In this document: piece after piece, positions 1 through 64,000 of the stretch
Layout: each line of letters opens with the position of its first letter
How positions within the stretch are numbered: the stretch's first letter is position 1
Assembly: GCA_007693505.1 (NCBI GenBank)
Contig: REDL01000069.1
Coordinates: 1 to 64,000 of the forward strand
Length of the DNA stretch: 64,000 nucleotides
Source of the DNA: Desulfovibrionales bacterium
Lineage (GTDB): Bacteria > Desulfobacterota > Desulfovibrionia > Desulfovibrionales > Desulfonatronaceae
Reading direction: 5' to 3'
Notes under the pieces: generated by a model
What the model was told of the DNA's origin: nothing
Database searches by the model: none
The model's input: the letters and a program-made list of their open reading frames with translations, nothing else
Made by a program: the position numbers and the translations under genes

Positions 1-105
1 GTAAAGTGTTACCCGGTTTTTGAAATTTTGTTCAAATTTCTATTGCAACGGCACATTTAACTCGTTGTTCTCCGTGTTCCGTGTCCGCGAAGGAGTCTCT
101 CGTCC
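1..105 (+). promoter_or_regulatory. Leader region upstream of lptD
   Basis: This short stretch precedes lptD. It contains an inverted repeat at 19-36 (TTTGAA, six-base spacer, TTCAAA) that could be an operator or part of a promoter. The lptD ribosome binding site AAGGAG lies at 90-95. No confident -35/-10 pair was identified, so the regulatory role is a guess. Confidence 0.25.
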
Positions 106-2526
106 ATGATGAAACCATGCCCCTCTCTTTGGTTTTCCAACGATTCCTGCTCCGTCATCGGGGTGATGGCCCGTTTGGTCGTTGTCATCTTGCTCTGTTG
201 CCTGTTTGGGTTTGGCTGGTTCACGCCGGTTCAGGCCCAGTCCTTGTTCCAGCAGGATTTTACCGTTGATCCGGATGCCCCCTGGACCCTGGAGGCCGAC
301 CGGGTGGAATCCCATCGTGCGGAACAGCTCTTCGAGGCCCATGGCAACGTCATCATCCGCCAGGGCCTGAACTGGATTCAGGCGGACACCGCCCGCTACT
401 TTCGAGACACCGGTTTCGCCCTTCTCGACGGCAACGTCCGTATTGAATGGGACGGCGACATCATGGTGGGGGAGCAGGCGGACTTCGACCTGGTGAACAG
501 TGTCGGATGGGTGACCAACGGTGAGATTTTCCTGGCCCAGGAACATGTCTATATCCGTGGAGCATTTCTGGAACGGCAGTGCGAACAGACTTTCGCCTTT
601 CGTGGTGCGCACCTCACCACCTGTGACGGTCCGGTACCGGCATGGTCCATCAGAAGCAGTGAGGGGGACGTCACCACCGGTGGCTACGCCCGGATGTGGC
701 ACCCGCGCTTTCAGGTCCGCAACACACCGGTCCTCTATTCGCCCTTCATGATTTTTCCGGTCAAAACCGAGCGTCAAAGCGGATTCCTGATTCCCGAGCC
801 CTCGTACAGCGATCGCCTCGGAATCGGCTTGAACCTCCCGTACTATTGGGCCATTGACGAAGAACAGGACGCCACCTTCTATGCCAACATGATGAGTGAT
901 CGCGGCCTGATGGTCGGAGCGGAATATCGCCATTTCAACAACCTGGACTCCAAGGGGGTCTGGCAGGCCGATTGGCTGCATGACTCCGAGACAGCTCCCA
1001 CGGAGGCTGATGAGGATCCCCAGTTCCAAGGAGACGGACTGACCCGAGCCAACGCGAACCGCTACTGGATCCGCGGCAAATACGACGGCTACCTGGGCAA
1101 CCCATTATGGCGCACCAAACTGGATCTGGACCTGGTCTCCGACCAGAACTACCTCCGGGAGTTCAAGCACGGCTATACCGGATATACCCGAACCCATGAC
1201 AACATGGTTCGCGATTTCGGCCGCGGATTGCGCAACATCGACTCCGTGCACCGCAGCAACGCCGTGGAACTCAGCCGCAACTGGACGCAGGCCGGGTTTC
1301 GCGGCTCGCTGTTCTATACCCAGGACCTCCGCTACTGGACCGACAACAATCCCAGCTCGGAAAACCCCACACTGCAGCACCTGCCGGAACTTAACCTGGA
1401 CTTTTACCGCACCCAGCTCGGCTCATCCATGTTCGAACTGGAAGCCCGTAATCAGGCCGTCTACTTCTGGCGCGAAAAAGGCACCACCGGGGCCCGGATG
1501 GATATCATCCCCCGGTTAAGTCTGCCCTGGACCACCGGATTCGGAACCATAACGCCCAGCATGGGCTGGCGCCAAACCTTCTATGCCATCGACAGACACG
1601 AGCAGGTTCCCGGAATTCCCGACAGCGTCGACGAATCCAAGGACTTCAGCGAGCGGGGCATCCCCGATTTTCGCGTGGATGCCTTCACCTCGCTGTTCAG
1701 CATCTATAACCTCGATGCCGGACGGGAACTCACCGCCACGGTGGACAACCTCGGTAATGCCTCCTGGTCCAGAATGCGGCATACCATAGAGCCTGAATTG
1801 ACCTATTCCTATACCCCCAGCATAGACCAGGATTCCAACCCAGTTTTTACAAGGGACGATCGCATCGGAAAACAAAACCTGCTCTCCTACTCTTTGCGCA
1901 ACACCTTCAACCGCCGTCTGGATCGCGTGGTTCAGCGGACTGGCACCGAGGGCCAGCCGCTTACTGATGACATGACCCGAATCGTCACGACCTATCGCGA
2001 CTTTCTGCGGGTTCGCTTGGACCAGTCCTACAACCTTGAAGAAGCCAAACGCGATGAGGCCCTGGATCGCTTTGAACGTCGCCCCTTTTCAGACATCCGG
2101 ATGGATGTGGTCTTTTCCCCGGGACAATACGTCGATTTGATCAACCGCACGTGGTATTCCCCATATGAGCACGCAATTACCGAACATGAGCATATGCTCC
2201 GGGGATACTACCCTGGCATCGGCTCAGCCTATTTCGGCTTTGATTTCCTGGCCGAGGTCCAAGACGACATCCGCCGGCAGAATCAACGCAAACGCGAAAT
2301 TTTGCGCCTTGGAGGCCTCCTGCATCTTCCCAGGGGATGGCATGTGCGCACCGATTACAAGCGGGACCTGTTGGCCAAGGAGGATATCGAAAAACTTTTC
2401 AGTGTCGGCTTCACGCACCAATGCTATTTTCTGGATTTCATTTTCACCCAGACCCAAAACGAAGATCGTTTTGAACTGCGCATCTCGCTCAAGGGCCTGG
2501 AAGATTTTCTGGGCCTCGGCTTGTAG
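106..2526 (+). CDS. lptD: LPS-assembly protein LptD
   Basis: LptD is the outer-membrane beta-barrel that, with the lipoprotein LptE, inserts lipopolysaccharide into the outer leaflet. The 806-residue product has a hydrophobic signal segment around residues 21-45 ending in VQAQ. An OstA/LptA-like N-terminal domain follows (about 60-130, with the EAHGNV motif typical of this fold), then a long C-terminal barrel rich in alternating aromatic residues that ends in a glycine/leucine-rich strand. Two cysteines near residues 158 and 173 and one near the C-terminus could form the disulfides seen in LptD. The start at 106 has AAGGAG ten bases upstream; an in-frame ATG at 166 is an alternative. lptE follows about 200 bp downstream, which supports the assignment. 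TAG is the stop codon. Confidence 0.93.
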   Translation: MMKPCPSLWFSNDSCSVIGVMARLVVVILLCCLFGFGWFTPVQAQSLFQQDFTVDPDAPWTLEADRVESHRAEQLFEAHGNVIIRQGLNWIQADTARYFRDTGFALLDGNVRIEWDGDIMVGEQADFDLVNSVGWVTNGEIFLAQEHVYIRGAFLERQCEQTFAFRGAHLTTCDGPVPAWSIRSSEGDVTTGGYARMWHPRFQVRNTPVLYSPFMIFPVKTERQSGFLIPEPSYSDRLGIGLNLPYYWAIDEEQDATFYANMMSDRGLMVGAEYRHFNNLDSKGVWQADWLHDSETAPTEADEDPQFQGDGLTRANANRYWIRGKYDGYLGNPLWRTKLDLDLVSDQNYLREFKHGYTGYTRTHDNMVRDFGRGLRNIDSVHRSNAVELSRNWTQAGFRGSLFYTQDLRYWTDNNPSSENPTLQHLPELNLDFYRTQLGSSMFELEARNQAVYFWREKGTTGARMDIIPRLSLPWTTGFGTITPSMGWRQTFYAIDRHEQVPGIPDSVDESKDFSERGIPDFRVDAFTSLFSIYNLDAGRELTATVDNLGNASWSRMRHTIEPELTYSYTPSIDQDSNPVFTRDDRIGKQNLLSYSLRNTFNRRLDRVVQRTGTEGQPLTDDMTRIVTTYRDFLRVRLDQSYNLEEAKRDEALDRFERRPFSDIRMDVVFSPGQYVDLINRTWYSPYEHAITEHEHMLRGYYPGIGSAYFGFDFLAEVQDDIRRQNQRKREILRLGGLLHLPRGWHVRTDYKRDLLAKEDIEKLFSVGFTHQCYFLDFIFTQTQNEDRFELRISLKGLEDFLGLGL

Positions 2527-2539
2527 CCATTTGAACAAC

Positions 2540-2679
2540 GTGTTGAAAAGTCCTTACACAACAGTCCGTTCAAAAACCCCACGTGCTCGGAGCAAAAAAA
2601 TCCAGGCTGAAGCGTCGTTATCATGCCTGAAACGTTGAGCTTCTTGCAGCGACGCAGCTAACTGGGAGTTTTTCAACTG
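2540..2679 (-). repeat. Dispersed inverted-end repeat, copy A
   Basis: This ~140-bp copy reads GTGTTGAAAAG...CAGTCCGTTCAAAAA at its left end and GGGAGTTTTTCAACTG at its right, so it is in reverse orientation to the copies near 51.7 kb. It fills most of the lptD-lptE gap. It belongs to a seven-copy family in this window whose ends (CAGTCCGTTnAAAAAnTCCC) are inverted relative to each other. Confidence 0.75.
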
Positions 2680-2742
2680 ATAAGCCTATCCGTGCGCCAA
2701 TCGCCCTCGCCTTCCCAATTTCCAGAGCAAAGGACACTTCGC

Positions 2743-3237
2743 ATGTATCGAATCATCTTTTTCCTGATTTTCTGCGCCTTCCTCATGGTTGGCTGTGGTT
2801 ACCATTTCAGCGCCAGCGCCCCGATCACCTTGCCCCGCGGTGTATCCAACATTTTTATCAGTGAAGTGGACAACCCCACGCTTGAGGCCTGGATCGATCC
2901 GTTTCTCCGCTCCCGGTTCCGCGAGGAGTTCACCCGGCGCGCCCAGATCAATTGGGTTGATGAAAGCCAGGCCGAGGCCCACGTTGTCTTGCGGATCATC
3001 GCCTTCACCACGGACACGGAACTTTCCGGAGCACAGGACCAGACCCTGAGAGAGCGGGCCACGGTGGTCATGGAAACCGAATTTCGCAGCCAGCTTGACA
3101 ACTCCCTGATCTGGTCCTCCGGCCACATCTCCGACTCTGAAACTTTTGAGAGCGGCACCAGTGCCATAGCCGCGGGCGAGCGGGCCCTTGATAACGCCAT
3201 CCGTCGCACGGCGGATGGCTTGGGCGCAGACTACTGA
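2743..3237 (+). CDS. lptE: LPS-assembly lipoprotein LptE
   Basis: The protein is a probable LptE, the outer-membrane lipoprotein that plugs the LptD barrel. From the ATG at 2743 it is 164 residues long, with AAAGGA eight bases upstream. An in-frame start at 2692 is possible but would place extra charged residues before the signal peptide. The N-terminus is a hydrophobic signal (IIFFLIFCAFLMVG) ending at a lipobox cysteine followed by GYHF, which is characteristic of LptE. The remainder has the small alpha/beta pattern of the family, with an ERA...M..EF segment and a C-terminal helix. Its position just after lptD strongly supports the call. Confidence 0.88.
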   Translation: MYRIIFFLIFCAFLMVGCGYHFSASAPITLPRGVSNIFISEVDNPTLEAWIDPFLRSRFREEFTRRAQINWVDESQAEAHVVLRIIAFTTDTELSGAQDQTLRERATVVMETEFRSQLDNSLIWSSGHISDSETFESGTSAIAAGERALDNAIRRTADGLGADY

Positions 3238-3271
3238 TACCCCCACCACTTCCTGCCGCCTCGCGACGTTC

Positions 3272-3309
3272 CCTGCAAAATAAAACGGGCGCCCGTTTTA
3301 TTTTGCAGG
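3272..3309. terminator. Bidirectional terminator: perfect 38-bp palindrome
   Basis: CCTGCAAAATAAAACGGGC is followed immediately by its exact reverse complement. It lies between the convergent lptE and lptA genes. The GC-rich core with A/T-rich arms yields a U-rich 3' arm on either strand, as expected for a two-way intrinsic terminator. Confidence 0.8.
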
Positions 3310-3353
3310 ACCATCAAGCGCCAAGCGATAGGTGCTGAATGGATACCCGTTGA

Positions 3354-3863
3354 CTACGGTGTGGCTGGTGCCGAAAAAATGGCCTGTACGCGCTGACGTG
3401 GACCGCCTTCCACCACGCCACGATTATCTTGCAGATGGTAGGTAATCACCTCGCCACTGATGGAGCTCTCACCATCCTGCAGAACCGGATTGCCTTCCAT
3501 GACTACAACGCCACGCTTGGTCCAGTAGGTGGCTTTGTCGCTGGTCCCGACCTGCTGGTCGCGTTCGATGCGCACGGACCCCTCGGCGAGCAGCTTTTCA
3601 ATGTCCTGGGAACCATCGGGACCCATGCCTTGTTGGGCTTGTCCCTCGCTTGATTCCATGAATACCGTCAGCTTGTCACTCCAGATTTGAAAGTCCTCCC
3701 GGTCTACGTGCACATTTCCGATGAACACGACGGTATTGTTCTCCTGCACGTACTCCATCTTGTCCGAAAGAATTTTTACCGGCACCTGATCCTGGGCCTG
3801 GCCAGACGCAGCCATACAGACCACAGCCAGAATGCCTGCCATAAGAAGCATTGATCGTCGCAT
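3354..3863 (-). CDS. lptA: LPS transport periplasmic protein LptA
   Basis: LptA forms the periplasmic bridge that carries LPS from the inner membrane to LptD. The best start is the ATG at 3863 (MRRSMLL), because AGGAG lies nine bases upstream; longer in-frame extensions run into a dispersed repeat. The 169-residue product has a signal peptide ending in SGQAQ. An OstA-type jelly-roll fold follows, with the repeated pattern seen in SDKMEY...GNVHVDR...SDKLTVF and ATYW...GVVVMEGNP. An LptA-like size and convergent placement next to lptD/lptE support the call. lptB and lptC, often neighbours of lptA, are not seen in the window. Confidence 0.88.
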   Translation of the reverse strand: MRRSMLLMAGILAVVCMAASGQAQDQVPVKILSDKMEYVQENNTVVFIGNVHVDREDFQIWSDKLTVFMESSEGQAQQGMGPDGSQDIEKLLAEGSVRIERDQQVGTSDKATYWTKRGVVVMEGNPVLQDGESSISGEVITYHLQDNRGVVEGGPRQRVQAIFSAPATP

Positions 3864-3895
3864 TGCATTGTTCTCCTGCATTGAGGTTGGATTAC

Positions 3896-4035
3896 CAGTC
3901 AGTTGAAAAATTCCCAGTTGCTGCATCGCTGCAAACAATTCAAACTCTGGCGTAGAAACAACTACGCTTCGAACCTGAACTTTTCTTGTTCCTTGCCCTT
4001 GGGCTTCTGAACTGACTATGGATTAAGGACTATGG
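3896..4035 (+). repeat. Dispersed inverted-end repeat, copy B
   Basis: This forward-oriented, somewhat decayed copy begins CAGTCAGTTGAAAAATTCCCAG and ends near GGGCTTCTGAACTGACT followed by ATTAAGGAC. It sits directly upstream of lptA and so may contain or displace the lptA promoter. It shares the ACTACGCTTCGA internal block with the other short-form copies. The 4036-4296 stretch beyond it shows no gene; it has only small hairpins such as CGGCA...TGCCG. Confidence 0.65.
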
Positions 4036-4296
4036 CACCACAGTGAATGGGCGTCCCCACTTCCGCAAACTGAGACAGTTTCAAAGCCCCATGACCTGAA
4101 AAATTACTCTGGAATCCTCGGCAATGTAAAGTGCCGAGAGGACCCCGACAGGACACCGATAGGCCGCATTGGCGCGAATCCGCCTTCCCGGGGATGACTG
4201 ATTCGGAAACAACATATAATACCACGCCATCCTCGGGAAAGCGGGAATCCAGTTTCAGAATAAAGGTCCTATCCAGGACGGACTGAATCGGGGCAA

Positions 4297-5463
4297 TCAG
4301 GCTGAGCAGGTAAGATCGCTGAGGATCATTTCAGCGACCCGGTGGGCTGCGGGACGTCGGGGTGTGCCGGGGGAAAGTGCTTTGGAAGGGATGTCGGGCA
4401 TGGCCAGCAACCCGGGGAGCCGGGTCAACTCCTGACGAATGCGATCCATTTGTTCCGGTTTGGCGAGCCAATTCCTGGCCTGGGCCGCAATGGTCTCCGG
4501 CCGGGCTTGATGCTGCAAAAACTCCGGGAGCACCGGCCGCCGGAGGATGAGGTTGGCCAGACTGATGGCTGGAACGCGAACCAGGCGGACGCCGACCAGG
4601 AAACTCAGTTGAGAAAACCGGTAGGCCACGATGGTCGGCACCTGGAGCAAGGCGCATTCCAGGGTCGCGGTTCCAGAAGTGGCCAGGACAAGGGCGCAGG
4701 AACGCATGATCGCGTAACGGTCGGTTGGCTCGACGAATCGCAAAGGCAAATGCTCAGGACAGTGTTCACGGATCACCTGCTCCTGCACACTGGGAGCCTT
4801 GACCACGCAACATTCCAGGTCCGGATTATCCGAAAGCAAGATGGCGGCTGCCTGCGCAAAAACCGGCATCATCCGCTGAATCTCAGACTTGCGGCTCCCG
4901 GGCAGAATGCCGATCCGGTTCAAACGCGGCGCAATGCCGAGAAGATCCGGACTTGAAAGTTCCTCCACCAAGGGGTGGCCGACAAAGTCCGCAACCATTC
5001 CCCGCGAGCGATAGAACTCCGGCTCAAAGGGCAGGATGCAGAACATCCTCCGGACATGCCGCCGCAGGAACGCGACTCGGCTCTGGCGCCAGGCCCAGAC
5101 CTGGGGACTGATATAGTAAAAGACCGGTATCCCCAGGGTTGATGCCATCCTGGCCACCCGGAAATGAAAATCCGGAGAATCCACCAGCACAACCGCATCG
5201 GGCCTGTGGCGGGCAAGCTCGTTGCGAATGGTCCGCCACATTTTGAAAACTCGGGGGAGATAGGCGACAACTTCGGAAACGCCCATGACCGAGAGTCCTT
5301 CCATGCGCAGCAACAGCTCGACCTGCTGGGCCTGCATCGCGTCGCCACCCATGCCGCGTAGCCGGATTCCAGGGCTTTGCTCGCAAAGCGCCCCGGCCAG
5401 ACTGGCGGCGTGCATATCCCCCGACGGTTCGCAGGCGTTCAGCCAGACCTGGGGAGCGGCCAC
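4297..5463 (-). CDS. lpxB: Lipid-A-disaccharide synthase LpxB
   Basis: LpxB joins UDP-diacyl-glucosamine and lipid X to make the lipid A disaccharide on the cytoplasmic face of the inner membrane. The 388-residue product has the family hallmarks NACEPSGD near the N-terminus (AGEASGD-like), GMGG, the D-S-P-D-F segment, SPQVWAWR, LPGSRKSEI and the GT-B nucleotide-sugar loop TSGTATLECAL. It starts with GTG, three bases after the stop of the upstream dehydrogenase gene, so the two are surely co-transcribed. The partner genes suggest its substrate may carry amide-linked acyl chains at both the 2 and 3 positions. Confidence 0.95.
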   Translation of the reverse strand: MAAPQVWLNACEPSGDMHAASLAGALCEQSPGIRLRGMGGDAMQAQQVELLLRMEGLSVMGVSEVVAYLPRVFKMWRTIRNELARHRPDAVVLVDSPDFHFRVARMASTLGIPVFYYISPQVWAWRQSRVAFLRRHVRRMFCILPFEPEFYRSRGMVADFVGHPLVEELSSPDLLGIAPRLNRIGILPGSRKSEIQRMMPVFAQAAAILLSDNPDLECCVVKAPSVQEQVIREHCPEHLPLRFVEPTDRYAIMRSCALVLATSGTATLECALLQVPTIVAYRFSQLSFLVGVRLVRVPAISLANLILRRPVLPEFLQHQARPETIAAQARNWLAKPEQMDRIRQELTRLPGLLAMPDIPSKALSPGTPRRPAAHRVAEMILSDLTCSA

Positions 5464-5466
5464 GGC

Positions 5467-6468
5467 TCAGAATCCAATGGGCTGGAATGGAACCGGAGCC
5501 GTGGCGTTCTGGACAATGCTCTCGCGGATCACCTCGGCCAGTTCCATGGAGGCCAAGGCCGCTTCCACCGTGGGAACATTGGCCGGCCCCGCGCAGTCCC
5601 GGCCCCGGCAGTACCCGGCAAAGGCCAGCAACTGGGCCAGCAGGGCTTCCTCATGGGGCACGAAAACCGCCTCGCGGACCGAGGCCAATGAGAGATCCGC
5701 GTAGCGCTGCGCCACGGTCTTGCGGTGCAGGACCAATTCCTTCTGGAGCAGGTCCGCCTCGACATACATCTCCGGGCAGGTCACGGCGATCTGCCGAATC
5801 CGCTTTTCCGTGATCTTGCTGGCCATAATCCGGGATATGGTGCCGTTGCTGTGCACCAATACGGCATGGGCCAAGGCGGTCAACCCGTTCTGGGTGTGGC
5901 CAAAAGCCTGGATGCGCTCCACTGGACCACGCAGGTGCAAGGCCAGATCCAGGTCGTGCACCATCAGGTCCAGAACCACGTCCACGTCCAGGTTGCGGTC
6001 CGGAACCTTGTCCGTGCGGGACAGATCCATGCTGACCACATCCGTGGAGCGGCCGACGATCTTGACCAGTTCCGTGACCACGGGATTAAAGCGTTCAATG
6101 AAACCGACCTGGAGACGCAGATTTCGCTTTCGAGCCAGTTCAGCGGCGGTTCGAGTGGTTTCCAGGCTGTCCGTGAGTGGTTTTTCCACGAACAGATTGG
6201 TCACGAATCGGCTGACCAGTTCGATATACTCCAGATGAGTGGAGGTTGGCGTGGCCAGAACCACGGCATCCACTTGAGCAAGATCCTCTTCCAAATTTTC
6301 GGCTGGACGCGTGCCGAACTCCTCAGCCAGCCGGACTTCCGCTTCCCGGTTGCGGTCGTGAATAAAGGCCACGTTTACCGGCTTCATATAGGACAGGACC
6401 CGCAGGTGATTGCGGCCCATCTTGCCGACACCGATCAGGCCGACTTTGAGTGGTTGGGAATCTTTCAT
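5467..6468 (-). CDS. gnnA: Gfo/Idh/MocA oxidoreductase, probable UDP-GlcNAc 3-dehydrogenase (GnnA-like)
   Basis: This NAD-dependent sugar dehydrogenase has an N-terminal Rossmann motif (GVGKMGRNHLR), the EKP signature (FVEKPLT), GFIERFNP and a C-terminal Gfo/Idh fold with MVHDLDLALH. The start at 6468 (MKDSQ) begins just before the Rossmann strand. In Acidithiobacillus, GnnA oxidises the 3-hydroxyl of UDP-GlcNAc and GnnB then aminates it, giving UDP-GlcNAc3N for an all-amide lipid A. Here the gene lies between an aminotransferase gene and lpxB on the same strand, the same association. GnnA function is inferred from this context; a dehydrogenase for another nucleotide sugar is possible. Confidence 0.72.
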   Translation of the reverse strand: MKDSQPLKVGLIGVGKMGRNHLRVLSYMKPVNVAFIHDRNREAEVRLAEEFGTRPAENLEEDLAQVDAVVLATPTSTHLEYIELVSRFVTNLFVEKPLTDSLETTRTAAELARKRNLRLQVGFIERFNPVVTELVKIVGRSTDVVSMDLSRTDKVPDRNLDVDVVLDLMVHDLDLALHLRGPVERIQAFGHTQNGLTALAHAVLVHSNGTISRIMASKITEKRIRQIAVTCPEMYVEADLLQKELVLHRKTVAQRYADLSLASVREAVFVPHEEALLAQLLAFAGYCRGRDCAGPANVPTVEAALASMELAEVIRESIVQNATAPVPFQPIGF

Positions 6469-6505
6469 GATGCTCTCAGTATAGTGATGTTTCCGCTGCA
6501 AATGG

Positions 6506-8206
6506 TTATCGCGGAGCGATATCGCAGAGAATCCTGGCAATCCGTTCCTGCGTCCGCGGCTGCAAATACGGGTGCATTGGCAGGCTGAAAATCCGCCGTG
6601 ACGCGGCTTCGCACACGGGCAAAGCGTCTGGAGCGTACCCCAGGGGTTGAAAAACGCGTTGCAAGTGCAGCGGGATCGGGTAATAGATCACGCTGGGAAT
6701 ACCGTGATCCGTCAGTGCCTGACGGCAGGCATCGCGATGCGCCGCATCTTTGGCCAGGAGTGAATACTGGGCCCAGGCCGACCGAAACCCCTCGGGAACC
6801 AGCGGCGGCTCCAACGCGCAAGGCTCCAGCAATCGGGAATACCTGGCGGCCAACTCCTCCCGCCGCTCCAGCTCCAGGGGAAAGACGTCCATCTTGGCCA
6901 GAAGCACCGCAGCCTGCAGGCTGTCCAACCGGGCATTGGTTCCCAATCGGGCATGCTCATAGCGCGACGTTCCCTGGCCGTGCACCCGAATGGAGCGCAT
7001 CAATTCCGCAACGGCCGCATCATTGGTGAAGCAGGCCCCGCCCTCTCCGTAGCCACCCAGAGGCTTTGCCGGAAAAAACGACGTGCAGCCGACATCGCCC
7101 AGGGCACAGGCCTGTCGGCCATGCGCCTGCCCACCAAAGGACTGGGCCGCGTCTTCGATCACGACCAGCCCGTGCTTGGCCGCTATCGCGTTGATCCGAT
7201 CATGGTCCGCGGGCAACCCGAAGAGGTCCACGGTGATGACCGCTTTGGGCTTCAGCCCCGCCGCCCCAGAAGGCAACGGGTGCCCCCCCTTGCCGTTGAC
7301 CAGGGCATTCACCGCGGCATCCAGCCGATCCGGATCCAGGTTGAATGTCCGCGGGTCGATATCCACAAAAATCGGGGTGGCGCCTCGCAAGCAGATCACC
7401 TCGGCAGTGGCGATAAAACTGAAGGGCGTGGTGAAAACGGCGTCGCCAGGGCCAATATCGTAAGCCATCAAGGCCAGGGCCAGGGCCTCGGTACCGGAGG
7501 AACAGGAAATCACGTGCTCCACACCGGTGGACTCGGCCAAGCGCTGCTCCAGTTCCTGAACTTCGGGCCCAAGGATGAACTTGCAGCTTTTCAGGACCTG
7601 AAAGATGTTCGCTTCCAAAACCGGATAAATCCCCATCTGCTGGGTCTTGAGGTCCACAAAGGGCACTGTGCCGGAAGGCTGCGAAGCATCTGCCAGGGAC
7701 TCCAGCTCTGCCGCGACCAGGCCATGGCAGTCTGCCGGCGTCATCATTCGAGGCGTCGCTGTCGTCATGTGAGACGGGTGACTGTCGCCGGAATGCACCT
7801 CGCGCTCCTGGAGACCGACCAGAATGAATTCTTCCAGGTACTCTCGGGCCCCGAGACGGATCAGATCCAGCAAGGGAGCAGGGCTTTCGGTATGCAGGAT
7901 CTGAAGCAGATGTACACCGGGAGCGGGCAGCAAGCGCACCGTTTCCAACAACGCGGCCAGTTTTGCCGCCACTTGGCCCGTGCCTACGGAACCTCCGGAA
8001 GAAGTCTCCGACAACCGCGAAAGCCTGTCAGTGACCGTATGCGGATGGACCCAGAGGCACACGTCCTCATCCCTGGCCAAACCGAGCAGGGACGCCATGG
8101 CTGCCTGCTCCCGCTCCAGGTCCACGGCATTCCCGGATGCCTCGATTTCCAGAGCCAAATCCAGAGCCAAATCCAGAGCATCGCCGTCCAAAACAATATG
8201 ATGCAT
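6506..8206 (-). CDS. gnnB: DegT/DnrJ/EryC1 aminotransferase (GnnB-like) with PIN-like N-terminal extension
   Basis: Residues from about 182 onward are a PLP-dependent sugar aminotransferase, starting at VPFVDLKTQQ. It contains SGTEALALAL, DLFGLPAD, EDAAQSFG and the Schiff-base lysine in SFFPAKPLGG. It probably aminates the 3-keto sugar made by the neighbouring dehydrogenase for lipid A. The first ~150 residues are not part of this family. Their pattern (VLDGD at the N-terminus, an LLGLARDEDVCLWVHPHTVTDRLSRL-type middle read in short pieces, and a C-terminal LGAREYLEEFILV...TPADC) looks like a PIN domain with altered acidic residues. A 12-bp tandem repeat encodes ALDLALDLAL. Internal ATGs near the linker (MTTATPR, MTPADC) are alternative starts. 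The fusion reads in one unbroken frame. Confidence 0.75.
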   Translation of the reverse strand: MHHIVLDGDALDLALDLALEIEASGNAVDLEREQAAMASLLGLARDEDVCLWVHPHTVTDRLSRLSETSSGGSVGTGQVAAKLAALLETVRLLPAPGVHLLQILHTESPAPLLDLIRLGAREYLEEFILVGLQEREVHSGDSHPSHMTTATPRMMTPADCHGLVAAELESLADASQPSGTVPFVDLKTQQMGIYPVLEANIFQVLKSCKFILGPEVQELEQRLAESTGVEHVISCSSGTEALALALMAYDIGPGDAVFTTPFSFIATAEVICLRGATPIFVDIDPRTFNLDPDRLDAAVNALVNGKGGHPLPSGAAGLKPKAVITVDLFGLPADHDRINAIAAKHGLVVIEDAAQSFGGQAHGRQACALGDVGCTSFFPAKPLGGYGEGGACFTNDAAVAELMRSIRVHGQGTSRYEHARLGTNARLDSLQAAVLLAKMDVFPLELERREELAARYSRLLEPCALEPPLVPEGFRSAWAQYSLLAKDAAHRDACRQALTDHGIPSVIYYPIPLHLQRVFQPLGYAPDALPVCEAASRRIFSLPMHPYLQPRTQERIARILCDIAPR

Positions 8207-8462
8207 GGTGCTAGTACCTCAAGGTGAAAAGAAGGAAGGCAAAAGAGGCGGAATCTAGGTTGTCGACGCCAGGATGTCAAAATATTCCTGCCAGATCATG
8301 GTCTGCTCCCCAGGCTTTCGGCTTGCCCACGGTTGACCATCCGCCCCGTCTTCTTTACATTTTTTTGTCTTGAACGAAAAAACATGACAATGCGGCCGAC
8401 ATTGCCTCACCGCGCCTCATAGCCTCCAGAGCCTGGCATCAACAACAACCAAGGACCCCCCC
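8207..8462. other. Intergenic region between divergent gnnB and moaD-like gene
   Basis: This 256-bp divergent spacer should carry promoters for both directions. It contains an AT-rich stretch around 8345-8390 and the AAGGA ribosome binding site for the downstream sulfur-carrier gene at about 8450. No clear operator or hairpin was recognised. Confidence 0.3.
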
Positions 8463-8687
8463 ATGCTGCTTGAAGTGAAATGTTACGCCACCCTGGCCAC
8501 GTTCCAACCCAAGGAGAACGAATTTCATCTCGGACCACGCCCCATGCTTCGAGATCTCGTGGCGTTCCTGGGTATCCCCGAGAACGAAATCAAAATCACC
8601 TTTGCCAACGGGGTGATTGTCGGCCCGGAATACGAACTGCAGGAGGGCGATCGTATTGGCCTGTTTCCGGCTGTTGGAGGGGGCTGA
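8463..8687 (+). CDS. MoaD/ThiS-like ubiquitin-fold sulfur carrier
   Basis: This 74-residue beta-grasp protein ends in VGGG, the diglycine tail that is adenylated and thiocarboxylated in MoaD and ThiS. The pattern of hydrophobic strands, the GDRIGLFPAVGGG end and the immediately following E1-like gene (four bases apart) all support a sulfur-carrier role. In Desulfovibrionales such MoaD-HesA pairs usually accompany tungsten aldehyde oxidoreductases, where they are thought to act in cofactor maturation. No such enzyme is next to it here. The start at 8463 has AAGGA upstream. Confidence 0.85.
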   Translation: MLLEVKCYATLATFQPKENEFHLGPRPMLRDLVAFLGIPENEIKITFANGVIVGPEYELQEGDRIGLFPAVGGG

Positions 8688-8691
8688 GGCC

Positions 8692-9441
8692 ATGCCCGAC
8701 CCGTTTGCGCAACGCTATATACGCAACGGTTCCACCCTCTCGGACGCAGACCAGAACCGATTGGCCGCCACCAGGATCTGTCAGTTGGGCCTGGGCGGCC
8801 TGGGCGGTACGCTCCTGGAAATGGTGGCCCGGATGGGCTTCAGCCGCAAGGGCCAGGGCTGGATCAAGGCCGCGGACGGCGATGTCTTCGAGGCCAGCAA
8901 TCTGAACCGGCAACTCTTCAGCCTGGAGTCGAACATTGGCCGCCCCAAGGCCGAGGCAGCGCTGGAGCGGATCCAGGCCGTAAACTCGGAGGTGGACCTC
9001 ACCGCCCGGCAAGCTGTCATCAGCCCGGCGGAGATGCCCGGATTCATCCAGGAAGCGGACATCATTCTGGACGCCCTGGGCGACCTGCCAACCAAACTGG
9101 CCTTGCGCCAGGCCGCTGCCGACGCCGGCATCCCCGTGATCAGCGCGGCCGTGGCCGGCTGGACCGGCTTTATCACCACGCAGCTTCCCACTGATCCGGA
9201 CACGGGCATATTTCAGGGCGTGCTCGGCCACAGCCCGATAGCGGACGGCAGTCCCACGCAGGGTGCTGAAGTTCCCCTGGGCACCCTGGCCCCCTGCGTC
9301 TGGTTGATCGCGTCCCTGCAGTGCCGGGAAGCGGTTGCCCTGGCCTGCGGTCGTGCTCCCTTGTTCCATGGCTGCCTGCACATCGTCGACCTGACCGACG
9401 CCTCCTGGGAGCGAATCCTCTTGCCGGTCCTCATCACCTGA
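8692..9441 (+). CDS. HesA/MoeB/ThiF-family E1-like adenylyltransferase
   Basis: The 249-residue protein activates the C-terminus of a ubiquitin-like sulfur carrier by adenylation. It has the ATP-binding GLGGLGGTLLE loop near residue 35, the D...E.SNLNRQLF motif around 65-75 and ALGDLPTKLALR at the end of the nucleotide domain. The paired CxxC motifs that bind zinc in MoeB are not obvious. The start at 8692 follows the sulfur-carrier stop closely, so the genes are translationally linked. The glgE start lies 14 bases beyond its stop, probably in the same operon. Confidence 0.85.
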   Translation: MPDPFAQRYIRNGSTLSDADQNRLAATRICQLGLGGLGGTLLEMVARMGFSRKGQGWIKAADGDVFEASNLNRQLFSLESNIGRPKAEAALERIQAVNSEVDLTARQAVISPAEMPGFIQEADIILDALGDLPTKLALRQAAADAGIPVISAAVAGWTGFITTQLPTDPDTGIFQGVLGHSPIADGSPTQGAEVPLGTLAPCVWLIASLQCREAVALACGRAPLFHGCLHIVDLTDASWERILLPVLIT

Positions 9442-9454
9442 ACAAGGAGTCATC

Positions 9455-11482
9455 ATGCATCCCACCAATGGTCGCCGTCGCGTGGTCATCGAGCATGTCC
9501 GCCCGGAAATCGAGGAAGGACGATTTGCCGCCAAACGCGTTGAGGGCGAAGACCTCCGGGTCCGGGCCGACATTTTCACCGACGGCCACGACCAGATTCA
9601 AGCCCGCCTGCTGTTCAAGGCCCACGGCGCGGAGCAGTGGGACCACTACCCCATGCTCAGCCTGCCCAACGATCTCTGGGAGGCCCGGGTCACACCCGAG
9701 CGGACCGGAGAATACGAGTACACCCTGGAGGCCTGGATTGACCATTACGGCACTTTGCTGCACGGCATGCACAGGAAACTGGATGCCGGCCAGGATGTCC
9801 GCGTGGACCTGCTCTCGGCCATTGCCCTGTTGGGAACCACGGCCGACCGGGCGGACATCACCGCCCGACCCGACCTGGCCGCGGTCCTGCGCGCGACAGC
9901 GGACAACCTGAGCAAGCACCCTGCTCTCCAGGGAAAAAATGACCGTCTCGGAGTTGCCGATGCCCTGAGAATGCTCGAGGAGCCGGCTCTGCTGGATGCA
10001 ATCCATGCCTGTCCGGACCAGGAGTTGATCACCCGCTCCAGCAGGGTGTTGCGGCTGCATGTGGAGCGCAAGCGAGCCCTGTACAGCACCTGGTATGAAC
10101 TGTTCCCCCGTTCCTGGTCCCCGGAGCCGGACCGGCACGGAACGCTTCGCGACGTGATTCCCCATCTGCCGGAGATCGCCCGGATGGGCTTTGACGTCCT
10201 CTATTTTCCCCCGATCCATCCCATTGGCCGCGACCACCGCAAGGGCAAAAACAATACGGTCACCGCCCAGGCCGGCGATCCGGGTTCTCCATGGGCCATC
10301 GGCGCGGACGAGGGCGGCCACACGGCGCTGCACCCGGAACTGGGTTCTTGGGACGATTTCGCACAACTTGTGGCCCAGGCCAGAACGCATGGCCTGGAAC
10401 TCGCCCTGGATTTGGCCTATCAGTGCGCCCCGGACCACCCCTATGTCCGAGAGCATCCGGACTGGTTTTTATGGCGGCCGGACGGGACGGTTCAGTATGC
10501 GGAAAATCCTCCAAAAAAATACCAGGATGTCCTGCCCTTTCATTTTGAAACCCAGGACTGGGAGGCCTTGTGGCAGGAACTGGCGAACGTGGTCCGTTTC
10601 TGGATTGCCAAGGGCGTTTTGATTTTCCGTGTGGACAACCCGCACACCAAGCCCTTTGCCTTCTGGCACTGGTTGATCACCACGATTCGCGCCGAACACC
10701 CGGACGTCATTTTCCTGGCCGAGGCCTTCACCCGTCCGAAAATCATGGCCAGACTGGGCAAGCTGGGCTTTTCCCAGTCCTACACCTACTTCACCTGGCG
10801 CAACACCAAGGCCGAGCTGACGGAATACATGACCGAGCTGACATGCACCGAGCTGCGAGACTCCTTCCGGCCAAATTTCTGGCCCAACACGCCGGACATC
10901 CTCCCGGAATACCTGCAGTACGGCGGCCGCCCGGCCTTCATGATCCGTCTGATCCTGGCCGCGACCCTCTCCAGCAGCTACGGGATCTATGGTCCGGCCT
11001 TCGAGCTGTGCGTGGCCGACGCTCTTCCCGGCAAGGAGGAGTACCTGGATTCGGAGAAATTCGAGTGCCGCCGCTGGAACTGGGACCAGCCCGGCAATCT
11101 CAAGGAACTGATCACCCGGGTCAATCGCATCCGCCGCAACCACCCTGCCCTGCAGCGTACGGATAATCTGCTGTTTGTCCCGGTGAGCAATGACGCGCTG
11201 ATCGCCTACCTGAAGTCCTCGCCGGACGAAGCGGACACGCTGTTGATCGTGGTCAATCTGGACCCGTTCCAGCCCCAGACCGGGCAACTGGATCTGCCCC
11301 TGGAAGAGTTGGGGCTGACGGAAGGCCGCCCTTTTCTGCTTCAGGACGAACTCAGCGGCGAGCGCTTCATCTGGCAAAATCGCCAGCCCGTCCTGGAACT
11401 CAACCCACACACCCTCCCGGCACGCATCCTGACCCTGAAGCGAACCATGAAGCGCGAACACGATTTCGACTACTTCCTCTGA
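9455..11482 (+). CDS. glgE: Alpha-1,4-glucan:maltose-1-phosphate maltosyltransferase GlgE
   Basis: GlgE extends alpha-1,4-glucan using maltose 1-phosphate as donor, part of the trehalose-to-glycogen pathway. The 675-residue product has the N-terminal beta-sandwich plus four-helix S domain (to about residue 200), then a GH13_3 barrel. Visible signatures are the WYELFPRSW entry strand, FPPIHPIGR.HRKGKNN, AENPPKKYQD, the nucleophile Asp in FRVDNPHTKP, the acid Glu in FLAEAFTRPK and the NFWPNTPDIL loop. The length matches the family. Partners treS, pep2 and glgB are absent from the window. AAGGAG precedes the ATG. It follows the E1-like gene by 13 bases, an odd partnership functionally. Confidence 0.95.
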   Translation: MHPTNGRRRVVIEHVRPEIEEGRFAAKRVEGEDLRVRADIFTDGHDQIQARLLFKAHGAEQWDHYPMLSLPNDLWEARVTPERTGEYEYTLEAWIDHYGTLLHGMHRKLDAGQDVRVDLLSAIALLGTTADRADITARPDLAAVLRATADNLSKHPALQGKNDRLGVADALRMLEEPALLDAIHACPDQELITRSSRVLRLHVERKRALYSTWYELFPRSWSPEPDRHGTLRDVIPHLPEIARMGFDVLYFPPIHPIGRDHRKGKNNTVTAQAGDPGSPWAIGADEGGHTALHPELGSWDDFAQLVAQARTHGLELALDLAYQCAPDHPYVREHPDWFLWRPDGTVQYAENPPKKYQDVLPFHFETQDWEALWQELANVVRFWIAKGVLIFRVDNPHTKPFAFWHWLITTIRAEHPDVIFLAEAFTRPKIMARLGKLGFSQSYTYFTWRNTKAELTEYMTELTCTELRDSFRPNFWPNTPDILPEYLQYGGRPAFMIRLILAATLSSSYGIYGPAFELCVADALPGKEEYLDSEKFECRRWNWDQPGNLKELITRVNRIRRNHPALQRTDNLLFVPVSNDALIAYLKSSPDEADTLLIVVNLDPFQPQTGQLDLPLEELGLTEGRPFLLQDELSGERFIWQNRQPVLELNPHTLPARILTLKRTMKREHDFDYFL

Positions 11483-11493
11483 TCCCCTCCAGC

Positions 11494-11517
11494 AGGGGCA
11501 CGGTGTACCGTGCCCCT
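11494..11517. terminator. Hairpin between convergent glgE and kamA
   Basis: AGGGGCACGGT pairs perfectly with ACCGTGCCCCT across a two-base loop. It lies between the stops of the convergent genes and has no strong T-run on either side, so its efficiency as an intrinsic terminator is uncertain. Confidence 0.6.
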
Positions 11518-11535
11518 GTGCGTTGTGGATGAGTC

Positions 11536-12648
11536 CTACCCATCCCCAAGGCTGACCACTTCCATGATCTCCTGGTAATCGTCAAACCAGTAGGCTTCCG
11601 GGTTCTTTTTGCAAATCACCACCTCCGCGCTCTGTTCCGGGGTCGCGGCCCGGTGGTAGCGGAAGATCATCTGGTCCGAGGTGGAAGCCAGAACCTCGAT
11701 CTTGCCCGTGGCGTGGGACATGGTCAGCCGGGGCCGCTTGGCCAGGCCGGAACACATGCTCTTGGCCCCCAGGAAGATGTTGTGGGCCTGTTCCACGGGC
11801 ACGGCAAAGGGCAGGTTGCCCACCGTGGGCCGGCACAGGAACACATAGTATGGCGGCACACCGATGAAGGACAAGGTATTGAACAGTTCGCCCAAAACTT
11901 CCGGCGAATCGTTGACTCCACGCAACATGGGCGTTTGGTTGCAGAGCACGGCCCCGGCCTTCAGCAACCTGTCGCAGGCCGCGATGCTTTGTTCGGTGAC
12001 CTCCCGGGGATGATTGAAATGGAGCATGAAGTACATCCGCCGATCCGGCAGGCTGTACTGCTCCACGAGCCGGACCAGATCCGGGTCGTCCAGCACCCGG
12101 TAGGGGTTGTAGGCCATCAGTTTTGTGCCCACCCGAATGATCCGGACGTGATGGATCTCCCGTAGTCCGGCGACGATCCGCTCCAGACGGGCCGTGGGCA
12201 GCATCAAGCCATCCCCGCCGGTAATCAGGACATTATTGATTTCCGGGTGGTCGCGAACATAGTCCAGAGCCGCGTCCACGTCCGTTAAAAACTCCCGCTG
12301 TTCCGGGTGGATGAACAGCCGTTTGCGAAAACAGAACCGGCAATAACCACCACAGGCGTCGCTGGCCAGGAAGACCGCGGTACTCTCATACTTGTGCTGC
12401 ACGCCCTGCATCACGGAATACTTGCTCTCATTGGAAGGATCCAGTTGCCCCCAGTCCTGCAGTTCCTCCTCGCAGGGCACAATCACCTTGCGGATCGGGT
12501 CGTCCGGATCGTCCCAATCGATGAGTGACAAGTAGTATTCATTGGACAAAAAATCGAATTTATCCATGACCGGACGCAGACGCTCCTGGTCTTCCAGTGC
12601 AAGGTCTGACAGTTCCGTAATGTTCGTGATGTTTTTGGGTTGGGCCAT
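11536..12648 (-). CDS. kamA: KamA-family radical SAM aminomutase (lysine 2,3-aminomutase-like)
   Basis: This 370-residue enzyme belongs to the lysine 2,3-aminomutase family, which uses S-adenosylmethionine, a 4Fe-4S cluster and PLP. The radical SAM cysteines are in CGGYCRFCFRKR (about residue 99), the ITGGDG segment follows, and a likely PLP lysine lies in SHATGK near the C-terminus. In salt- or alkali-adapted bacteria AblA makes beta-lysine, acetylated by AblB to an osmolyte; no ablB neighbour is seen, so this role is only a possibility. EpmB-type modification of elongation factor P is another. AGGAGG precedes the ATG. Transcription is divergent from cbiM. Confidence 0.85.
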   Translation of the reverse strand: MAQPKNITNITELSDLALEDQERLRPVMDKFDFLSNEYYLSLIDWDDPDDPIRKVIVPCEEELQDWGQLDPSNESKYSVMQGVQHKYESTAVFLASDACGGYCRFCFRKRLFIHPEQREFLTDVDAALDYVRDHPEINNVLITGGDGLMLPTARLERIVAGLREIHHVRIIRVGTKLMAYNPYRVLDDPDLVRLVEQYSLPDRRMYFMLHFNHPREVTEQSIAACDRLLKAGAVLCNQTPMLRGVNDSPEVLGELFNTLSFIGVPPYYVFLCRPTVGNLPFAVPVEQAHNIFLGAKSMCSGLAKRPRLTMSHATGKIEVLASTSDQMIFRYHRAATPEQSAEVVICKKNPEAYWFDDYQEIMEVVSLGDG

Positions 12649-13076
12649 AAAACCTCCTGGTTGCGAAAATGAGGGAGATGCAATGCCAAAATACGTTGGG
12701 CAGCGCCATCTTCCCCTTGTCTACCCCATTCGGCCGCAATGTCAAAACCGTACTGAATTTGCATTTCTGCAAAACAGCATTGCACCAGCTGCCCATGCAG
12801 AGTGCATCCAAATCAACAGCTGAATTTTCCCCGCACCTTCACCAACGTTGCGTGTCGCGATACCATCCAGAATCTGGGCCATTGCGGCCATCATTCTGGA
12901 ATTGTATGACTTTCCAATGTCAGCAGATCGTTTCAAGACAGGCTCGGGCGAGAAAAAATCTTAAAATGATAGCATGTTCAGCGCACTTGACACAAACAAT
13001 TCCGAATTGATAGGCATTTTCCCGATGCAAATTTATCTGCATGTCTTCAATTTCGACGCAGAGGATACCTGATTCA
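12649..13076. promoter_or_regulatory. Divergent kamA-cbiM control region with three dyads
   Basis: This 428-bp spacer separates two divergent genes. It contains TTTGCA-TTTC-TGCAAA at 12758-12773, ATGCA-GAG-TGCAT at 12795-12807 and ATGCA-N8-TGCAT at 13025-13042, all sharing a TGCA half-site. A possible promoter for cbiM is TTGACA at 12987-12992 with GATAGG 16 bases on. An additional inverted repeat CCAGAAT...ATTCTGG lies near 12866-12901. No cobalamin riboswitch motif was seen. Confidence 0.4.
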
Positions 13077-13724
13077 ATGCACATCCCTGATGGAATCCTG
13101 CCCCTTCCCGTCACCCTTGGCGGTTACGCCGTCTCGATCACCATCTGTTGGCTTTGTATCCGCAGTATCAACAACCGCCAGGATCCGCGTGCCGACGTTC
13201 CCAAAGCCGCTCTGCTCACGTCGGCATTTTTCGTGGCCTCCCTGATCCACATCCCCATCCCCCCGACCAGCGCCCATCTGGTGCTCAACGGCCTGCTGGG
13301 CGCGCTGCTGGGGGTGTTCGCCTTTCCGGCCATCCTGATCGGGTTGTTTCTCCAGGCCGTGATGTTCGGTCACGGCGGGTTGACCACCCTGGGCGTCAAC
13401 GGGATGATCCTCGGTCTGCCGGCCCTGGCCGCGGCGGGCGTGTTTCATTGCCGCTCACGCGGCATCATGGGTCCGCCCTCTCCCAAGCGGACCACCGTGT
13501 TCGGCTTTCTGGCGGGCTTTTCGGGCATCGTTCTTTCCGTCCTGCTGTTCGCTCTGATCCTGCTCACCAGCCTCCCCGCCCATCTCAGCGCCGCGGCGGA
13601 ACGCTCGGCCATCCTGGCCCTGGGCCTGGCACACATGCCCCTGGCCGTCATGGAAGGCCTGCTCACCGGTCTTTTGGCCGGTTTCCTGTTGCGGGTCCAA
13701 CCAGCCATTCTTGAGGGCGTATGA
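13077..13724 (+). CDS. cbiM: CbiM-type substrate-binding component of a cobalt/nickel ECF transporter
   Basis: The 215-residue membrane protein begins MHIPDGILP; in this family the N-terminal Met and His form part of the metal site. It has about six hydrophobic segments, with GHGGLTTLGVNG and a C-terminal LAHMPLAVMEG helix typical of CbiM/NikM. It captures Co2+ or Ni2+ for import through the CbiQ-CbiO module encoded next. A separate CbiN/NikN gene is missing. The start at 13077 is preceded by GAGGA. It overlaps cbiQ by four bases (ATGA). Confidence 0.9.
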   Translation: MHIPDGILPLPVTLGGYAVSITICWLCIRSINNRQDPRADVPKAALLTSAFFVASLIHIPIPPTSAHLVLNGLLGALLGVFAFPAILIGLFLQAVMFGHGGLTTLGVNGMILGLPALAAAGVFHCRSRGIMGPPSPKRTTVFGFLAGFSGIVLSVLLFALILLTSLPAHLSAAAERSAILALGLAHMPLAVMEGLLTGLLAGFLLRVQPAILEGV

Positions 13725-14482
13725 TCGCCCACTCCGCAACCGACTCTCCGGCAGCGCCCTTCGTGCATCGCTGGGATCCCCGGATGAAGCTCATCGGCCT
13801 GCTCCTGCTGGCCTTCACCTTCTCCTTTGTCACCAATCCGCGCGTCCTGCCGGTGATGATCGCCCTGACCCTGGTCGTGGTCGCCGTGTCCCGCTATCCG
13901 CTCAACCTGCTGCTCCGTCGGCTGCGCTACCCATCACTGGTCATTCTGGGCCTGATCGCCCTGCTGCCGTTTATCAGTGGATTCACCCCCCTCGTGGAAT
14001 GGGGCGGTCTGACCATCACCAGGGAAGGTCTCCAGGCCGCAATCCTCGTGGCCACGCGCTTTTTCTGCATCGTCACCCTGGCGGCGGTCCTGTTGGGAAC
14101 CACGCCCCTGCTCAGAACCATCACGGCCATGCAGGCCCTGGGGCTGCCCTCCATCATGGCGGACATGACCCTGCTGGTGATCCGCTACCTGGAGGTGCTC
14201 TCCGCGGATCTGCGCCGGATGCGGATCGCCATGCGCCTGCGCGGCCATGCGGAGCAACGCCGCCCCTGGCGCAACCTGCCCACCTTGGCCTGGTTGACCG
14301 GCAGCTTGATCCTGCGCGGATATGAACGCTCCCAGGGCGTGTACAACGCCATGCGTCTGCGCGGATACGGCCACGCACCAATCCGCCAGAGCGAATTCAC
14401 GGCTAACCGGAAAGACCTCCTGGCCCTGGCCGGAATCTGCGCCTTATCCGGGATCCTGATCTGGCTTGAACTGGCTCTCTAG
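13721..14482 (+). CDS. cbiQ: CbiQ-type transmembrane component of ECF transporter
   Basis: The 253-residue T component couples the ATPase to CbiM. Hydrophobic helices are interspersed with two Ala-Arg-Gly-type coupling motifs, seen as RIAMRLRGHA and YNAMRLRGYG, which bind the ATPase. The start overlaps the cbiM stop (ATGA), so translation is coupled. cbiO follows 11 bases after the TAG stop. Confidence 0.92.
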   Translation: MIAHSATDSPAAPFVHRWDPRMKLIGLLLLAFTFSFVTNPRVLPVMIALTLVVVAVSRYPLNLLLRRLRYPSLVILGLIALLPFISGFTPLVEWGGLTITREGLQAAILVATRFFCIVTLAAVLLGTTPLLRTITAMQALGLPSIMADMTLLVIRYLEVLSADLRRMRIAMRLRGHAEQRRPWRNLPTLAWLTGSLILRGYERSQGVYNAMRLRGYGHAPIRQSEFTANRKDLLALAGICALSGILIWLELAL

Positions 14483-14493
14483 CTCCAATCCCC

Positions 14494-15246
14494 GTGTCCC
14501 AAACCACATCGCCCGCCATCGCCCTGAACGAGCTGTGCTTTTCCTACCCGGACAAGCCGCACGTGCTCGATCATCTCGATCTGCACATCGCCCCGGGCGA
14601 ACGCGTTGGACTGATTGGTCCCAATGGCGCAGGCAAAACCACCCTGTTCCTGCTCATCAGCGGCATCCTCAAGCCAACTTCCGGCAAGATCCTGGTTCAT
14701 GACAAGAATGTGGTCAGCGGCACCTTCAACCCCCAGGTGACCCTGGTCTTCCAGAAATCCGACGATCAGCTGTTTTGTCCCTCTGTCTGGGAGGATGTGG
14801 CCTTTGGGCCGCGGAGCATGGGTTTATCCGAAGACCAGGTGGCCCGGCGGGTCCAAAACGTCCTGACCATAGTGGGCGCGCAGGAACTGGCCCAGCGTCC
14901 GGTGCACCACCTCTCCGAAGGGGAAAAGCGGATCGTGGCCATAGCCGGAGCCCTGGCCATGCACCCCCAGGTGATGATCTACGACGAACCCAGCGCCGGC
15001 CTGGACATCCGCACCCGCCGCCGTCTGATCGGCCTGCTCAAACAGTCCGACCAGACCCTGCTCATCGCGTCCCACGACCTGGAACTGGTCCTGGAGGTCT
15101 GTACCCGGGTCGTGCTCCTGGACCAGGGCCGGATCGTTGCTGACGGGCCAACCAAAACCATCCTGAACGACGAAGACCTGATGATTGCCCATGGCCAGGA
15201 GAAGCCCCACTCCCTCATCCCCCACGCCCTGCCCCACAACCACTGA
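14494..15246 (+). CDS. cbiO: CbiO-type ATPase of cobalt/nickel ECF transporter
   Basis: The 250-residue ABC ATPase powers metal uptake with CbiM and CbiQ. It shows Walker A (GPNGAGKTT), a Q-loop (LVFQKSDDQLFCPSV, typical for ECF ATPases), the signature LSEGEKR, Walker B (VMIYDEPSAGLD) and a switch His (IASHDLE). It uses a GTG start at 14494. It is the last gene of the cbiMQO operon; the C-terminal tail is His-rich (HALPHNH). Confidence 0.93.
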   Translation: MSQTTSPAIALNELCFSYPDKPHVLDHLDLHIAPGERVGLIGPNGAGKTTLFLLISGILKPTSGKILVHDKNVVSGTFNPQVTLVFQKSDDQLFCPSVWEDVAFGPRSMGLSEDQVARRVQNVLTIVGAQELAQRPVHHLSEGEKRIVAIAGALAMHPQVMIYDEPSAGLDIRTRRRLIGLLKQSDQTLLIASHDLELVLEVCTRVVLLDQGRIVADGPTKTILNDEDLMIAHGQEKPHSLIPHALPHNH

Positions 15247-15303
15247 GCCGTGCCGGATGCCGGGCGGAGCAAAGAGCAATACGCACAAGGCGACCAGACG
15301 CGA

Positions 15304-15678
15304 CGGACACCGTATTTGTCGAAAACCGGATCCCTGGACACGAAAATCATTTTGTCCTCCAGGACCTGGGCGGCCAGCAACCGGTCAAAAGGGTCGCGGT
15401 GATGCCATTCCAACCTCTCCACCCTGGCCGCGTGCTGACAAGGATATCGGGCACAGCTTGAAATTGTTGGCCGCCAGATGACGGGGAACGTAGTCCCGCA
15501 CCGGCCCGGCCAGACGCAGTTTGCCCAGACCGACCTTGATGGCCATTCCCCAGCAGCTGGCCACACTGACCAGGCAGGGGATCTCCGGTTGTTCGACAAG
15601 CTCCAAGACGTGCCTGGAAAAACGGGGCGCTCCCTCGACCCACCAGAGAAACACATGGGTGTCCAGCAGGACGGTCAC
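15304..15678 (-). pseudogene. vapC: Frameshifted VapC-type PIN-domain toxin
   Basis: The N-terminal part (MTVLLDTHVFLWWVEG...) is a typical PIN toxin of the YoeB/VapC group, with DTH near the start and VSVASCWGMAIKVGLGKL. After about residue 80 (NNFKLCPISL) the frame is lost. The expected continuation, HAARVERLEWHHRDPFDRLL then FVSRDPVFDKYGVRRVW, resumes in another frame after one surplus base near 15437. The normal stop after the final Trp is also missing in that frame. The gene therefore looks inactive, unless the extra base is a sequencing error. It overlaps the antitoxin gene by four bases. Confidence 0.75.
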
Positions 15679-15902
15679 GGCATGTACTCCTGAAAATCCC
15701 CCAACGGCGCGTCAAAGTCCTCGGCCATGAACAACAGCCCGGCCCCGGAACCGGGCCTGCGTTTGCCCTCGGGCCGCGCCAGGGGCACGAGTCGAATCAG
15801 CGGCTGGTGATCCCTGGCGATGATAACCTCCTCGCCCAACAGACTTTTCTGGATCAATTCGGAAAAATGCGCCTTGGCCTCGGCAATGTTCACCTGAATC
15901 AT
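15675..15902 (-). CDS. Phd/YefM-type antitoxin
   Basis: A 75-residue antitoxin starting MIQVNIAEAKAHF, the standard Phd/YefM DNA-binding fold start, with KSLLGEEVIIARDHQPLIRLVPL. The acidic C-terminal tail (AEDFDAPLGDFQEYMP) would wrap the partner toxin. The ATG at 15902 is preferred because GGGGTG lies upstream; a GTG three codons earlier is an alternative. It normally represses its own operon. Its toxin gene is frameshifted, leaving it an orphan. Confidence 0.82.
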   Translation of the reverse strand: MIQVNIAEAKAHFSELIQKSLLGEEVIIARDHQPLIRLVPLARPEGKRRPGSGAGLLFMAEDFDAPLGDFQEYMP

Positions 15903-16392
15903 ATTGGTCACCCCAGAGGGTCAATTCCGTTGATCAATCTAGTCGGGCCATGCCGAATTGACAAGGAACATCCTGAGCCCGGCAGCATTCATCGGCGTTC
16001 CCTGCACACGTGGGGACGAACCGCCCACATCTATCACAATGCCACCCGTCACCATCTTCTCACCTTCTCTTCATGGCGTTCAGTTGAACGATCTTGAAGG
16101 GCTTGCCGGGGTGGGTCAATTTTCTATACCGATTATTGTGATAGGTGGGCCATTATTCCATGCCGATTCACATCCATACCGTTGGAGGGCGCTCTGGCGT
16201 TCTGGCCGGATCTACCCGTCCAGGATGTGTTGTATGCGTTGTGCTATTTTCAAGAGGGAGATTTTTCGACCTTGGGCCGGGATGACAGAACTCTTCTCAT
16301 CCATGCCGCACGCTCCGTTGACCTTGTCGGCTTGGCCCCGGCGCATCTCGACACCCCTTGCCTTGATGGCAGCGCAGTGCTGGTCTGAAAAG
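15903..16392. other. Gene-poor decayed stretch
   Basis: No convincing complete gene is visible in these ~490 bp. A short open frame at 16182-16388 (+) reads WPDLPVQDVLYALCYF and then DDRTLLIHAARSVDLVGL, which resembles a degraded accessory protein rather than a functional gene. The stretch also holds two copies of a 25-bp unit that resembles an insertion-sequence end. Confidence 0.4.
16110..16168. mobile_element. Possible IS21-family end remnant
   Basis: Two imperfect direct units, GGTGGGTCAATTTTCTATACC (with GATT) at 16110 and GGTGGGCCATTATTCCATGCC (with GATT) at 16144, start 34 bp apart. Multiple direct GGTGGGTCA-TTTT units are characteristic of the termini of IS21-type elements. No istA or istB gene remains. 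Confidence 0.4.
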
Positions 16393-17145
16393 CTACGGAT
16401 TTCGCGGCGAACAGCGGATCAATTCCAGCCGCGAGCGTTGCATGGGGGCGTCGAACTCCGGGCCTTTCATGGTGCGGATGTCTCGTTTGTCGCGGCCGAC
16501 AACCTTGCCCAGGGCCTCGAAAGCCAGATGGTGCCGGAGTACTTGCTGGATGTCCCAGGCCACGCGGGCATTGTCGTGAACCAGTTGGCTGTTGATGCCG
16601 TAGTAGGCGTCGCCGCGCAGTTCGGGAAAAAACAGCCTTCTGAAACATGCGTCAAAGGTCCGCGCGGCTTCAGCGGCGGTTTCCGGGCAGCCAAGGTACC
16701 CAGGCACGGCCCAGCCTTGGCCGATGGCCAGCCGGGCCTGGAGTTCGCAGGCTGCCCGCAGACTGGACAGGTCCGGGGAGGTCAGGGTCACTGAGGCCCA
16801 CTGATTCCCGGCAAAGACCGCGGACGCGATTGCCTCGCGGCAGGCCTGCAGATCGGCAATATCCCCGGCTGAAGGCGAGGGCAGGGGGCCAAGCTGAACC
16901 AGCCTGTCAAACGCCTTCGTGAGGGCGACACAATGGGCATCATCGGGGGCTCTGTTGAAGCGTTGGGCCATTGGCCGTTCGCTGACAACGTCTCCGGCAT
17001 GTTCAGGAGCAAACATGGCGCAGACCAGCTCGATCCTGAATGCGGACAGCTCCTTCCCCAGTTCCAGCGCAGTCCGCAGCACCAGGGCGTGCTCCTGGGA
17101 AAAGCTGATCTCCCAGACCCTGCTCTCGTTCAAGTCCCCACCCAT
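16393..17145 (-). CDS. Conserved hypothetical protein coupled to site-2 protease
   Basis: I do not recognise this ~250-residue soluble protein. It is helix-rich, with no signal peptide or membrane segment. Notable segments are MAQRFNRAPDDAHCVALTKAFDRL, read in part, CREAIASAVFAGNQWASVTL, and a C-terminal RRLFFPELRGDAYYGINSQLVHDNARVAWDIQQVLRHH, in short pieces. An ATG two codons upstream at 17151 is possible, but the one at 17145 has GGGGA at better spacing. Its start overlaps the stop of the upstream M50 protease gene, so the two are translationally coupled, which suggests related roles. Confidence 0.6.
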   Translation of the reverse strand: MGGDLNESRVWEISFSQEHALVLRTALELGKELSAFRIELVCAMFAPEHAGDVVSERPMAQRFNRAPDDAHCVALTKAFDRLVQLGPLPSPSAGDIADLQACREAIASAVFAGNQWASVTLTSPDLSSLRAACELQARLAIGQGWAVPGYLGCPETAAEAARTFDACFRRLFFPELRGDAYYGINSQLVHDNARVAWDIQQVLRHHLAFEALGKVVGRDKRDIRTMKGPEFDAPMQRSRLELIRCSPRNP

Positions 17146-17147
17146 GA

Positions 17148-18290
17148 TCATTCCCCGATGCCCTGCTCTCCATGCAGTTCCATGCGGGCGGTCAGGTACC
17201 CCATGATGTCTTTGAGGGAGATGATCCCGACCAGGCGTTGGTTTTCCATGACCATCATCCGGCTCATGCCCCCCATGTTCATTTTCTGCAACACGTCCAT
17301 GACGTCTTCTTCAGGGTCCACGCTATTGTCCAGGGAGCAGGTGCTCATCACTTCCCGAACCTGGGTTGACGGCCAATTCTCACGGGGCACCTCGCCCACC
17401 TGCCGGGTGGTGATACACCCCTGGACGCCGAATCCGTCCTGGACCGGATAGAATTTATGATGGTGGCGATAAACATAGTCTTCCACCATCTCCTGTAACG
17501 TCATGGTGCCGGAAACGGCCACGGGCCGCTTCATTAGGGAGCGAACCCGCTCCCCGGCCAGGGCCGTTTTGACGGCCATCTGCCGATAGGAACTCCGGGC
17601 GGCGAACCGGATGAACACGCCGATCAAACAGTACCACAGACCGCCGACCACATTACCGGTCAGAATGTTCAGCAGGCCAAGGCCGATCAGTACCAGGCCA
17701 AAGGTCAGTCCAAGATTTGTGGCAATCCGGGTCGCCCAACGCTGGTCCTTTTTTATTTTCCACAACACGGCCCGCAGAATCCGGCCCCCATCCATGGGAA
17801 AGGCTGGAATCAGGTTGAAGACGGCCAGAATCAGATTGACCAGGGCCAGGTACATGAACACGCTGCCCAGGGCTTCGCCCATGCCCACACGGTCACCGGA
17901 TATGTGCACCAGGTGAAAAATCAAGGCCAGCAACAGGCTGGCCAGTGGACCGGCAATGGCAATCCAGAATTCGCTCTGCGGCGTTTTCGGTTCCTGGCCC
18001 ATCTCGGCGACTCCGCCAAAAATGAACAAGGTAATTCCGCGAACTTCCACTCCATATTTCCGGGCCACCACGGAATGGCAGAATTCGTGAAACAGAACGG
18101 AAAAAAACAGGCCAAAGGCCCCGACAACTGCCAGTTTCCAGTACGTCAGCGGCTCCAACCCTTCCAGAACATAAGGAAAAAAACCCACAGCCAGGGACCA
18201 GGTGACCAGAACGGCAATGATGATCCAGCTCATGTCGACCTTGAACTGAAAACCGAATGCCTCAAACAGTTTGATGGATTTGCCAAACAT
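17148..18290 (-). CDS. Site-2 protease family (M50) membrane metalloprotease with CBS domains
   Basis: The 380-residue protein cuts membrane-embedded substrates, in a family that includes SpoIVFB. Zinc ligands are in FHEFCHSVVA (HExxH) and in FNLIPAFPMDGGR (the Asp). Four or more membrane segments fill residues 15-230. Two CBS domains follow, with VREVMSTCSL and GGMSRMMVMENQRLVGIISLKDIMGY-type patterns, suggesting control by adenine nucleotides. The start at 18290 has GGAGGA directly upstream. The downstream unknown gene overlaps by a few bases. The substrate is unknown. Confidence 0.88.
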   Translation of the reverse strand: MFGKSIKLFEAFGFQFKVDMSWIIIAVLVTWSLAVGFFPYVLEGLEPLTYWKLAVVGAFGLFFSVLFHEFCHSVVARKYGVEVRGITLFIFGGVAEMGQEPKTPQSEFWIAIAGPLASLLLALIFHLVHISGDRVGMGEALGSVFMYLALVNLILAVFNLIPAFPMDGGRILRAVLWKIKKDQRWATRIATNLGLTFGLVLIGLGLLNILTGNVVGGLWYCLIGVFIRFAARSSYRQMAVKTALAGERVRSLMKRPVAVSGTMTLQEMVEDYVYRHHHKFYPVQDGFGVQGCITTRQVGEVPRENWPSTQVREVMSTCSLDNSVDPEEDVMDVLQKMNMGGMSRMMVMENQRLVGIISLKDIMGYLTARMELHGEQGIGE

Positions 18291-18361
18291 TTTTTCCTCC
18301 GAGAGGCTCCAAAACCAGCTCACGGCCCCTCATGGTGTTTTCGCGCCCCAGGCCCAGGCGA

Positions 18362-21300
18362 TCATGAACCGTTGGCCGTTTTGTCTGCGCCCCCCCCCTT
18401 TTCTTCCTCCCCGAGATCCCATTTTGCGAATTGTGTCCGGATAACGGACTGCAATTTTTCAAAGGCAGCTTCCAGCTCGGGCATCAAGGTCATGGCCTGG
18501 GCCAAATCGCCCTGGCCTGCAACCCGTTCCAGTTTCCAAGCCAACTCTCCCAAGGCAATGCACCCGGTGTTCAAGGCCAACCCCTTCGTGGCATGCGCAA
18601 CATCCCGAACCAAAGTGGCATCCTTCGCTTCAAGGGCGGCATGCAGCGTTTTCAGGCGCTCAGGTATGTCCTCCAGCACCATGGACAACAATTCCTTGGC
18701 AAACACGGTATCGTGGTCAATACGCTGCAACAGGCTCGCCCGATCAAAAATCAGCGGCACGGTGGCGGGAGAGTTCGGAGCGTTACGTGCAGAGGTTTCC
18801 AAAGCCTCTTCAGAGGCTTGCCTGGATATTTCCACGCCGGCCGGCTCGTCATGCTTCAGCCAGGTGCGCAGCTTTGCCAAAAGATCCGGAGGCTGCAGGG
18901 GCTTGCTTAAATAGTCATTCATCCCGGCCTGCAGACATCGCTCCCGATCTCCATGCATCACGTGGGCTGTCAGGGCAATGATCGGCAAGGGGCGCGGCGT
19001 GGTGTCTTCGATGTCGGCTTCGTGTTCCGTTTGCCTGGTGAACCGCTCTCCCGCCGCTTCCCGCTGGCGAATTTCCCGTGTGGCCTCCAGGCCGTCCAGA
19101 ACAGGCATTTGGATATCCATGAGCACCAGGTCATAGGGTTCCTTGGCCAACGCTCCCAAGGCCTCCTGTCCATTGGCCACCACGGTGGCCCGAAAGCCAA
19201 GACGTTCAAGCATTTTCTGCGCGACGATCTGGTTAACGGAGTTGTCCTCGGCCAATAATATCCGCGCTTGCCAAGGGTTGTGCGCCCCAGGCTCCGAGGC
19301 AGAGGACCCGATGTCGCTGTGCAGGGCAGCGTTCTGTTCCACCTGAACCGATTCCCTGAGAACCCTCTGGAGACAATTGAACAGCTGGGACTGGCGGACA
19401 GGTTTGTGCAGATACGCCGCGAACCCGATATCCTTCATCTTTTGGGCATCACCGTACGCCCCCAGGGACGTCAACATGACCAGGATGGTTGCGCGCAACA
19501 GCGGATCAGCCTTGATGGCCATGCCCAGATGCTCACCGTCCATGCCCGGCATCTGCATATCCACCAGGGCCAGCTGAAATGGATCACCTTGGGCATGCGC
19601 CCGATGCAGCTTCTGCAGGGCCTTTTTGGCGCTCTCGGCTTCCGTGCACTGCAGCCCCCACCTGGTGAGCTGTTCCCGGAATACCAGGCGATTGGTCGCA
19701 TTGTCGTCAACAACCAGCACCCGGATGTTGCGAACGTCAACCGGCACCGAGAGCCGTTCCTCCTCCTTGGGCATGGGCTTTTCCTGCTGGTGAAACAGGG
19801 CGGTGAACCAGAATGTCGAGCCGCTTCCTTCCCGGCTTTGCACGCCGATTTCTCCGCCCATCATCTCCACCAGCCGTTTGGAGATGGTCAGCCCCAGACC
19901 ACTGCCTCCGTAGGTGCGCGTGGTGGAAGCGTCCACCTGGTGAAACGGGTCGAATATTTCCACGATCTTTTGTTCCGGAATGCCGATGCCCGTATCGCGG
20001 ACCGCGAACCGGATCAGGGTTCCCTCTTCACCGATGTCATCCGGTGTAATATCAACCACCACCTCGCCGGAAGAGGTGAACTTGATCGCGTTCCCACATA
20101 AATTCAAGAGGACCTGACGCAGTCGACCGGGATCGCCACGCAGATGGGTCGGAGTTTCCGCGGCGATTCGGCAAACCAGTTCCAATCCCTTTTCATGAGC
20201 CCTGTGGGCCAGGACCTGTACCGTATCCTCCACCACGGACCGCAGGTCAAAATTTACATCCTCCAAATCCAGTTTGTCCGCCTCGATCTTGGAAAAATCC
20301 AGGATATCATTGATCAGCGTCAGCAGGCTTTCCCCGCTACTCCGGATAATTTCGGCGAAACTGCGCTGCTCCTCGGTCAATTTGGTATCCAGCAGCAACC
20401 CGGTCATCCCAATGACTCCATTCATGGGGGTCCGGATTTCGTGGCTCATATTTGCCAGAAACTGACTCTTGGCCACATTGGCCGCCTGGGCGGCCAAGGC
20501 CATGCGCCTGGCCTGAGCCATGGCTTCCTGTAACCTGAGGTTGGCCTGCTGCAATTCTTCCTCAGCCATCCGCCGCTCCGTGATATCGTAATTGATCCCC
20601 AGGGCCCGCTCCGGATTGCCCTGGGCATCCCGGCGCACCACTCCGGAACCGGCCAGATAGCGAATTTCTTCATCCGGACCGCCGCGATCGCGCAAAATCC
20701 GGAATTCGATGGAGAACATGTCCTCTTCCTGGAGCGCGGACTGAAACACTTGTGTTGCCCGCTGTACATCCTCAGGGTGGACGCGGCTAAACCACTCCTC
20801 GAACGTATGCTGGAAATCCTCCGGCTGAACTCCAAACAGCTGCAACATCTGGTCATCCCATTCCAGCCGATCATCGGGCACGCAATAGTCCCAGATGCCG
20901 ATTCCGGTACCGCTGGTGGCCAGGGCCAGACGCTCCCGACTCTCCCGCAGGTCCTTTTCAAATTGCCTGCGCTCCGTGACGTCCAGGGAATACTCAATGA
21001 CCTGCACAACCTCCCCATCTGCATCAAAAACCGGATAAGCATGGACATCCATGATCCGGGGCTCACCCAGGGCATTGTAATGGACATGCTCGACAACCGT
21101 GGGCTGCCTGGTGCGGGTGACTATGGCCAACGGACAGGGATGCTCCTCTCCGTGACAAGGGGTACCTGATTTGTGGGTCAGCACATGGCAGGTCAGTCCC
21201 TGCGTCAGGCCGCCGTCCGGCAAGGCCGCCCGATTGGCCAATTCAATGGCGTAGGTCTTGGCGTTGATGACATAGAAGGGATAATTGAGGGAATCGATGA

Positions 21301-21910
21301 CCGTATGCAGATAGGCGGCCTGGACATTGAGTGCCGATACAGCCTGTTTGCGCCGCCGCAAGGCATGGATGAGCACGGCGATGACTCCCAGTAGCAGGCC
21401 CATGCCCAGGAGCATGGACCAGGTGAAGACGCGATTGCGCTGCTCCATGGCCGCGGCCAGTTCGGCCTCTCCGGTAATGTCCTGAATGATGGAAAAAAGA
21501 ACAATCTCATCACCATAGAAAATTGGCCAGGATGTCACCTCAACGGTTCGCGTCTTCCCGTCGGCCAGGCGGTGCGTAAAAACGAACATATTGCGCTGGC
21601 CCTGCATTGCCGCAGCCCGTTCCTGTTCCACTGTATCCGGGCTGGATACATTGATATCCGCGATGGACATGCTGCGCAGCTGCTCCCGGGGATAGCCGTA
21701 AAACTCCGCCGCCGCCCGGTTGGCGTCAATGATCTCCCCGGTGTGGCCATTGATGAGCAGCATGACCGCACCATGCCCCAGGAACATTTCCTGACCGAAG
21801 TTGTGCGGCGCGGAGGGCAGCTGCGCGGAAACCGGCATGCTCTCCGCCGCCAGCCATACACATAAAACCAGTACCGCGACCCATCGCGGCAGGGCTCGTC
21901 CATCCCGCAT
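18362..21910 (-). CDS. BarA-like hybrid sensor histidine kinase (PAS3-HisKA-HATPase-REC2-Hpt)
   Basis: The ~1180-residue hybrid kinase begins with a signal or membrane segment, then an extracytoplasmic PAS domain (about 45-150) and a second membrane helix (about 161-185). Two more PAS domains follow. Next come HisKA with [12 protein letters not shown], the ATPase domain ([23 protein letters not shown]), and two receiver domains with phospho-acceptor Asp in [12 protein letters not shown] and [15 protein letters not shown]-terminal Hpt domain has its His in [10 protein letters not shown]. The layout is that of BarA/EvgS phosphorelays. The start at 21910 has GGGAG; upstream sequence is a dispersed repeat. 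The cognate regulator is not adjacent. Confidence 0.93.
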
Positions 21911-21923
21911 TGTTGCTCCCTTA

Positions 21924-22087
21924 ACAGTCCGTCGCAAAACTCCCAATTGCTGCGTCACTGCTCCGGCACTTCCTTTTATCAAAAACGCATTCTCGTATTT
22001 CGATGCAAGACGCTCCAGGAAGTGCCGGATTGCTCCCTCCACTTGGAATTCGGGAACGGGCTGTGGATAAGGATGTTATCAACACTC
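21924..22087 (+). repeat. Dispersed inverted-end repeat, copy C
   Basis: This copy lies directly upstream of the hybrid kinase start, beginning ACAGTCCGTCGCAAAACTCCC and ending GTTATCAACACTC. Its centre (CTCCGGCACTTCC, AAAAACGCATTCTCGTATTTCG, AAGTGCCGGATTGCTCC in pieces) matches copies F and G, so these three form a subfamily. It probably carries or replaces the kinase promoter. Confidence 0.7.
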
Positions 22088-22209
22088 CGTTGGCTCTGAA
22101 GGGCTCCATTCCAAAGGCAACCTGCAGTTGTCAGTTTTTCAGGTATCGTGACGGTGCTAAAAAAACAACCACCTTGCGCAACCTGTGCTGTAACCAGCCA
22201 CGCATATCC

Positions 22210-22433
22210 GTCCATTGAACAACACCCCATTGCTGCGTCGCCGCAAAACGTTCAGCCGCTGACGTATGTATAGCGACGCTTCGACCTTGATTCGATTGCC
22301 AGGACGGCAATCGAAAATGTGGCAACGCCACAGCCCGCAGGGGCCGAACACAGGACGTGTCCGGGGAGCTTTTCTTGTTCCGTGCCCTTGAGATTTTTGA
22401 ACGGACTGCCGAATAAGGACGTTTTCAACACTC
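22210..22433 (+). repeat. Dispersed inverted-end repeat, copy D (long form)
   Basis: This ~224-bp forward copy starts GTCCATTGAACAACACCCC and ends TTTTTGAACGGACTG...GTTTTCAACACTC. It shares with copy E an internal block containing the hairpin GATTGCCAGGACGGCAATC and a GTGGCAACGCCACAGCCC segment. Together with copy C it fills almost the whole gap between the kinase and the helicase terminator. Confidence 0.75.
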
Positions 22434-22446
22434 AGATATCCCTTGC

Positions 22447-22481
22447 CAAAAAATAAAAAACGCCCCGGATATTCGGGGCGT
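22447..22481 (-). terminator. Intrinsic terminator of the DEAD-box helicase gene
   Basis: On the minus strand the hairpin ACGCCCCG-AATATC-CGGGGCGT is followed by a run TTTTTTATTTTTT. It lies about 110 bp past the helicase stop. This is a textbook intrinsic terminator. Confidence 0.88.
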
Positions 22482-22593
22482 CAGTGGTTGGCACCTCAAG
22501 AACAGCTGAAAAGCTTCCATGGACATTCAAGGAAATCCACGGACAGCCGGTACAATCGGCGTTGTCCCGGCCCGGAGCAATTCGAGAGGAGAT

Positions 22594-23835
22594 CTACCGT
22601 GCGTCACGCCGTATCGCGCCCTGGGCTCCACGGCTTCGGCCACGTTCCGGTCGTCGCCCCCGCGACGTATTCGGCTCCCGGATACGTTCCGGCTCCACAC
22701 GTGCCGGCGTGTCGTAATCAAAGCCTTCCAGGGTGCGACGTTCGATGCGACCACCGAACTTGCGCTCAATGGCCCGGACCTGCTCGTCGTCCTCCCGGGT
22801 GATCAGGGACAGGGCTTCACCGGTACGCTGGGCCCGCCCCGTGCGGCCGATGCGGTGGGTGTAACTCTCGGTGGTGTCCGGCATGTCGAAGTTGATCACA
22901 TGGGTGATCCGGTCGCAGTCAATGCCCCGGGAGGCGATATCCGTGGCCACCATGATCGTGTACTTGCCGTTGCGCAGGCCGGTCATGGCCTCCTGGCGGC
23001 GATTCTGGGACATGTTACCCTGCAGGAACGTGGCGGCCCACCCCTTGCCCTCCAGCTTCCTGGCCAGGGATTTGGCCCGGTGCTTGGTGCGGGTAAAAAC
23101 CAGCATGGTTTCATGATCCGTGGATTTCAACAATTGTTCCAGCAACCCGGCCTTGAGGTGGCCGGGAACAGGGTAAAAGGCATGGGAAATGGACGCCTTG
23201 CGCTCCGTGGACTCAGCTCTGACCTCCACCGGGCCATGCAGGTATTCCCGGGTCAGCTTGCGGATCTCCTCGGGCATGGTTGCGGAAAAGAGCATGGTCT
23301 GCCTCTTGCCGGGCAAGCGGGAGACGATCCGCCGGATGTCCGGGGCAAAGCCCATGTCCAGCATGCGGTCCGCCTCGTCCAGCACCAGGGTGTCCACCCG
23401 GGAAAGGTCCACGAGCCCCTGGTTCATCAGGTCCAGCAACCGCCCAGGACAGGCCGTGACAATGGTCGCCCGGCCCAGACTCTTGACCTGGGGGGTCTGG
23501 CCCACCCCGCCAAACACGGCAGCGCAGCGCATCCCGGTTTCCGCGCCGAGTTCCACGAAATTCTCGTGGATCTGTACGGCCAGCTCGCGGGTCGGGGCCA
23601 GGACCAGAACCCGAACCGGACCCTGCTTGGGAGCCGCCTGGGAGAGCAGTTTCTGCAAAATCGGCAAGACAAACGCCGCTGTCTTGCCCGTCCCGGTCTG
23701 GGCCAGACCAAGAACGTCCCGCCCTTCCAGCAACGGCGGAATGGCCTGGATCTGGATGGGGGTGGGGATGCGGTATCCGGCGCGGGACACGCCGACCATA
23801 ATGCGCTTATCCAGCGCAAAATCTGAAAAATTCAA
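22594..23835 (-). CDS. rhlE: DEAD-box ATP-dependent RNA helicase (RhlE type)
   Basis: The ~413-residue helicase unwinds RNA duplexes. All core motifs are present: the Q motif around PTPIQIQAIP, AQTGTGKT, PTREL, DEAD with R after it, SAT, DIASRGID and HRIGRTGR. The C-terminal tail is basic and RG-rich (SRGRRPERGRSRG), as in RhlE-type enzymes. I prefer the TTG start at 23835 (giving MNFSDF) because GGAG lies six bases upstream and homologues begin this way; a TTG 12 codons earlier also keeps the frame open. It has a long upstream non-coding region, and a strong terminator follows. Confidence 0.93.
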   Translation of the reverse strand: MNFSDFALDKRIMVGVSRAGYRIPTPIQIQAIPPLLEGRDVLGLAQTGTGKTAAFVLPILQKLLSQAAPKQGPVRVLVLAPTRELAVQIHENFVELGAETGMRCAAVFGGVGQTPQVKSLGRATIVTACPGRLLDLMNQGLVDLSRVDTLVLDEADRMLDMGFAPDIRRIVSRLPGKRQTMLFSATMPEEIRKLTREYLHGPVEVRAESTERKASISHAFYPVPGHLKAGLLEQLLKSTDHETMLVFTRTKHRAKSLARKLEGKGWAATFLQGNMSQNRRQEAMTGLRNGKYTIMVATDIASRGIDCDRITHVINFDMPDTTESYTHRIGRTGRAQRTGEALSLITREDDEQVRAIERKFGGRIERRTLEGFDYDTPARVEPERIREPNTSRGRRPERGRSRGAQGAIRRDAR

Positions 23836-24095
23836 AATAAACTCCAAAACAATAAAAATGAATGTCCGCAAAACGGCGTGATACGGGCTGCGTGCCGAAA
23901 GATCGGCAAGGTATGCTGAGGCTCTGGGCTCGAGAATTCGTTCGGGCTGGGCTCACATCAGCGAGAAGGGGCTGATGGAGATGACGAAAGAAGGGACTCA
24001 ATTCCAATCACGCAAGAGCGAAACCAGACAGTATCCACTTTCCACGGAAAGTAAAGCGGACAATTTCAGGATACCCAGCCTCCCCCCCTCTTCAC

Positions 24096-24124
24096 ATCGA
24101 AATCGCAATCGAAATCGGGATCAT
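24096..24124 (+). repeat. Hexamer array ATCGAA (left arm of inverted pair)
   Basis: About four imperfect units of ATCGAAATCG followed by GGATCAT. It faces a longer array at 24232-24280 in the opposite orientation. Confidence 0.75.
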
Positions 24125-24231
24125 CTAGTTCAAAGATTGCGGTAACAACTCAGCTCATCTGAGCAGCATCGCCCTGGATACCCGCCTGCGCGAGTATGAC
24201 TGACTTGGAGGCTGCATTGCAAATCACCAGC

Positions 24232-24280
24232 ATGATCCGATTACAATCACGATTGCGATTTCGATTTCGATTTCGATTTT
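24232..24280 (-). repeat. Hexamer array TTTCGA (right arm of inverted pair)
   Basis: It begins ATGATCCGATT and continues as repeated GATTTC units. The start ATGATC is the reverse complement of the end of the left array, so the two arrays form an inverted pair around a 107-bp spacer without a gene. Confidence 0.75.
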
Positions 24281-24393
24281 GGAGCTGGATGCTGAAACCA
24301 TCCTTGCCCGCTGAGCGGTCCTTTTGTAAGGAAGCCAGAGAAAAACTCCGGAACAGTTCCTCTTGGGCGCTCACCTCAACGTTGGAGGCAGAT

Positions 24394-24795
24394 ATGTTCA
24401 CACGGCGATTGTTGGTCGGGTTGGTTGTTGCGGGTGCGTTCCTGCTGGCCGACCTTTCGGTGCATGCGCAGGACTACGAACGGATTATCACCCGGGCCTA
24501 CGAGGACATTCTCGGACGGCAGCCGGACCAGGACGGTATGCGCCATTTTCGCAGCCGGATGATCGACGAGCGCTGGGATGAAGCCCGGGTTCGAGCCGCC
24601 CTGCGGGCCAGTGATGAATACCGGGTGCGGCAGATCGACCTGGTCATCCACCGGGCCTATGACGACCTGCTGCGCCGCAAGCCGGACCGCCAGGGCCAGG
24701 AAAACTATCGCCACAAGATGCTGCGTGAAGGCTGGGACGAGCAGCGCGTGCGCCAGGACATCATGAACAGCGACGAATATCGACGCAGACGCTGA
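24394..24795 (+). CDS. Small exported protein with two DUF4214-like repeats
   Basis: From the ATG at 24394, with GGAGG five bases upstream, the product is 133 residues. A signal peptide (LLVGLVVAGAFLLADLSVHAQ) is followed by two similar ~50-residue units, each with an R-A-Y-x-D-[IL]-L-x-R-x-P-D core (ITRAYEDILGRQPDQDG and IHRAYDDLLRRKPDRQG) and ending S-D-E-Y-R. This is the DUF4214 pattern, found in phycobilisome-linker-like and secreted proteins of unknown function. It is probably periplasmic. The gene precedes the GNAT-nitrilase gene by about 40 bp and may share its transcript. The exact role is unknown. Confidence 0.78.
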   Translation: MFTRRLLVGLVVAGAFLLADLSVHAQDYERIITRAYEDILGRQPDQDGMRHFRSRMIDERWDEARVRAALRASDEYRVRQIDLVIHRAYDDLLRRKPDRQGQENYRHKMLREGWDEQRVRQDIMNSDEYRRRR

Positions 24796-24837
24796 TCCGC
24801 AACCGTAAACTATTTCACAAGGATAATCTTCCACACC

Positions 24838-26367
24838 ATGTCCAACACCGTCTCCCACAAATTGAACCTGCGCAACCTGCGCAGTGACGATTACCAAGAC
24901 CTTCAGGCCATCATGCAGCGGGTCTACCGTTCGGTGGACACCCCCTGGGAAAAAGAGCAGATCGAGGCCATGATCCGGCGCTTTCCCGAAGGCCAGATCT
25001 GCATTGAGGACAAGGGCCGGGCCGTGGCCGTGGCCCTGACCATGATGATCGATTACGCGGATTACGTTGGGCGACATACCTATATGCAGGTGGTGGGCGA
25101 CGGCACCCTGGCCAACCACGACCCTGAAGGAGACTACCTGTACGGCATCGAGATTATTGTTGATCCGGAATTTCAGGGCATGCGTCTGGGCCGCAGGCTC
25201 TACGATGCCCGCAAGGAACTCTGTGAAAAGCTGAATCTGCGGGGCATCATCGTCGGCGGCCGGATACCGGGATACCGCAAGTTCAAGGAAGAAATCTCGC
25301 CGCAGGAGTACATCAACCGGGTCAAACGCAAGGAAATCTACGATCCGGTGCTCTCCTTTCAGCTTTCCAACGATTTCCACATCAAGCGTCTGCTCCGGAA
25401 TTACTACCCCTCGGATCACCAGTCCGAGGGCAACGCGGTGCTCCTGGAATGGAACAACATCTATTACGAGGCCCGAACCCGGCTGATCGGTGGACGCAAA
25501 ACCGTGGTCCGCCTGGGTACGGTCCAGTGGCAGATGCGCCGCTTTGCCTCCTTCGACGATTTCCAGCAGCAGGTGGAATTCTTCGTGGACACCGTCTCGG
25601 ACTACGGCACGGACCTGGTGCTGTTCCCGGAGCTGTTCAATGCCCCGCTGATCGCCCAGTACGAGGACGAGAGCCCGCCTGAGGCCATGCGCCGACTGGC
25701 TGAATACACCGAAGTGCTCCGGGAAGAACTGATGCGCCTGGCTCTGGCCTACAATATCAATATCGTCAGCGGGTCGGTACCGGAGTACCGTGATCACAAG
25801 CTGTACAACGTCTCCTTTCTCTGCCGCCGGGACGGAACCTGGGACGCCCAGTACAAACTGCATATCACTCCCGAGGAAAATCGTTCCTGGGGACTGACCG
25901 GCGGCGAATCCCTGCGGACCTTTGACACGGACATCGGCCGAATCGGCATCCTGATCTGCTACGACATCGAATTTCCCGAGCTGGCCCGCCTGCTGGTGGA
26001 GCGCGGGGCGAACATCCTCCTGGTGCCCTTCTGGACAGACACCAAGAACGCCTACCTGCGTGTGCGTCGCTGCGCCCAGGCCCGGGCCATCGAGAACGAA
26101 TGTTACGTGGTCATCTCCGGCAGCGTGGGCAACATTCCCAAAGTGGAGACCATGGGCATCCAATACTCCCAGTCGGCCATATTCACCCCGTCGGACTTCG
26201 CCTTTCCCCACGACGCCATTGCCGCGGAAACCACTCCGAACACGGAAACCACCCTGATCACGGACGTGGACCTGGACCTGCTCAAGGAACTGCGCCGCCA
26301 GGGCAGCGTGCGGAACATGAAAAGCCGGCGGCGGGATCTGTATCGGTTGAAATGGACCGGCCATTAA
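24838..26367 (+). CDS. Bifunctional GNAT acetyltransferase / carbon-nitrogen hydrolase
   Basis: The 509-residue cytoplasmic protein joins an N-terminal GNAT domain (about 1-210, with IEIIVDPEFQGMRLGRRLYD as the acetyl-CoA loop region) to a nitrilase-superfamily domain (about 220-505). The hydrolase triad is visible as Glu in FPELFNAPL, Lys in YKLHITPEE and Cys in ILICYDIEFPE. This fusion is a recognised family in Proteobacteria, but its substrate is not established; amidase or N-carbamoyl hydrolase chemistry is likely. The start has AAGGA upstream. Confidence 0.9.
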   Translation: MSNTVSHKLNLRNLRSDDYQDLQAIMQRVYRSVDTPWEKEQIEAMIRRFPEGQICIEDKGRAVAVALTMMIDYADYVGRHTYMQVVGDGTLANHDPEGDYLYGIEIIVDPEFQGMRLGRRLYDARKELCEKLNLRGIIVGGRIPGYRKFKEEISPQEYINRVKRKEIYDPVLSFQLSNDFHIKRLLRNYYPSDHQSEGNAVLLEWNNIYYEARTRLIGGRKTVVRLGTVQWQMRRFASFDDFQQQVEFFVDTVSDYGTDLVLFPELFNAPLIAQYEDESPPEAMRRLAEYTEVLREELMRLALAYNINIVSGSVPEYRDHKLYNVSFLCRRDGTWDAQYKLHITPEENRSWGLTGGESLRTFDTDIGRIGILICYDIEFPELARLLVERGANILLVPFWTDTKNAYLRVRRCAQARAIENECYVVISGSVGNIPKVETMGIQYSQSAIFTPSDFAFPHDAIAAETTPNTETTLITDVDLDLLKELRRQGSVRNMKSRRRDLYRLKWTGH

Positions 26368-26389
26368 TCCACAATCCGCGACATCCGTG

Positions 26390-28324
26390 ATGAAAGCCCT
26401 GATCCTTGCTGAAAAGCCCTCCGCCGGCCGGGATCTGGCCCGGGTGCTCAAGATCGCCCCGGCCAAGGCCCGCTCCGTGCCCTTTCTGGAAGACGACCGC
26501 TACGTGGTGTCCTGGATGATCGGCCACCTGCTGGGCTATGCCTATCCCGGCGAGCAGAACCCGGCTTGGCTGAAGTGGTCCTTTGCCACGCTGCCCATGT
26601 TTCCGGAGCGCTTCCTGCTCAAGGAACTGCCGAACACCACTCGGCAGGTCGCAATTTTGCGCGACCTGCTGGCCCGGGAAGACGTGGGCGAGATCATCGT
26701 GGCCACGGACGCGGGCCGGGAAGGCGAACTGATCTTCCGCCACCTGTACGACTACCTGAAGTGCACCAAGCCTTTTCGCCGCTTGTGGATCCTGGACAAC
26801 ACCGACGCCGGAATCCGCAAGGCCTTTGCCGAACTGCAATCCGGAAGCCGTTTCGACAACCTGGCCGCCTCGGCCCGGGCCCGTTCGGAGTCCGACTGGC
26901 TGGTGGGCATGAACTTTTCCCGGGCCTACACCATCAAGGGTGGAGACAAGTTCAGCATCGGCCGGGTCCAGACCCCGGTGCTGGCTTTGCTGGTCCATCG
27001 CCGCAAGGCCATCGACGCCTTTGTTGCCGAGCCCTTCTTCACCTGTACGGCCACGCTTTCTTCCCCGAAGTCGCCCCAGGGCGACCTGTTCCCGGCCCAG
27101 GTCCTGGTCCCGCCGGACTTTGCCGGGGACCGCTTCAAGACCAAACAGGCGGCCCAGGACCAGGCCGCCAAGGTGGATGGCCGAGACGGGGTGGTGGCGA
27201 ACCTGGAGCAGAAGGACGTGGTTATCGCCCCTCCGCTCCTCTACGACCTGACCACGCTGCAGAAGGAGGCCAACGCCAGGTACGGCTTTTCGGCCAAACA
27301 GACCCTGGACATGGCCCAGAAGCTCTACGAGGCGGAGAAGGTGATCACCTATCCGCGCACGGACAGCCGGTACATCACCCAGGAAATCTTCAAGGAGATG
27401 CCGCAACGCCTGGCCGCGTTGCCCAAAGGCTACAGTCCCCTGACCAACCTGGCCCTGGAGCGGCTGAAGTCCGGCGCCTCCTTTGCCTGCGTCAACGACG
27501 CCAAGGTCACGGACCACTACGCCATCCTGCCCACGGGCAAGACCCCCTCCTCGGGCATGGACCAGCGCATGAAACAGATCTACGACCTGGTGGCCCGACG
27601 GCTCATTGCCGCGTTCCTGCCCGCTGCCAAGGTCCGCAACACCAAAATGCTCCTGGAGGTGGACGGCCAAAGGCTCCAGGCCGCGGGCAAGGTCTTCCTG
27701 CACTCCGGCTGGCTGAAGGCCGAACCCTGGCGCAAGGGCGACGACGTGGTCCTCCCGGATCTGTCTCAAGGTGACCCGATCCATGTGAACAGCACCGAGG
27801 TCAAGGCCAGCAAGACCAAGCCGCCCTCCCATTTCACGGAAAAGACCCTTCTGGCGGCCATGGAACGGGGAGATTTCGACACGCCGGGCCCGCCAGCAGG
27901 CGACGAAGCTTCGGGCAACGGTCACGGCGAAGGCGGTTCCGAATCCGGCCGGGAAGCCGCGCTGAACTCGCTCATGGGCCTGGAAGATCAGTCCCGTCCC
28001 GCCCCCACCGTGGGCATCGGCCGCCCCTCCACCCGGGCCGCGATCATCGAACTGTTGGTGGACCGTGGCTACGTGCACCGGGAGAAAAAGCGGCTCATCG
28101 CCTCGGACACCGGGATGACCCTGATCGACTTCGTGGAATCCACCGTGCCCCAGCTCACCTCGGCCAAGGTCACCCATGTCTGGGAAAAGGCCCTGGAAGA
28201 CATTGCCCAGGGCCGAGACGATCCCGGGACGTTCATCGCCCGCATCAAGGAATTCACCTCCCAGGGCATCCAAATCATGGCCCGCCAACCCAACCGCCCC
28301 CGGGTCCCCGGGCCTGCCTCTTGA
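26390..28324 (+). CDS. topB: DNA topoisomerase III
   Basis: This type IA topoisomerase relaxes and decatenates DNA. The 644-residue protein has a Toprim domain (LILAEKPSAGRD, then ATDAGREGELIFR) and the catalytic tyrosine in ITYPRTDSRYI near residue 320. Its C-terminal core has VGIGRPSTRAAIIE. A Gly-rich linker (about 500-525) follows KTLLAAME. There is no C-terminal zinc-finger cluster, unlike Topo I, so TopB is the better name. The ATG at 26390 is likely the start; a GTG directly before it is also in frame. Confidence 0.93.
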   Translation: MKALILAEKPSAGRDLARVLKIAPAKARSVPFLEDDRYVVSWMIGHLLGYAYPGEQNPAWLKWSFATLPMFPERFLLKELPNTTRQVAILRDLLAREDVGEIIVATDAGREGELIFRHLYDYLKCTKPFRRLWILDNTDAGIRKAFAELQSGSRFDNLAASARARSESDWLVGMNFSRAYTIKGGDKFSIGRVQTPVLALLVHRRKAIDAFVAEPFFTCTATLSSPKSPQGDLFPAQVLVPPDFAGDRFKTKQAAQDQAAKVDGRDGVVANLEQKDVVIAPPLLYDLTTLQKEANARYGFSAKQTLDMAQKLYEAEKVITYPRTDSRYITQEIFKEMPQRLAALPKGYSPLTNLALERLKSGASFACVNDAKVTDHYAILPTGKTPSSGMDQRMKQIYDLVARRLIAAFLPAAKVRNTKMLLEVDGQRLQAAGKVFLHSGWLKAEPWRKGDDVVLPDLSQGDPIHVNSTEVKASKTKPPSHFTEKTLLAAMERGDFDTPGPPAGDEASGNGHGEGGSESGREAALNSLMGLEDQSRPAPTVGIGRPSTRAAIIELLVDRGYVHREKKRLIASDTGMTLIDFVESTVPQLTSAKVTHVWEKALEDIAQGRDDPGTFIARIKEFTSQGIQIMARQPNRPRVPGPAS

Positions 28325-28370
28325 TCTTCCCTGCTTATCCCCATCCAGCATCATGCCTTCGCAAATACAA

Positions 28371-28442
28371 CAGGGCAATTTTGTTCTCACGTAACTACTT
28401 GTAATTTATCAGACTGGCTTGCCCTGTTTGGAACGGATCGCC
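28371..28442 (+). repeat. Palindromic ~70-bp unit, copy 1
   Basis: It starts CAGGGCAATTTTGTTCTCACG and ends GGCTTGCCCTGTTTGGAACGG. Its CAGGGCAA and TTGCCCTG ends can pair. Near-identical copies occur at 28748-28812 (reversed) and 38633-38703. Confidence 0.8.
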
Positions 28443-28476
28443 CGGCTTCGCCTGTTTGACTGAACCAGGAATCGTT

Positions 28477-28539
28477 CATCAAGCCGTTGCCGGGTGCCAA
28501 GAGCACAACTTCCTGTTTTTATGGTGCAACGGCTTGATG
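28477..28539. repeat. 63-bp stem-loop with 14-bp perfect arms
   Basis: CATCAAGCCGTTGC at 28477-28490 pairs perfectly with GCAACGGCTTGATG at 28526-28539 around a 35-base loop. Its position between other repeats suggests a remnant or a mini-element rather than a gene terminator. Confidence 0.65.
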
Positions 28540-28561
28540 TTACGAGACTGATGCCTGATGA

Positions 28562-28728
28562 GTAACTGCTCAATAACTCCGGGCAACAGCGCCTGGATAG
28601 CGATAGCGCCGGCCTTCGCCGGTATGACTTTGTTAACAATAGGCTAATATTGCTAGCCATTCCGACGAAAGTCGGAATCCAGGTCTTTTCAGAAGTGTTC
28701 ATTTGCCCGGAGTTTTTGAGAAGTTACA
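28562..28728. mobile_element. 167-bp MITE-like element with inverted ends
   Basis: The left end GTAACTGCTCAATAACTCCG (then GGCAA) matches the reverse complement of the right end (GTAACTTCTCAAAAACTCCG, GGCAA) at nearly all positions. CTGATGA flanks both sides (28555-28561 and 28729-28735), as a 7-bp target duplication. It contains no coding capacity, so it would be a non-autonomous element. Confidence 0.7.
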
Positions 28729-28747
28729 CTGATGAAGGAGTTTCGAG

Positions 28748-28812
28748 CCGTCCCAAACAGGGCAAGCCAGCCGTCTTTGCAAGAAAAATTCGGTGAGAAC
28801 AAAAATGCCCTG
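28748..28812 (-). repeat. Palindromic ~70-bp unit, copy 2 (inverted)
   Basis: It starts CCGTCCCAAACAGGGCAAGC and ends ACAAAAATGCCCTG, the reverse complement of copy 1. With copy 1 it brackets the stem-loop and the 167-bp element. Confidence 0.75.
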
Positions 28813-29069
28813 CACCTCTCTTGCCATGGCCTTGCGCTTTCATTACAGACCTTTCAAAAATGGCAAGTCATCAGTACCCGCCGGGAACCGGCTCCCTGCT
28901 TGCAACTTAAAAATCATATTTTTACAAAGTGATATACCTGTTCAGCACAACTTTTGCGGCCTGCCGTCGCCCTGCGCAAGAGCTGACCATGTTTTTTTTT
29001 CAGCGGTTCAGCGTTGACATCCTGCCCCTTGCCCACGTAATTGCTTTTTTGAGAATACATTTTTGTATG

Positions 29070-29114
29070 ATTGCAAAAAAAGTGCACGGCTTTTTCGATC
29101 CTATTGCAAAAAAA
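29070..29114. promoter_or_regulatory. Duplicated ATTGCAAAAAAA motif upstream of glutamate synthase
   Basis: ATTGCAAAAAAA occurs at 29070-29081 and again at 29103-29114, 33 bp apart start to start, which is about three helical turns. A dyad ATACA-TTTT-TGTAT overlaps the upstream side, and an inverted relative (ATTGCTTTTTT) lies at about 29040. These look like regulator or curvature sites but none is identified. Confidence 0.35.
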
Positions 29115-29196
29115 TGTCATTTCTTTTGATACAGGACTGCGCCGGACCCGGTTCCGGATGCCCTTCGCCCACCTCATTGCCCCACGAGTAGAATCC

Positions 29197-30327
29197 ATGT
29201 GCCGTTTGTTCTCCCTGACCAGCTCTGTTCCGATTTCCCCGATGCGGGCGATCGAAGCGCTGGATGTGATGAAGGAAGGTCATGACGGTTCGGGGATCGG
29301 TCTGTTTTTGACCGACCTCGCCGGCCCCTTCCAGGATTCCAAGCATCTGCCTATCCTCTCCGGTATTTTCACCCAGTCCGGAGTGCTGCGGATGGAGGAG
29401 TTCATGTCCAGCCAAGGCTTTACGCCCCAGTACCGACTGACTTTGGCCCCCCAGGACACCCCGCCTCCGGGCACCCCGAAGCGGGAAGTCTATCTGTCCC
29501 AGGTCTTTGAGCCGCCTTCCGCATGGAACGGTCTGGCCCAGGAAGAGCGTGAAGTGCTCCTGACCAAGACCCGCCTGGCCCTGCGCCATATGGGCCAGGC
29601 TGAGGAGGACATGGTTGTCTTCAGCTTTTGGCCGGACGTGCTGATGATCAAGGAAGTCGGCGATCCCATGGAAATCGGCCGTTACCTGGGATTGGACCGG
29701 GAGGAGGTGTATGCCGGGCGGATTTTGGCCCAGGGCCGCCAGAACACCAACTACGGAATCAACCTTTATGCCTGCCACCCCTTCTTCATCCAGGGCGTCT
29801 CCACCATGACCAACGGGGAGAACACGGCCTTCGTACCCATCAAGGAATACCTGGGGAGCCAGGGCGTGCCTGGTTACGAGGGATATCAGTCTGATTCCGA
29901 GGTGTTCACCCATATCCTGCACTTCACCCTGAAGGGGCTTGGATTGAGCCTGGAGGCCTACAAGCACGTGATCACCCCGCTGCAGGACGACGACATGCAT
30001 GCGCACCCGGATCGGGATGTCCTGTACACCATGAAACAGGCCTGTCGCCGGCTGATCATCGATGGCCCGAATTGCGTCATCGGCTGCCTGCCGGACAAGA
30101 CCATGTTCATGGTCCAGGACCGGAAGAAGCTGCGCCCCGGCATTGTCGGCGGCCGCCCCGGCCTGTTCGCCTTTTCCTCCGAGGCCTGCGGCCTTGACGC
30201 CGCCATCCCGGAGCGGGACAAGACCAAGGATTTTCAACCCATGCACCTGGACACGGCCATTGTTTCGCCGGATTGTCAGGAGGTACGCATATGCCGGCAA
30301 ACACAGCCATTACCCCATCTACATTAA
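29197..30327 (+). CDS. gltB1: Glutamate synthase, class II glutaminase subunit (split GltB, N-terminal)
   Basis: This 376-residue protein releases ammonia from glutamine for glutamate synthesis. The start at 29197 places a cysteine directly after Met (MCRLFSL), the N-terminal nucleophile of class II amidotransferases. Other features of the fold are HDGSGIGLFLTDL, GQNTNYGINL with small shifts, and GENTAFVPIKEYL. In this archaeal-type arrangement the glutaminase, FMN and GXGXG domains are separate proteins. It overlaps the next gene by 37 bases, which indicates tight coupling. Confidence 0.88.
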   Translation: MCRLFSLTSSVPISPMRAIEALDVMKEGHDGSGIGLFLTDLAGPFQDSKHLPILSGIFTQSGVLRMEEFMSSQGFTPQYRLTLAPQDTPPPGTPKREVYLSQVFEPPSAWNGLAQEEREVLLTKTRLALRHMGQAEEDMVVFSFWPDVLMIKEVGDPMEIGRYLGLDREEVYAGRILAQGRQNTNYGINLYACHPFFIQGVSTMTNGENTAFVPIKEYLGSQGVPGYEGYQSDSEVFTHILHFTLKGLGLSLEAYKHVITPLQDDDMHAHPDRDVLYTMKQACRRLIIDGPNCVIGCLPDKTMFMVQDRKKLRPGIVGGRPGLFAFSSEACGLDAAIPERDKTKDFQPMHLDTAIVSPDCQEVRICRQTQPLPHLH

Positions 30328-31952
30328 GCCAGCGGGATCTGCCCTGGCAGATCGACTGGGATATCCACACCTGCACGCTCTGCGGCAGGTGTACCGCGGT
30401 CTGCCCGGTGAATGCCATTGAATTCGGCACATTCCGCAAGCGAACCCTCTTCACCCCGCCCCTGGGGCTGTCCGACAACCGCTCCCAGGGCCTGCAGCAC
30501 AAGCCCTCGTCCAGTTCCAGCATCTATTACGGCATCCGCCAGCGTACGGACCCGGCCTATGCCTGCATTGGTTGCGCCATGTGCAACATGGTCTGCCCAA
30601 ATAACGCCATCCGTCCGCTAAAATCCGAATCCACGGATCTGCTCCGTTTTCACCGGGACCGGGGCGGGCAGCCCCGTACCCGCGGTGGGCGGCGCAACTC
30701 CGACGACAGCGTCTTGGACCAGATCAAGTTCATGCGCATTTCCATGCTCACCGACCCGGCGCTGGACGCCGGCCGGCATGAATTCGAGCTGCGCACCCTG
30801 ATCGGCCGCGTCCTGCCTCCGGCCGAGGCTTTGAAAACCCAACGGGAAAAGGGCTGGATGCCTCCGGTGCGGGAAATCTACCCGCTGATGATCGGCTCCA
30901 TGAGTTTTGGCGCTCTTTCCCCGAACATGTGGGAAGGCCTGCAGATGGGCGTGGCCTACCTCAACGAGGAGCTGGGCATGCCGGTGCGGATGTGTACCGG
31001 CGAGGGCGGATGCCCGCCCAGGCTGCTGCGCTCCCGGTTCATGAAGTACGTGATCCTGCAGATCGCCAGCGGCTATTTCGGCTGGGACGAGATCGTCCAC
31101 GCCATTCCGCACATGAAGGAAGACCCTTGCGCCGTGGAGATCAAGTACGGCCAGGGTGCCAAGCCCGGTGACGGCGGTCTGCTCCAATGGCACAAGGTCA
31201 ACCAGCTCATCGCCGCCATTCGCGGCGTGCCTCCGGGAGTCAGCCTGCCCAGCCCGCCCACACACCAGACCAAGTACTCCATCGAGGAGGCCGTGGCCAA
31301 AATGATCCAGTCCATGAGTATGGCCTGGGGATTCCGGGTGCCGGTCTACCCGAAAATCTCGGCTTCCAGCACTTCCCTGGCCGTGCTGAACAACCTGACC
31401 CGCAACCCCTATGCCGCGGGTCTGGCCATCGACGGCGAGGACGGCGGCACCGGGGCGGCCTACAACGTGTCCATGAACCACATGGGCCATCCCATCGCCT
31501 CCAATCTGCGGGACTGCTATCTGAACCTGGTCAAGCTGGGCAAACAGAACGAGCTGCCGATCATTGCCGGCGGCGGCACGGGCAAGAACGGCAACCTGGC
31601 AGCCAACGCCGCGGCCCTGATCATGCTCGGGGCCAGCGCGGTCCAGATCGGCAAATACGTCATGCAGGCCGCCAGCGGCTGCCTGGGCTCCGAGGGCGAC
31701 CGCTGCAACATCTGCAATATCGGCCGCTGCCCCAAGGGCATCACCTCCCAGGACCCTCGCCTGTATCGCAGGCTGGATCCCGAACAGGTGGCTGAACGGG
31801 TCGTGGACATGTACGTCGGCTTCGACACGGAGCTGAAAAAAATCGTCGCCCCCCTGGGCCGCTCCACCTCCCTGCCCATTGGCATGTCCGACGCCCTGGG
31901 CATCGCGGACAGGTCAGCCGCGGAGCGGTTGCAGATCAAGTACGTTGTTTAG
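30291..31952 (+). CDS. gltB2: Glutamate synthase, FMN-binding central domain with ferredoxin module (split GltB)
   Basis: This 553-residue protein makes glutamate from 2-oxoglutarate and ammonia. It starts with a two-cluster ferredoxin module (CTLCGRCTAVCP and CIGCAMCNMVCP). An FMN-barrel synthase domain follows, with SFGALSPNMWEGLQ, GEGG, YGQGAKPGDGG, KISAS, DGEDGGTGAA and IAGGGTGKNGN, and the 3Fe-4S cysteines of CNICNIGRCPKG. The ATG at 30291 has AGGAGG seven bases upstream, inside the preceding gene. It is the GltB2 of split archaeal-type GOGAT. Confidence 0.92.
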   Translation: MPANTAITPSTLSQRDLPWQIDWDIHTCTLCGRCTAVCPVNAIEFGTFRKRTLFTPPLGLSDNRSQGLQHKPSSSSSIYYGIRQRTDPAYACIGCAMCNMVCPNNAIRPLKSESTDLLRFHRDRGGQPRTRGGRRNSDDSVLDQIKFMRISMLTDPALDAGRHEFELRTLIGRVLPPAEALKTQREKGWMPPVREIYPLMIGSMSFGALSPNMWEGLQMGVAYLNEELGMPVRMCTGEGGCPPRLLRSRFMKYVILQIASGYFGWDEIVHAIPHMKEDPCAVEIKYGQGAKPGDGGLLQWHKVNQLIAAIRGVPPGVSLPSPPTHQTKYSIEEAVAKMIQSMSMAWGFRVPVYPKISASSTSLAVLNNLTRNPYAAGLAIDGEDGGTGAAYNVSMNHMGHPIASNLRDCYLNLVKLGKQNELPIIAGGGTGKNGNLAANAAALIMLGASAVQIGKYVMQAASGCLGSEGDRCNICNIGRCPKGITSQDPRLYRRLDPEQVAERVVDMYVGFDTELKKIVAPLGRSTSLPIGMSDALGIADRSAAERLQIKYVV

Positions 31953-31976
31953 CGATGCCGCCTATACTTGGCTTTC

Positions 31977-32016
<40 letters not shown>

Positions 32017-32463
32017 ATGACCATCGGACACGAAAAACTCGACGTTTATCGCCTCTCGATACACTATGTGGCGTGGGTTTTCGAAAAGGCCGCCACCTTG
32101 CGGACCGCGCGCGATCAATGGCTTCGAGCCAGCCAATCCATACCGCTGAATATTGCCGAAGGAAACGGCAAGACGGCTGAGGCCGATCGGAGGCGATTCT
32201 TTGAAATCGCCCGCGGATCAGCCCTGGAATGCGCGGCGATCCAGGATGTTCTGGTGACAGGGAAAAGGCTTGCTGCAAACGAAAGCCGTGAACGAAAGGT
32301 GGATTTGGATCGCATGGCCCAAATGCTCAGCAGGTTAGGCGGAAGAGGGTATTATGCGAAGGAAGGCCTGGCGGACCACGGATATGATGAAGTCGATTTC
32401 GATTTCGATCACGATTTCGATGGCGATTCCAGAGAAAACAAACCTGAAGAGGCAGATACATGA
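32017..32463 (+). CDS. Four-helix-bundle (S23 / 23S rRNA intervening-sequence type) protein
   Basis: The 148-residue protein has the typical MTIGHEKLDVYRLSIHYV start, the SIPLNIAEGNGK motif and FFEIARGSALECAAIQDVL. This family is often encoded in intervening sequences of 23S rRNA genes and elsewhere as a small accessory gene; its function is not known. Here it lies inside the glutamate synthase operon, between the FMN-domain and GXGXG-domain genes. The C-terminal tail DEVDFDFDHDFDGDS is encoded by a TTTCGA array. Its stop overlaps the next ATG (ATGA), and the ribosome binding site of that next gene is in its last codons. Confidence 0.88.
   Translation: MTIGHEKLDVYRLSIHYVAWVFEKAATLRTARDQWLRASQSIPLNIAEGNGKTAEADRRRFFEIARGSALECAAIQDVLVTGKRLAANESRERKVDLDRMAQMLSRLGGRGYYAKEGLADHGYDEVDFDFDHDFDGDSRENKPEEADT
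32393..32428 (-). repeat. Hexamer array TTTCGA, right flank of S23 gene
   Basis: TCGATTTCGATTTCGATCAC followed by GATTTCGATGGCGATT lies in the 3' end of the S23 gene and encodes its DFDFD tail. It is inverted relative to the array at 31977-32016, so the two bracket the gene. Confidence 0.8.
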
Positions 32464-34832
32464 GTAAGGCAAAGACAGTGCACATCGCCGGCAAGGATGA
32501 GGCTGGACGGGTGTCTTCGCGGATTCTGGAGGAGCGCATCCAGGAGGCCGTGCGCGGCGGGGCCTGCAATCTGGAGATCACCGCCTTTGGTCAGCACGGC
32601 ATCGGCGGACGGATCTTTCAGCCCCAGGGCAAGCCGGTCAGTGTGCAAATCACCGGCTCACCCGGACAGCGCACCGGCTCCATGGGGTCACCGGGCACCA
32701 CCATCGAGATCCATGGCCCGGCATCGGACGATATCGGCTGGCTGAATGCCGGCGCGGAGATCGTGGTTCACGGCTATGCCACCAACGGAGCCTGCAACGC
32801 CATGGCCCAGGGCAAGGTCTGGGTGGGCGGGAACATCGGCTCCCGGGGCATGACCATGACCAAGTACAACCCCCGGTTCGCCCACCCGGAACTCTGGGTT
32901 CTGGGCTCGGCCGGGGACTATTTCGCCGAGTTCATGGCCGGAGGCATCGCCGTGATCTGTGGGCACGAGGCCCAGGATCCAACCAATGTTCTGGGCTATC
33001 GGCCCTGCGTGGGCATGGTCGGCGGCAGGATTTTCTTTCGCGGCCCGGTGCACGGCTACAGCCAGGCCGACGCGAAGCTGGTGCCCATTTCCGATGAGGA
33101 CTGGACCTGGCTTTCCGAGAACATGGTCTTGTTCTTGGGCAGGATCAAGCGCAAACGGCTTTTAAAGAGGTTGACCGTACGCGAGGAATGGCAGTGCATT
33201 GTCGCCCGCACGCCCATGGAAAAGGTCGGGGGCAAGCGTCGCTCCATGGCCCAGTTTCATGGAGAGGTCTGGGACAAGGAACTGGGCCGCGGCGGCCTGA
33301 TCGGAGACCTGACCACGTTGGACCGCAGCCCGATTCCCCTGATCACCACCGGAAACCTGCGCCGCTACGTGCCCATCTGGGAACACCGCAAGTACCTTGC
33401 GCCCTGCCAATCCGCCTGCCCCACGGGCATGCCGGTCCAGGAACGCTGGCGGCTGATCCGCGAAGGCAAGGTGGATGAGGCCGTGGACGTGGCCCTGGCC
33501 TTTACCCCGTTCCCGGCATCCATTTGCGGTTATCTTTGCCCGCATCTGTGCATGCAGGGCTGTACCAAGAACGTGGCCGGCAACCTTCAACCCGTGGATA
33601 TTTCCTTTCTGGGCAAAAAGGGCGTCAGCTCCAAGCCTCCAAAGCTGCCGGAATTGAGCGGCACCCGGGTGGCGGTCATCGGCGGTGGCCCGGCCGGAAT
33701 TTCCGTGGCCTGGCAGTTGCGGTTGAAAGGGCACGACACCTGGGTCTATGACCTGGAAAAGGTTCTTGGCGGAAAGATGGCCACGGCCATCCCGGAACAA
33801 CGCATCCCCAAAGAGGTCCTGGACGCGGAGATCGATCGGGTTCGCCAGGTGCTGCCCCATGTCCATCTGCAACAAAACCTGACGCACAAGGAATTCGAGC
33901 AGCTCAAGGCTGATTTTGACTACGTGGTCATTGCCACCGGCGCCCAGAAACCACGGACCATCCCCATTCCCGGTGCGGAGCGGATCATTCCGGCCCTGAC
34001 CTTTCTGAAAAACGCCAAGCTGGACAACCAGCCCGTGGGCAAGCGTCTGGTGGTCATCGGCGCGGGCAACGTGGGCTGCGACGTGGCCACAGAGGCCCAC
34101 CGCCTGGGCGCCGAGGAGATCACCCTGATCGACATTCAGGAACCGGCTTCCTTTGGTGAGGAACGCAAGGAGGCCGAGCGCGCCGGGGCCATCTTCCGCT
34201 ACCCTTGTTTCACCAGGGAGATCACTGCCGAGGGCGTGGTTCTGACCACCGGAGAGGTCATCCCGGCGGATACCGTGGTCATCTCCATCGGCGATCTGCC
34301 GGATCTGGGCTTTTTACCCGAAACCATTGCCACGGATCGTGGCTTTGTTCTGGTCAACGAGAACAACCAGACCGCCGACCCCCAGGTCTTTGCCATCGGT
34401 GACATCGTCAAGCCCGGTCTGCTCACCGATGCCATTGGCGCGGGACGCCGGGCGGCCAAGGTCATTGACGAAATGGCCGCAGGCAAACGCCCGCTGGTGG
34501 ATACGGCCTGGCTCAAGGACTACTCCATCGAGTACAGCGAAACCTCCGAGCGCATTGACTATTCCCGGATGACCCTGGAATACTATGACCCGCGGATCAC
34601 CGAATACAACGACATGGAACACTGCGCCTCCCAGTGCTCCTCCTGCGGCTCCTGCATGGACTGCGGTCTGTGCGACGCGGTCTGCCCCACCGCGGCCATT
34701 GAGCGCAAGGACCTGGGCAACGGCAAGTACGAACGGATTCCCAACCCGGACAAATGCATCGGTTGCGGCTTCTGTGGCAGATGCTGCCCATGCGGCGTCT
34801 GGGCTTTGATGGAAAATACGCCCATGGGCTAA
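32460..34832 (+). CDS. gltB3-gltD: Glutamate synthase GXGXG-domain / NADPH small-subunit fusion with ferredoxin module
   Basis: The 790-residue protein combines three parts. An N-terminal GXGXG beta-helix domain (about 1-240) has GSPGQRTGSMGSPGTTIEI and GKVWVGGNIGSRGM, in pieces. A GltD-like module comes next, with cluster cysteines CQSACPTGMPVQ and CGYLCPHLCMQGC, FAD loop GGGPAGIS and NAD loop GAGNVGCD. A C-terminal ferredoxin with two clusters (CGSCMDCGLCDAVCP and CIGCGFCGRCCPCG) completes it. It supplies electrons from NAD(P)H or ferredoxin to the GltB2 FMN. The start codon overlaps the S23 gene stop. The long fusion is typical of anaerobes. Confidence 0.92.
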   Translation: MSKAKTVHIAGKDEAGRVSSRILEERIQEAVRGGACNLEITAFGQHGIGGRIFQPQGKPVSVQITGSPGQRTGSMGSPGTTIEIHGPASDDIGWLNAGAEIVVHGYATNGACNAMAQGKVWVGGNIGSRGMTMTKYNPRFAHPELWVLGSAGDYFAEFMAGGIAVICGHEAQDPTNVLGYRPCVGMVGGRIFFRGPVHGYSQADAKLVPISDEDWTWLSENMVLFLGRIKRKRLLKRLTVREEWQCIVARTPMEKVGGKRRSMAQFHGEVWDKELGRGGLIGDLTTLDRSPIPLITTGNLRRYVPIWEHRKYLAPCQSACPTGMPVQERWRLIREGKVDEAVDVALAFTPFPASICGYLCPHLCMQGCTKNVAGNLQPVDISFLGKKGVSSKPPKLPELSGTRVAVIGGGPAGISVAWQLRLKGHDTWVYDLEKVLGGKMATAIPEQRIPKEVLDAEIDRVRQVLPHVHLQQNLTHKEFEQLKADFDYVVIATGAQKPRTIPIPGAERIIPALTFLKNAKLDNQPVGKRLVVIGAGNVGCDVATEAHRLGAEEITLIDIQEPASFGEERKEAERAGAIFRYPCFTREITAEGVVLTTGEVIPADTVVISIGDLPDLGFLPETIATDRGFVLVNENNQTADPQVFAIGDIVKPGLLTDAIGAGRRAAKVIDEMAAGKRPLVDTAWLKDYSIEYSETSERIDYSRMTLEYYDPRITEYNDMEHCASQCSSCGSCMDCGLCDAVCPTAAIERKDLGNGKYERIPNPDKCIGCGFCGRCCPCGVWALMENTPMG

Positions 34833-34894
34833 TTTCCCCAGGACGGCACCGAATTGACGGATCGCTGATACCATCTGAAGGCCGAGGCCAACCC

Positions 34895-35833
34895 ATGACC
34901 ACCGCCTTGTTATACGACCCGGTATTTGCCGTGCATGACGCCGGGGTCAGGCATCCCGAAAGCCCGATGCGCTATACGGCCCTGGTCCGTGCCCTGGAAG
35001 AGGACCGGGAAACCGCTGATCTGACGCGGCTTGCCCCGCGTCCGGCAACGCTCGCGGAACTGCGCTATTGCCACAGCCAGGAGTACATCGAACTGGTCCG
35101 GCAACGCATCCAGGACGGGCACCGCAGTCTGGGTTTTCCGGACACCAATGTCGGCCCGGGTTCCTGGGATGCGGCCCTGCACGCCGCCGGGGGGGCCATC
35201 ACGGCCGTGGACACGGTGCTGGCCGGGCAGGCCGACAGCGTGTTTTGCGTGATGCGCCCCCCCGGACACCATGCCCGCCCCAAGCAGGGCATGGGGTTCT
35301 GTATCTTTAACAATATCGCGTTGGCCGCCCGGCACGCCCAGGCCGTGCATGGACTGGAGCGCATCCTCATCGTGGACTGGGACGTGCACCACGGCAACGG
35401 CACCCAGGAAATCTTCTACGACGACCCATCCGTGCTCTTTTTCAGCACCCACCAAAGCAGCTGGTACCCATACTCCGGCGAGCCCCATGAAACCGGCATC
35501 AACGCCGGGGAAGGGTACACCATCAACTGTCCTTTTCCCTACGGCACGGACATCATCCCGGTGCGAAACGCCTTTCTGGAGCGCCTGGTGCCGGCAGCCC
35601 GCACCTTTCAGCCGGAACTGGTGCTCATCTCCGCCGGGTTCGACGCCCTGGCAACGGACCCTTTGGGCGGATTCCAACTGCAGCCGGAGGACTTTGCCGC
35701 GTTAAGCGCAATTGTTCTGGATATTGCCGGATCCACTGCCCAGGGTCGGGTGATTTCGTTGCTGGAAGGCGGCTACGATCTACCTGGCCTGACCGCAGCG
35801 GCCCTGGTTCATGTCCACGCCTTGATGGACTGA
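34895..35833 (+). CDS. Histone deacetylase-family protein (HdaH/AcuC-like)
   Basis: The 312-residue zinc-dependent deacetylase probably removes acetyl or similar groups from small molecules (acetyl-polyamines) or proteins. Family motifs are RHPESPMRY, RPPGHHA, GFCIFNN, IVDWDVHHGNGTQEIF (zinc Asp and His), STHQSSWYP, ISAGFDAL and LEGGYDLPGL. The start at 34895 has GAGG upstream. It lies 62 bp after the glutamate synthase operon on the same strand and could be read through from it. Confidence 0.9.
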   Translation: MTTALLYDPVFAVHDAGVRHPESPMRYTALVRALEEDRETADLTRLAPRPATLAELRYCHSQEYIELVRQRIQDGHRSLGFPDTNVGPGSWDAALHAAGGAITAVDTVLAGQADSVFCVMRPPGHHARPKQGMGFCIFNNIALAARHAQAVHGLERILIVDWDVHHGNGTQEIFYDDPSVLFFSTHQSSWYPYSGEPHETGINAGEGYTINCPFPYGTDIIPVRNAFLERLVPAARTFQPELVLISAGFDALATDPLGGFQLQPEDFAALSAIVLDIAGSTAQGRVISLLEGGYDLPGLTAAALVHVHALMD

Positions 35834-36027
35834 TCGACTCAGGTGCGGGGGACAAAATGTTTCAGTGTCCGGCATGTCTTCCAAAAACATCCGTAGTCCT
35901 TTTGCCGCGTGGAACACATCGCCTGGTGGAAAACCACGCTGCACACAAAAAACAGGTTTTCCGCTCGTCATGAACCACTGCGATTTTCACGCACCTGGCC
36001 ACCATTCTGACAATCACGCCACCCCCC

Positions 36028-36309
36028 ATGCACATGAATTTTCCAAAGCACCGCCTTGACGCAAGCGCTCCTCCGGCTGATGAGGCATTCATGCAGCTTT
36101 TCGCCGGATCTCCCAACGCTGTGGTCCTTCGCGAACCGGAGGGACGGGTGGTGATCCGCAACGCGGCATTCACCAGGATGTTTGCGACAGGTGACCCCGC
36201 TGTGCAACAGTTTTCCGAGGACATGCCGCGGCCTTGCCCGGAGTACAGGGAGCGCGCAAAGTGCCTATTGCGCGGTGATGCGACAATTCACAGCCTGGAG
36301 GTGTGCTAG
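36028..36309 (+). pseudogene. Truncated N-terminal PAS segment of the following GGDEF-EAL gene
   Basis: This 93-residue frame starts MHMNFPKH, shows a PAS domain beginning (FAGSPNAVVLREPEGRVVIRNAAFTRMF, in pieces), and is cut by TAG at 36307-36309. The reading frame continues without shift into the downstream gene (QAGADRTVETSVSQFPF), which carries the rest of the same PAS domain. The original single gene (36028-38526) therefore has one amber codon. Confidence 0.75.
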
Positions 36310-36330
36310 CAAGCCGGGGCTGACCGGACC

Positions 36331-38526
36331 GTGGAAACCAGTGTTTCTCAATTTCCTTTTACCCTGGCAGACGGGCGGGATCTGGTCTGGTGTATTTTCG
36401 TGGACATTTCCGATCGCAAGCAGGCCGAGCGGATGCTTCGGGATGCGGAAAACAAGTACCGCTCCATTTTTCTCCATGCCGTGGAGGGCATATTCCAGAC
36501 CACGCCCGACGGACGCTATCTGGACGTCAATCCAGCCCTGGCCGGAATCTATGGCTACGAATCCGCCGAGGCAATGATCCAGGCTCTGCGGGACATCAAG
36601 ACGCAGTTGTATGTCGACTCCAACCGCCGGGACGAATTCATCCGGATCATGGACCAGGAGCACGCGGTCTGGGATTTTGTTTCCGAGGTCTACAAAAAGG
36701 ACGGAAGCCGGATCTGGATTTCGGAAAATGCCCGCGCGGTATACGACGACCAACACCGGATCGCCTATTTCGAGGGAACGGTGGTGGACATCACCCGCCG
36801 CAAACTGGCCGAGGAAGCCCTGGAAACCCAGCGGGAACTGTTCACCCAGCTGTTCGCCAATTCGCCGCAGGCCATTGTGCTCACGGACATGGAACGCAAC
36901 GTGATCGACGCCAACATGGCCTTTGAGCGGCTTTTCGGTTACCGGGCCGTGGATATTCGAGGATTTTCCATCCGGGGGTTCATTGTTCCCGAGGAACTCA
37001 TGGCGGACACCGAGACCTTCCGGGCCGCGGTGCTGTCCGGCAATGCCATGCAGGCCGAGACGCAACGCCGACACAAGGACGGCCGATTGATTCCGGTGTC
37101 CATGATCGGTTTCCCGTTGCAGGTTCGCGGAGCCACACAGGGCGTGGTCTTCATCTACCAGGACATCTCCGAGCGAAAGGCCTTTGAGGAACAGATCACC
37201 CACCAGGCCTTCCACGACGGCTTGACCGGACTGCCCAACCGCAGCCTGTTTGCCGAGCGGTTGGCCCGGGCCGTGGAACGGGGCAAACGCCGTCCCGGCT
37301 ACCGCTACGCCGTGGTCATGGTGGACTTGGACAAGTTCAAGTCGGTCAACGATACCCTGGGGCACCAGGCCGGGGATGATCTGCTGGTGGAGATCGGACG
37401 ACGTTTGACCAATTGCATCCGCTCCATGGATACCGTAGCCCGGCTCGGAGGGGACGAGTTTGCGCTTATTCTCGAGGAACTCACCTCGGAAGAGGAAGCC
37501 TTGGCCATTGTTGGCCGCATCGAGGAGACCCTTCGCGGCTCGCTGGCCTTCCCCGCCGGAGAAATTCGGCCCGCGGCCAGCATCGGCGTGGTCATGCACT
37601 CCGAGGAATACGCCAGCGCCGAAGACCTCCTGCGGGACGCGGACATCGCCATGTACCGGGCCAAGGAGCTACGCTGCGGAAACCTGCTCTTTGATCGCTC
37701 CATGCGCCTGGAACTGCAGGAATCCATGAACCTGGAAAACGAGCTGCGCCTTGCCGTGGCCGACAATGCCCTGAACGTGCATTACCAACCGATCATCCGC
37801 GTGAACGGAGGCAAACTGGAGGGTTTCGAAGCCCTGGTCCGCTGGAACCATCCGGGCATGGGGCAGGTACCGCCGTCCCGATTTATCCCTTTGGCCGAGG
37901 ATACCGGATTGATCCTGCCTCTGGGCCGGTTTGTCATCCGGGAAGCCTGCACGCGGCTGGCCGCATGGCGCACATCGTTTCCAGGCGGCGCGGATCTCTT
38001 TGTCAGTGTCAATGTCTCCTCTTTGCAGTTCCTGCAGGATGACCTGGTGGGGTATGTGGCCCGTGTCCTGCACGATCTGGGCTTGCAGCCTGGTTCCCTG
38101 AAGCTGGAAATCACGGAAACCGTGCTGATGCATGACCCGGTACATACGGCGCGGGAGCTGCAACGCCTGAAGGAACTGGGGGTGCGCATTGCCATTGACG
38201 ACTTCGGTACCGGGTATTCCTCCCTGAGCTATCTCCAGCGTCTGCCCATCGACCACCTCAAAATCGACCGATCCTTCATCAGCGGCAACGAGCAGGCCGA
38301 GGGCAATCTGCACATTGTCAACTCGATCATTTCCATGGCCAGAGCGCTGGGGCTCTCGGTCATTGCCGAGGGGGTGGAACGGGAGGAGCAGCTGGCCTGT
38401 CTGCGTGAACTTGATTGCGACAACGCCCAGGGATTCATGTTCTCCCGGCCCATGGATGCCCAGGAGACCGCGGCGTATATCCTGCGGCATACCCAGGCAG
38501 GCCCCACCAGCGGCCCTCCTTCGTAG
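36331..38526 (+). CDS. PAS-GGDEF-EAL cyclic-di-GMP signalling protein (main part)
   Basis: From a GTG at 36331 the product would be 731 residues: the second half of a PAS domain, two more PAS domains (about 50-165 and 170-290), GGDEF (about 300-455, with LGGDEFALIL) and EAL (about 475-720, with GFEALVRWNHP, IDDFGTGYSSL, DHLKIDRSFI and AEGVE). Both catalytic motifs are intact, so it can in principle make and break c-di-GMP. The natural N-terminus is separated by an in-frame TAG, so the protein may be made from the internal GTG, by low readthrough, or not at all. No strong ribosome binding site was seen before the GTG. Confidence 0.85.
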   Translation: METSVSQFPFTLADGRDLVWCIFVDISDRKQAERMLRDAENKYRSIFLHAVEGIFQTTPDGRYLDVNPALAGIYGYESAEAMIQALRDIKTQLYVDSNRRDEFIRIMDQEHAVWDFVSEVYKKDGSRIWISENARAVYDDQHRIAYFEGTVVDITRRKLAEEALETQRELFTQLFANSPQAIVLTDMERNVIDANMAFERLFGYRAVDIRGFSIRGFIVPEELMADTETFRAAVLSGNAMQAETQRRHKDGRLIPVSMIGFPLQVRGATQGVVFIYQDISERKAFEEQITHQAFHDGLTGLPNRSLFAERLARAVERGKRRPGYRYAVVMVDLDKFKSVNDTLGHQAGDDLLVEIGRRLTNCIRSMDTVARLGGDEFALILEELTSEEEALAIVGRIEETLRGSLAFPAGEIRPAASIGVVMHSEEYASAEDLLRDADIAMYRAKELRCGNLLFDRSMRLELQESMNLENELRLAVADNALNVHYQPIIRVNGGKLEGFEALVRWNHPGMGQVPPSRFIPLAEDTGLILPLGRFVIREACTRLAAWRTSFPGGADLFVSVNVSSLQFLQDDLVGYVARVLHDLGLQPGSLKLEITETVLMHDPVHTARELQRLKELGVRIAIDDFGTGYSSLSYLQRLPIDHLKIDRSFISGNEQAEGNLHIVNSIISMARALGLSVIAEGVEREEQLACLRELDCDNAQGFMFSRPMDAQETAAYILRHTQAGPTSGPPS

Positions 38527-38632
38527 CGCATCCACGCCGACCACAAAACACCGCCAGAGGGTTACGTTTCCCCCCTTCGCGCCCACCCCCCAAGCTTCCC
38601 TCTTTTGAGATTGGCCCCGTCTCCACCTCACG

Positions 38633-38703
38633 CAGGGCAATTTCTTCTCACGTAACTCTATGAAATTTTTGAGGCTGGCTTGCCCTGTTTGGGACGGATC
38701 GCC
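38633..38703 (+). repeat. Palindromic ~70-bp unit, copy 3
   Basis: CAGGGCAATTTCTTCTCACG at the left and TGGCTTGCCCTGTTTGGGAC at the right closely match the copies near 28.4 and 28.8 kb. It lies between the convergent GGDEF-EAL and ferredoxin genes. Confidence 0.8.
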
Positions 38704-38732
38704 TCCGCATCAGCAGGATTGCGGCCCTGCAA

Positions 38733-39308
38733 TCAGTCTTCCGGATCGCTTTTCCGGCCCGCGGCATACCCCTCGACACTGACGGACTTCTTCATGGCCC
38801 GCAGGCCCACCTGGGTGCCAAAGCGTTCCGGGTGCATGTGCGACTGAACGATACCCTCGGCCACCCGTTGTCGGAGTTCGGCCTCGATCTCATCCGGACT
38901 GCCGAACAGGATCGCCCCGCAGGGACAGATCTCCACGCAGGCCGGGGTCATGCCCTTGGCCCGACGCACGGCGCACAGATCGCACTTGGCCACTGGATCA
39001 GGACCGGAGCGGGAATGGGAGATGGCTGCGAAGGGACAGACCGACAGGCAGACCATGCAGCCGACGCAGGCTTTGGGGTCCAGGACCACCGCCCCATCCT
39101 CATCCTGATGGAAGGCGTTCACGTTGCAGGCTTTCAGACAGGCCGGGTTGGCGCAATGGTGGCAGCTGATGGGCACGGTGATGCCGTCGCTGGTCCGGGT
39201 CATGTGGATGCGCGGCTGGCCGTAAAGATAGCCGCAGACCGCCTCGCAGCTCTCGCAACCGATGCACAAGTTGTAGTCGATATACAGGGTTTTCTTCGAT
39301 TCAGCCAT
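38733..39308 (-). CDS. Four-cluster 4Fe-4S ferredoxin-like electron-transfer protein
   Basis: The 191-residue protein (start MAESKKTLYIDYN at 39308) has four cysteine groups: CIGCESCEAVC, CHHCANPACLKAC, CVGCMVCLSVC and CDLC...CVEICPC. This is the DmsB/HybA/AorA layout of a soluble electron carrier. It overlaps the FAD oxidoreductase gene upstream by eight bases, so the pair makes one complex. In tungsten aldehyde oxidoreductase systems a protein of this size (AorA) works with an FAD subunit (AorC); no catalytic AOR subunit is adjacent here, so that link is only an idea. An Arg/Lys/Asp-rich tail follows the last cluster. Confidence 0.88.
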   Translation of the reverse strand: MAESKKTLYIDYNLCIGCESCEAVCGYLYGQPRIHMTRTSDGITVPISCHHCANPACLKACNVNAFHQDEDGAVVLDPKACVGCMVCLSVCPFAAISHSRSGPDPVAKCDLCAVRRAKGMTPACVEICPCGAILFGSPDEIEAELRQRVAEGIVQSHMHPERFGTQVGLRAMKKSVSVEGYAAGRKSDPED

Positions 39309-40347
39309 GATCGGCCTCCTTTGCGGCATCTGCATTCGGATCCCTGGACTTGATCCAGCCGTCCAGGGATTCCGCGGCACGCAGGCCGCTGAGGATGGCC
39401 CGCCCGATCTTGGACGGACCGGTGAGCACATCCCCGGCCACAAAGACGCCCTCGAACCTGGTCATCTGCAGCCACCCCTGCCCGTCTTTGGAAATGTCCT
39501 CCAGCCGGAGTTCGCGGGGAAAGGGGTTGGTGGGCACCTCTCCTATGGCCGCCACCACCAGATCCACGTCCAATTCCTGCTCCCCGTTTTGGTCCACGCC
39601 GGCTTGGGTATAGACCAGCTTTCGCGCCCGATCCTCCCCTGTGATCCGGATCGGAGTAACCTGTTCCCGCCAATGCACGCCCCGCTGGCGCAGGAGCTTG
39701 ATCTCCATCCGGCCCGCAGGCGCATCGTCCACGGTCTTGCGGTAAAGCATGCTGATTTTCCCGGCTCCCAGCCGCAGACAGCTCTGCGCCACATCCACCG
39801 CGGACAACCCGGCACCAATCACCGCCACCCGCCGGCCCTCGACCTGTGGCGGCGCGACCCGGGTCTCAGCCATCTTGCAGGCCCGCAAGGGGAAGAGAAA
39901 TTCCAGAGATGTGTACACGCCGGGCAGATCCTCACCGGGGATGTTCAGACGTCGCGGCCGCCAACTGCCGGTGCAGATCAACACCGCGGCGCATTCGTGC
40001 AGCAGATCGGAAAGGCTGACCATTTCCTGCACGAATTCGTCCCCGGATTCGCAAACCTTGTCCTGGGTGCAGATTTTCGTGCAAAAATGAAAGCGAACTC
40101 CGTACTCCGCGGCCAGCTTTTCCGCGGCGTCCTCGATGCGCTTGGCCGGAATCCGAAAGCCGGGAATACCGAAGACCAGCAGCCCGCCGGCCTTGGGCAG
40201 TTTATCGTAGACATGCACCTCGTAGCCCGCGCAAGCCAGCCACCCGGCTGCCGAGAGCCCGGCCGGCCCGGATCCGACCACCGCCGCCTTCAGCCCATTG
40301 GGCGCAGGCGGCGCGGAACAGAGAAATGCGTAGTTCATGGTATTCAT
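39301..40347 (-). CDS. FAD/NAD(P)-dependent oxidoreductase, GltD/AorC-like
   Basis: The 348-residue flavoprotein has an FAD-binding GSGPAGLSAAG near the N-terminus, GGLLVFGIPGFRIP (GltD family hallmark), a NAD(P) loop GAGLSAVDVAQ, and the C-terminal VFVAGDVLTGPSKIGRAI motif. It lacks the N-terminal ferredoxin part of full GltD. It probably passes electrons between NAD(P)H and the four-cluster ferredoxin encoded just downstream and overlapping it. The ATG at 40347 has AGG upstream; a GTG two codons earlier is also in frame. Confidence 0.87.
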   Translation of the reverse strand: MNTMNYAFLCSAPPAPNGLKAAVVGSGPAGLSAAGWLACAGYEVHVYDKLPKAGGLLVFGIPGFRIPAKRIEDAAEKLAAEYGVRFHFCTKICTQDKVCESGDEFVQEMVSLSDLLHECAAVLICTGSWRPRRLNIPGEDLPGVYTSLEFLFPLRACKMAETRVAPPQVEGRRVAVIGAGLSAVDVAQSCLRLGAGKISMLYRKTVDDAPAGRMEIKLLRQRGVHWREQVTPIRITGEDRARKLVYTQAGVDQNGEQELDVDLVVAAIGEVPTNPFPRELRLEDISKDGQGWLQMTRFEGVFVAGDVLTGPSKIGRAILSGLRAAESLDGWIKSRDPNADAAKEADHG

Positions 40348-40563
40348 GTGCACCTGCCTTGATCATCAAGAAATGGATCCAGCCCTGCCCGAATTCCACC
40401 ACCTGGATTCCACCACAACAGGCCAGGGAGATAGCTGGATAACCTACACCTTCTTTGGTAGATTGCAAGGCGGCATGCAGCACCTCGAGGCAAGGGAACC
40501 TCGGCCCCATGGCAGGAAATCAACCGCAACGGTCACCCAAAATCATCAACAAAAGGAATCCCC

Positions 40564-40878
40564 ATGTCCAAAGACAAACTCCCGAAAAATTTTCAGAAGA
40601 TGCAAAAAAATCATCCAGACTTCATGACCGCGGTCGGCAATCTGGGCAAGGTGGTCCGGGATGCCGGACCATTGGACGAGAAGACCGTCAACCTGCTCCA
40701 GATGGCCGCTGCCACGGCCCTGCGCATGGAAGGGGCGGTGCACAGCCATGCCCGCCGGGCCATGTCCTCCGGAGCGACGGAAGAAGAAGTCCGCCACGCC
40801 CTGATCGTCCTCACCTCGACCATTGGCTTTCCAGCCGTGGCCGCGGCCACAAGCTGGGTCAACGACCTGGAGGATTAG
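40564..40878 (+). CDS. Carboxymuconolactone decarboxylase-family (AhpD-like) protein
   Basis: A 104-residue all-helical protein of the CMD/AhpD family, with AAATALRMEGAVHSHARRAMSSGAT and EEVRHALIVLTSTIGFPA in pieces. In AhpD the active CxxC sits just before the His; here those positions read GAVH, with no cysteine in the protein at all. Disulfide reductase activity is therefore unlikely, and a different role is expected. It starts at 40564 after AAAAGGA. It is divergent from the FAD oxidoreductase gene. Confidence 0.85.
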   Translation: MSKDKLPKNFQKMQKNHPDFMTAVGNLGKVVRDAGPLDEKTVNLLQMAAATALRMEGAVHSHARRAMSSGATEEEVRHALIVLTSTIGFPAVAAATSWVNDLED

Positions 40879-41020
40879 GCATCACAACGGTGAGTGCGGG
40901 AACATCTATCACGAGTGCACGCACCAGGCCCACCCTGGCCGGCGCCCCGTTCCGGCACAGGGTTCCCGCCTGACCGCCGCCTGAACATCACCTGAACGCC
41001 AAATGAACGCCAAATGAACG

Positions 41021-41108
41021 GTAGAGGCAGGCCTTGCGCCTGCCCTTTTTCGAGGCCATTGCCGGCATTGCCGCGCCCATCCAGGGCGGCCCTTGCGGCC
41101 GCCCCTAC
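41021..41108. repeat. Short element with inverted hairpin ends (GTAGaGGC / GCCcCTAC)
   Basis: Both ends form hairpins: GGCAGGC-CTTGC-GCCTGCC at 41026-41044, and GGGCGGCC-CTTGC-GGCCGCCC at 41084-41104. The outer bases GTAGAGGC and GCCCCTAC are inverted. The 88-bp unit looks like a small non-coding mobile repeat. Confidence 0.55.
41026..41050 (+). terminator. Hairpin followed by T-run
   Basis: GGCAGGC pairs with GCCTGCC over a five-base loop and is followed by CTTTTT. It can terminate transcription from the CMD gene, though it is also one end of the 88-bp repeat. Confidence 0.6.
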
Positions 41109-41286
41109 AGAGAAAAAACCCGATTGAAACCCTCTACGGCATTAAGGCGAGATGCCGCGCCCTGAAAACAAAACACCGCCCTTTATCTTTCAGGACGTTC
41201 ATGTTTTCCTTGGCATCGCGAACGGCCAGTCGGGGCCTGAAAGAAGGAAAATGCAGGGCAAAAGAGAGACAATAAAGGGAGATACA

Positions 41287-42639
41287 ATGCAACAGCACGA
41301 TGTGATCGTCATCGGCTCCGGTACCGCAGGCTATACCGCGGCGCATGCCTGCCGCAAGGCTGGAAAAAGCGTCCTGGTGGCGGACAAGCGACCGTTCGGC
41401 GGGACCTGCGCCATGCGGGGGTGCCAACCCAAAAAGATCCTGGTGGCCGCGGCTACGGCCATGCACCGGGCCAACGCCCTGCATGGCCAGGGGATAACCG
41501 GGGAAAGCCGCCTGGACTGGCCAAGCCTGATGCGCTTCAAGCGGGATTTCACCGAAGCGGTGCCGGAGAAATCCGTACAGGGCTTTCACGATGCTGGAAT
41601 CAACACGGCCCATGGCGCCGTGACCTTCACCGGCCCCAACCAGATGCGCATCGGCTCTGATACCCATACAGCTGAGCACATCGTCATCGCCGCCGGAACC
41701 GTTCCCCGAACATTGCCCATTCCTGGTGCGGACCTGCTGTTGGACAGCGATGCTTTTCTGGAGCTGGACAACCTGCCGGAAAGCATCGTGTTCCTGGGCG
41801 GTGGCTTCATCTGTTTCGAATTCGCCTTTATTTGCGCCCTGGCCGGTGTTCGGACGACAATCGTCCACCGGAGCGATCGCTTTCTGCGCAACTTCGATAC
41901 GGACATGGTTGACCAGTTGCTGGAGGCTGGAAGGAATTTGGGCATCACCTTGCTCCCGGAAACCAGGGTCGAAAAGGTGGAGCAGGCCGGCCCAAACTTG
42001 ATGCTGACCCTCTCCGGCCGGGAACCCTCCGAGCTCCGGGTGCATGCCGCCGTCGTGGCCGTGGGCCGGGTGCCCGAGGTGCATGACCTGGCCCTGGATG
42101 TGGCTGGGGTCGCCGCATCACCACGAGGGGTGACCGTGAACGCCTTCATGCAGAGCGTTTCCAACCCCGCGGTCTACGCCGTGGGGGATGTTGCGGACAC
42201 GCCCTACCAGCTGGCCACCACCGCGGATATGGAAGCGGAAACCGCGGCAGCCAACATTCTGGGCGGCAACAGGACCCAGGCGGACCATATGGCTGTGCCC
42301 CATGCGGTCTTCAGCATGCCCACCCTGGCCGGTGTAGGCATGAGCGAGAAGGGAGCCCGGCAGGCTGCGGAAAAACAGGGATTTCAGCTGGCCGTAAACA
42401 CCGGCGACGCCACTGTCTGGATGACCTCCAGGCGTATCGGCCAAAAACACGCGGCCTACAAGGTCTTGTTGAACCAGGACGCCGGAACCATCCTGGGGGC
42501 GCACCTGTTGGGCCACAATGCCGAGGAAATGATCAACATCTTCGCCATGGCCATCAAGTTCGGCCTGACCAGAACGCAGCTCAAAAGCCTGCTTTGGGCC
42601 TACCCGACCCACGTTTCAGACATCAAGTACATGATTTGA
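41287..42639 (+). CDS. Flavin-dependent disulfide oxidoreductase (dihydrolipoamide dehydrogenase-like)
   Basis: This 450-residue protein belongs to the FAD-linked pyridine nucleotide disulfide oxidoreductases. It has the FAD loop GSGTAGYTAAHACR, the redox pair in GGTCAMRGCQPKK, the NAD(P) loop LGGGFICFEFAFICAL (with GGGFI) and the second FAD motif VYAVGDVADT. The C-terminal interface has WAYPTHVSDIKYM, where classical members have the catalytic His in HPT. The electron acceptor may therefore differ from a simple lipoamide or glutathione. The start at 41287 has AGGGAG upstream. A strong terminator follows. Confidence 0.85.
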   Translation: MQQHDVIVIGSGTAGYTAAHACRKAGKSVLVADKRPFGGTCAMRGCQPKKILVAAATAMHRANALHGQGITGESRLDWPSLMRFKRDFTEAVPEKSVQGFHDAGINTAHGAVTFTGPNQMRIGSDTHTAEHIVIAAGTVPRTLPIPGADLLLDSDAFLELDNLPESIVFLGGGFICFEFAFICALAGVRTTIVHRSDRFLRNFDTDMVDQLLEAGRNLGITLLPETRVEKVEQAGPNLMLTLSGREPSELRVHAAVVAVGRVPEVHDLALDVAGVAASPRGVTVNAFMQSVSNPAVYAVGDVADTPYQLATTADMEAETAAANILGGNRTQADHMAVPHAVFSMPTLAGVGMSEKGARQAAEKQGFQLAVNTGDATVWMTSRRIGQKHAAYKVLLNQDAGTILGAHLLGHNAEEMINIFAMAIKFGLTRTQLKSLLWAYPTHVSDIKYMI

Positions 42640-42752
42640 CCTGGGGATGGTCTAGAATCCGTGGACACTTGCAGCATCTAACCGCTCGTTTCGTTAAGGA
42701 CGCGGAGAACGCTCAGAAGGTTTTTTTCTCCACGCGACAGAGAAGGGCAATG

Positions 42753-42795
42753 TGTTTGGAAAGCAGCTTGTTCCCTGCTTTCCAAACATCTTTTT
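42753..42795 (+). terminator. Strong intrinsic terminator
   Basis: TGTTTGGAAAGCAG at 42753-42766 pairs perfectly with CTGCTTTCCAAACA at 42775-42788 across an eight-base loop, followed by TCTTTTT. It ends the disulfide oxidoreductase transcript; the complementary strand can serve the convergent DJ-1 gene only weakly. Confidence 0.88.
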
Positions 42796-42862
42796 CTTGG
42801 CGTTCCTGGCACCTTGAGCGACCATCGGGAGCGGGCGCGGTTCGTCTGCATGTTTTTAACAA

Positions 42863-43387
42863 TCAGACCCGGCCCAGGGCCGCCACCACCGCGCGCATGA
42901 AGGCTGGAAGATCATCAGGGGTCCTGCTGGTGATCAGCCCGCCGTCCTCCACGACATCCTGGTCCACCCAGTTGGCTCCGGCATGGACCAGATCGTCCTT
43001 GATCGCGAAAAATGAGGTCACGGTGCGGCCTTTGAGAATATCGGCCGAAGCCAGCATCCACCCGGCATGACAAATGGCGGCGACCACCTTGCCCTGCCCA
43101 TGGAGGTCCCGCACCAGCCGGACCATGTCCTTGTCTCGGCGCATGTAATCCGGAGCATACCCGCCTGGGATGACCACACCGGCAAACTCCTCCGGATTCA
43201 GATCCGCGGCAGCAGCCGTGCTGGTGGCCGTGGTCCCGACCTTGCTGGAATAGACCACTCCGGCCTTGGCTCCCACCACCTCCACGTGGGCGCCGGTTTC
43301 CAGAAGCCGGTAATACGGGTAAATAAACTCATAATCATTAAACATTTCGGCCACCATGACCATGACTTTCTTGTTGGACAGTTCCAT
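42863..43387 (-). CDS. DJ-1/PfpI-family protein (deglycase/protease-like)
   Basis: The 174-residue protein has the DJ-1/PfpI fold: VMVMVAEMFNDYEF at the start, the acidic residue in NDYEF, VVIPGGYAPDYMR, and the nucleophile Cys in AICHAGWML. Members act as glyoxalases/deglycases or chaperones. The ATG at 43387 has GGAGG upstream. The longer reading frame upstream (NFKPVNFKP, a duplicated triplet run) is probably not translated. It is convergent with the disulfide oxidoreductase gene. Confidence 0.88.
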   Translation of the reverse strand: MELSNKKVMVMVAEMFNDYEFIYPYYRLLETGAHVEVVGAKAGVVYSSKVGTTATSTAAAADLNPEEFAGVVIPGGYAPDYMRRDKDMVRLVRDLHGQGKVVAAICHAGWMLASADILKGRTVTSFFAIKDDLVHAGANWVDQDVVEDGGLITSRTPDDLPAFMRAVVAALGRV

Positions 43388-43704
43388 GCATTCCTCCAGA
43401 AGCCCCGCGAAAGCGGGTTTGAAATTGACGGGTTTGAAATTGACCATTGATCGTCATGCAGACACGAAGACCCTATCGAAAAGCCCACTGCTTCGCAAAA
43501 CACCGAAACAGCAAAACACCCTCACCCCCCTTCAGTCCCCAAGGGCGGCACCCGTGCATAAAATAAAGTGCAGCCATTAAAACGAGCACGCGCGAATCCG
43601 AAAAAAAAAAAACAAACCAATCTCCCGTACTTCTTGACACAACAGCCATTCCTCATCAACCTGACCCCTGACCCCAGACCCCTGACCCCTGACTCACACA
43701 ACCC
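43388..43704. other. Divergent spacer with CCCCTGA tandem repeat
   Basis: These 317 bp separate the DJ-1 gene from the ABC-F gene. A nine-base A run near 43602 precedes four to five imperfect CCCCTGA/CCCCAGA units at 43661-43693, just before the ABC-F start. No gene was seen. A ribosome binding site for the ABC-F gene is not evident. Confidence 0.45.
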
Positions 43705-45669
43705 ATGTCCAAACTCACCATTCACGCTCTGACCAAATCCTACGGCGGTCGGGATATTTTCAAGGATTTCAACCTGGAAATCGTCGGCGGAACCCGCTTG
43801 GCCGTGGTCGGCGCCAACGGCGCGGGCAAGTCCACCCTGCTGCGCATCCTGGCCGGGGAATCCCAGCCCGACAGCGGCCGGGTGATCACCTCCAGCGGGG
43901 CACGTCTGGGCTATGTGGCCCAGGAACTGGAAACCGGGGACCTGCAACGCGGGCTTCTGGCCTGGGTCATGGATGCCTTGCCGTCCTGGGCCGGTTTCTG
44001 GCAACGCTGGGAAGATGCGGTGCGGTGTCGGGACCAGGCGGCCTTGCACGCCCTGGCCGAGGAACAGACCATCCTGGAGCATCAGCTCGGCTACAGCCCG
44101 GAACACCGCGCCAAGACCATTCTTTGCGGCCTGGGATTTGCCGAAGCCGACCTGAACAAGTCGCTTCAGGCCTTGAGCGGTGGCTGGCGGGAACGGGCCA
44201 AGCTGGCCCGGGTGCTCACCGCTGGAGCGGATGTGCTGCTTCTGGACGAACCGACCAACCACCTGGATCTGGAAGCCGTAACCTGGCTGGAAGAATACCT
44301 GCTTGGATTCAGCGGCGTGCTGATCTTCGTGGCCCACGACCGGGTATTTCTGGACAAGGTGGCCACCCAGACCCTGTACCTGGGCGAGGCCAAGCCGATT
44401 CTTCGGCCTGGCACCTTTTCCGAATTCCTGGCATGGCGGGAGGAAATGGAGGAGCAATGGGAGCGCCAGGCCGCAGCCATCGACGAAAAAATACGCCACC
44501 AGGCCGCCTTCATCGACCGCTTTCGCTTCAAGGCCAGCAAGGCCCGGCAAGCCCAGAGCAAGCTCAAGAGCACGGACAAACTGCAAAAAGAACTGGAGGA
44601 ACTGCGAGGCCAACGCCCGGAAACCCGTGGCAGAACGCTCTCGTTTTCTCTGCCCGAACCCACCAGGGGCGACCAGACCGTTCTCGCCGCGGCGGAACTT
44701 GAATACGCTTTTGACCAAGGCCGGTCGCTCTGGCCCCCGCTGACCTTCCAGCTCTACCGGGGACAGAAGGTGGCCCTGGCCGGGCCGAACGGGGCGGGCA
44801 AGACCACCCTGTTGAAACTGATCAGCGGAGATTTAACCCCGCAAGACGGCCGGATCAAGGTTGGGCCGAACATGGTCATGGGCTACTTCAGCCAGCACCA
44901 GACGGAAATTCTCAATCCGAAAACTTCGGTGCTCGCGGAAATGCGACGTCTGGCCGGCCCCAAGGCCACCCACTTCGAAGTCTGCTCCATTCTCGGCCTG
45001 TTTCTCCTGGGAGAAACGTACTGGGAGCGCCCGGTGGCCAGCCTCAGTGGCGGCGAAAAAAGCAGGTTGCTGCTGGGCTCTCTGTTTGCGGCCCGGGCCA
45101 ATTTTCTGGTCCTTGACGAGCCCACCAACCATCTGGATCTGGAAAGCCGCGAGGCCCTGATGAGCGCCCTGGAAGAATATACGGGCACGTTGATTTTCGT
45201 GGCCCATGATCGCCGTCTGCTGGCCGAGGCGGCCCAGGAAGTCTGGGGGGTCGGTCCGGAGGGGTTACGGATCTTTTCCCGTGGGTTTGAGGAATACGAG
45301 GCATTTCAAAAGCAATCCGCGCAGCCCGAATGCCCCTCCCTGGACGCACCGGCCCAATCCGGAAAAGCCGCCCGCCAGCTGGAAAAGGAACGCCGCCGGG
45401 TCGAAGCCCAGCATCGCAATGCCCTTTCCCGCCAACTCAAACCACTCCGGGCGGACTTCAGCCATTGCGAGGCGCTGCTGGAGGCCACATTGGCTCGCCA
45501 GACCGAGTTGGAACAGATTCTGGCCGACCCGGAGACCTATGCCCGCAGTGAGGAATTCACCCGTTTGAGCAAGGAGTACCATGGGGTGGAGCAGGAAGCC
45601 GAACGACTGATCGAACAGCTGGAGGAACTGGAACGCCGGATCGGAGACCTGGAAGCACCATCATTGTAA
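43705..45669 (+). CDS. uup: ABC-F family ATPase (Uup-like)
   Basis: The 654-residue cytoplasmic protein has two ABC ATPase domains and no membrane segments. Walker A motifs GANGAGKST and GPNGAGKTT, signatures LSGGWRERA and LSGGEKSR, and two DEPTNHLDLE Walker B segments are visible. A linker of charged helices (about 250-310) separates them, and a C-terminal coiled coil (about 560-650) resembles that of Uup. ABC-F proteins act on ribosomes or on DNA repair. The start lacks a clear ribosome binding site. Confidence 0.92.
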   Translation: MSKLTIHALTKSYGGRDIFKDFNLEIVGGTRLAVVGANGAGKSTLLRILAGESQPDSGRVITSSGARLGYVAQELETGDLQRGLLAWVMDALPSWAGFWQRWEDAVRCRDQAALHALAEEQTILEHQLGYSPEHRAKTILCGLGFAEADLNKSLQALSGGWRERAKLARVLTAGADVLLLDEPTNHLDLEAVTWLEEYLLGFSGVLIFVAHDRVFLDKVATQTLYLGEAKPILRPGTFSEFLAWREEMEEQWERQAAAIDEKIRHQAAFIDRFRFKASKARQAQSKLKSTDKLQKELEELRGQRPETRGRTLSFSLPEPTRGDQTVLAAAELEYAFDQGRSLWPPLTFQLYRGQKVALAGPNGAGKTTLLKLISGDLTPQDGRIKVGPNMVMGYFSQHQTEILNPKTSVLAEMRRLAGPKATHFEVCSILGLFLLGETYWERPVASLSGGEKSRLLLGSLFAARANFLVLDEPTNHLDLESREALMSALEEYTGTLIFVAHDRRLLAEAAQEVWGVGPEGLRIFSRGFEEYEAFQKQSAQPECPSLDAPAQSGKAARQLEKERRRVEAQHRNALSRQLKPLRADFSHCEALLEATLARQTELEQILADPETYARSEEFTRLSKEYHGVEQEAERLIEQLEELERRIGDLEAPSL

Positions 45670-46178
45670 ACCCGGTCCCCCACCCCAGCATCCGTCGCAT
45701 GCCCACCCGCATGCCGCCTGCACAGTATCAAATCTGGGAGGGTTCATAACGCCGGATTATTTATTTTGTGCACATTAAATCCCCTGACCACCCAATCCAA
45801 CAAATTGCCCAAAAAATAATCCAATATTATCAAATTATTGGCTATCAACCCCCCTTTTTTTTTGTTGACATGCCCGCCGTGGCATCCTATCCAGAGAGAC
45901 GGAAACGGTAGGATATGAATCCCTACTTTTCTCCCTGCCCATTTCCCGTTCCCAACGTCGTCCCTGTTCAAACGACCCGGCGATACCAGCAAAGGATCAC
46001 CTGAGAAATCAATGCCGCGCTTTCGCACTCCATCGCCGTCCTCCCTGCAAAAGCCTTCCGGCAATCCTCCCCCTGCAACCACACCTCCTCGGCCTGGAAA
46101 TATGCCCGTACTTTTGGCGGCAGAGACCGGCAGCGGAGCCAGACATGCCGGAGCCCGCGCTTCCCGAATGGAGGCTGC
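45670..46178. promoter_or_regulatory. Long leader region of the sigma-54 activator gene
   Basis: These 509 bp contain an AT-rich stretch with a dyad CCAATA-N9-TATTGG at 45821-45841. A good promoter follows: TTGACA at 45865-45870, 17 bases, TATCCA at 45888-45893. Two short proline-rich frames follow (45915-46004, 29 codons with AGGAT upstream, and 46012-46194), the second overlapping the regulator start. They could be leader peptides or chance. Confidence 0.45.
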
Positions 46179-47852
46179 ATGGCCCGCGTGCTGATCATTG
46201 ACAGCGACCAAGCCATATGCCGGGTGCTTTCGAAAAAAATCGTCCGCCTGGGCCATGAGGTGCAAACCGCGCATACCCTGGAGCAGGGGTTGCAATCCAC
46301 AACAAACTCGAGCTACGACGTCGTATACTTGGATGTCCGCCTGCCTGACGGCCGAGGGATGGACTCCCTGGCCCGGATCAGCCACGGGCCGGGTGCACCG
46401 GAGGTGATCATCATCACCGGTGATTCCGATCCGGACGGGCCGGAACAGGCCATTCGCAGCGGTGCCTGGGATTACATCCAGAAGCCCTCCTCTCTCAAGT
46501 CCATGATTTTCCCCCTGATCCGGGCCCTGCAGCATCGGGAGAAACAAAAGTCCACCGTCTCCCTCAAGGCGCTCCGCTACGGGGGGATCGTTGGCACCAG
46601 TCCCAGGATGAAGGCCTGCATGGATCTTTTGGCCCAGGTTGCGGACACGGAGATGTCCGTGCTGATTACCGGGGAGACCGGCACAGGCAAGGAGCTTTTC
46701 GCCAAGTCCATTCACGACAACAGTGCACGGGCCAAGGGGCCCTATGTCACCGTGGACTGCGCCTCCCTGCCCGAAAATCTGGTGGAGTCGGAACTGTTCG
46801 GGTCGGTCAAGGGCGCCTTCACCGGGGCGTCAGCAGCCCGGGAGGGCCTGATCATCCAGGCCAACGGCGGTTCGCTCTTTTTGGACGAAATCGGCGAGCT
46901 GCCCTTGGCAACCCAAAAAAAGTTTCTCCGGGTCCTGCAGGAACGCCGCTTCCGTCAGGTCGGCGGAACCACGGAACGTACCAGCAATTTTCGCCTGGTC
47001 TGTGCCACGAATCGCGACCTGGAAGAGATGGTCGTGGAGGAGGCCTTTCGCCAGGATCTGCTCTACCGGCTGCAGGCGATGCACATTGAGTTGCCGCCGT
47101 TGCGGGAACGCCGGGAGGACATCAAGGACCTGGCCGTACACCGGATGCAACGCCTTTGCGAGCAGTTCCGGGTGCCCACCAAGGGCATGTCTCCCGAATT
47201 TTTGGAGGCTCTGGAAAGCTACGATTGGCCTGGAAATGTCCGGGAGCTGTTCAACCTTCTGGAGAACGTCCTGTTTACCACCCGGGATGAAGGCGTGCTG
47301 TACCCGGAGCACCTGCCCATGAATTTACGCATCAAAATCAAGCAGGCCCTGCTGATCAGGTCGAAAAACAACACCATTGCAGAGGAATCCGAGGACCCGG
47401 CATACCACGACGACGACCACGAAGACGGCGAGGATGTCGGCATGACCCCGCTCGCCACGGCCGCATCGGGCCAAACCGCTCCACCCGGGACAACTTCCGA
47501 CCATGTGCCGCCCATGGCCCGGGAAACCCAATCTTCCCCCGAATCTCTCTCGGAATCTCTCTCGGAATCCCCCTCGGAATCCCCCTCCGTCTACCCTGCC
47601 ACGATATCCCGGCTCGACGGCCTTGCCCCGCCCCCGGGCGAACTGGACGAAGCCTTTTCCAGCGACCCGCACGCCCCCTTCCCGACCCTGCGGGAACTTC
47701 GGGAAAAGACCGTCGGGACCATGGAAAAACGCTACCTGAAAGAACTTCTCGCCCGTTCCAACGCCGAACTGTCCATTGCCCTCGAACTCTCCGGCCTTTC
47801 CAGGGCCAGGTTCTACGAACTGCTCAAAAAGCATTCGGTTTCCTTCCGCTGA
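46179..47852 (+). CDS. NtrC-family sigma-54-dependent response regulator
   Basis: The 557-residue regulator has an N-terminal receiver (phospho-acceptor Asp in VVYLDVRLPDG) and an AAA+ domain (GETGTGKELFAK, the sigma-54 contact loop GAFTGAS, GGSLFLDEIGELPL, R-fingers in FRQDLLYRL). A C-terminal helix-turn-helix has ALELSGLSRARFYELLKKH. Between AAA+ and the DNA-binding end lies an acidic, low-complexity linker of about 120 residues with DDDHEDGEDV and a run of SLSESLSESPSESPS. GGAGG precedes the ATG. No partner kinase is adjacent; target genes are unknown. Confidence 0.92.
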   Translation: MARVLIIDSDQAICRVLSKKIVRLGHEVQTAHTLEQGLQSTTNSSYDVVYLDVRLPDGRGMDSLARISHGPGAPEVIIITGDSDPDGPEQAIRSGAWDYIQKPSSLKSMIFPLIRALQHREKQKSTVSLKALRYGGIVGTSPRMKACMDLLAQVADTEMSVLITGETGTGKELFAKSIHDNSARAKGPYVTVDCASLPENLVESELFGSVKGAFTGASAAREGLIIQANGGSLFLDEIGELPLATQKKFLRVLQERRFRQVGGTTERTSNFRLVCATNRDLEEMVVEEAFRQDLLYRLQAMHIELPPLRERREDIKDLAVHRMQRLCEQFRVPTKGMSPEFLEALESYDWPGNVRELFNLLENVLFTTRDEGVLYPEHLPMNLRIKIKQALLIRSKNNTIAEESEDPAYHDDDHEDGEDVGMTPLATAASGQTAPPGTTSDHVPPMARETQSSPESLSESLSESPSESPSVYPATISRLDGLAPPPGELDEAFSSDPHAPFPTLRELREKTVGTMEKRYLKELLARSNAELSIALELSGLSRARFYELLKKHSVSFR

Positions 47853-47888
47853 CCCTCCCAATCCTTCCCAAACATCAAATCCCTTCCC

Positions 47889-47927
47889 AAATCCAAATCG
47901 AAATCGAAATCGCCATCGAAATCGACC
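47889..47927 (+). repeat. Solo hexamer array ATCGAA
   Basis: AATCCAAATCGAAATCG followed by further ATCGAA units. It matches the array that precedes the S23 gene at 31977, but no S23 gene or facing array follows. Confidence 0.75.
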
Positions 47928-48030
47928 CTCTTCCCAAACTCCCTCACAGCCCCCCCAACCACACCATGTCACTCTTCATCGAACGCAGTTCCGCGTTGAT
48001 GACACAATTCTGCGATCGGCTAAGGTAGGT

Positions 48031-48163
48031 CGCCCTTTCAGGGCTCTTTCTGCTTTCCCGTCGGTGTCCCAGGGCGTTGCCCTGGGCTGTTATCACATGT
48101 CGTCCCTTGGGGCTGAAATCAAGCCCTGAAAGGGCGAAACAAGCCGGGGCAACGCCCTGGGAC
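48031..48163. repeat. Nested palindromic repeat cluster
   Basis: CGCCCTTTCAGGGCT at 48031 is matched by AGCCCTGAAAGGGCG at 48122. GTCCCAGGGCGTTGCCC (continuing CTGGG) at 48066 is itself a hairpin and is matched by GGGGCAACGCCCTGGGAC at 48146. The interleaved inverted pairs resemble REP-type repeats found in many genomes and mobilised by RAYT transposases; no such transposase is in the window. Confidence 0.65.
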
Positions 48164-48467
48164 TATCAATAATCTCTTTTGCCCAGTCCTGAAGGGACGG
48201 CATAAAATGGGGTGAGGCTCATCAAAAGATGCGGAATGCTTCCCTCTCCATCCGTTTTTGCCGGACCATGCTTCTTTGGCGCAATCAATCACGCTTTCCG
48301 TGAAAATCAGCCACAATCTCATTGAAAACAAACAGCTTTTCAATTCTCCTTGCATACCTCTCGTTGGCATGCATCTTGAAATAAATACAAAAACATTGTT
48401 GCGCCTATTGCACAAAATCCAGCTCTCTCGGACTCCGGGCGCACGCTTCTAGAACTGGAATCGATCC

Positions 48468-50546
48468 ATGGAACACCCCCCCCTCGCCTCCCCCTGCCCG
48501 GACCAGCACGGACCGGCATTCTGCATTATCGACCACGAAGAACGCCTCCTGCACTGGAACCAATCCTTTGCCGACCTCACGGGCATTGCCCGAAAAGACG
48601 AAGATACTCCAATCCTCCTCTCCGCGGCCATCAAACTGGCAACCCCCCTGGATAACGCCTTTCCTGCGACTGATCATGCCCCGCGCAGCGGACATGGCCA
48701 ACTCCACGATCAAGATGGGCAAGCCACACCGGTGACGTTTTTCATCCACCCCATTCCGGACGGAGCGGATCAAGGCAAAATGGTCCGCTTGCTGCTCATT
48801 CACGAGGCCGGGGCAAACCCATTCCAGGACGCCTCGCTCTGCAAGGTGGAACGCCGCTACCAGCGTATTTTTGAGATGTCCCACCGCGGCCTGGCCAAAT
48901 TTGCCGCGGACGGATCACTGCTCTATGCCAACAGTGCATTTGCGAAAATGTTTGGCTGTTCGGATGCACAGGGTGCCCAGGAACAGGGGATGCGCTGGTG
49001 GGAGAAGCACTGTCCAGTGCCGGAACAGTACCACAGGTTGTTCGCCTCTGTGCGGGAACAGGGGAACATTTCCAAGTTCGAGCTGGACGTGCTGGCCAAG
49101 GACGGGCAACCCCGCAAAATTCTCTTGGACGCCTACGTCCCGGACGACCAGAGCCCCCGCTGCACCTCGTCCTTCATTGCCGTGGTTGAAGACATCACCG
49201 AGCAGCATGCCGTGGAGCAGCAACTGTTCCAGGACACATTCACGGATCAGCTCACCGGACTGCCCAACAAATCGCTGTTTGTGGATCGGGTCGAAGCTGC
49301 CCTGCGCAGGGCTAAAGACCAGGAAAACGATCTCTTCGCAGTTGCCTTCGTGGATATCGACGACTTCAAGGTGATCAACGAAACCTATGGCAATGTTCTC
49401 GGCGACCGAATTCTGGTCCAGGTCGGCCGGAAACTGCAGCATGCGGTGCGCGATATGGATCTCGTGGCCAGGTACGGTGATGATGAATTCGTCCTTCTGC
49501 TGGATAAAATCAACGACGAGCGTGAAGCCGTCGGTGTCCTGGAGCGGATCAAGCAGTCTCTGACTGTGCCGCTGGCCATCACGGAGCAGCTGGAAACCGT
49601 CTGCTCCGTGAGTATCGGCCTGGTACTTTCTCCAGGCTATAGTGCTGCCGCCGAGATGCTGCGCGACGCGGACAAGGCCCGGTATAAGTCCATGTCCGAA
49701 AAAAACGGCTCCCCCTTCCCACCGCCGCCGCCGATCACCCTTTTTCGCAAGCCGGACCTGCCCTGGGATGCATATCAGCGGGCCATGGAACGGGGTGAAA
49801 TGTTTCTGCTTTACCTCCCCTCCCACCGGATCAGCGACAACACCCTCATCGGCTTCGAAGCCCTGCTGCGCTGGAATCATCCCCGGCACGGCCTGTTGCA
49901 TCCTGCCAATTTCCTGCCGCTCCAGGAGCCGGAGAACATTGTTTTCCTGACCAAATGGATGCTCGGCCAGGTCTGCTCCCGCATGCACACCTGGCACCAA
50001 ACCTACGACTGCCCTGCACTCTCCACCACCGCGAACATGACCGCGGAATCCTTCCTGTACCCGGAACTTCCTGAAACACTGCAGACCGTCTTCGAGATCA
50101 CGGATCTGGACACCTGCAACCTGAAACTGGAATTTTCGCGCATGGCCATGCACCGCTTTGATGATTTCGGTGAGTTGTGCATGCGCATCAAGGAGTTGGA
50201 CATCCAGCTGGCCGTGGACGACTACGGCACGGGATACTCCACGCTGCTTTCCCTGCAGCGCTATCCCTTCGTGCCCATCGACACCTTGCAGGTGAATCGG
50301 CGGGTCGTTGCCCGGTTGCCGGACAACAGCTACTACCAGGAAATGGTCTGGGCCACGATCATGCTGGCCCACAGCCTGGGCGTGGAGGTTGAGGCGGATG
50401 GCGTGGAGACGCAGGAACAACTGGCTTTGCTTCGCGACATGCACTGCGACTCGGCCAAGGGCAGGCTGTTTTCCAAGCCGCTGGAGACCGACGCCGCGGA
50501 AGCCCTGCTCCAAAACCACTTCACCTCCCGGCCGCTATTGAATTGA
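48468..50546 (+). CDS. PAS-GGDEF-EAL protein with degenerate catalytic motifs
   Basis: The 692-residue protein has one or two PAS domains (to about residue 245), GGDEF-like (about 255-415) and EAL-like (about 430-680) domains. The GGDEF site reads YGDDEF. In the EAL domain GFEALLRW is kept, but LEITE-type residues read LEFSRM, the LKID motif is LQVN, and AEGVE is ADGVE. Metal-binding and catalytic residues are thus altered and hydrolysis of c-di-GMP is unlikely. It may instead be a c-di-GMP receptor. It lies just upstream of polysaccharide-precursor genes on the same strand. No strong ribosome binding site is seen before ATG 48468. Confidence 0.85.
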
Positions 50547-50613
50547 TGCTGCTCTTTGCGGCCAATTTCGTATTCTTCCCCCCTTTCGTTACGCATTATC
50601 CCCAGGAGACGTT

Positions 50614-51666
50614 ATGAAGACAACGGACAGCTACACCGCCGTCCAGCAATCCCTGCGTCAAACGCCCAGGACCTGGCTGGTCACCGGCGCGGCCGGGTTC
50701 ATCGGCTCGAACCTCGTCGAAACCCTGCTGCGCCTGGATCAGCAGGTGGTCGGCCTGGACAATTTTTCCACCGGTTACCAGAAGAACCTGGACGAGGTCC
50801 GCGATGACGTCGGCCCGACGCCGTGGAGCCGCTTTCGGTTTCTGGAAGCCGACATCCGGGATATGGCAGCCTGCGAACAGGCTGTTCACGGCGTGGACTT
50901 CGTTCTGCATCAGGCCGCCCTGGGCAGCGTGCCCCGCTCCCTGGAGGACCCGCTGGACACCAACGCCAACAACGTCACCGGATTCCTGAACATGCTCACC
51001 GCCGCCCGCTCCGCCGGGGTGTCCCGGTTCGTCTACGCCGCGTCCAGCTCCACCTATGGCGACCATCCCGGCCTGCCCAAGGTGGAGCAGACCATCGGCA
51101 AGCCGCTTTCCCCCTATGCCGTGACCAAATACGTCAATGAGCTCTACGCCGAGGTCTTTGCCGGATGCTACGGGTTTCGCTCCATCGGGCTGCGCTATTT
51201 CAACATTTTCGGACCGCGCCAGGACCCGGAGGGCGCCTATGCCGCGGTCATCCCCAAATGGTTTGCCGCCCTGCTGCGGGGGGAAACCCCGTTCATCAAC
51301 GGCGACGGCGAGACCAGCCGGGACTTTTGCTACATCGACAACACGGTCCAGGCCAACATTCTCGCGGCCTGCGCCACCAGCGACCAGGCCGCGAACCAGG
51401 TCTACAACGTGGCCTTTGGACAACGCACCACCTTGAACGAGCTCTTCGGGTACATCCGCGACCTGGTCGCCCCCCGCAACCCCGCGGTCTCGGCCGTGTT
51501 GCCGGAATACCGCGATTTTCGCGCCGGAGACGTCCGCCACTCCCTGGCCGACATTGCCAAGGCCCGCACCCTGCTGGGCTACGCCCCGGAGTACTCGGTC
51601 CATGACGGCCTGAAACTGGCCGCATCCTGGTATATGGAAAAAATGGGCACTGTAGCAGTCCGTTGA
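50614..51666 (+). CDS. wbpP: UDP-N-acetylhexosamine 4-epimerase (WbpP/TviC-like)
   Basis: The 350-residue short-chain dehydrogenase/epimerase interconverts UDP-GlcNAc and UDP-GalNAc (or the uronic acids). It has [37 protein letters not shown] (catalytic Tyr and Lys), [20 protein letters not shown]-type substrate segments and [17 protein letters not shown] precedes the ATG. The last four codons and the stop (VAVR, TGA) lie within or next to dispersed repeat copy E, so the original C-terminus may have been altered by insertion. A UDP-sugar dehydrogenase follows, forming a pathway pair. Confidence 0.9.
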
Positions 51667-51881
51667 AAAACTCCCAATTGCTGTGTCGCTGCACAAAGTT
51701 CAAACTCTCACGTATGAAGAGATACGCTTCGATCTTGATTCGATTGCCAGGACGGCAAATCGAAAATGTGGCGACGCCACAGCCCGTGAGGGCCGGACAA
51801 AGGGCGTGTCCGGTAGCTTCTTTTTGCAACTTGCACTTGGGATTTTTGAACGGACTGCCAGAAGAAGGACTTTTTCAACAC
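51655..51881 (+). repeat. Dispersed inverted-end repeat, copy E (long form, best preserved)
   Basis: It starts GCAGTCCGTTGAAAAACTCCC and ends TTTTTGAACGGACTG, AAGGACTTTTTCAACAC. The outer CAGTCCGTT-AAAAA-TCCC ends are inverted. The inner part has the hairpin GATTGCCAGGACGGCAAATC. It supplies the stop codon of wbpP and separates it from the dehydrogenase gene. Confidence 0.85.
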
Positions 51882-51927
51882 GCAACTAGCGGCCTGAACC
51901 CGTTCACCGCTCTCACGAGAAAACAGC

Positions 51928-53220
51928 ATGCAGCACAAAACCGAACTCTTGCAGAAAATTGAGGACCGTACCGCCACGGTGGGCATCATCGGCATGGGCT
52001 ATGTCGGCCTGCCCCTGGCCGTGGTTCTTGCCGAGGCCGGGCTGACCGTGGTGGGTATCGACCTGGACGAGGACAAGGCCCAGGCCGTCAACCAGGGTGA
52101 GTCCTACATCGAGGACGTCCCGGCGAAGACCGTCCGATCCCTGGTGGATGCCGGCCGGCTCTCGGCCACCACCGACTTCAGCGTGCTCCAAAACTGCGAC
52201 GCCGTGAGCATCTGCGTGCCCACCCCGCTACGCAAGACCGGCGACCCGGACATCTCCTACATCCTGGACGCCACCCAGAAAATTGCCGCCCACCTGCACC
52301 CGGGCATGCTGATTATTCTGGAAAGCACCACCTACCCGGGTACCACCACGGAAGTCATCCTGCCCATGCTCATGCACCAGGAGGACATGGTCCCCGGCGA
52401 AACCTTCTTCCTCTGCTTCTCCCCGGAGCGGGTCGATCCGGGCCGTGAAGACTGGACCACCAGGAACACGCCCAAGGTCCTGGGCGGGGTGACCGCCAAC
52501 TGCCTGGTGGCCGGCACCGCCCTGTACGGCGCGGCCATGGAAACCATCGTCCCGGTTTCCTCCACGGAGAGCGCGGAAATGGTCAAGCTCCTGGAAAACA
52601 CCTTCCGGGCCGTGAACATCGGCCTGGTCAACGAGGTGCTGCTGATGTGCGACAAGCTGGGCCTGGACGCCTGGGAGATCATCGACGCCGCGGCCACCAA
52701 GCCCTTCGGCTTCATGAAGTTCACCCCCGGACCGGGCCTGGGCGGCCACTGCATCCCCATTGACCCGCTCTACCTCTCCTGGAAGCTGAAAACCATGAAC
52801 TATACCGCCCGGTTCATCGAGCTGGCCAGCGAAATCAACACCTCCATGCCCCGCTACTGGGTCACCCGGGTCCAGGACGAACTCAACGAGGCCGGCAAGC
52901 CGGTCAAGGACAGCAAGATCCTGCTCCTCGGCGTGGCCTACAAAAAGAACATCAGCGACCTGCGCGAATCCCCGGCCCTGGACATCCTGCACCTCCTGGC
53001 GGAAAAAGGCGCCCTGATCAGCTACCACGACCCCTATGTGCCCAGCTTCAACCACGATGAGATCGAATTGGTATCGGAACCCGACCTGAACAGCGCCCTG
53101 GCCGAAGCCGACTGCGTGGTCATCGTCACGGACCATGACAGCTACGACTGGGAAGCCATCGCCGAAAACGCCCCATTGATCGTGGATACCCGGCATGTGG
53201 TGGAACGGTGCGGGTGCTGA
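51928..53220 (+). CDS. Nucleotide sugar dehydrogenase (WbpA/WecC/TviB-like)
   Basis: The 430-residue NAD-dependent enzyme oxidises a UDP-N-acetylhexosamine to its uronic acid. It has GMGYVGLPLAVVLAEAG (Rossmann), PTPLRKTGDPD, ESTTYPGTT, FSPERVDPG, AEMVKLLENTFRAVNIGLVNE and the catalytic Cys in PGPGLGGHCIPIDP. With the upstream epimerase it would give UDP-GalNAcA or a related acid for a surface polysaccharide, as in Vi-antigen synthesis. Glycosyltransferases are not adjacent. The product may be used in EPS, O-antigen or capsule. Confidence 0.92.
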   Translation: MQHKTELLQKIEDRTATVGIIGMGYVGLPLAVVLAEAGLTVVGIDLDEDKAQAVNQGESYIEDVPAKTVRSLVDAGRLSATTDFSVLQNCDAVSICVPTPLRKTGDPDISYILDATQKIAAHLHPGMLIILESTTYPGTTTEVILPMLMHQEDMVPGETFFLCFSPERVDPGREDWTTRNTPKVLGGVTANCLVAGTALYGAAMETIVPVSSTESAEMVKLLENTFRAVNIGLVNEVLLMCDKLGLDAWEIIDAAATKPFGFMKFTPGPGLGGHCIPIDPLYLSWKLKTMNYTARFIELASEINTSMPRYWVTRVQDELNEAGKPVKDSKILLLGVAYKKNISDLRESPALDILHLLAEKGALISYHDPYVPSFNHDEIELVSEPDLNSALAEADCVVIVTDHDSYDWEAIAENAPLIVDTRHVVERCGC

Positions 53221-53297
53221 ACAAGGAGGAAACCGTACCCGGCTGAGCGATTTTTCCGCCATCTCCTCTCAACCTTCTCGCCTCAATTCAGGATTCA

Positions 53298-53333
53298 GGC
53301 GGTGTTGCCTCGTCTTTCATGGTTGACACCGCC
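53298..53333. terminator. Possible hairpin after the sugar dehydrogenase gene
   Basis: GGCGGTGT at 53298-53305 pairs with ACACCGCC at 53326-53333 across a 20-base loop. There is no T-run. It may be a weak terminator or part of the leader of the next gene. Confidence 0.35.
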
Positions 53334-53395
53334 GCTCCTCTCCTTAATGATCTCCGGAGTTGCACGATAACACCGAGCATACCTGGAGAAATCAA

Positions 53396-54190
53396 ATGTC
53401 CCGTCACAAACCGGCCACATTGTGGCTTGTCGCTCTATTATTTTTCTTTTCTTTGCTCGCCCCAGATAAGTTTGTATTTGCCCAAGAACTGTCCCCCAAG
53501 CAAATTGCCCAGCGGGTTTACGACAGGGATGTCGGGCAGGATTCGCAAAGCCGAATGACGATGGAACTGATCAGTGCCCGGGGGCAACACAGAATCCGGG
53601 AATTGACCGTTCTTGTTCGGGATGATGGACCAATTCGCAAAACCTTCATGCGCTTCACCGCGCCGGCGGACATCAATGGCACCGGTTTTTTGTCCATAGA
53701 GGACGGCCAGGGAGGAACAGAACAATTTCTCTACCTCCCTGCCTTGAACCGAACCCGACGGATCGCCACAGCACAAAAAAATCGCAGTTTTGTGAATACA
53801 GATTTCACATTTGAAGACATGGAACGCCGCCCGGTGGATGACGCGGAACACGCAATTACCGGCACAGAGTCCCTAGGTGGCGTGGATGCCTGGATACTTG
53901 AAAGCCATCCCAAACCCACAAGCAATTCCCAGTACGGAAAGGTCCGTATTTGGGTTGCCCAGGATATTTTTGTTCCCTTAAAAATCGATTTTTTCGATAA
54001 ACAGGAGCAACACATTAAACAGTATCGTGTTCTTCAGCTGGAGCGTATCCAGGAAATCTGGACGGAAACCAAGGTGGTAATGGAGGACCTTGGCACCGGC
54101 CACAGGACTATTTTGGAAATCCATTCAATACACTACAACTCGGGGTTACCGGAATCTCTTTTTACACGCCAAAACCTTGAGGCGTGGTGA
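53396..54190 (+). CDS. LolA-like outer-membrane lipoprotein-sorting-type periplasmic protein
   Basis: The 264-residue exported protein has a signal peptide (LWLVALLFFFSLLAP...VFAQ) and a LolA/LolB-like fold. Pattern elements are ELSPKQIAQRVYDRD, IRKTFMRFTAPADINGTGFLSIE (in pieces), FLYLPALNRTRRIA and KVRIWVAQDIFVPLKIDFFD. Proteins of this type are encoded with RND/MMPL transporters and beta-barrel proteins and probably ferry a lipid-like cargo across the periplasm. Here the barrel gene follows, and the MMPL gene lies 7 kb further on. The start at 53396 has GGAGAA upstream. Confidence 0.85.
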   Translation: MSRHKPATLWLVALLFFFSLLAPDKFVFAQELSPKQIAQRVYDRDVGQDSQSRMTMELISARGQHRIRELTVLVRDDGPIRKTFMRFTAPADINGTGFLSIEDGQGGTEQFLYLPALNRTRRIATAQKNRSFVNTDFTFEDMERRPVDDAEHAITGTESLGGVDAWILESHPKPTSNSQYGKVRIWVAQDIFVPLKIDFFDKQEQHIKQYRVLQLERIQEIWTETKVVMEDLGTGHRTILEIHSIHYNSGLPESLFTRQNLEAW

Positions 54191-54721
54191 AACCTGGAAA
54201 ACTTTGACAAAAGAGTGCCATCTGCATAGAATAATTACATTTATTTTTTACAATCTGAAAAAATCAAATCATCACAGGAATTTCAGGAATCCATCCAACG
54301 TTTTGAAGATAAGTCGACGTCACACCGGGATAATCTTTCAATAGTTGAGTGTTGAAAAATTCCTTGCCCACAGTCCGTTCAAAAGTCCCCCGTGCACGAA
54401 GCAATCCGGCACTTACCAGAGAGTCTCGCACCGAATACGCGAAGGTGTTTTTGATAAAAGGAAGTTCCGGAGTAGCGACGCAGCAATTGGGAGTTTTGCT
54501 ATGGCCTGGATGACACCAGAATATTTCTGACAGCGCCATTGGGCGCTGAGCATGTAAAGTTGGCACCAGATTGCGCCGATAGAGTAAACAACCATAGCCC
54601 ACATGGCAGCAACCTGAAACCTCGGACAGAGCCAACGCTTGTTGCCATTTTCTCCGGGATTACTCCTAAGATAACGGATTTTTTGTCTTTACCACACTTA
54701 CTGACCCAGCTTCCGGAATCC
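54191..54721. other. Spacer with dispersed repeat
   Basis: This 531-bp gap holds repeat copy F in its first half. The rest, with GGCGC repeats near 54535 and AT-rich sequence, shows no gene. An in-frame extension of the barrel gene exists from 54539 but lacks a signal peptide until 54722. Confidence 0.4.
54349..54500 (-). repeat. Dispersed inverted-end repeat, copy F
   Basis: It starts GTGTTGAAAAATTCC, CAGTCCGTTCAAAAG, and ends GCAATTGGGAGTTTTGC. Internally it shares GAAGCAATCCGGCACTTAC and AAAAGGAAGTTCCGGAG with copies C and G. It is in reverse orientation. Confidence 0.8.
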
Positions 54722-56671
54722 ATGAACAACGTTACCAAACGGCTCCACAAACAGGTCGCTCTTCTCTGCCTATGTTGCGCACTCTGTTTTTTCCCTTCAC
54801 TTGCAGGAGCCGCAAGCCCGTCAGAACCTCCCAATGTTGCGCTTACTATCGGTAACGGCAATGATATTGTCATTCTATCCATCTCCAGTGAACCGGAGCA
54901 GGTCCATTCCTTCACGCTATCCTCCCCTGACCGGTACGTCCTGGACCTCTACCCGGCTACCTTGCAAAAAAAAGGTCTCCTGAGTCTGGACTCGCCACAC
55001 CCCGGTATCCGAGGCATCCGCGCGGCTCGGCATACTTCGCAAACCGTACGTGTTGTCCTGGATCTTCATCAGCCTGAGGACTTCCTGACGCTTGCGAAGC
55101 CGCAAACATGCGAGAAGAGTACTTATGATATTGTCATCATGTATTCTCCGCAAAAAACTGATGAGCCATCACCTTCAAAACAGGCCCTGAACTCGACTTC
55201 CCTGCAACCGACTGCAGTATCCCGTGGTCCTGCAACAGCCACCTCCGAGCCACAACCGGCCTCCTCTCAGTCCGAGCCCTCTATACTGCTTTTCTCCGCA
55301 GACCCCACTACACACATCGCCGCCTCCGAAACAAAGCCATCGTTGCTTCCGGATTCCTTGGAACTCGGCGGTTTTGTTGAGTTGAAAGCAGCCTTGAACA
55401 CCCGGCGGGCAAACTCTTCCCAAATCCCACAAACCTTTCGCAACCGGATCAGGCTGGAAGGCAAATGGTCACCTGGGGCCACACCGGAAGACATGTTTCA
55501 GCAGGTAGGTGATCACGACGTTTTCCTCCTGGCCTCAGTGCAATCCGACTACCTCCGGTTCAAATCAAACCAGACAACCAGCGATTCGGATCTGGAGCTT
55601 TTTGAGGCCTATATGCATTGGTCCAGGAATCCCTGGGAAGTTCGACTTGGTCGCCAACGCATCCGCTGGGGCAAAACAGATGAAGTCAGCCCAGTTGACA
55701 ACCTCAACCCAGAGGACCTTCGAGAATTTCTTTTACCAGACCGTGAGGATCGCAAAATTCCCAATTGGATGGCCAGGGTACGCTATTTTTCTGAAAAAAT
55801 GACTCTTGAAGGTGTCTTCATACCTTTTTTTGAGCCTTCACGATTTGCCTACTTCGGGACGGACTGGTCCCTACTCCAAGGAATCGAGGATCTGGTCACG
55901 GCTCCAACACCCGCAGTCTCTCCTCACCCCTTGTATCAGCAGCCTGCAGTTCTGGAGCAAACACCACATCGGCGCTTCACAAATGGAGACTGGGGGCTGA
56001 GAGTTTCCAAGACACGAGGAAACATGGATATGGCCGCAAGCTATCTCTATGCCTGGCAAAAGCTTCCACATATCCAGGGATTCACCCCGGATGCCATGGA
56101 GATATTTGAAAGAAATGGTGTCCTTAGCCAGTCCTCGTCTTTTCAGGCATGGAACCATCCAGCCGCACTCGCAGCCACCTTTCGCCGGATAAACATTGTT
56201 GGTCTGGAGCTCGAGACAACGCTGGCTCAATTTGGTCTGCGTGGCGAAGCAGCCTATTTTGACCGGAAGACCCTGCATACCATCAATCTGGACTCCACCG
56301 AAAAACCAGTTCTGCAATATGTTCTTGGGGTGGATTACCTCAGTGCGAATGAGTGGTACCTCAATATCCAATTCGGTCATCAGGTCATATTTCAACATGA
56401 CCAGGACCTGCTTTTTTGGGAAAAAAATGATTTTTCCGTGAACGGGGAAATCAGTCGGGCTTTTTGGCGGGGCAACTTTGAGACGGTCTTCCGGTACCAC
56501 TATAACCTGGTGGACGATGCATACCTGCTTCGCCCTTTCATTGTGGTCCGTCCGGATGGCAACTGGGAATTTACTCTTGGAGCAGATCTGGTTGAAGGGC
56601 CAAAATCATCAATTCTGGGTAGATTTCGGGATAATGACCGTTTTTATGTCAATATCAAGTACATATTCTGA
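54722..56671 (+). CDS. Outer-membrane beta-barrel protein with N-terminal AMIN-like domain (DUF1302-like)
   Basis: The 649-residue exported protein starts at ATG 54722 with a signal peptide (LCLCCALCFFPSLAGA). An AMIN-like domain follows (about 35-135, with HSFTLSSPDRYVLDLYP and VRVVLDLHQPEDF), which in other proteins binds cell-wall or pilus components. A low-complexity linker of Ser/Pro/Glu (about 145-225) leads to a barrel that resembles DUF1302-type outer-membrane proteins, with VRLGRQRIRWGKTDEVSPVDNLNPEDLR (in pieces). The last residue is Phe, as expected for barrels. Neighbours suggest it is the outer-membrane part of an export route. Codon use is less GC-rich than upstream. Confidence 0.82.
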   Translation: MNNVTKRLHKQVALLCLCCALCFFPSLAGAASPSEPPNVALTIGNGNDIVILSISSEPEQVHSFTLSSPDRYVLDLYPATLQKKGLLSLDSPHPGIRGIRAARHTSQTVRVVLDLHQPEDFLTLAKPQTCEKSTYDIVIMYSPQKTDEPSPSKQALNSTSLQPTAVSRGPATATSEPQPASSQSEPSILLFSADPTTHIAASETKPSLLPDSLELGGFVELKAALNTRRANSSQIPQTFRNRIRLEGKWSPGATPEDMFQQVGDHDVFLLASVQSDYLRFKSNQTTSDSDLELFEAYMHWSRNPWEVRLGRQRIRWGKTDEVSPVDNLNPEDLREFLLPDREDRKIPNWMARVRYFSEKMTLEGVFIPFFEPSRFAYFGTDWSLLQGIEDLVTAPTPAVSPHPLYQQPAVLEQTPHRRFTNGDWGLRVSKTRGNMDMAASYLYAWQKLPHIQGFTPDAMEIFERNGVLSQSSSFQAWNHPAALAATFRRINIVGLELETTLAQFGLRGEAAYFDRKTLHTINLDSTEKPVLQYVLGVDYLSANEWYLNIQFGHQVIFQHDQDLLFWEKNDFSVNGEISRAFWRGNFETVFRYHYNLVDDAYLLRPFIVVRPDGNWEFTLGADLVEGPKSSILGRFRDNDRFYVNIKYIF

Positions 56672-56790
56672 CGATATTTAGGATATGAACAATTATACAT
56701 CTAACCAGCCAGATGTTGGCTTGACATAATCATGCCTTTGAATATCGAAGTGCATCGCGCAGTCATAAGTCTGATTGAAATGGAGGAAAT

Positions 56791-57660
56791 ATGCCCTTAG
56801 CCCAAAAGCGCTGGTTGCGATTCCCGGATGCGGAACCAATGAGCACGCCGGACTACCCTTCTTTTTGTGATATTGACTATTCCTTTAAAATCGCATCCTC
56901 CCGCAAGGAACTTTCCCAGGCCTTTCATCTCCTTTATCAGGAATACCGCAAGGCAGGTTACGTCACGACGAAGACAAGCAAAACTCTTTTCACCAAATAC
57001 CATCTTCTTCCGGAGTCGACTGTTTTTATCGCAAAGAAAGAAAACAGAATTTTTTCTACAGCGACTATCGTCTATGACTCCCCGGAAACCGGACTTCCAA
57101 TGGATTGCCTGTATGCTGAAGAGCTTGCGAAACTTCGCGCTAACCAACGAAAAATTCTGGAAATCACCTCCCTTGCCTCAGAAAAATCGCTGACAGGATT
57201 CCATATCGCCATGAATTTTACTCGATTGGTTTTTCTTTACAGCATATTTCAGGATGTCAACGATATCTGCATCATGGTCAACCCCCGCCACGTTGCCTAT
57301 TATGCACGCTACTTTCCGTTCACTGTTTTTGGGGAAGAAAAGTATTACTCCAAGGTGGATGCGTTAGCCGTAGGGCTTCGAGTTGACGTTGACAGAGTAC
57401 GCGATTTTTTTGAGCGATCCAGTTTGATATATACGATCGGACACCAATTCTTCACCTACTATCTTTCCGTTAAGATCGCTATAAACTACAATATCGTAGA
57501 GAGCATCTACAGCCCGGACACCCCAACAAAGCCACCGAAGCTTTTTGATGCCCCAACGATCACCAGAATGCTTTCCAAAGAAAATCCCTGCTTTCTTGAA
57601 GACCTGTCGCCCCAGTTCAGAAAGCACCTTGCAACGTGCTATCCGGGCCTTGTTCTCTGA
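56791..57660 (+). CDS. FeeM-like N-acyl amino acid synthase (GNAT fold)
   Basis: The 289-residue protein resembles FeeM, which links fatty acyl groups from acyl carrier protein to an amino acid and is related to LuxI-type synthases. Recognised pieces are FKIASSRKELSQAFHLLYQEYRK (start of the fold), TVFIAKKENRIFSTATIVYDSPETGLPMD, ILEITSLASEKS, and VNPRHVAYYARYFPF. Acyl specificity cannot be read. GGAGG precedes the ATG. It is AT-richer than most of the window. A second acyltransferase of the same superfamily is encoded convergently 300 bp downstream. Confidence 0.8.
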   Translation: MPLAQKRWLRFPDAEPMSTPDYPSFCDIDYSFKIASSRKELSQAFHLLYQEYRKAGYVTTKTSKTLFTKYHLLPESTVFIAKKENRIFSTATIVYDSPETGLPMDCLYAEELAKLRANQRKILEITSLASEKSLTGFHIAMNFTRLVFLYSIFQDVNDICIMVNPRHVAYYARYFPFTVFGEEKYYSKVDALAVGLRVDVDRVRDFFERSSLIYTIGHQFFTYYLSVKIAINYNIVESIYSPDTPTKPPKLFDAPTITRMLSKENPCFLEDLSPQFRKHLATCYPGLVL

Positions 57661-57672
57661 GGCACATTGTAT

Positions 57673-57804
57673 GAGGTTACTGCAAAAAGTCCCTTTTCCT
57701 GCGAAAACGTGTGGTGTGATTTTGCTCAACACCTTGGAAAGACTGGATTCCGGCTTTCGCCGGAATGACGAATTTCAAGGTTTTGCGACTTTCTGCAGTA
57801 ACAT
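57673..57804. mobile_element. 132-bp MITE, copy 1
   Basis: Ends GAGGTTACTGCA and TGCAGTAACAT are inverted, and the 8-bp sequence CATTGTAT flanks both sides (57665-57672, 57805-57812). It contains a REP-like hairpin GGATTCCGGCTTTCGCCGGAATG. It is near identical to the 132-bp copy at 59091. No coding capacity. Confidence 0.85.
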
Positions 57805-57818
57805 CATTGTATACTGGG

Positions 57819-57976
57819 TGTTGAAAAATTTCTGTCCACAGTCCGTTCAAAAATCCAGGTTCACGGAGCAATCCGGCACTTACTGAAAAGCCTCGTACCG
57901 GAATGCGAGAAAACGCCTTTGACAAAAGTACGTGCTGGAAGAGCGACGCAGCAACTGGAAGATTTACAACGGACTG
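57819..57976 (-). repeat. Dispersed inverted-end repeat, copy G
   Basis: It starts GTGTTGAAAAATTTC, CAGTCCGTTCAAAAA and ends TTACAACGGACTG. It lies seven bases after the MITE's target duplication and abuts the stop of the next acyltransferase gene. Same subfamily as C and F. Confidence 0.78.
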
Positions 57977-58729
57977 TTATGCTAAATCAAAATACTGATT
58001 CACATTTTCCGGCAGAAGATTCCGTTCGAGTCCCGCTGCATAAAATTTGAACAAGTCAGGCTTTTTTTCCATGAGATATGGTTCGACATCTCGCAGTATG
58101 CCCAGATATGGAATCCGTTCACCATGATATTGCACGGGTTCTCCAACCTGATGAAACAGCCATCCGAAACGTTTCAGGGCGTACCACAGGGCTTTTTCAA
58201 CAATCATGTACCAATGGCTGATTTCCCGACGTTTGGTCTCCTGATAGACCAGCCTGTACAAACCGAGGACAATGACGGGCCGTTTACGCTTGCTGGATGC
58301 TTCGGTTAGTGCTTCTTCGGATTCCAGCACCCCCCCTTCTTTCTTTAGCAAATAGGACTCAACCCCGTAGAACCCGTCTTCAAGTCGACGACGGTAGTCC
58401 TTGTCCACAGCCAGTCGCGATATTTCTGAGATTTTTTCACTTTGTGGTTTTTCACCAATAAATCCAAATGTTGCAGCATGCTCCATCGGAAACCCTCTGG
58501 GAGAACTCATAATCATCCGAATGGTCCCGATGACCTGACCCTGCTCATTCAATGCCGCAAAGTGAATGGAGCAAGGATCAAATTCATCCATTTCCAGGCC
58601 TTCAGGGTGATCCTCGGGCTTCTCAAATCCAAACTCTTCCACATAAACACGGTAACGCAAACGATAAATTGCCTCTTTCATTTCTTGCGTGTCCGCTCGC
58701 ACAAAACGGAACTGCCCAATGGAAAACAT
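57977..58729 (-). CDS. PEP-CTERM/exosortase-associated acyltransferase (N-acyl amino acid synthase type)
   Basis: The 250-residue enzyme is a LuxI/GNAT-like acyltransferase of the family seen near exosortase systems. The pattern is YRLRYRVYVEEFGFEKPEDHP, then DEFD, AALNEQGQVIGTIRMIM and ISEISRLAV; the conserved acidic residues of the fold are present. The start at 58729 (MFSIGQF) has GGGGGAG five bases upstream; the longer frame upstream is not preferred. Members probably attach fatty acyl chains to an amino acid or a polysaccharide unit. It is transcribed against the FeeM-like gene. No exosortase is in the window. Confidence 0.85.
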   Translation of the reverse strand: MFSIGQFRFVRADTQEMKEAIYRLRYRVYVEEFGFEKPEDHPEGLEMDEFDPCSIHFAALNEQGQVIGTIRMIMSSPRGFPMEHAATFGFIGEKPQSEKISEISRLAVDKDYRRRLEDGFYGVESYLLKKEGGVLESEEALTEASSKRKRPVIVLGLYRLVYQETKRREISHWYMIVEKALWYALKRFGWLFHQVGEPVQYHGERIPYLGILRDVEPYLMEKKPDLFKFYAAGLERNLLPENVNQYFDLA

Positions 58730-59345
58730 GTGACTCCCCCTCGTTAAAGGTTTTTCCTGGAAAAGAACGGGAAAAACAACTTGTTTCAAGATTGCATTTG
58801 CAACGACCTTACAATTTTCTGAATACAGGGCAAAGATGTACTTGAATGTACTCATGCTGGAAAAAGTGGACGAGAAGGCCTGTCTAACAGCGTTTGCATA
58901 CAGAAATGGAATAGAAAGGGGGTTGGCAGACATACCGGACAGCGCTGGCCAGAATCCATCCCTGGAGCTTCCTGGAGCTTCCTGGGTATTTTTCTACTTC
59001 CCAGCTCAGATGAATGCAAGAAAAAGCGATATTTTCACATATTGACCATCCATCTGGTCGAGAATCATGGCAGCACATACTCCATCGTATGAGGTCACTG
59101 CATAAAGTCCCTTTTCCTGCGAAAACGTGTGATGTGATTTTGCTCAACACCCTGGAAAGACTGGATTCCGGCTTTCGCCGGAATGACGAATTTCAAGGTT
59201 TTGCGACTTTCTGCAGTAACATCATCGTATGATCTCAATGCATAAATCATCGCTTGACCGCTTCCGCCATTCAGGCCAAAATTAAATCTTGATCCTGAGA
59301 GAATAAAATGTATCCCCTCATGCATTCGGAACTGGAAGGAAAATC
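58730..59345. other. Divergent spacer with MITE copy 2
   Basis: The 616-bp region between divergent genes carries the second 132-bp MITE and a tandem duplication CCTGGAGCTT twice near 58968. No gene was recognised. Promoters for both flanking genes should lie here. Confidence 0.45.
59091..59222. mobile_element. 132-bp MITE, copy 2
   Basis: Only a few bases differ from copy 1. Ends GAGGTCACTGCA and TGCAGTAACAT are flanked by CATCGTAT on both sides (59083-59090 and 59223-59230). Because the flanks differ from copy 1 (CATTGTAT) but match each other, this is an 8-bp target duplication from an independent insertion. Confidence 0.87.
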
Positions 59346-61379
59346 ATGAACCAGCCACTCATCGCCGAGATCCTCGAGAAGTACAATCTGAATTCCGAAG
59401 ATCAATATCATCGTACTGCATTTTCCAGGAACGTCGGACTGCTGAGCCCTGGAGAGCTTGAGCGGTTGGCCAAGTCCACCGTGGCGATTGCCGGCATGGG
59501 CGGCGTGGGTGGAGTGCATCTGATCACCCTGGTTCGCAGCGGTGTTGGCCGGTTCCATTTGGCAGACTATGATTTATTTGAGCCGGTGAACATCAACCGC
59601 CAATACGGGGCCCGAGTTCCAGATTTCGGCCGTCCCAAGCTGGACGTGATGAGTGAGCAGGCCACGGCCATCAATCCCTTTGTGCACATTACGCCATTTG
59701 CACAAGGCGTTACCTCGGAAAACATGGATGCCTTTCTGGAGGGGGTAGACGTTGTTCTGGACGGCTTGGACTTTTTTCAGTTTACAGTCCGCCGGGAACT
59801 GTTCAACCGCGCCCGCGCCTTGGGCATTCCTGTGATCACGGCCGGCCCCCTGGGTTTCAGCTCCGCCTTGCTCGTCTTCACCGCACAGGGGATGGGCTTT
59901 GATCAATACTTTGATGTCCACGACGCCCTGCCCGAGGAGGAGAAGTACCTGCGCTTCGCCCTTGGTCTCGCGCCGCGGGCCACTCACCTGGCCTATATGG
60001 ACACCTCTCGCGTGGATCTCAAATCAAAGAAAGGTCCGTCCCTGTACATTGCCTGCCAGATCTGCTCCGCCCTTGCGGCCGCGGAAGCTGTGCGGATCAT
60101 CCTCGGCCGCCCTGGGCAAAAACCCGCACCGCACTTCTTTCAGGTTGACCCCTACACCCTGCAATGCCGCCGAGGCCAGCTCCGTGGCGGAAACCGCAAC
60201 CCCGCCCAGCGTTTAAAGATCAAGGTGGCCAGAACCATGCTCATCGCGGCCACATCCGGCCCCACCGGACACCCGCCCACGGCCCCGGCATCGCCGGAAG
60301 GTCCGGGCCCGTTGCCGGAAGATGTGCTCGCGTACATTATCCGGGCCGGCATCCAGGCTCCCTCTGGAGACAATGCCCAGCCTTGGCGCTTCAGTGTCAG
60401 GGATGACACCATATCCCTGTTCCTCAACCCTGCCGCGGATACCTCGTTTTTCAACGTCAACCAATACGCCTCCATCATTGCCTGTGGCGCAGCCCTGGAA
60501 AACATGCGCCTGGCCGCTACCCGGTTTGGTCTGACCGCCAAGACCATGCTTGTCCCGGACCCTGTCCAACCAACCCTCATGGGGCGATTGCCCCTGGAAC
60601 AGGTTCAATGCCCGCCCGATCCCTTGGAAGAGCATGTCTGGTGGCGATGCACCAATCGCAAACCTCTCCAGAAACACCCCCTGCCGCAATGGATGATCAG
60701 CCGTTTGCAGAGGGAGACATCCCTATTCTCCGGCACTCACCTGCATCTGCTTACGGAGCGAAAGCAACTCCGAAAGCTGGCCAAAATTGTATTCCGGGCC
60801 GACCGAATCCGCTCCGAACACCGCGACCTGCACGAGCACTTCATGAGCATGGTCCGCTTCACTCCGGAAGAGGCGGAGACCGACCGTACCGGATTGCCCC
60901 TGAAAAATCTGGAAGCAGGCCTGCAGGGCGAGCTGTTTCTGAAAATGACCCGGCCCTGGTCCGTAATGAAGGTGTTCAACGCCCTGGGCATGAGCCGCAT
61001 GGTGGCTTCCTACGCGGCCCAGGGCATCCTGAACAGCGGAGCCGCCGGATTGATTTCGGTTGATGGGCGGGAAACCGCTGATTTCCTGCGTGGCGGCCAG
61101 GCCCTGCAACGCATCTGGCTGGTGCTGGACTACCTGGGTCTGCGCATGCAGCCCATGACCGCCATCACCCTGTTCCGCCTTCGGGTCCGCGATGCCCAGG
61201 GTCAGGGATTCTCCCCCGGCCATGCCGCGCTCCTGGAGAAGCTCTGGGGCGATTACCAGGCCCTGTTCCCGGCACTGAACCTCGACAGCCACAGCGAGAT
61301 CATGCTCTTCCGCATGGGCTATGGGCCGGCGATCCGGCACCGGACCTGGCGGCAGGACGAGGAACACCTCAGGGCCTGA
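59346..61379 (+). CDS. ThiF-family adenylyltransferase fused to nitroreductase-like domain
   Basis: The 677-residue fusion begins with an E1-like domain (about 1-290: GMGGVGGVHLITLVRSGVG, DYDLFEPVNINRQYGA in pieces, and YIACQICSALAAAEAVRI). It continues with a nitroreductase-like FMN domain (about 325-675: IQAPSGDNAQPWRF, INSGAAGLISVDG-like segments and ALQRIWL). The family resembles Rv1355c-type proteins. Function is unknown; adenylation of a carboxylate followed by flavin oxidation or reduction is plausible. AAGGA precedes the ATG. It is encoded between N-acyltransferase genes and an MMPL exporter, which suggests it tailors the same product. Confidence 0.85.
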   Translation: MNQPLIAEILEKYNLNSEDQYHRTAFSRNVGLLSPGELERLAKSTVAIAGMGGVGGVHLITLVRSGVGRFHLADYDLFEPVNINRQYGARVPDFGRPKLDVMSEQATAINPFVHITPFAQGVTSENMDAFLEGVDVVLDGLDFFQFTVRRELFNRARALGIPVITAGPLGFSSALLVFTAQGMGFDQYFDVHDALPEEEKYLRFALGLAPRATHLAYMDTSRVDLKSKKGPSLYIACQICSALAAAEAVRIILGRPGQKPAPHFFQVDPYTLQCRRGQLRGGNRNPAQRLKIKVARTMLIAATSGPTGHPPTAPASPEGPGPLPEDVLAYIIRAGIQAPSGDNAQPWRFSVRDDTISLFLNPAADTSFFNVNQYASIIACGAALENMRLAATRFGLTAKTMLVPDPVQPTLMGRLPLEQVQCPPDPLEEHVWWRCTNRKPLQKHPLPQWMISRLQRETSLFSGTHLHLLTERKQLRKLAKIVFRADRIRSEHRDLHEHFMSMVRFTPEEAETDRTGLPLKNLEAGLQGELFLKMTRPWSVMKVFNALGMSRMVASYAAQGILNSGAAGLISVDGRETADFLRGGQALQRIWLVLDYLGLRMQPMTAITLFRLRVRDAQGQGFSPGHAALLEKLWGDYQALFPALNLDSHSEIMLFRMGYGPAIRHRTWRQDEEHLRA

Positions 61380-61469
61380 CAGTTGCGATGGCGGCGGTAA
61401 GAGTCTCCCCTGAACGACAACGTTCACAGCTCTGTCACGCCTGATCTGGAGCAATAAAAAATAGTCCCC

Positions 61470-63776
61470 ATGCCCACCAGAGCCCAACGACTTTCGAAAC
61501 TGCTCGTCAGCCACCCCGTGGCCAGCCTGGTCCTGGCCCTCCTGCTGGCGCTGCCGCTGATGGCCCATGCCCCGTTGATCCGTACCGTGGACAATGTGGA
61601 CTATTTTGCCCTGGATGATGATCCGGACGCCGACTACTATGAGGAAATCAGACGTATTTTCGGCAATGACGAGTTTTTCGTCATTGCCTTCGAGAGCCAG
61701 GATATTTTTACTGCCCCGAACCTTTCCGTCCTGGCGGCCATAACCAGCGAACTGGAACGGCTCCCAGGTGTTCGGGACGTTCAGAGCCTGGCCAATGTGG
61801 ACTACATTGACGGGTCGGACGGCTATTTCGAGGTCCGTCCGTTTCTGGAATCCATCCCCAGCACCCCCCAGGAGCTCCAGCAGTTGCGGCGGCAGGCCAT
61901 GGCCAAGCCGATATACCGCGCCAACCTGATTTCCGATGACGCTCAAACCGCGGCCATTGTCGTTTTTCCCCTGGACCAGCCCGATGACAGCGGATTCAGA
62001 AAAAATCTGCTACTGCAGACCCGGCAAATTCTGGAACAGCACCGCGGTGACGTGGAACGCTTCGCCCTCGCCGGCTGGACCATCACCAATTACGATCTCA
62101 GCAGATACATGAAGGCGGACATGTTCAGCTTCATCCCCCTCTCCTACCTGCTGATTATCACCATTCCCTGGATCTTTTTCCGAAATACCCGCCTCACGCT
62201 GATCGGATTGGCCGGAATTACCGCCTGCGTCGGTTCCACCATGGGGTTGATGGCCTTTTCTGGAATCACCTTGAACAACGTTACCATTATCGTGCCCCCC
62301 CTGGTCATGGCCCTGGCCCTGGCGGACAGCGTGCACATTTTTTCGCTTCTGACCAGGTCAACGCTTGAACGTGCCCAAACCGGCCCGCGAGCCCTGGCCG
62401 ATGTTTTGGCCAGAGTCATCGTTCCCAGTTTCCTGACCTCCGTGACCACAGCGGTCGGCTTTCTTTCGTTGTCCGTGAGTACCATTGAACCCATTCGCGA
62501 ATTTGCATTCATGGCCTCGGCGGGGATGGTCTTCAAATTCTTGCTGACATTTTTCCTTTTGCCGCCACTGATTCTCCTGTGTGACCCGGCAAAAATTTAC
62601 ACCCGGCAAACGCAGACACTCCGGATCACCTCTCTGCTCAACTGGCTTTGGCGGCTCATTTCCAGACACTCCAAGGTGATCATCTGTCTCTTTTTCCTGG
62701 TGATCGGGGGCAGCATTTGGTCGGCAACCCGAATTCCCGTGGAAACCAACCTCCTGGAATTCTTCAAAAGCGGCAGCCCGATTCGGCAGGACCTGGCTTT
62801 CGTGGAGTCCCGGCTCGGAGGAGTTGGCAGCCTGGACATCTCCCTGCGGGCTGATGAGCCGGATGCGTTTCTGGAGCCCAAAAATCTGCGCATCATCGAA
62901 GCCATCCAGCAGTTCATCGACGCCAGGCCGGCCGTAGACAGGACCATGTCTTTCAACGATTTCCTGAAGGACATGAACCAGTCTTTCCATGACGGGCTCC
63001 CCGGCTTCCACACCCTGCCCCAAAGCCGTGAACTGACTGCCCAGTATCTCCTGCTCTATGATTCCGACGATATCGCCGACTTCATTACCCCGAGCCATGA
63101 TCATGCCCGCATCACGGTGCGCATCTCCGAGCACAGCTCCGCGGGGCAGGCCGCACTGGTAGAGGAAATCCGCTCCTTCATCAGCAATCTCGATGACCAC
63201 CCACTGCACATCCGGGTCACCGGGCAGGCCATGCACAACGTGAACACCATCGAGGCCCTTGTCCGGGGGCAAGTCACCAGTATCGCCCTGGCCACGGGAG
63301 TCATCGGCCTGATCATGATCCTCGGCCTGCGCTCCCTGTCCATGGGGCTGATCAGTTTTCTGCCGAATTTGTTTCCAATCGTGTTGAATTTCGGGATTAT
63401 GGGTCTATTCGCCATCCCCCTGAACACAGCTACCGCGCTGATCGCCGTGGTCGCCCTGGGAATCGCCGTGGACGACACCATTCACTTCCTGACCACGTAT
63501 GCCGCGAAACGCAACGCCGGGCAGGATGTCGCAACCTCCCTGGAGCGGACCCTTCAGGACAAGGGTCCGGCCTTGATCATCACATCCCTGGTGCTTTGCG
63601 CCGGTTTCAGCATCATGCTTTTCAGCAACTTCATCCCCACCACCCAATTCGGGATTCTCACCGCGGTGATCATGCTCACCGCCTTGGTCGGGGACCTTCT
63701 TCTGTTACCGGCCGTCTTGCTGGGAATCAGCAAAACCCGGTTGCTGGGGCCTCGCCTCCAAAAGATCCACTCCTGA
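61470..63776 (+). CDS. MMPL/RND-superfamily transporter
   Basis: The 768-residue inner-membrane protein has two symmetrical halves, each with one helix, a periplasmic domain and five helices. The second-half motif GIAVDDTIHFLTTYAAKRN and first-half ALADSVHIFSLLTRS carry the proton-relay Asp residues of the family. It closely follows the pattern of hopanoid/lipid exporters (HpnN-like) and mycobacterial MmpL proteins. It is likely to drive export of the lipid or N-acyl product made by the neighbouring enzymes, with the LolA-like protein and the barrel as partners. The gene lies 90 bp after the ThiF fusion. Confidence 0.9.
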   Translation: MPTRAQRLSKLLVSHPVASLVLALLLALPLMAHAPLIRTVDNVDYFALDDDPDADYYEEIRRIFGNDEFFVIAFESQDIFTAPNLSVLAAITSELERLPGVRDVQSLANVDYIDGSDGYFEVRPFLESIPSTPQELQQLRRQAMAKPIYRANLISDDAQTAAIVVFPLDQPDDSGFRKNLLLQTRQILEQHRGDVERFALAGWTITNYDLSRYMKADMFSFIPLSYLLIITIPWIFFRNTRLTLIGLAGITACVGSTMGLMAFSGITLNNVTIIVPPLVMALALADSVHIFSLLTRSTLERAQTGPRALADVLARVIVPSFLTSVTTAVGFLSLSVSTIEPIREFAFMASAGMVFKFLLTFFLLPPLILLCDPAKIYTRQTQTLRITSLLNWLWRLISRHSKVIICLFFLVIGGSIWSATRIPVETNLLEFFKSGSPIRQDLAFVESRLGGVGSLDISLRADEPDAFLEPKNLRIIEAIQQFIDARPAVDRTMSFNDFLKDMNQSFHDGLPGFHTLPQSRELTAQYLLLYDSDDIADFITPSHDHARITVRISEHSSAGQAALVEEIRSFISNLDDHPLHIRVTGQAMHNVNTIEALVRGQVTSIALATGVIGLIMILGLRSLSMGLISFLPNLFPIVLNFGIMGLFAIPLNTATALIAVVALGIAVDDTIHFLTTYAAKRNAGQDVATSLERTLQDKGPALIITSLVLCAGFSIMLFSNFIPTTQFGILTAVIMLTALVGDLLLLPAVLLGISKTRLLGPRLQKIHS

Positions 63777-64000
63777 TTCGGTGGATTTCGCGGGTTGAGC
63801 TGACGAACTTTGAAACAAAATCCGGAGAGATGGTTCAGTTGCGTCTCGGTCCACGTGCACGTTCACGTGGACGTGGACGTGGACGCTCACGTGGACTTAC
63901 ACGTGGACGAAGATAGTCAATGGCAGCTACACGAACCCTACCAATCACGCCACCGTGACGGGACAAAGAAGGTACGTTCAATCGCTGATTAGTCCATTTT
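63777..64000. other. End of window, no complete gene
   Basis: The final 224 bases hold a hexamer array and no complete gene. A short frame across it translates to VHVHVHVDVDVDAHVD, which is an array product rather than a real protein. A gene may begin just past the window. Confidence 0.4.
63851..63910 (+). repeat. Hexamer array ACGTGG
   Basis: CCACGTGCACGTTCACGTGG is followed by ACGTGGACGTGGACGCTCACG and ACTTACACGTGGACG units. The unit length matches the TCGAAA arrays elsewhere, though the sequence differs. Whether another S23-type gene follows cannot be seen from here. Confidence 0.7.

Follow-up and report, generated by a model that had tools for sequence, protein, structure and literature searches.

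A probable oxazolone-lipid synthesis and export locus linked to an exosortase system in a sulfate-reducing member of the Desulfovibrionales

Results and discussion

A 10.4-kb locus of contig REDL01000069.1 probably encodes the synthesis and export of an oxazolone (azlactone) lipid, as part of an XrtA exosortase cell-surface programme. The clustering of its genes exceeds chance, and the set recurs in shuffled order in other families. The strongest new result is the linkage of its ThiF-nitroreductase fusion (ThiF-NTR) to exosortase, which was found in 38 of 39 genomes carrying the fusion. The window, i.e., the whole stretch of 64,000 nucleotides analysed, belongs to a sulfate reducer, as indicated by dsrB in the genome.

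Gene content of the locus

Profile searches of the open reading frames located all six proteins named in the original prediction within positions 53396-63776, each confirmed by a profile match at its place (Table 1). Their presence and position were thereby upheld; however, the TIGR03694 gene is opposite in strand to the other five and therefore lies outside their operon, so that the proposed six-gene cluster has to be narrowed in this respect.

Table 1. Coordinates of genes and repeats at the locus, numbered from the first letter of the window
Feature	Position	Strand	Basis and remarks
LolA-like periplasmic protein, signal peptide	53396..54190	+	PF17131 (also DUF1329), 211 bits; 53396 is the better start
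AMIN domain + DUF1302 outer-membrane beta-barrel	54722..56671	+	PF11741 + PF06980; signal peptide present; 54722 is the better start
FeeM-type N-acyl amino acid synthase, paralogue clade B	56791..57660	+	PF21926, 146 bits; tree
Dispersed 148-nt repeat, left of TIGR03694 gene	57665..57812		
TIGR03694 PEP-CTERM/exosortase-associated acyltransferase	57977..58933	-	183.5 bits vs cut-off 111.95; true start probably ~58732
Second direct copy (96%) of the 148-nt repeat, right of TIGR03694 gene	59083..59230		
ThiF/E1 cyclase fused to Acg-type flavin oxidase, OxzB/TrzS-like	59346..61379	+	ThiF PF00899, 152 bits
MMPL/RND transporter, HAE3-like	61470..63776	+	MMPL PF03176, 110 bits; D668-T-I-H672 motif

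The FeeM domain of the window protein reached 145.9 bits against a Pfam cut-off of 27 and matched the solved FeeM 2g0b with E=2.8e-12. In the tree this protein fell in clade B. The clade-A FeeM, which elsewhere is the partner of ThiF-NTR or is fused to it, is absent from the window, an observation that speaks against an oxazolone reading. Next to the window fusion gene lies the TIGR03694 acyltransferase. Joint action of the two acyltransferases on one scaffold, as in the original prediction, is a putative role. The TIGR03694 gene has a 76% identical copy in locus L009 and is confined to the genus of the window plus one distant locus. Its assignment as exosortase-associated rests on a score over the model cut-off together with an exosortase in the genome, at C7:82298-83056.

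The NCBIfam model for Rv1355c (TrzS) matched the window fusion with E=1.7e-85 and 287.7 bits, under the equivalog cut-off of 476 bits, so that the fusion is a homologue and a candidate equivalog of TrzS, whose chemistry may differ from that of TrzS. In TrzS itself, a ThiF cyclase and a flavin oxidase are joined in one protein, which carries out an ATP-dependent cyclisation and then an O2-dependent desaturation (PMC12856293). In the predicted model of the window fusion (pLDDT 89), the halves matched ThiF (Z 27.2) and MsAcg 2YMV (Z 31.9), the same two structural templates as for TrzS (PMC12856293). Across 29 relatives, the E1 residues G50xGGVGG, R64, D76, N82, N84, R85, Q86, K98 and D142, as well as the SGDNxQPW motif, are invariant or nearly so; D142, invariant in all 29, aligns to the conserved Asp of ThiF/MoeB. 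The fusion also contains invariant R489 and Q602, 113 residues apart, which were compared by spacing alone with R540 and Q651 of TrzS, 111 residues apart. The host reduces sulfate, while the characterised desaturases use O2; this observation also speaks against an oxazolone reading, and raises the question of how members of an O2-dependent desaturase family could operate in an anaerobic host.

As for the candidate exporter, the nearest solved chain to the LolA-like protein was 9tp6 (E=1.3e-42). The predicted barrel model matched the Wzi, OprD-Occ and AlgE barrels, tied at Z ~20, and a PDB sequence search with the barrel profile returned no match. TIGR00921 (HAE3) was the best NCBIfam model for the MMPL protein, yet its score of 210.9 stayed below the cut-off of 351.9. 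No AmeC-type second periplasmic protein was present among the gene calls at 53.4-63.8 kb.

Co-conservation in relatives

FeeM adjoins ThiF-NTR in nearly every Desulfovibrionia locus, including 22 of the 22 loci of family f2. On Nitratidesulfovibrio vulgaris plasmids, FeeM, ThiF and NTR form a single protein of 989 aa (PRK14852, 2397 bits); the plasmid search returned three N. vulgaris plasmids and one Bdellovibrio plasmid with a lone E1. ThiF and the oxidase are separate proteins in families f19 and f40. The scan of genome contigs for ThiF-NTR gave only two loci, and the distribution therefore rests on genome samples within one phylum.

The LolA, barrel and MMPL genes are interleaved with FeeM, E1 and NTR genes, in varied orders, in families f1, f98, f99, f100, f72 and f19, and partially in f40, f94 and f43. 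The interleaved triad is thus not limited to one class and extends over several families; a reading as unrelated neighbours was rejected because the interleaving persists through reordering. In the genomes of family f66 the E1 stands alone, but each has a LolA-barrel-MMPL triad elsewhere, in one of them accompanied by three FeeM genes and an NTR; f66 was therefore dropped as a counter-example. The FeeM, ThiF-NTR, MMPL, LolA-like and AMIN-barrel genes are thus co-conserved, in agreement with the idea of one synthesis-plus-export locus, and the opposite outcome, which the original prediction had named as grounds for its rejection, did not occur. The triad is nevertheless missing from many ThiF-NTR loci, among them all 22 of f2, and triads without FeeM exist at loci L171, L176, L178 and L179, so that the exporter is neither obligatory for such loci nor specific to them.

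Linkage to exosortase

Exosortase occurs in 38 of the 39 ThiF-NTR genomes of Desulfovibrionia compared with 47 of 309 others (p=8e-26 per genome, ~1.5e-4 per genus). When ThiF-NTR and exosortase are on one contig, they lie within 54 kb (30 of 30 pairs). For the window genome, an XrtA/PEP-CTERM locus with exosortase, PrsT, EpsB_2, chain-length, TyrKin and PEP-CTERM target genes begins just beyond the window on the same contig. PEP-CTERM protein genes adjoin the fusion in many loci and, in the window genome, are found 1.5 kb past the MMPL gene. As a second ground for its rejection, the original prediction had named that the acyltransferases belong to unrelated exosortase polysaccharide loci. This is half true: the locus does adjoin an XrtA/PEP-CTERM locus, but the strong tie of ThiF-NTR to exosortase shows it to be connected with that system and not a chance neighbour.

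This tie leads to the hypothesis that acyl-oxazolones, whose physiological role is so far unknown (PMC12856293), serve the exosortase-built cell surface. Our literature search found no paper joining ThiF/nitroreductase with exosortase as one system, and none joining DUF1302/DUF1329 with MMPL. The coupling of oxazolone genes to a three-part lipid exporter and exosortase appears to be undescribed.

Proposed mechanism and alternatives

We infer a scheme covering the chemistry, product, amino acid, cargo, direction of transport and role. A FeeM-type acyltransferase would acylate an amino acid with a fatty acyl group. The ThiF half would adenylate the carboxylate, allowing the amide oxygen to close a five-membered oxazolone, and the Acg-type flavin half would desaturate the alpha-beta bond. 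The product, either the oxazolone or its hydrolysed N-acyl dehydro-amino acid, may then pass to the HAE3-type MMPL protein, be carried by the LolA-like protein and leave by way of the AMIN-DUF1302 barrel. The product would act at the surface or matrix that the adjacent exopolysaccharide/PEP-CTERM genes build. In an improbable extension, the reactive azlactone lipid would serve, once exported, as an activated acyl donor for the covalent lipidation of surface components of the exosortase system (exopolysaccharide or PEP-CTERM proteins), and the O2 requirement of the desaturase would make its formation in these anaerobes an oxygen-triggered switch for aggregation.

The end product could instead be an open N-acyl dehydro-amino acid, such as the thalassotalic acids, kyonggic acids and stieleriacines, with the oxazolone an intermediate at most. 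Producers of such open compounds carry the same set of NAS, ThiF and nitroreductase, with no oxazolone seen there (PMC12479983), and the ready hydrolysis of oxazolones (PMC12856293) points in the same direction. However, oxazolones do not survive isolation with acid or alcohol (PMC12856293), which makes their absence weak evidence, and ThiF is retained throughout and in some cases fused to FeeM; we regard an open end product as unlikely. We give a similar, rather low likelihood to the triad exporting another cargo, polysaccharide-linked or another lipid, as a mere neighbour. The FeeM-less triads, the Wzi and AlgE matches of the barrel and the f2 loci that manage without a triad are in its favour, whereas the nearest MMPL subfamily stands beside biosynthetic genes (10 of the 12 non-self matches above 500 bits adjoin FeeM, E1 or TIGR03694 genes) and the interleaving outlasts changes in gene order.

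It is quite improbable that FeeM, TIGR03694 and ThiF-NTR serve exosortase itself, for example by making an amino-lipid to be joined to PEP-CTERM proteins and delivered by MMPL, LolA and barrel. The near-absolute genome linkage, the neighbouring PEP-CTERM genes and the reported prior link of N-acyl amino acid synthases to PEP-CTERM (Craig 2011) would fit such a role; but 47 exosortase-bearing genomes of the class lack ThiF-NTR against 38 that have it, indicating that the fusion is not required for sorting, and an oxazolone, being an electrophile, is no obvious acceptor. Since MccB and PaaA were also among the fold matches of the fusion model, modification of a peptide or protein, as in RiPPs, was considered as well. 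No recurring precursor peptide accompanies the fusion, and the FeeM fusion and the TrzS/Acg matches favour an acyl-amino acid substrate; we rejected this role on the latter grounds and hold it to be highly improbable. Oxazolone-lipid synthesis and export thus remains our preferred reading.

Comparison with known systems

The original prediction knew of no described pathway; however, the FeeM and ThiF-NTR core is that of the published oxazolone pathway, in which OxzA/OxzB, TrzA/TrzS and TyzA/B/C form acyl-oxazolones from N-acyl aromatic amino acids (PMC10404671, PMC12856293). As in TrzA/TrzS (Rv1356c/Rv1355c; M. smegmatis, R. jostii) and OxzA/OxzB (Pseudoalteromonas rubra), a FeeM-type N-acyltransferase accompanies a ThiF-flavin oxidase fusion, the transferase being represented here by the FeeM and TIGR03694 genes, adjacent or fused in relatives. 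In contrast to these systems, the window locus has a sulfate-reducing host, an export triad and a neighbouring exosortase locus, and its relatives include the triple FeeM-ThiF-NTR fusion. TyzA/B/C of M. tuberculosis likewise combines an acyltransferase, ThiF and a flavin oxidase, and these genes are flanked by mmpL9, whose association with them is putative (PMC10404671); there, ThiF and oxidase are separate and no LolA or barrel is reported.

AmeABCD of Castellaniella defragrans is a DUF1302, LolA/DUF1329 and HAE3 exporter of apolar compounds (PMC6394551). The window similarly has a HAE3-like pump whose partners are a DUF1302 protein of the outer membrane and a LolA/DUF1329 protein of the periplasm, but differs by the missing AmeC homologue, the added AMIN domain and a presumably different cargo. 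Craig, Cherry and Brady (2011) reported an earlier link between N-acyl amino acid synthases and PEP-CTERM/exosortase; there, as here, FeeM/TIGR03694-type enzymes are associated with exosortase loci, and to our knowledge ThiF-NTR and the exporter are not among the systems described. The chemistry is known in other bacteria, and what appears to be new is its joining to an exporter and an exosortase system.

Gene content and host

All six genes of the original prediction, encoding a LolA-like protein, an AMIN-DUF1302 barrel, FeeM, a TIGR03694 acyltransferase, a ThiF fusion and an MMPL transporter, were confirmed. The genome is a 3.94-Mb draft, and its host is considered a sulfate reducer because dsrB is present (485 bits). 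Third-position GC is low (0.47–0.54) in the LolA, barrel, FeeM and TIGR03694 genes (53396–58933) versus 0.73–0.88 in the flanking genes, including MMPL and ThiF-NTR, the ThiF half fused to an Acg-type nitroreductase (59346–63776); this contrast hints at a mixed ancestry of the locus.

Features of the locus and its surroundings (window positions; C7, contig position)
Feature	Position	Strand	Remark
ThiF/MoeB-type adenylyltransferase	8617-9441
Sigma-54 response regulator	46179-47852
GGDEF/EAL-type protein	48468-50546
LolA-like gene	start 53396		not first start codon
AMIN-barrel gene	start 54722		not first start codon
TIGR03694 acyltransferase gene		minus	between FeeM and ThiF fusion
Dispersed repeat, direct copies	57665-57812 and 59083-59230		flanking TIGR03694 gene
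Diverged repeat block	54356-54508 and 57824-57976		upstream of barrel gene; beside TIGR03694 gene
PEP-CTERM protein gene	C7:65292-66254

Conservation of the gene neighbourhood

Of the 297 phylum-sample genomes, 17 matched the FeeM-ThiF-NTR model strongly, and ThiF-NTR was detected in 39 of the 348 class-sample genomes. Up to 20 kb were fetched around most ThiF-NTR matches, and genes were labelled with profiles built in this analysis. Five of the six predicted genes were found together, in shuffled order, in several families and beyond one class. FeeM, ThiF-NTR and the triad of MMPL, LolA-like and AMIN-barrel genes co-occur in varying order in families f98, f99, f100, f1 and f72, where some of the loci are incomplete or truncated at the end of a contig. 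In f19 the same set is present but ThiF and NTR are encoded separately, and f40, f94, f43, f44 and f10 have the set in part. Since the genomes of f72, f19, f40, f94, f43, f44 and f10 are absent from the class sample, the locus crosses class borders. In f2, FeeM directly adjoins ThiF-NTR in 22/22 loci and the triad is absent. On N. vulgaris plasmids FeeM-ThiF-NTR is a single 989-aa protein (PRK14852, 2397 bits), encoded between XrtA polysaccharide genes and PEP-CTERM genes. This fusion and adjacency are strong evidence that the acyltransferase and ThiF-NTR work one after the other.

One locus (G280, L048:7781-14843) has FeeM and the triad, lacks ThiF and continues with acyl-CoA-ligase-like and B12-binding radical SAM-like proteins, possibly a different tailoring route. 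A Bdellovibrio plasmid carries a lone E1 (ThiF-type gene) of this type (L058:9977-10852) with adjoining ABC transporter genes.

Two acyltransferases

The FeeM tree splits into two main groups, A and B (two ACYLTRANSFERASES). Group A holds the FeeM proteins that partner ThiF-NTR or are fused to it; the window FeeM falls in group B. The window genome and G324, of the same genus, are without clade A FeeM and have TIGR03694 in place, while their congener G320 lacks TIGR03694 and carries two FeeM genes; we infer from this distribution that TIGR03694 may have replaced clade A FeeM in the former two. The triad occurs in 12/14 loci with two acyltransferases (exceptions include a cut contig) versus 3/30 with one, a comparison confounded by family. 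The dispersed repeat beside TIGR03694 (~135–148 nt, mostly 92–98% identical) has a REP/MITE-like copy number, and its flanking position is suggestive only, because about 30 near-full copies are scattered genome-wide. The second, more diverged block is 72–82% identical, with a spacing of about 3468.

Association with exosortase and c-di-GMP genes

The window genome encodes one exosortase, 18.5 kb beyond MMPL; CAAX-protease-like, PrsT, EpsB_2, export, chain-length, kinase and ATPase genes lie between. Exosortase was present in 38/39 class-sample genomes with ThiF-NTR versus 47/309 others (Fisher p=8e-26; the ~1.5e-4 obtained by counting genera is fairer because genomes are not independent), and in 15/17 versus 87/280 in the phylum sample (p=4e-6). 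All 30 class-sample ThiF-NTR/exosortase pairs on one contig are spaced 13–54 kb. Craig et al. (2011) reportedly tied N-acyl amino acid synthases to PEP-CTERM; our literature search found no link of ThiF-NTR or oxazolones to exosortase. The sigma-54 response regulator resembles the PEP-CTERM-box regulator (318 bits versus a cut-off of 503).

An association with c-di-GMP is recurring: a GGDEF/EAL-type protein, recognized by eye, lies 3 kb upstream of the window locus, PilZ genes flank FeeM/ThiF-NTR in f2, and M. tuberculosis trzAS is flanked by c-di-GMP genes (PMC12856293).

Comparison with known oxazolone and export systems

The core of the locus is known chemistry. The 677-aa fusion best matches PRK14851 (991 bits versus a cut-off of 1170) and also the Rv1355c-family model (E=1.7e-85; 288 bits, below the cut-off of 476). 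TrzS, which is Rv1355c, cyclises N-acyl-tryptophan with ATP and then desaturates it with O2; TrzA, encoded next to it, makes the N-acyl amino acid (PMC12856293). OxzA/OxzB and TyzA/B/C apply the same chemistry to tyrosine or phenylalanine (PMC10404671). The predicted model of the fusion (pLDDT 89) matched ThiF over 230 residues (Z 27.2, 2.3 A) and M. smegmatis Acg 2YMV over 299 residues (Z 31.9, 2.6 A), the same two templates named by the TrzS authors. Across 29 relatives there is little or no variation at the adenylation motif residues, D142 among them, or in the oxidase motif SGDNxQPW. The window's ThiF/MoeB-type adenylyltransferase is unrelated and usable as an outgroup.

From the directly observed genes, residues, co-conservation, fusion and exosortase linkage, we infer each step of a route in which acyl transfer would be followed by cyclisation and desaturation, then export and a surface role. 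Going by what is established for these families, the probable product would be an acyl-oxazolone or its hydrolysis product, an N-acyl dehydro-amino acid. The main puzzle is an O2-using desaturase family in a sulfate reducer, as the characterised desaturases use O2 (PMC12856293); either the electrons go to an acceptor other than O2, or the product arises only upon O2 exposure.

In a control ranking across the phylum, 10 of the 12 non-self matches to the window MMPL above 500 bits adjoin FeeM, E1 or TIGR03694 genes; most weaker matches do not, and several retain LolA and the barrel. This argues that the triad may be a general lipid-export module, one subfamily of which accompanies the FeeM/ThiF-NTR pathway. 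In f66, where E1 stands alone, the triad is elsewhere in the genome (3/3). The predicted barrel model matched Wzi, OprD/Occ and AlgE barrels, tied at Z near 20, a fold that says nothing on cargo. The MMPL is HAE3-like, its best NCBIfam model being TIGR00921 with a score under the cut-off; the LolA-like protein also matches DUF1329, and the barrel is DUF1302. HAE3, DUF1329 and DUF1302 are the families of AmeD, AmeB and AmeA, respectively, in the AmeABCD exporter (PMC6394551).
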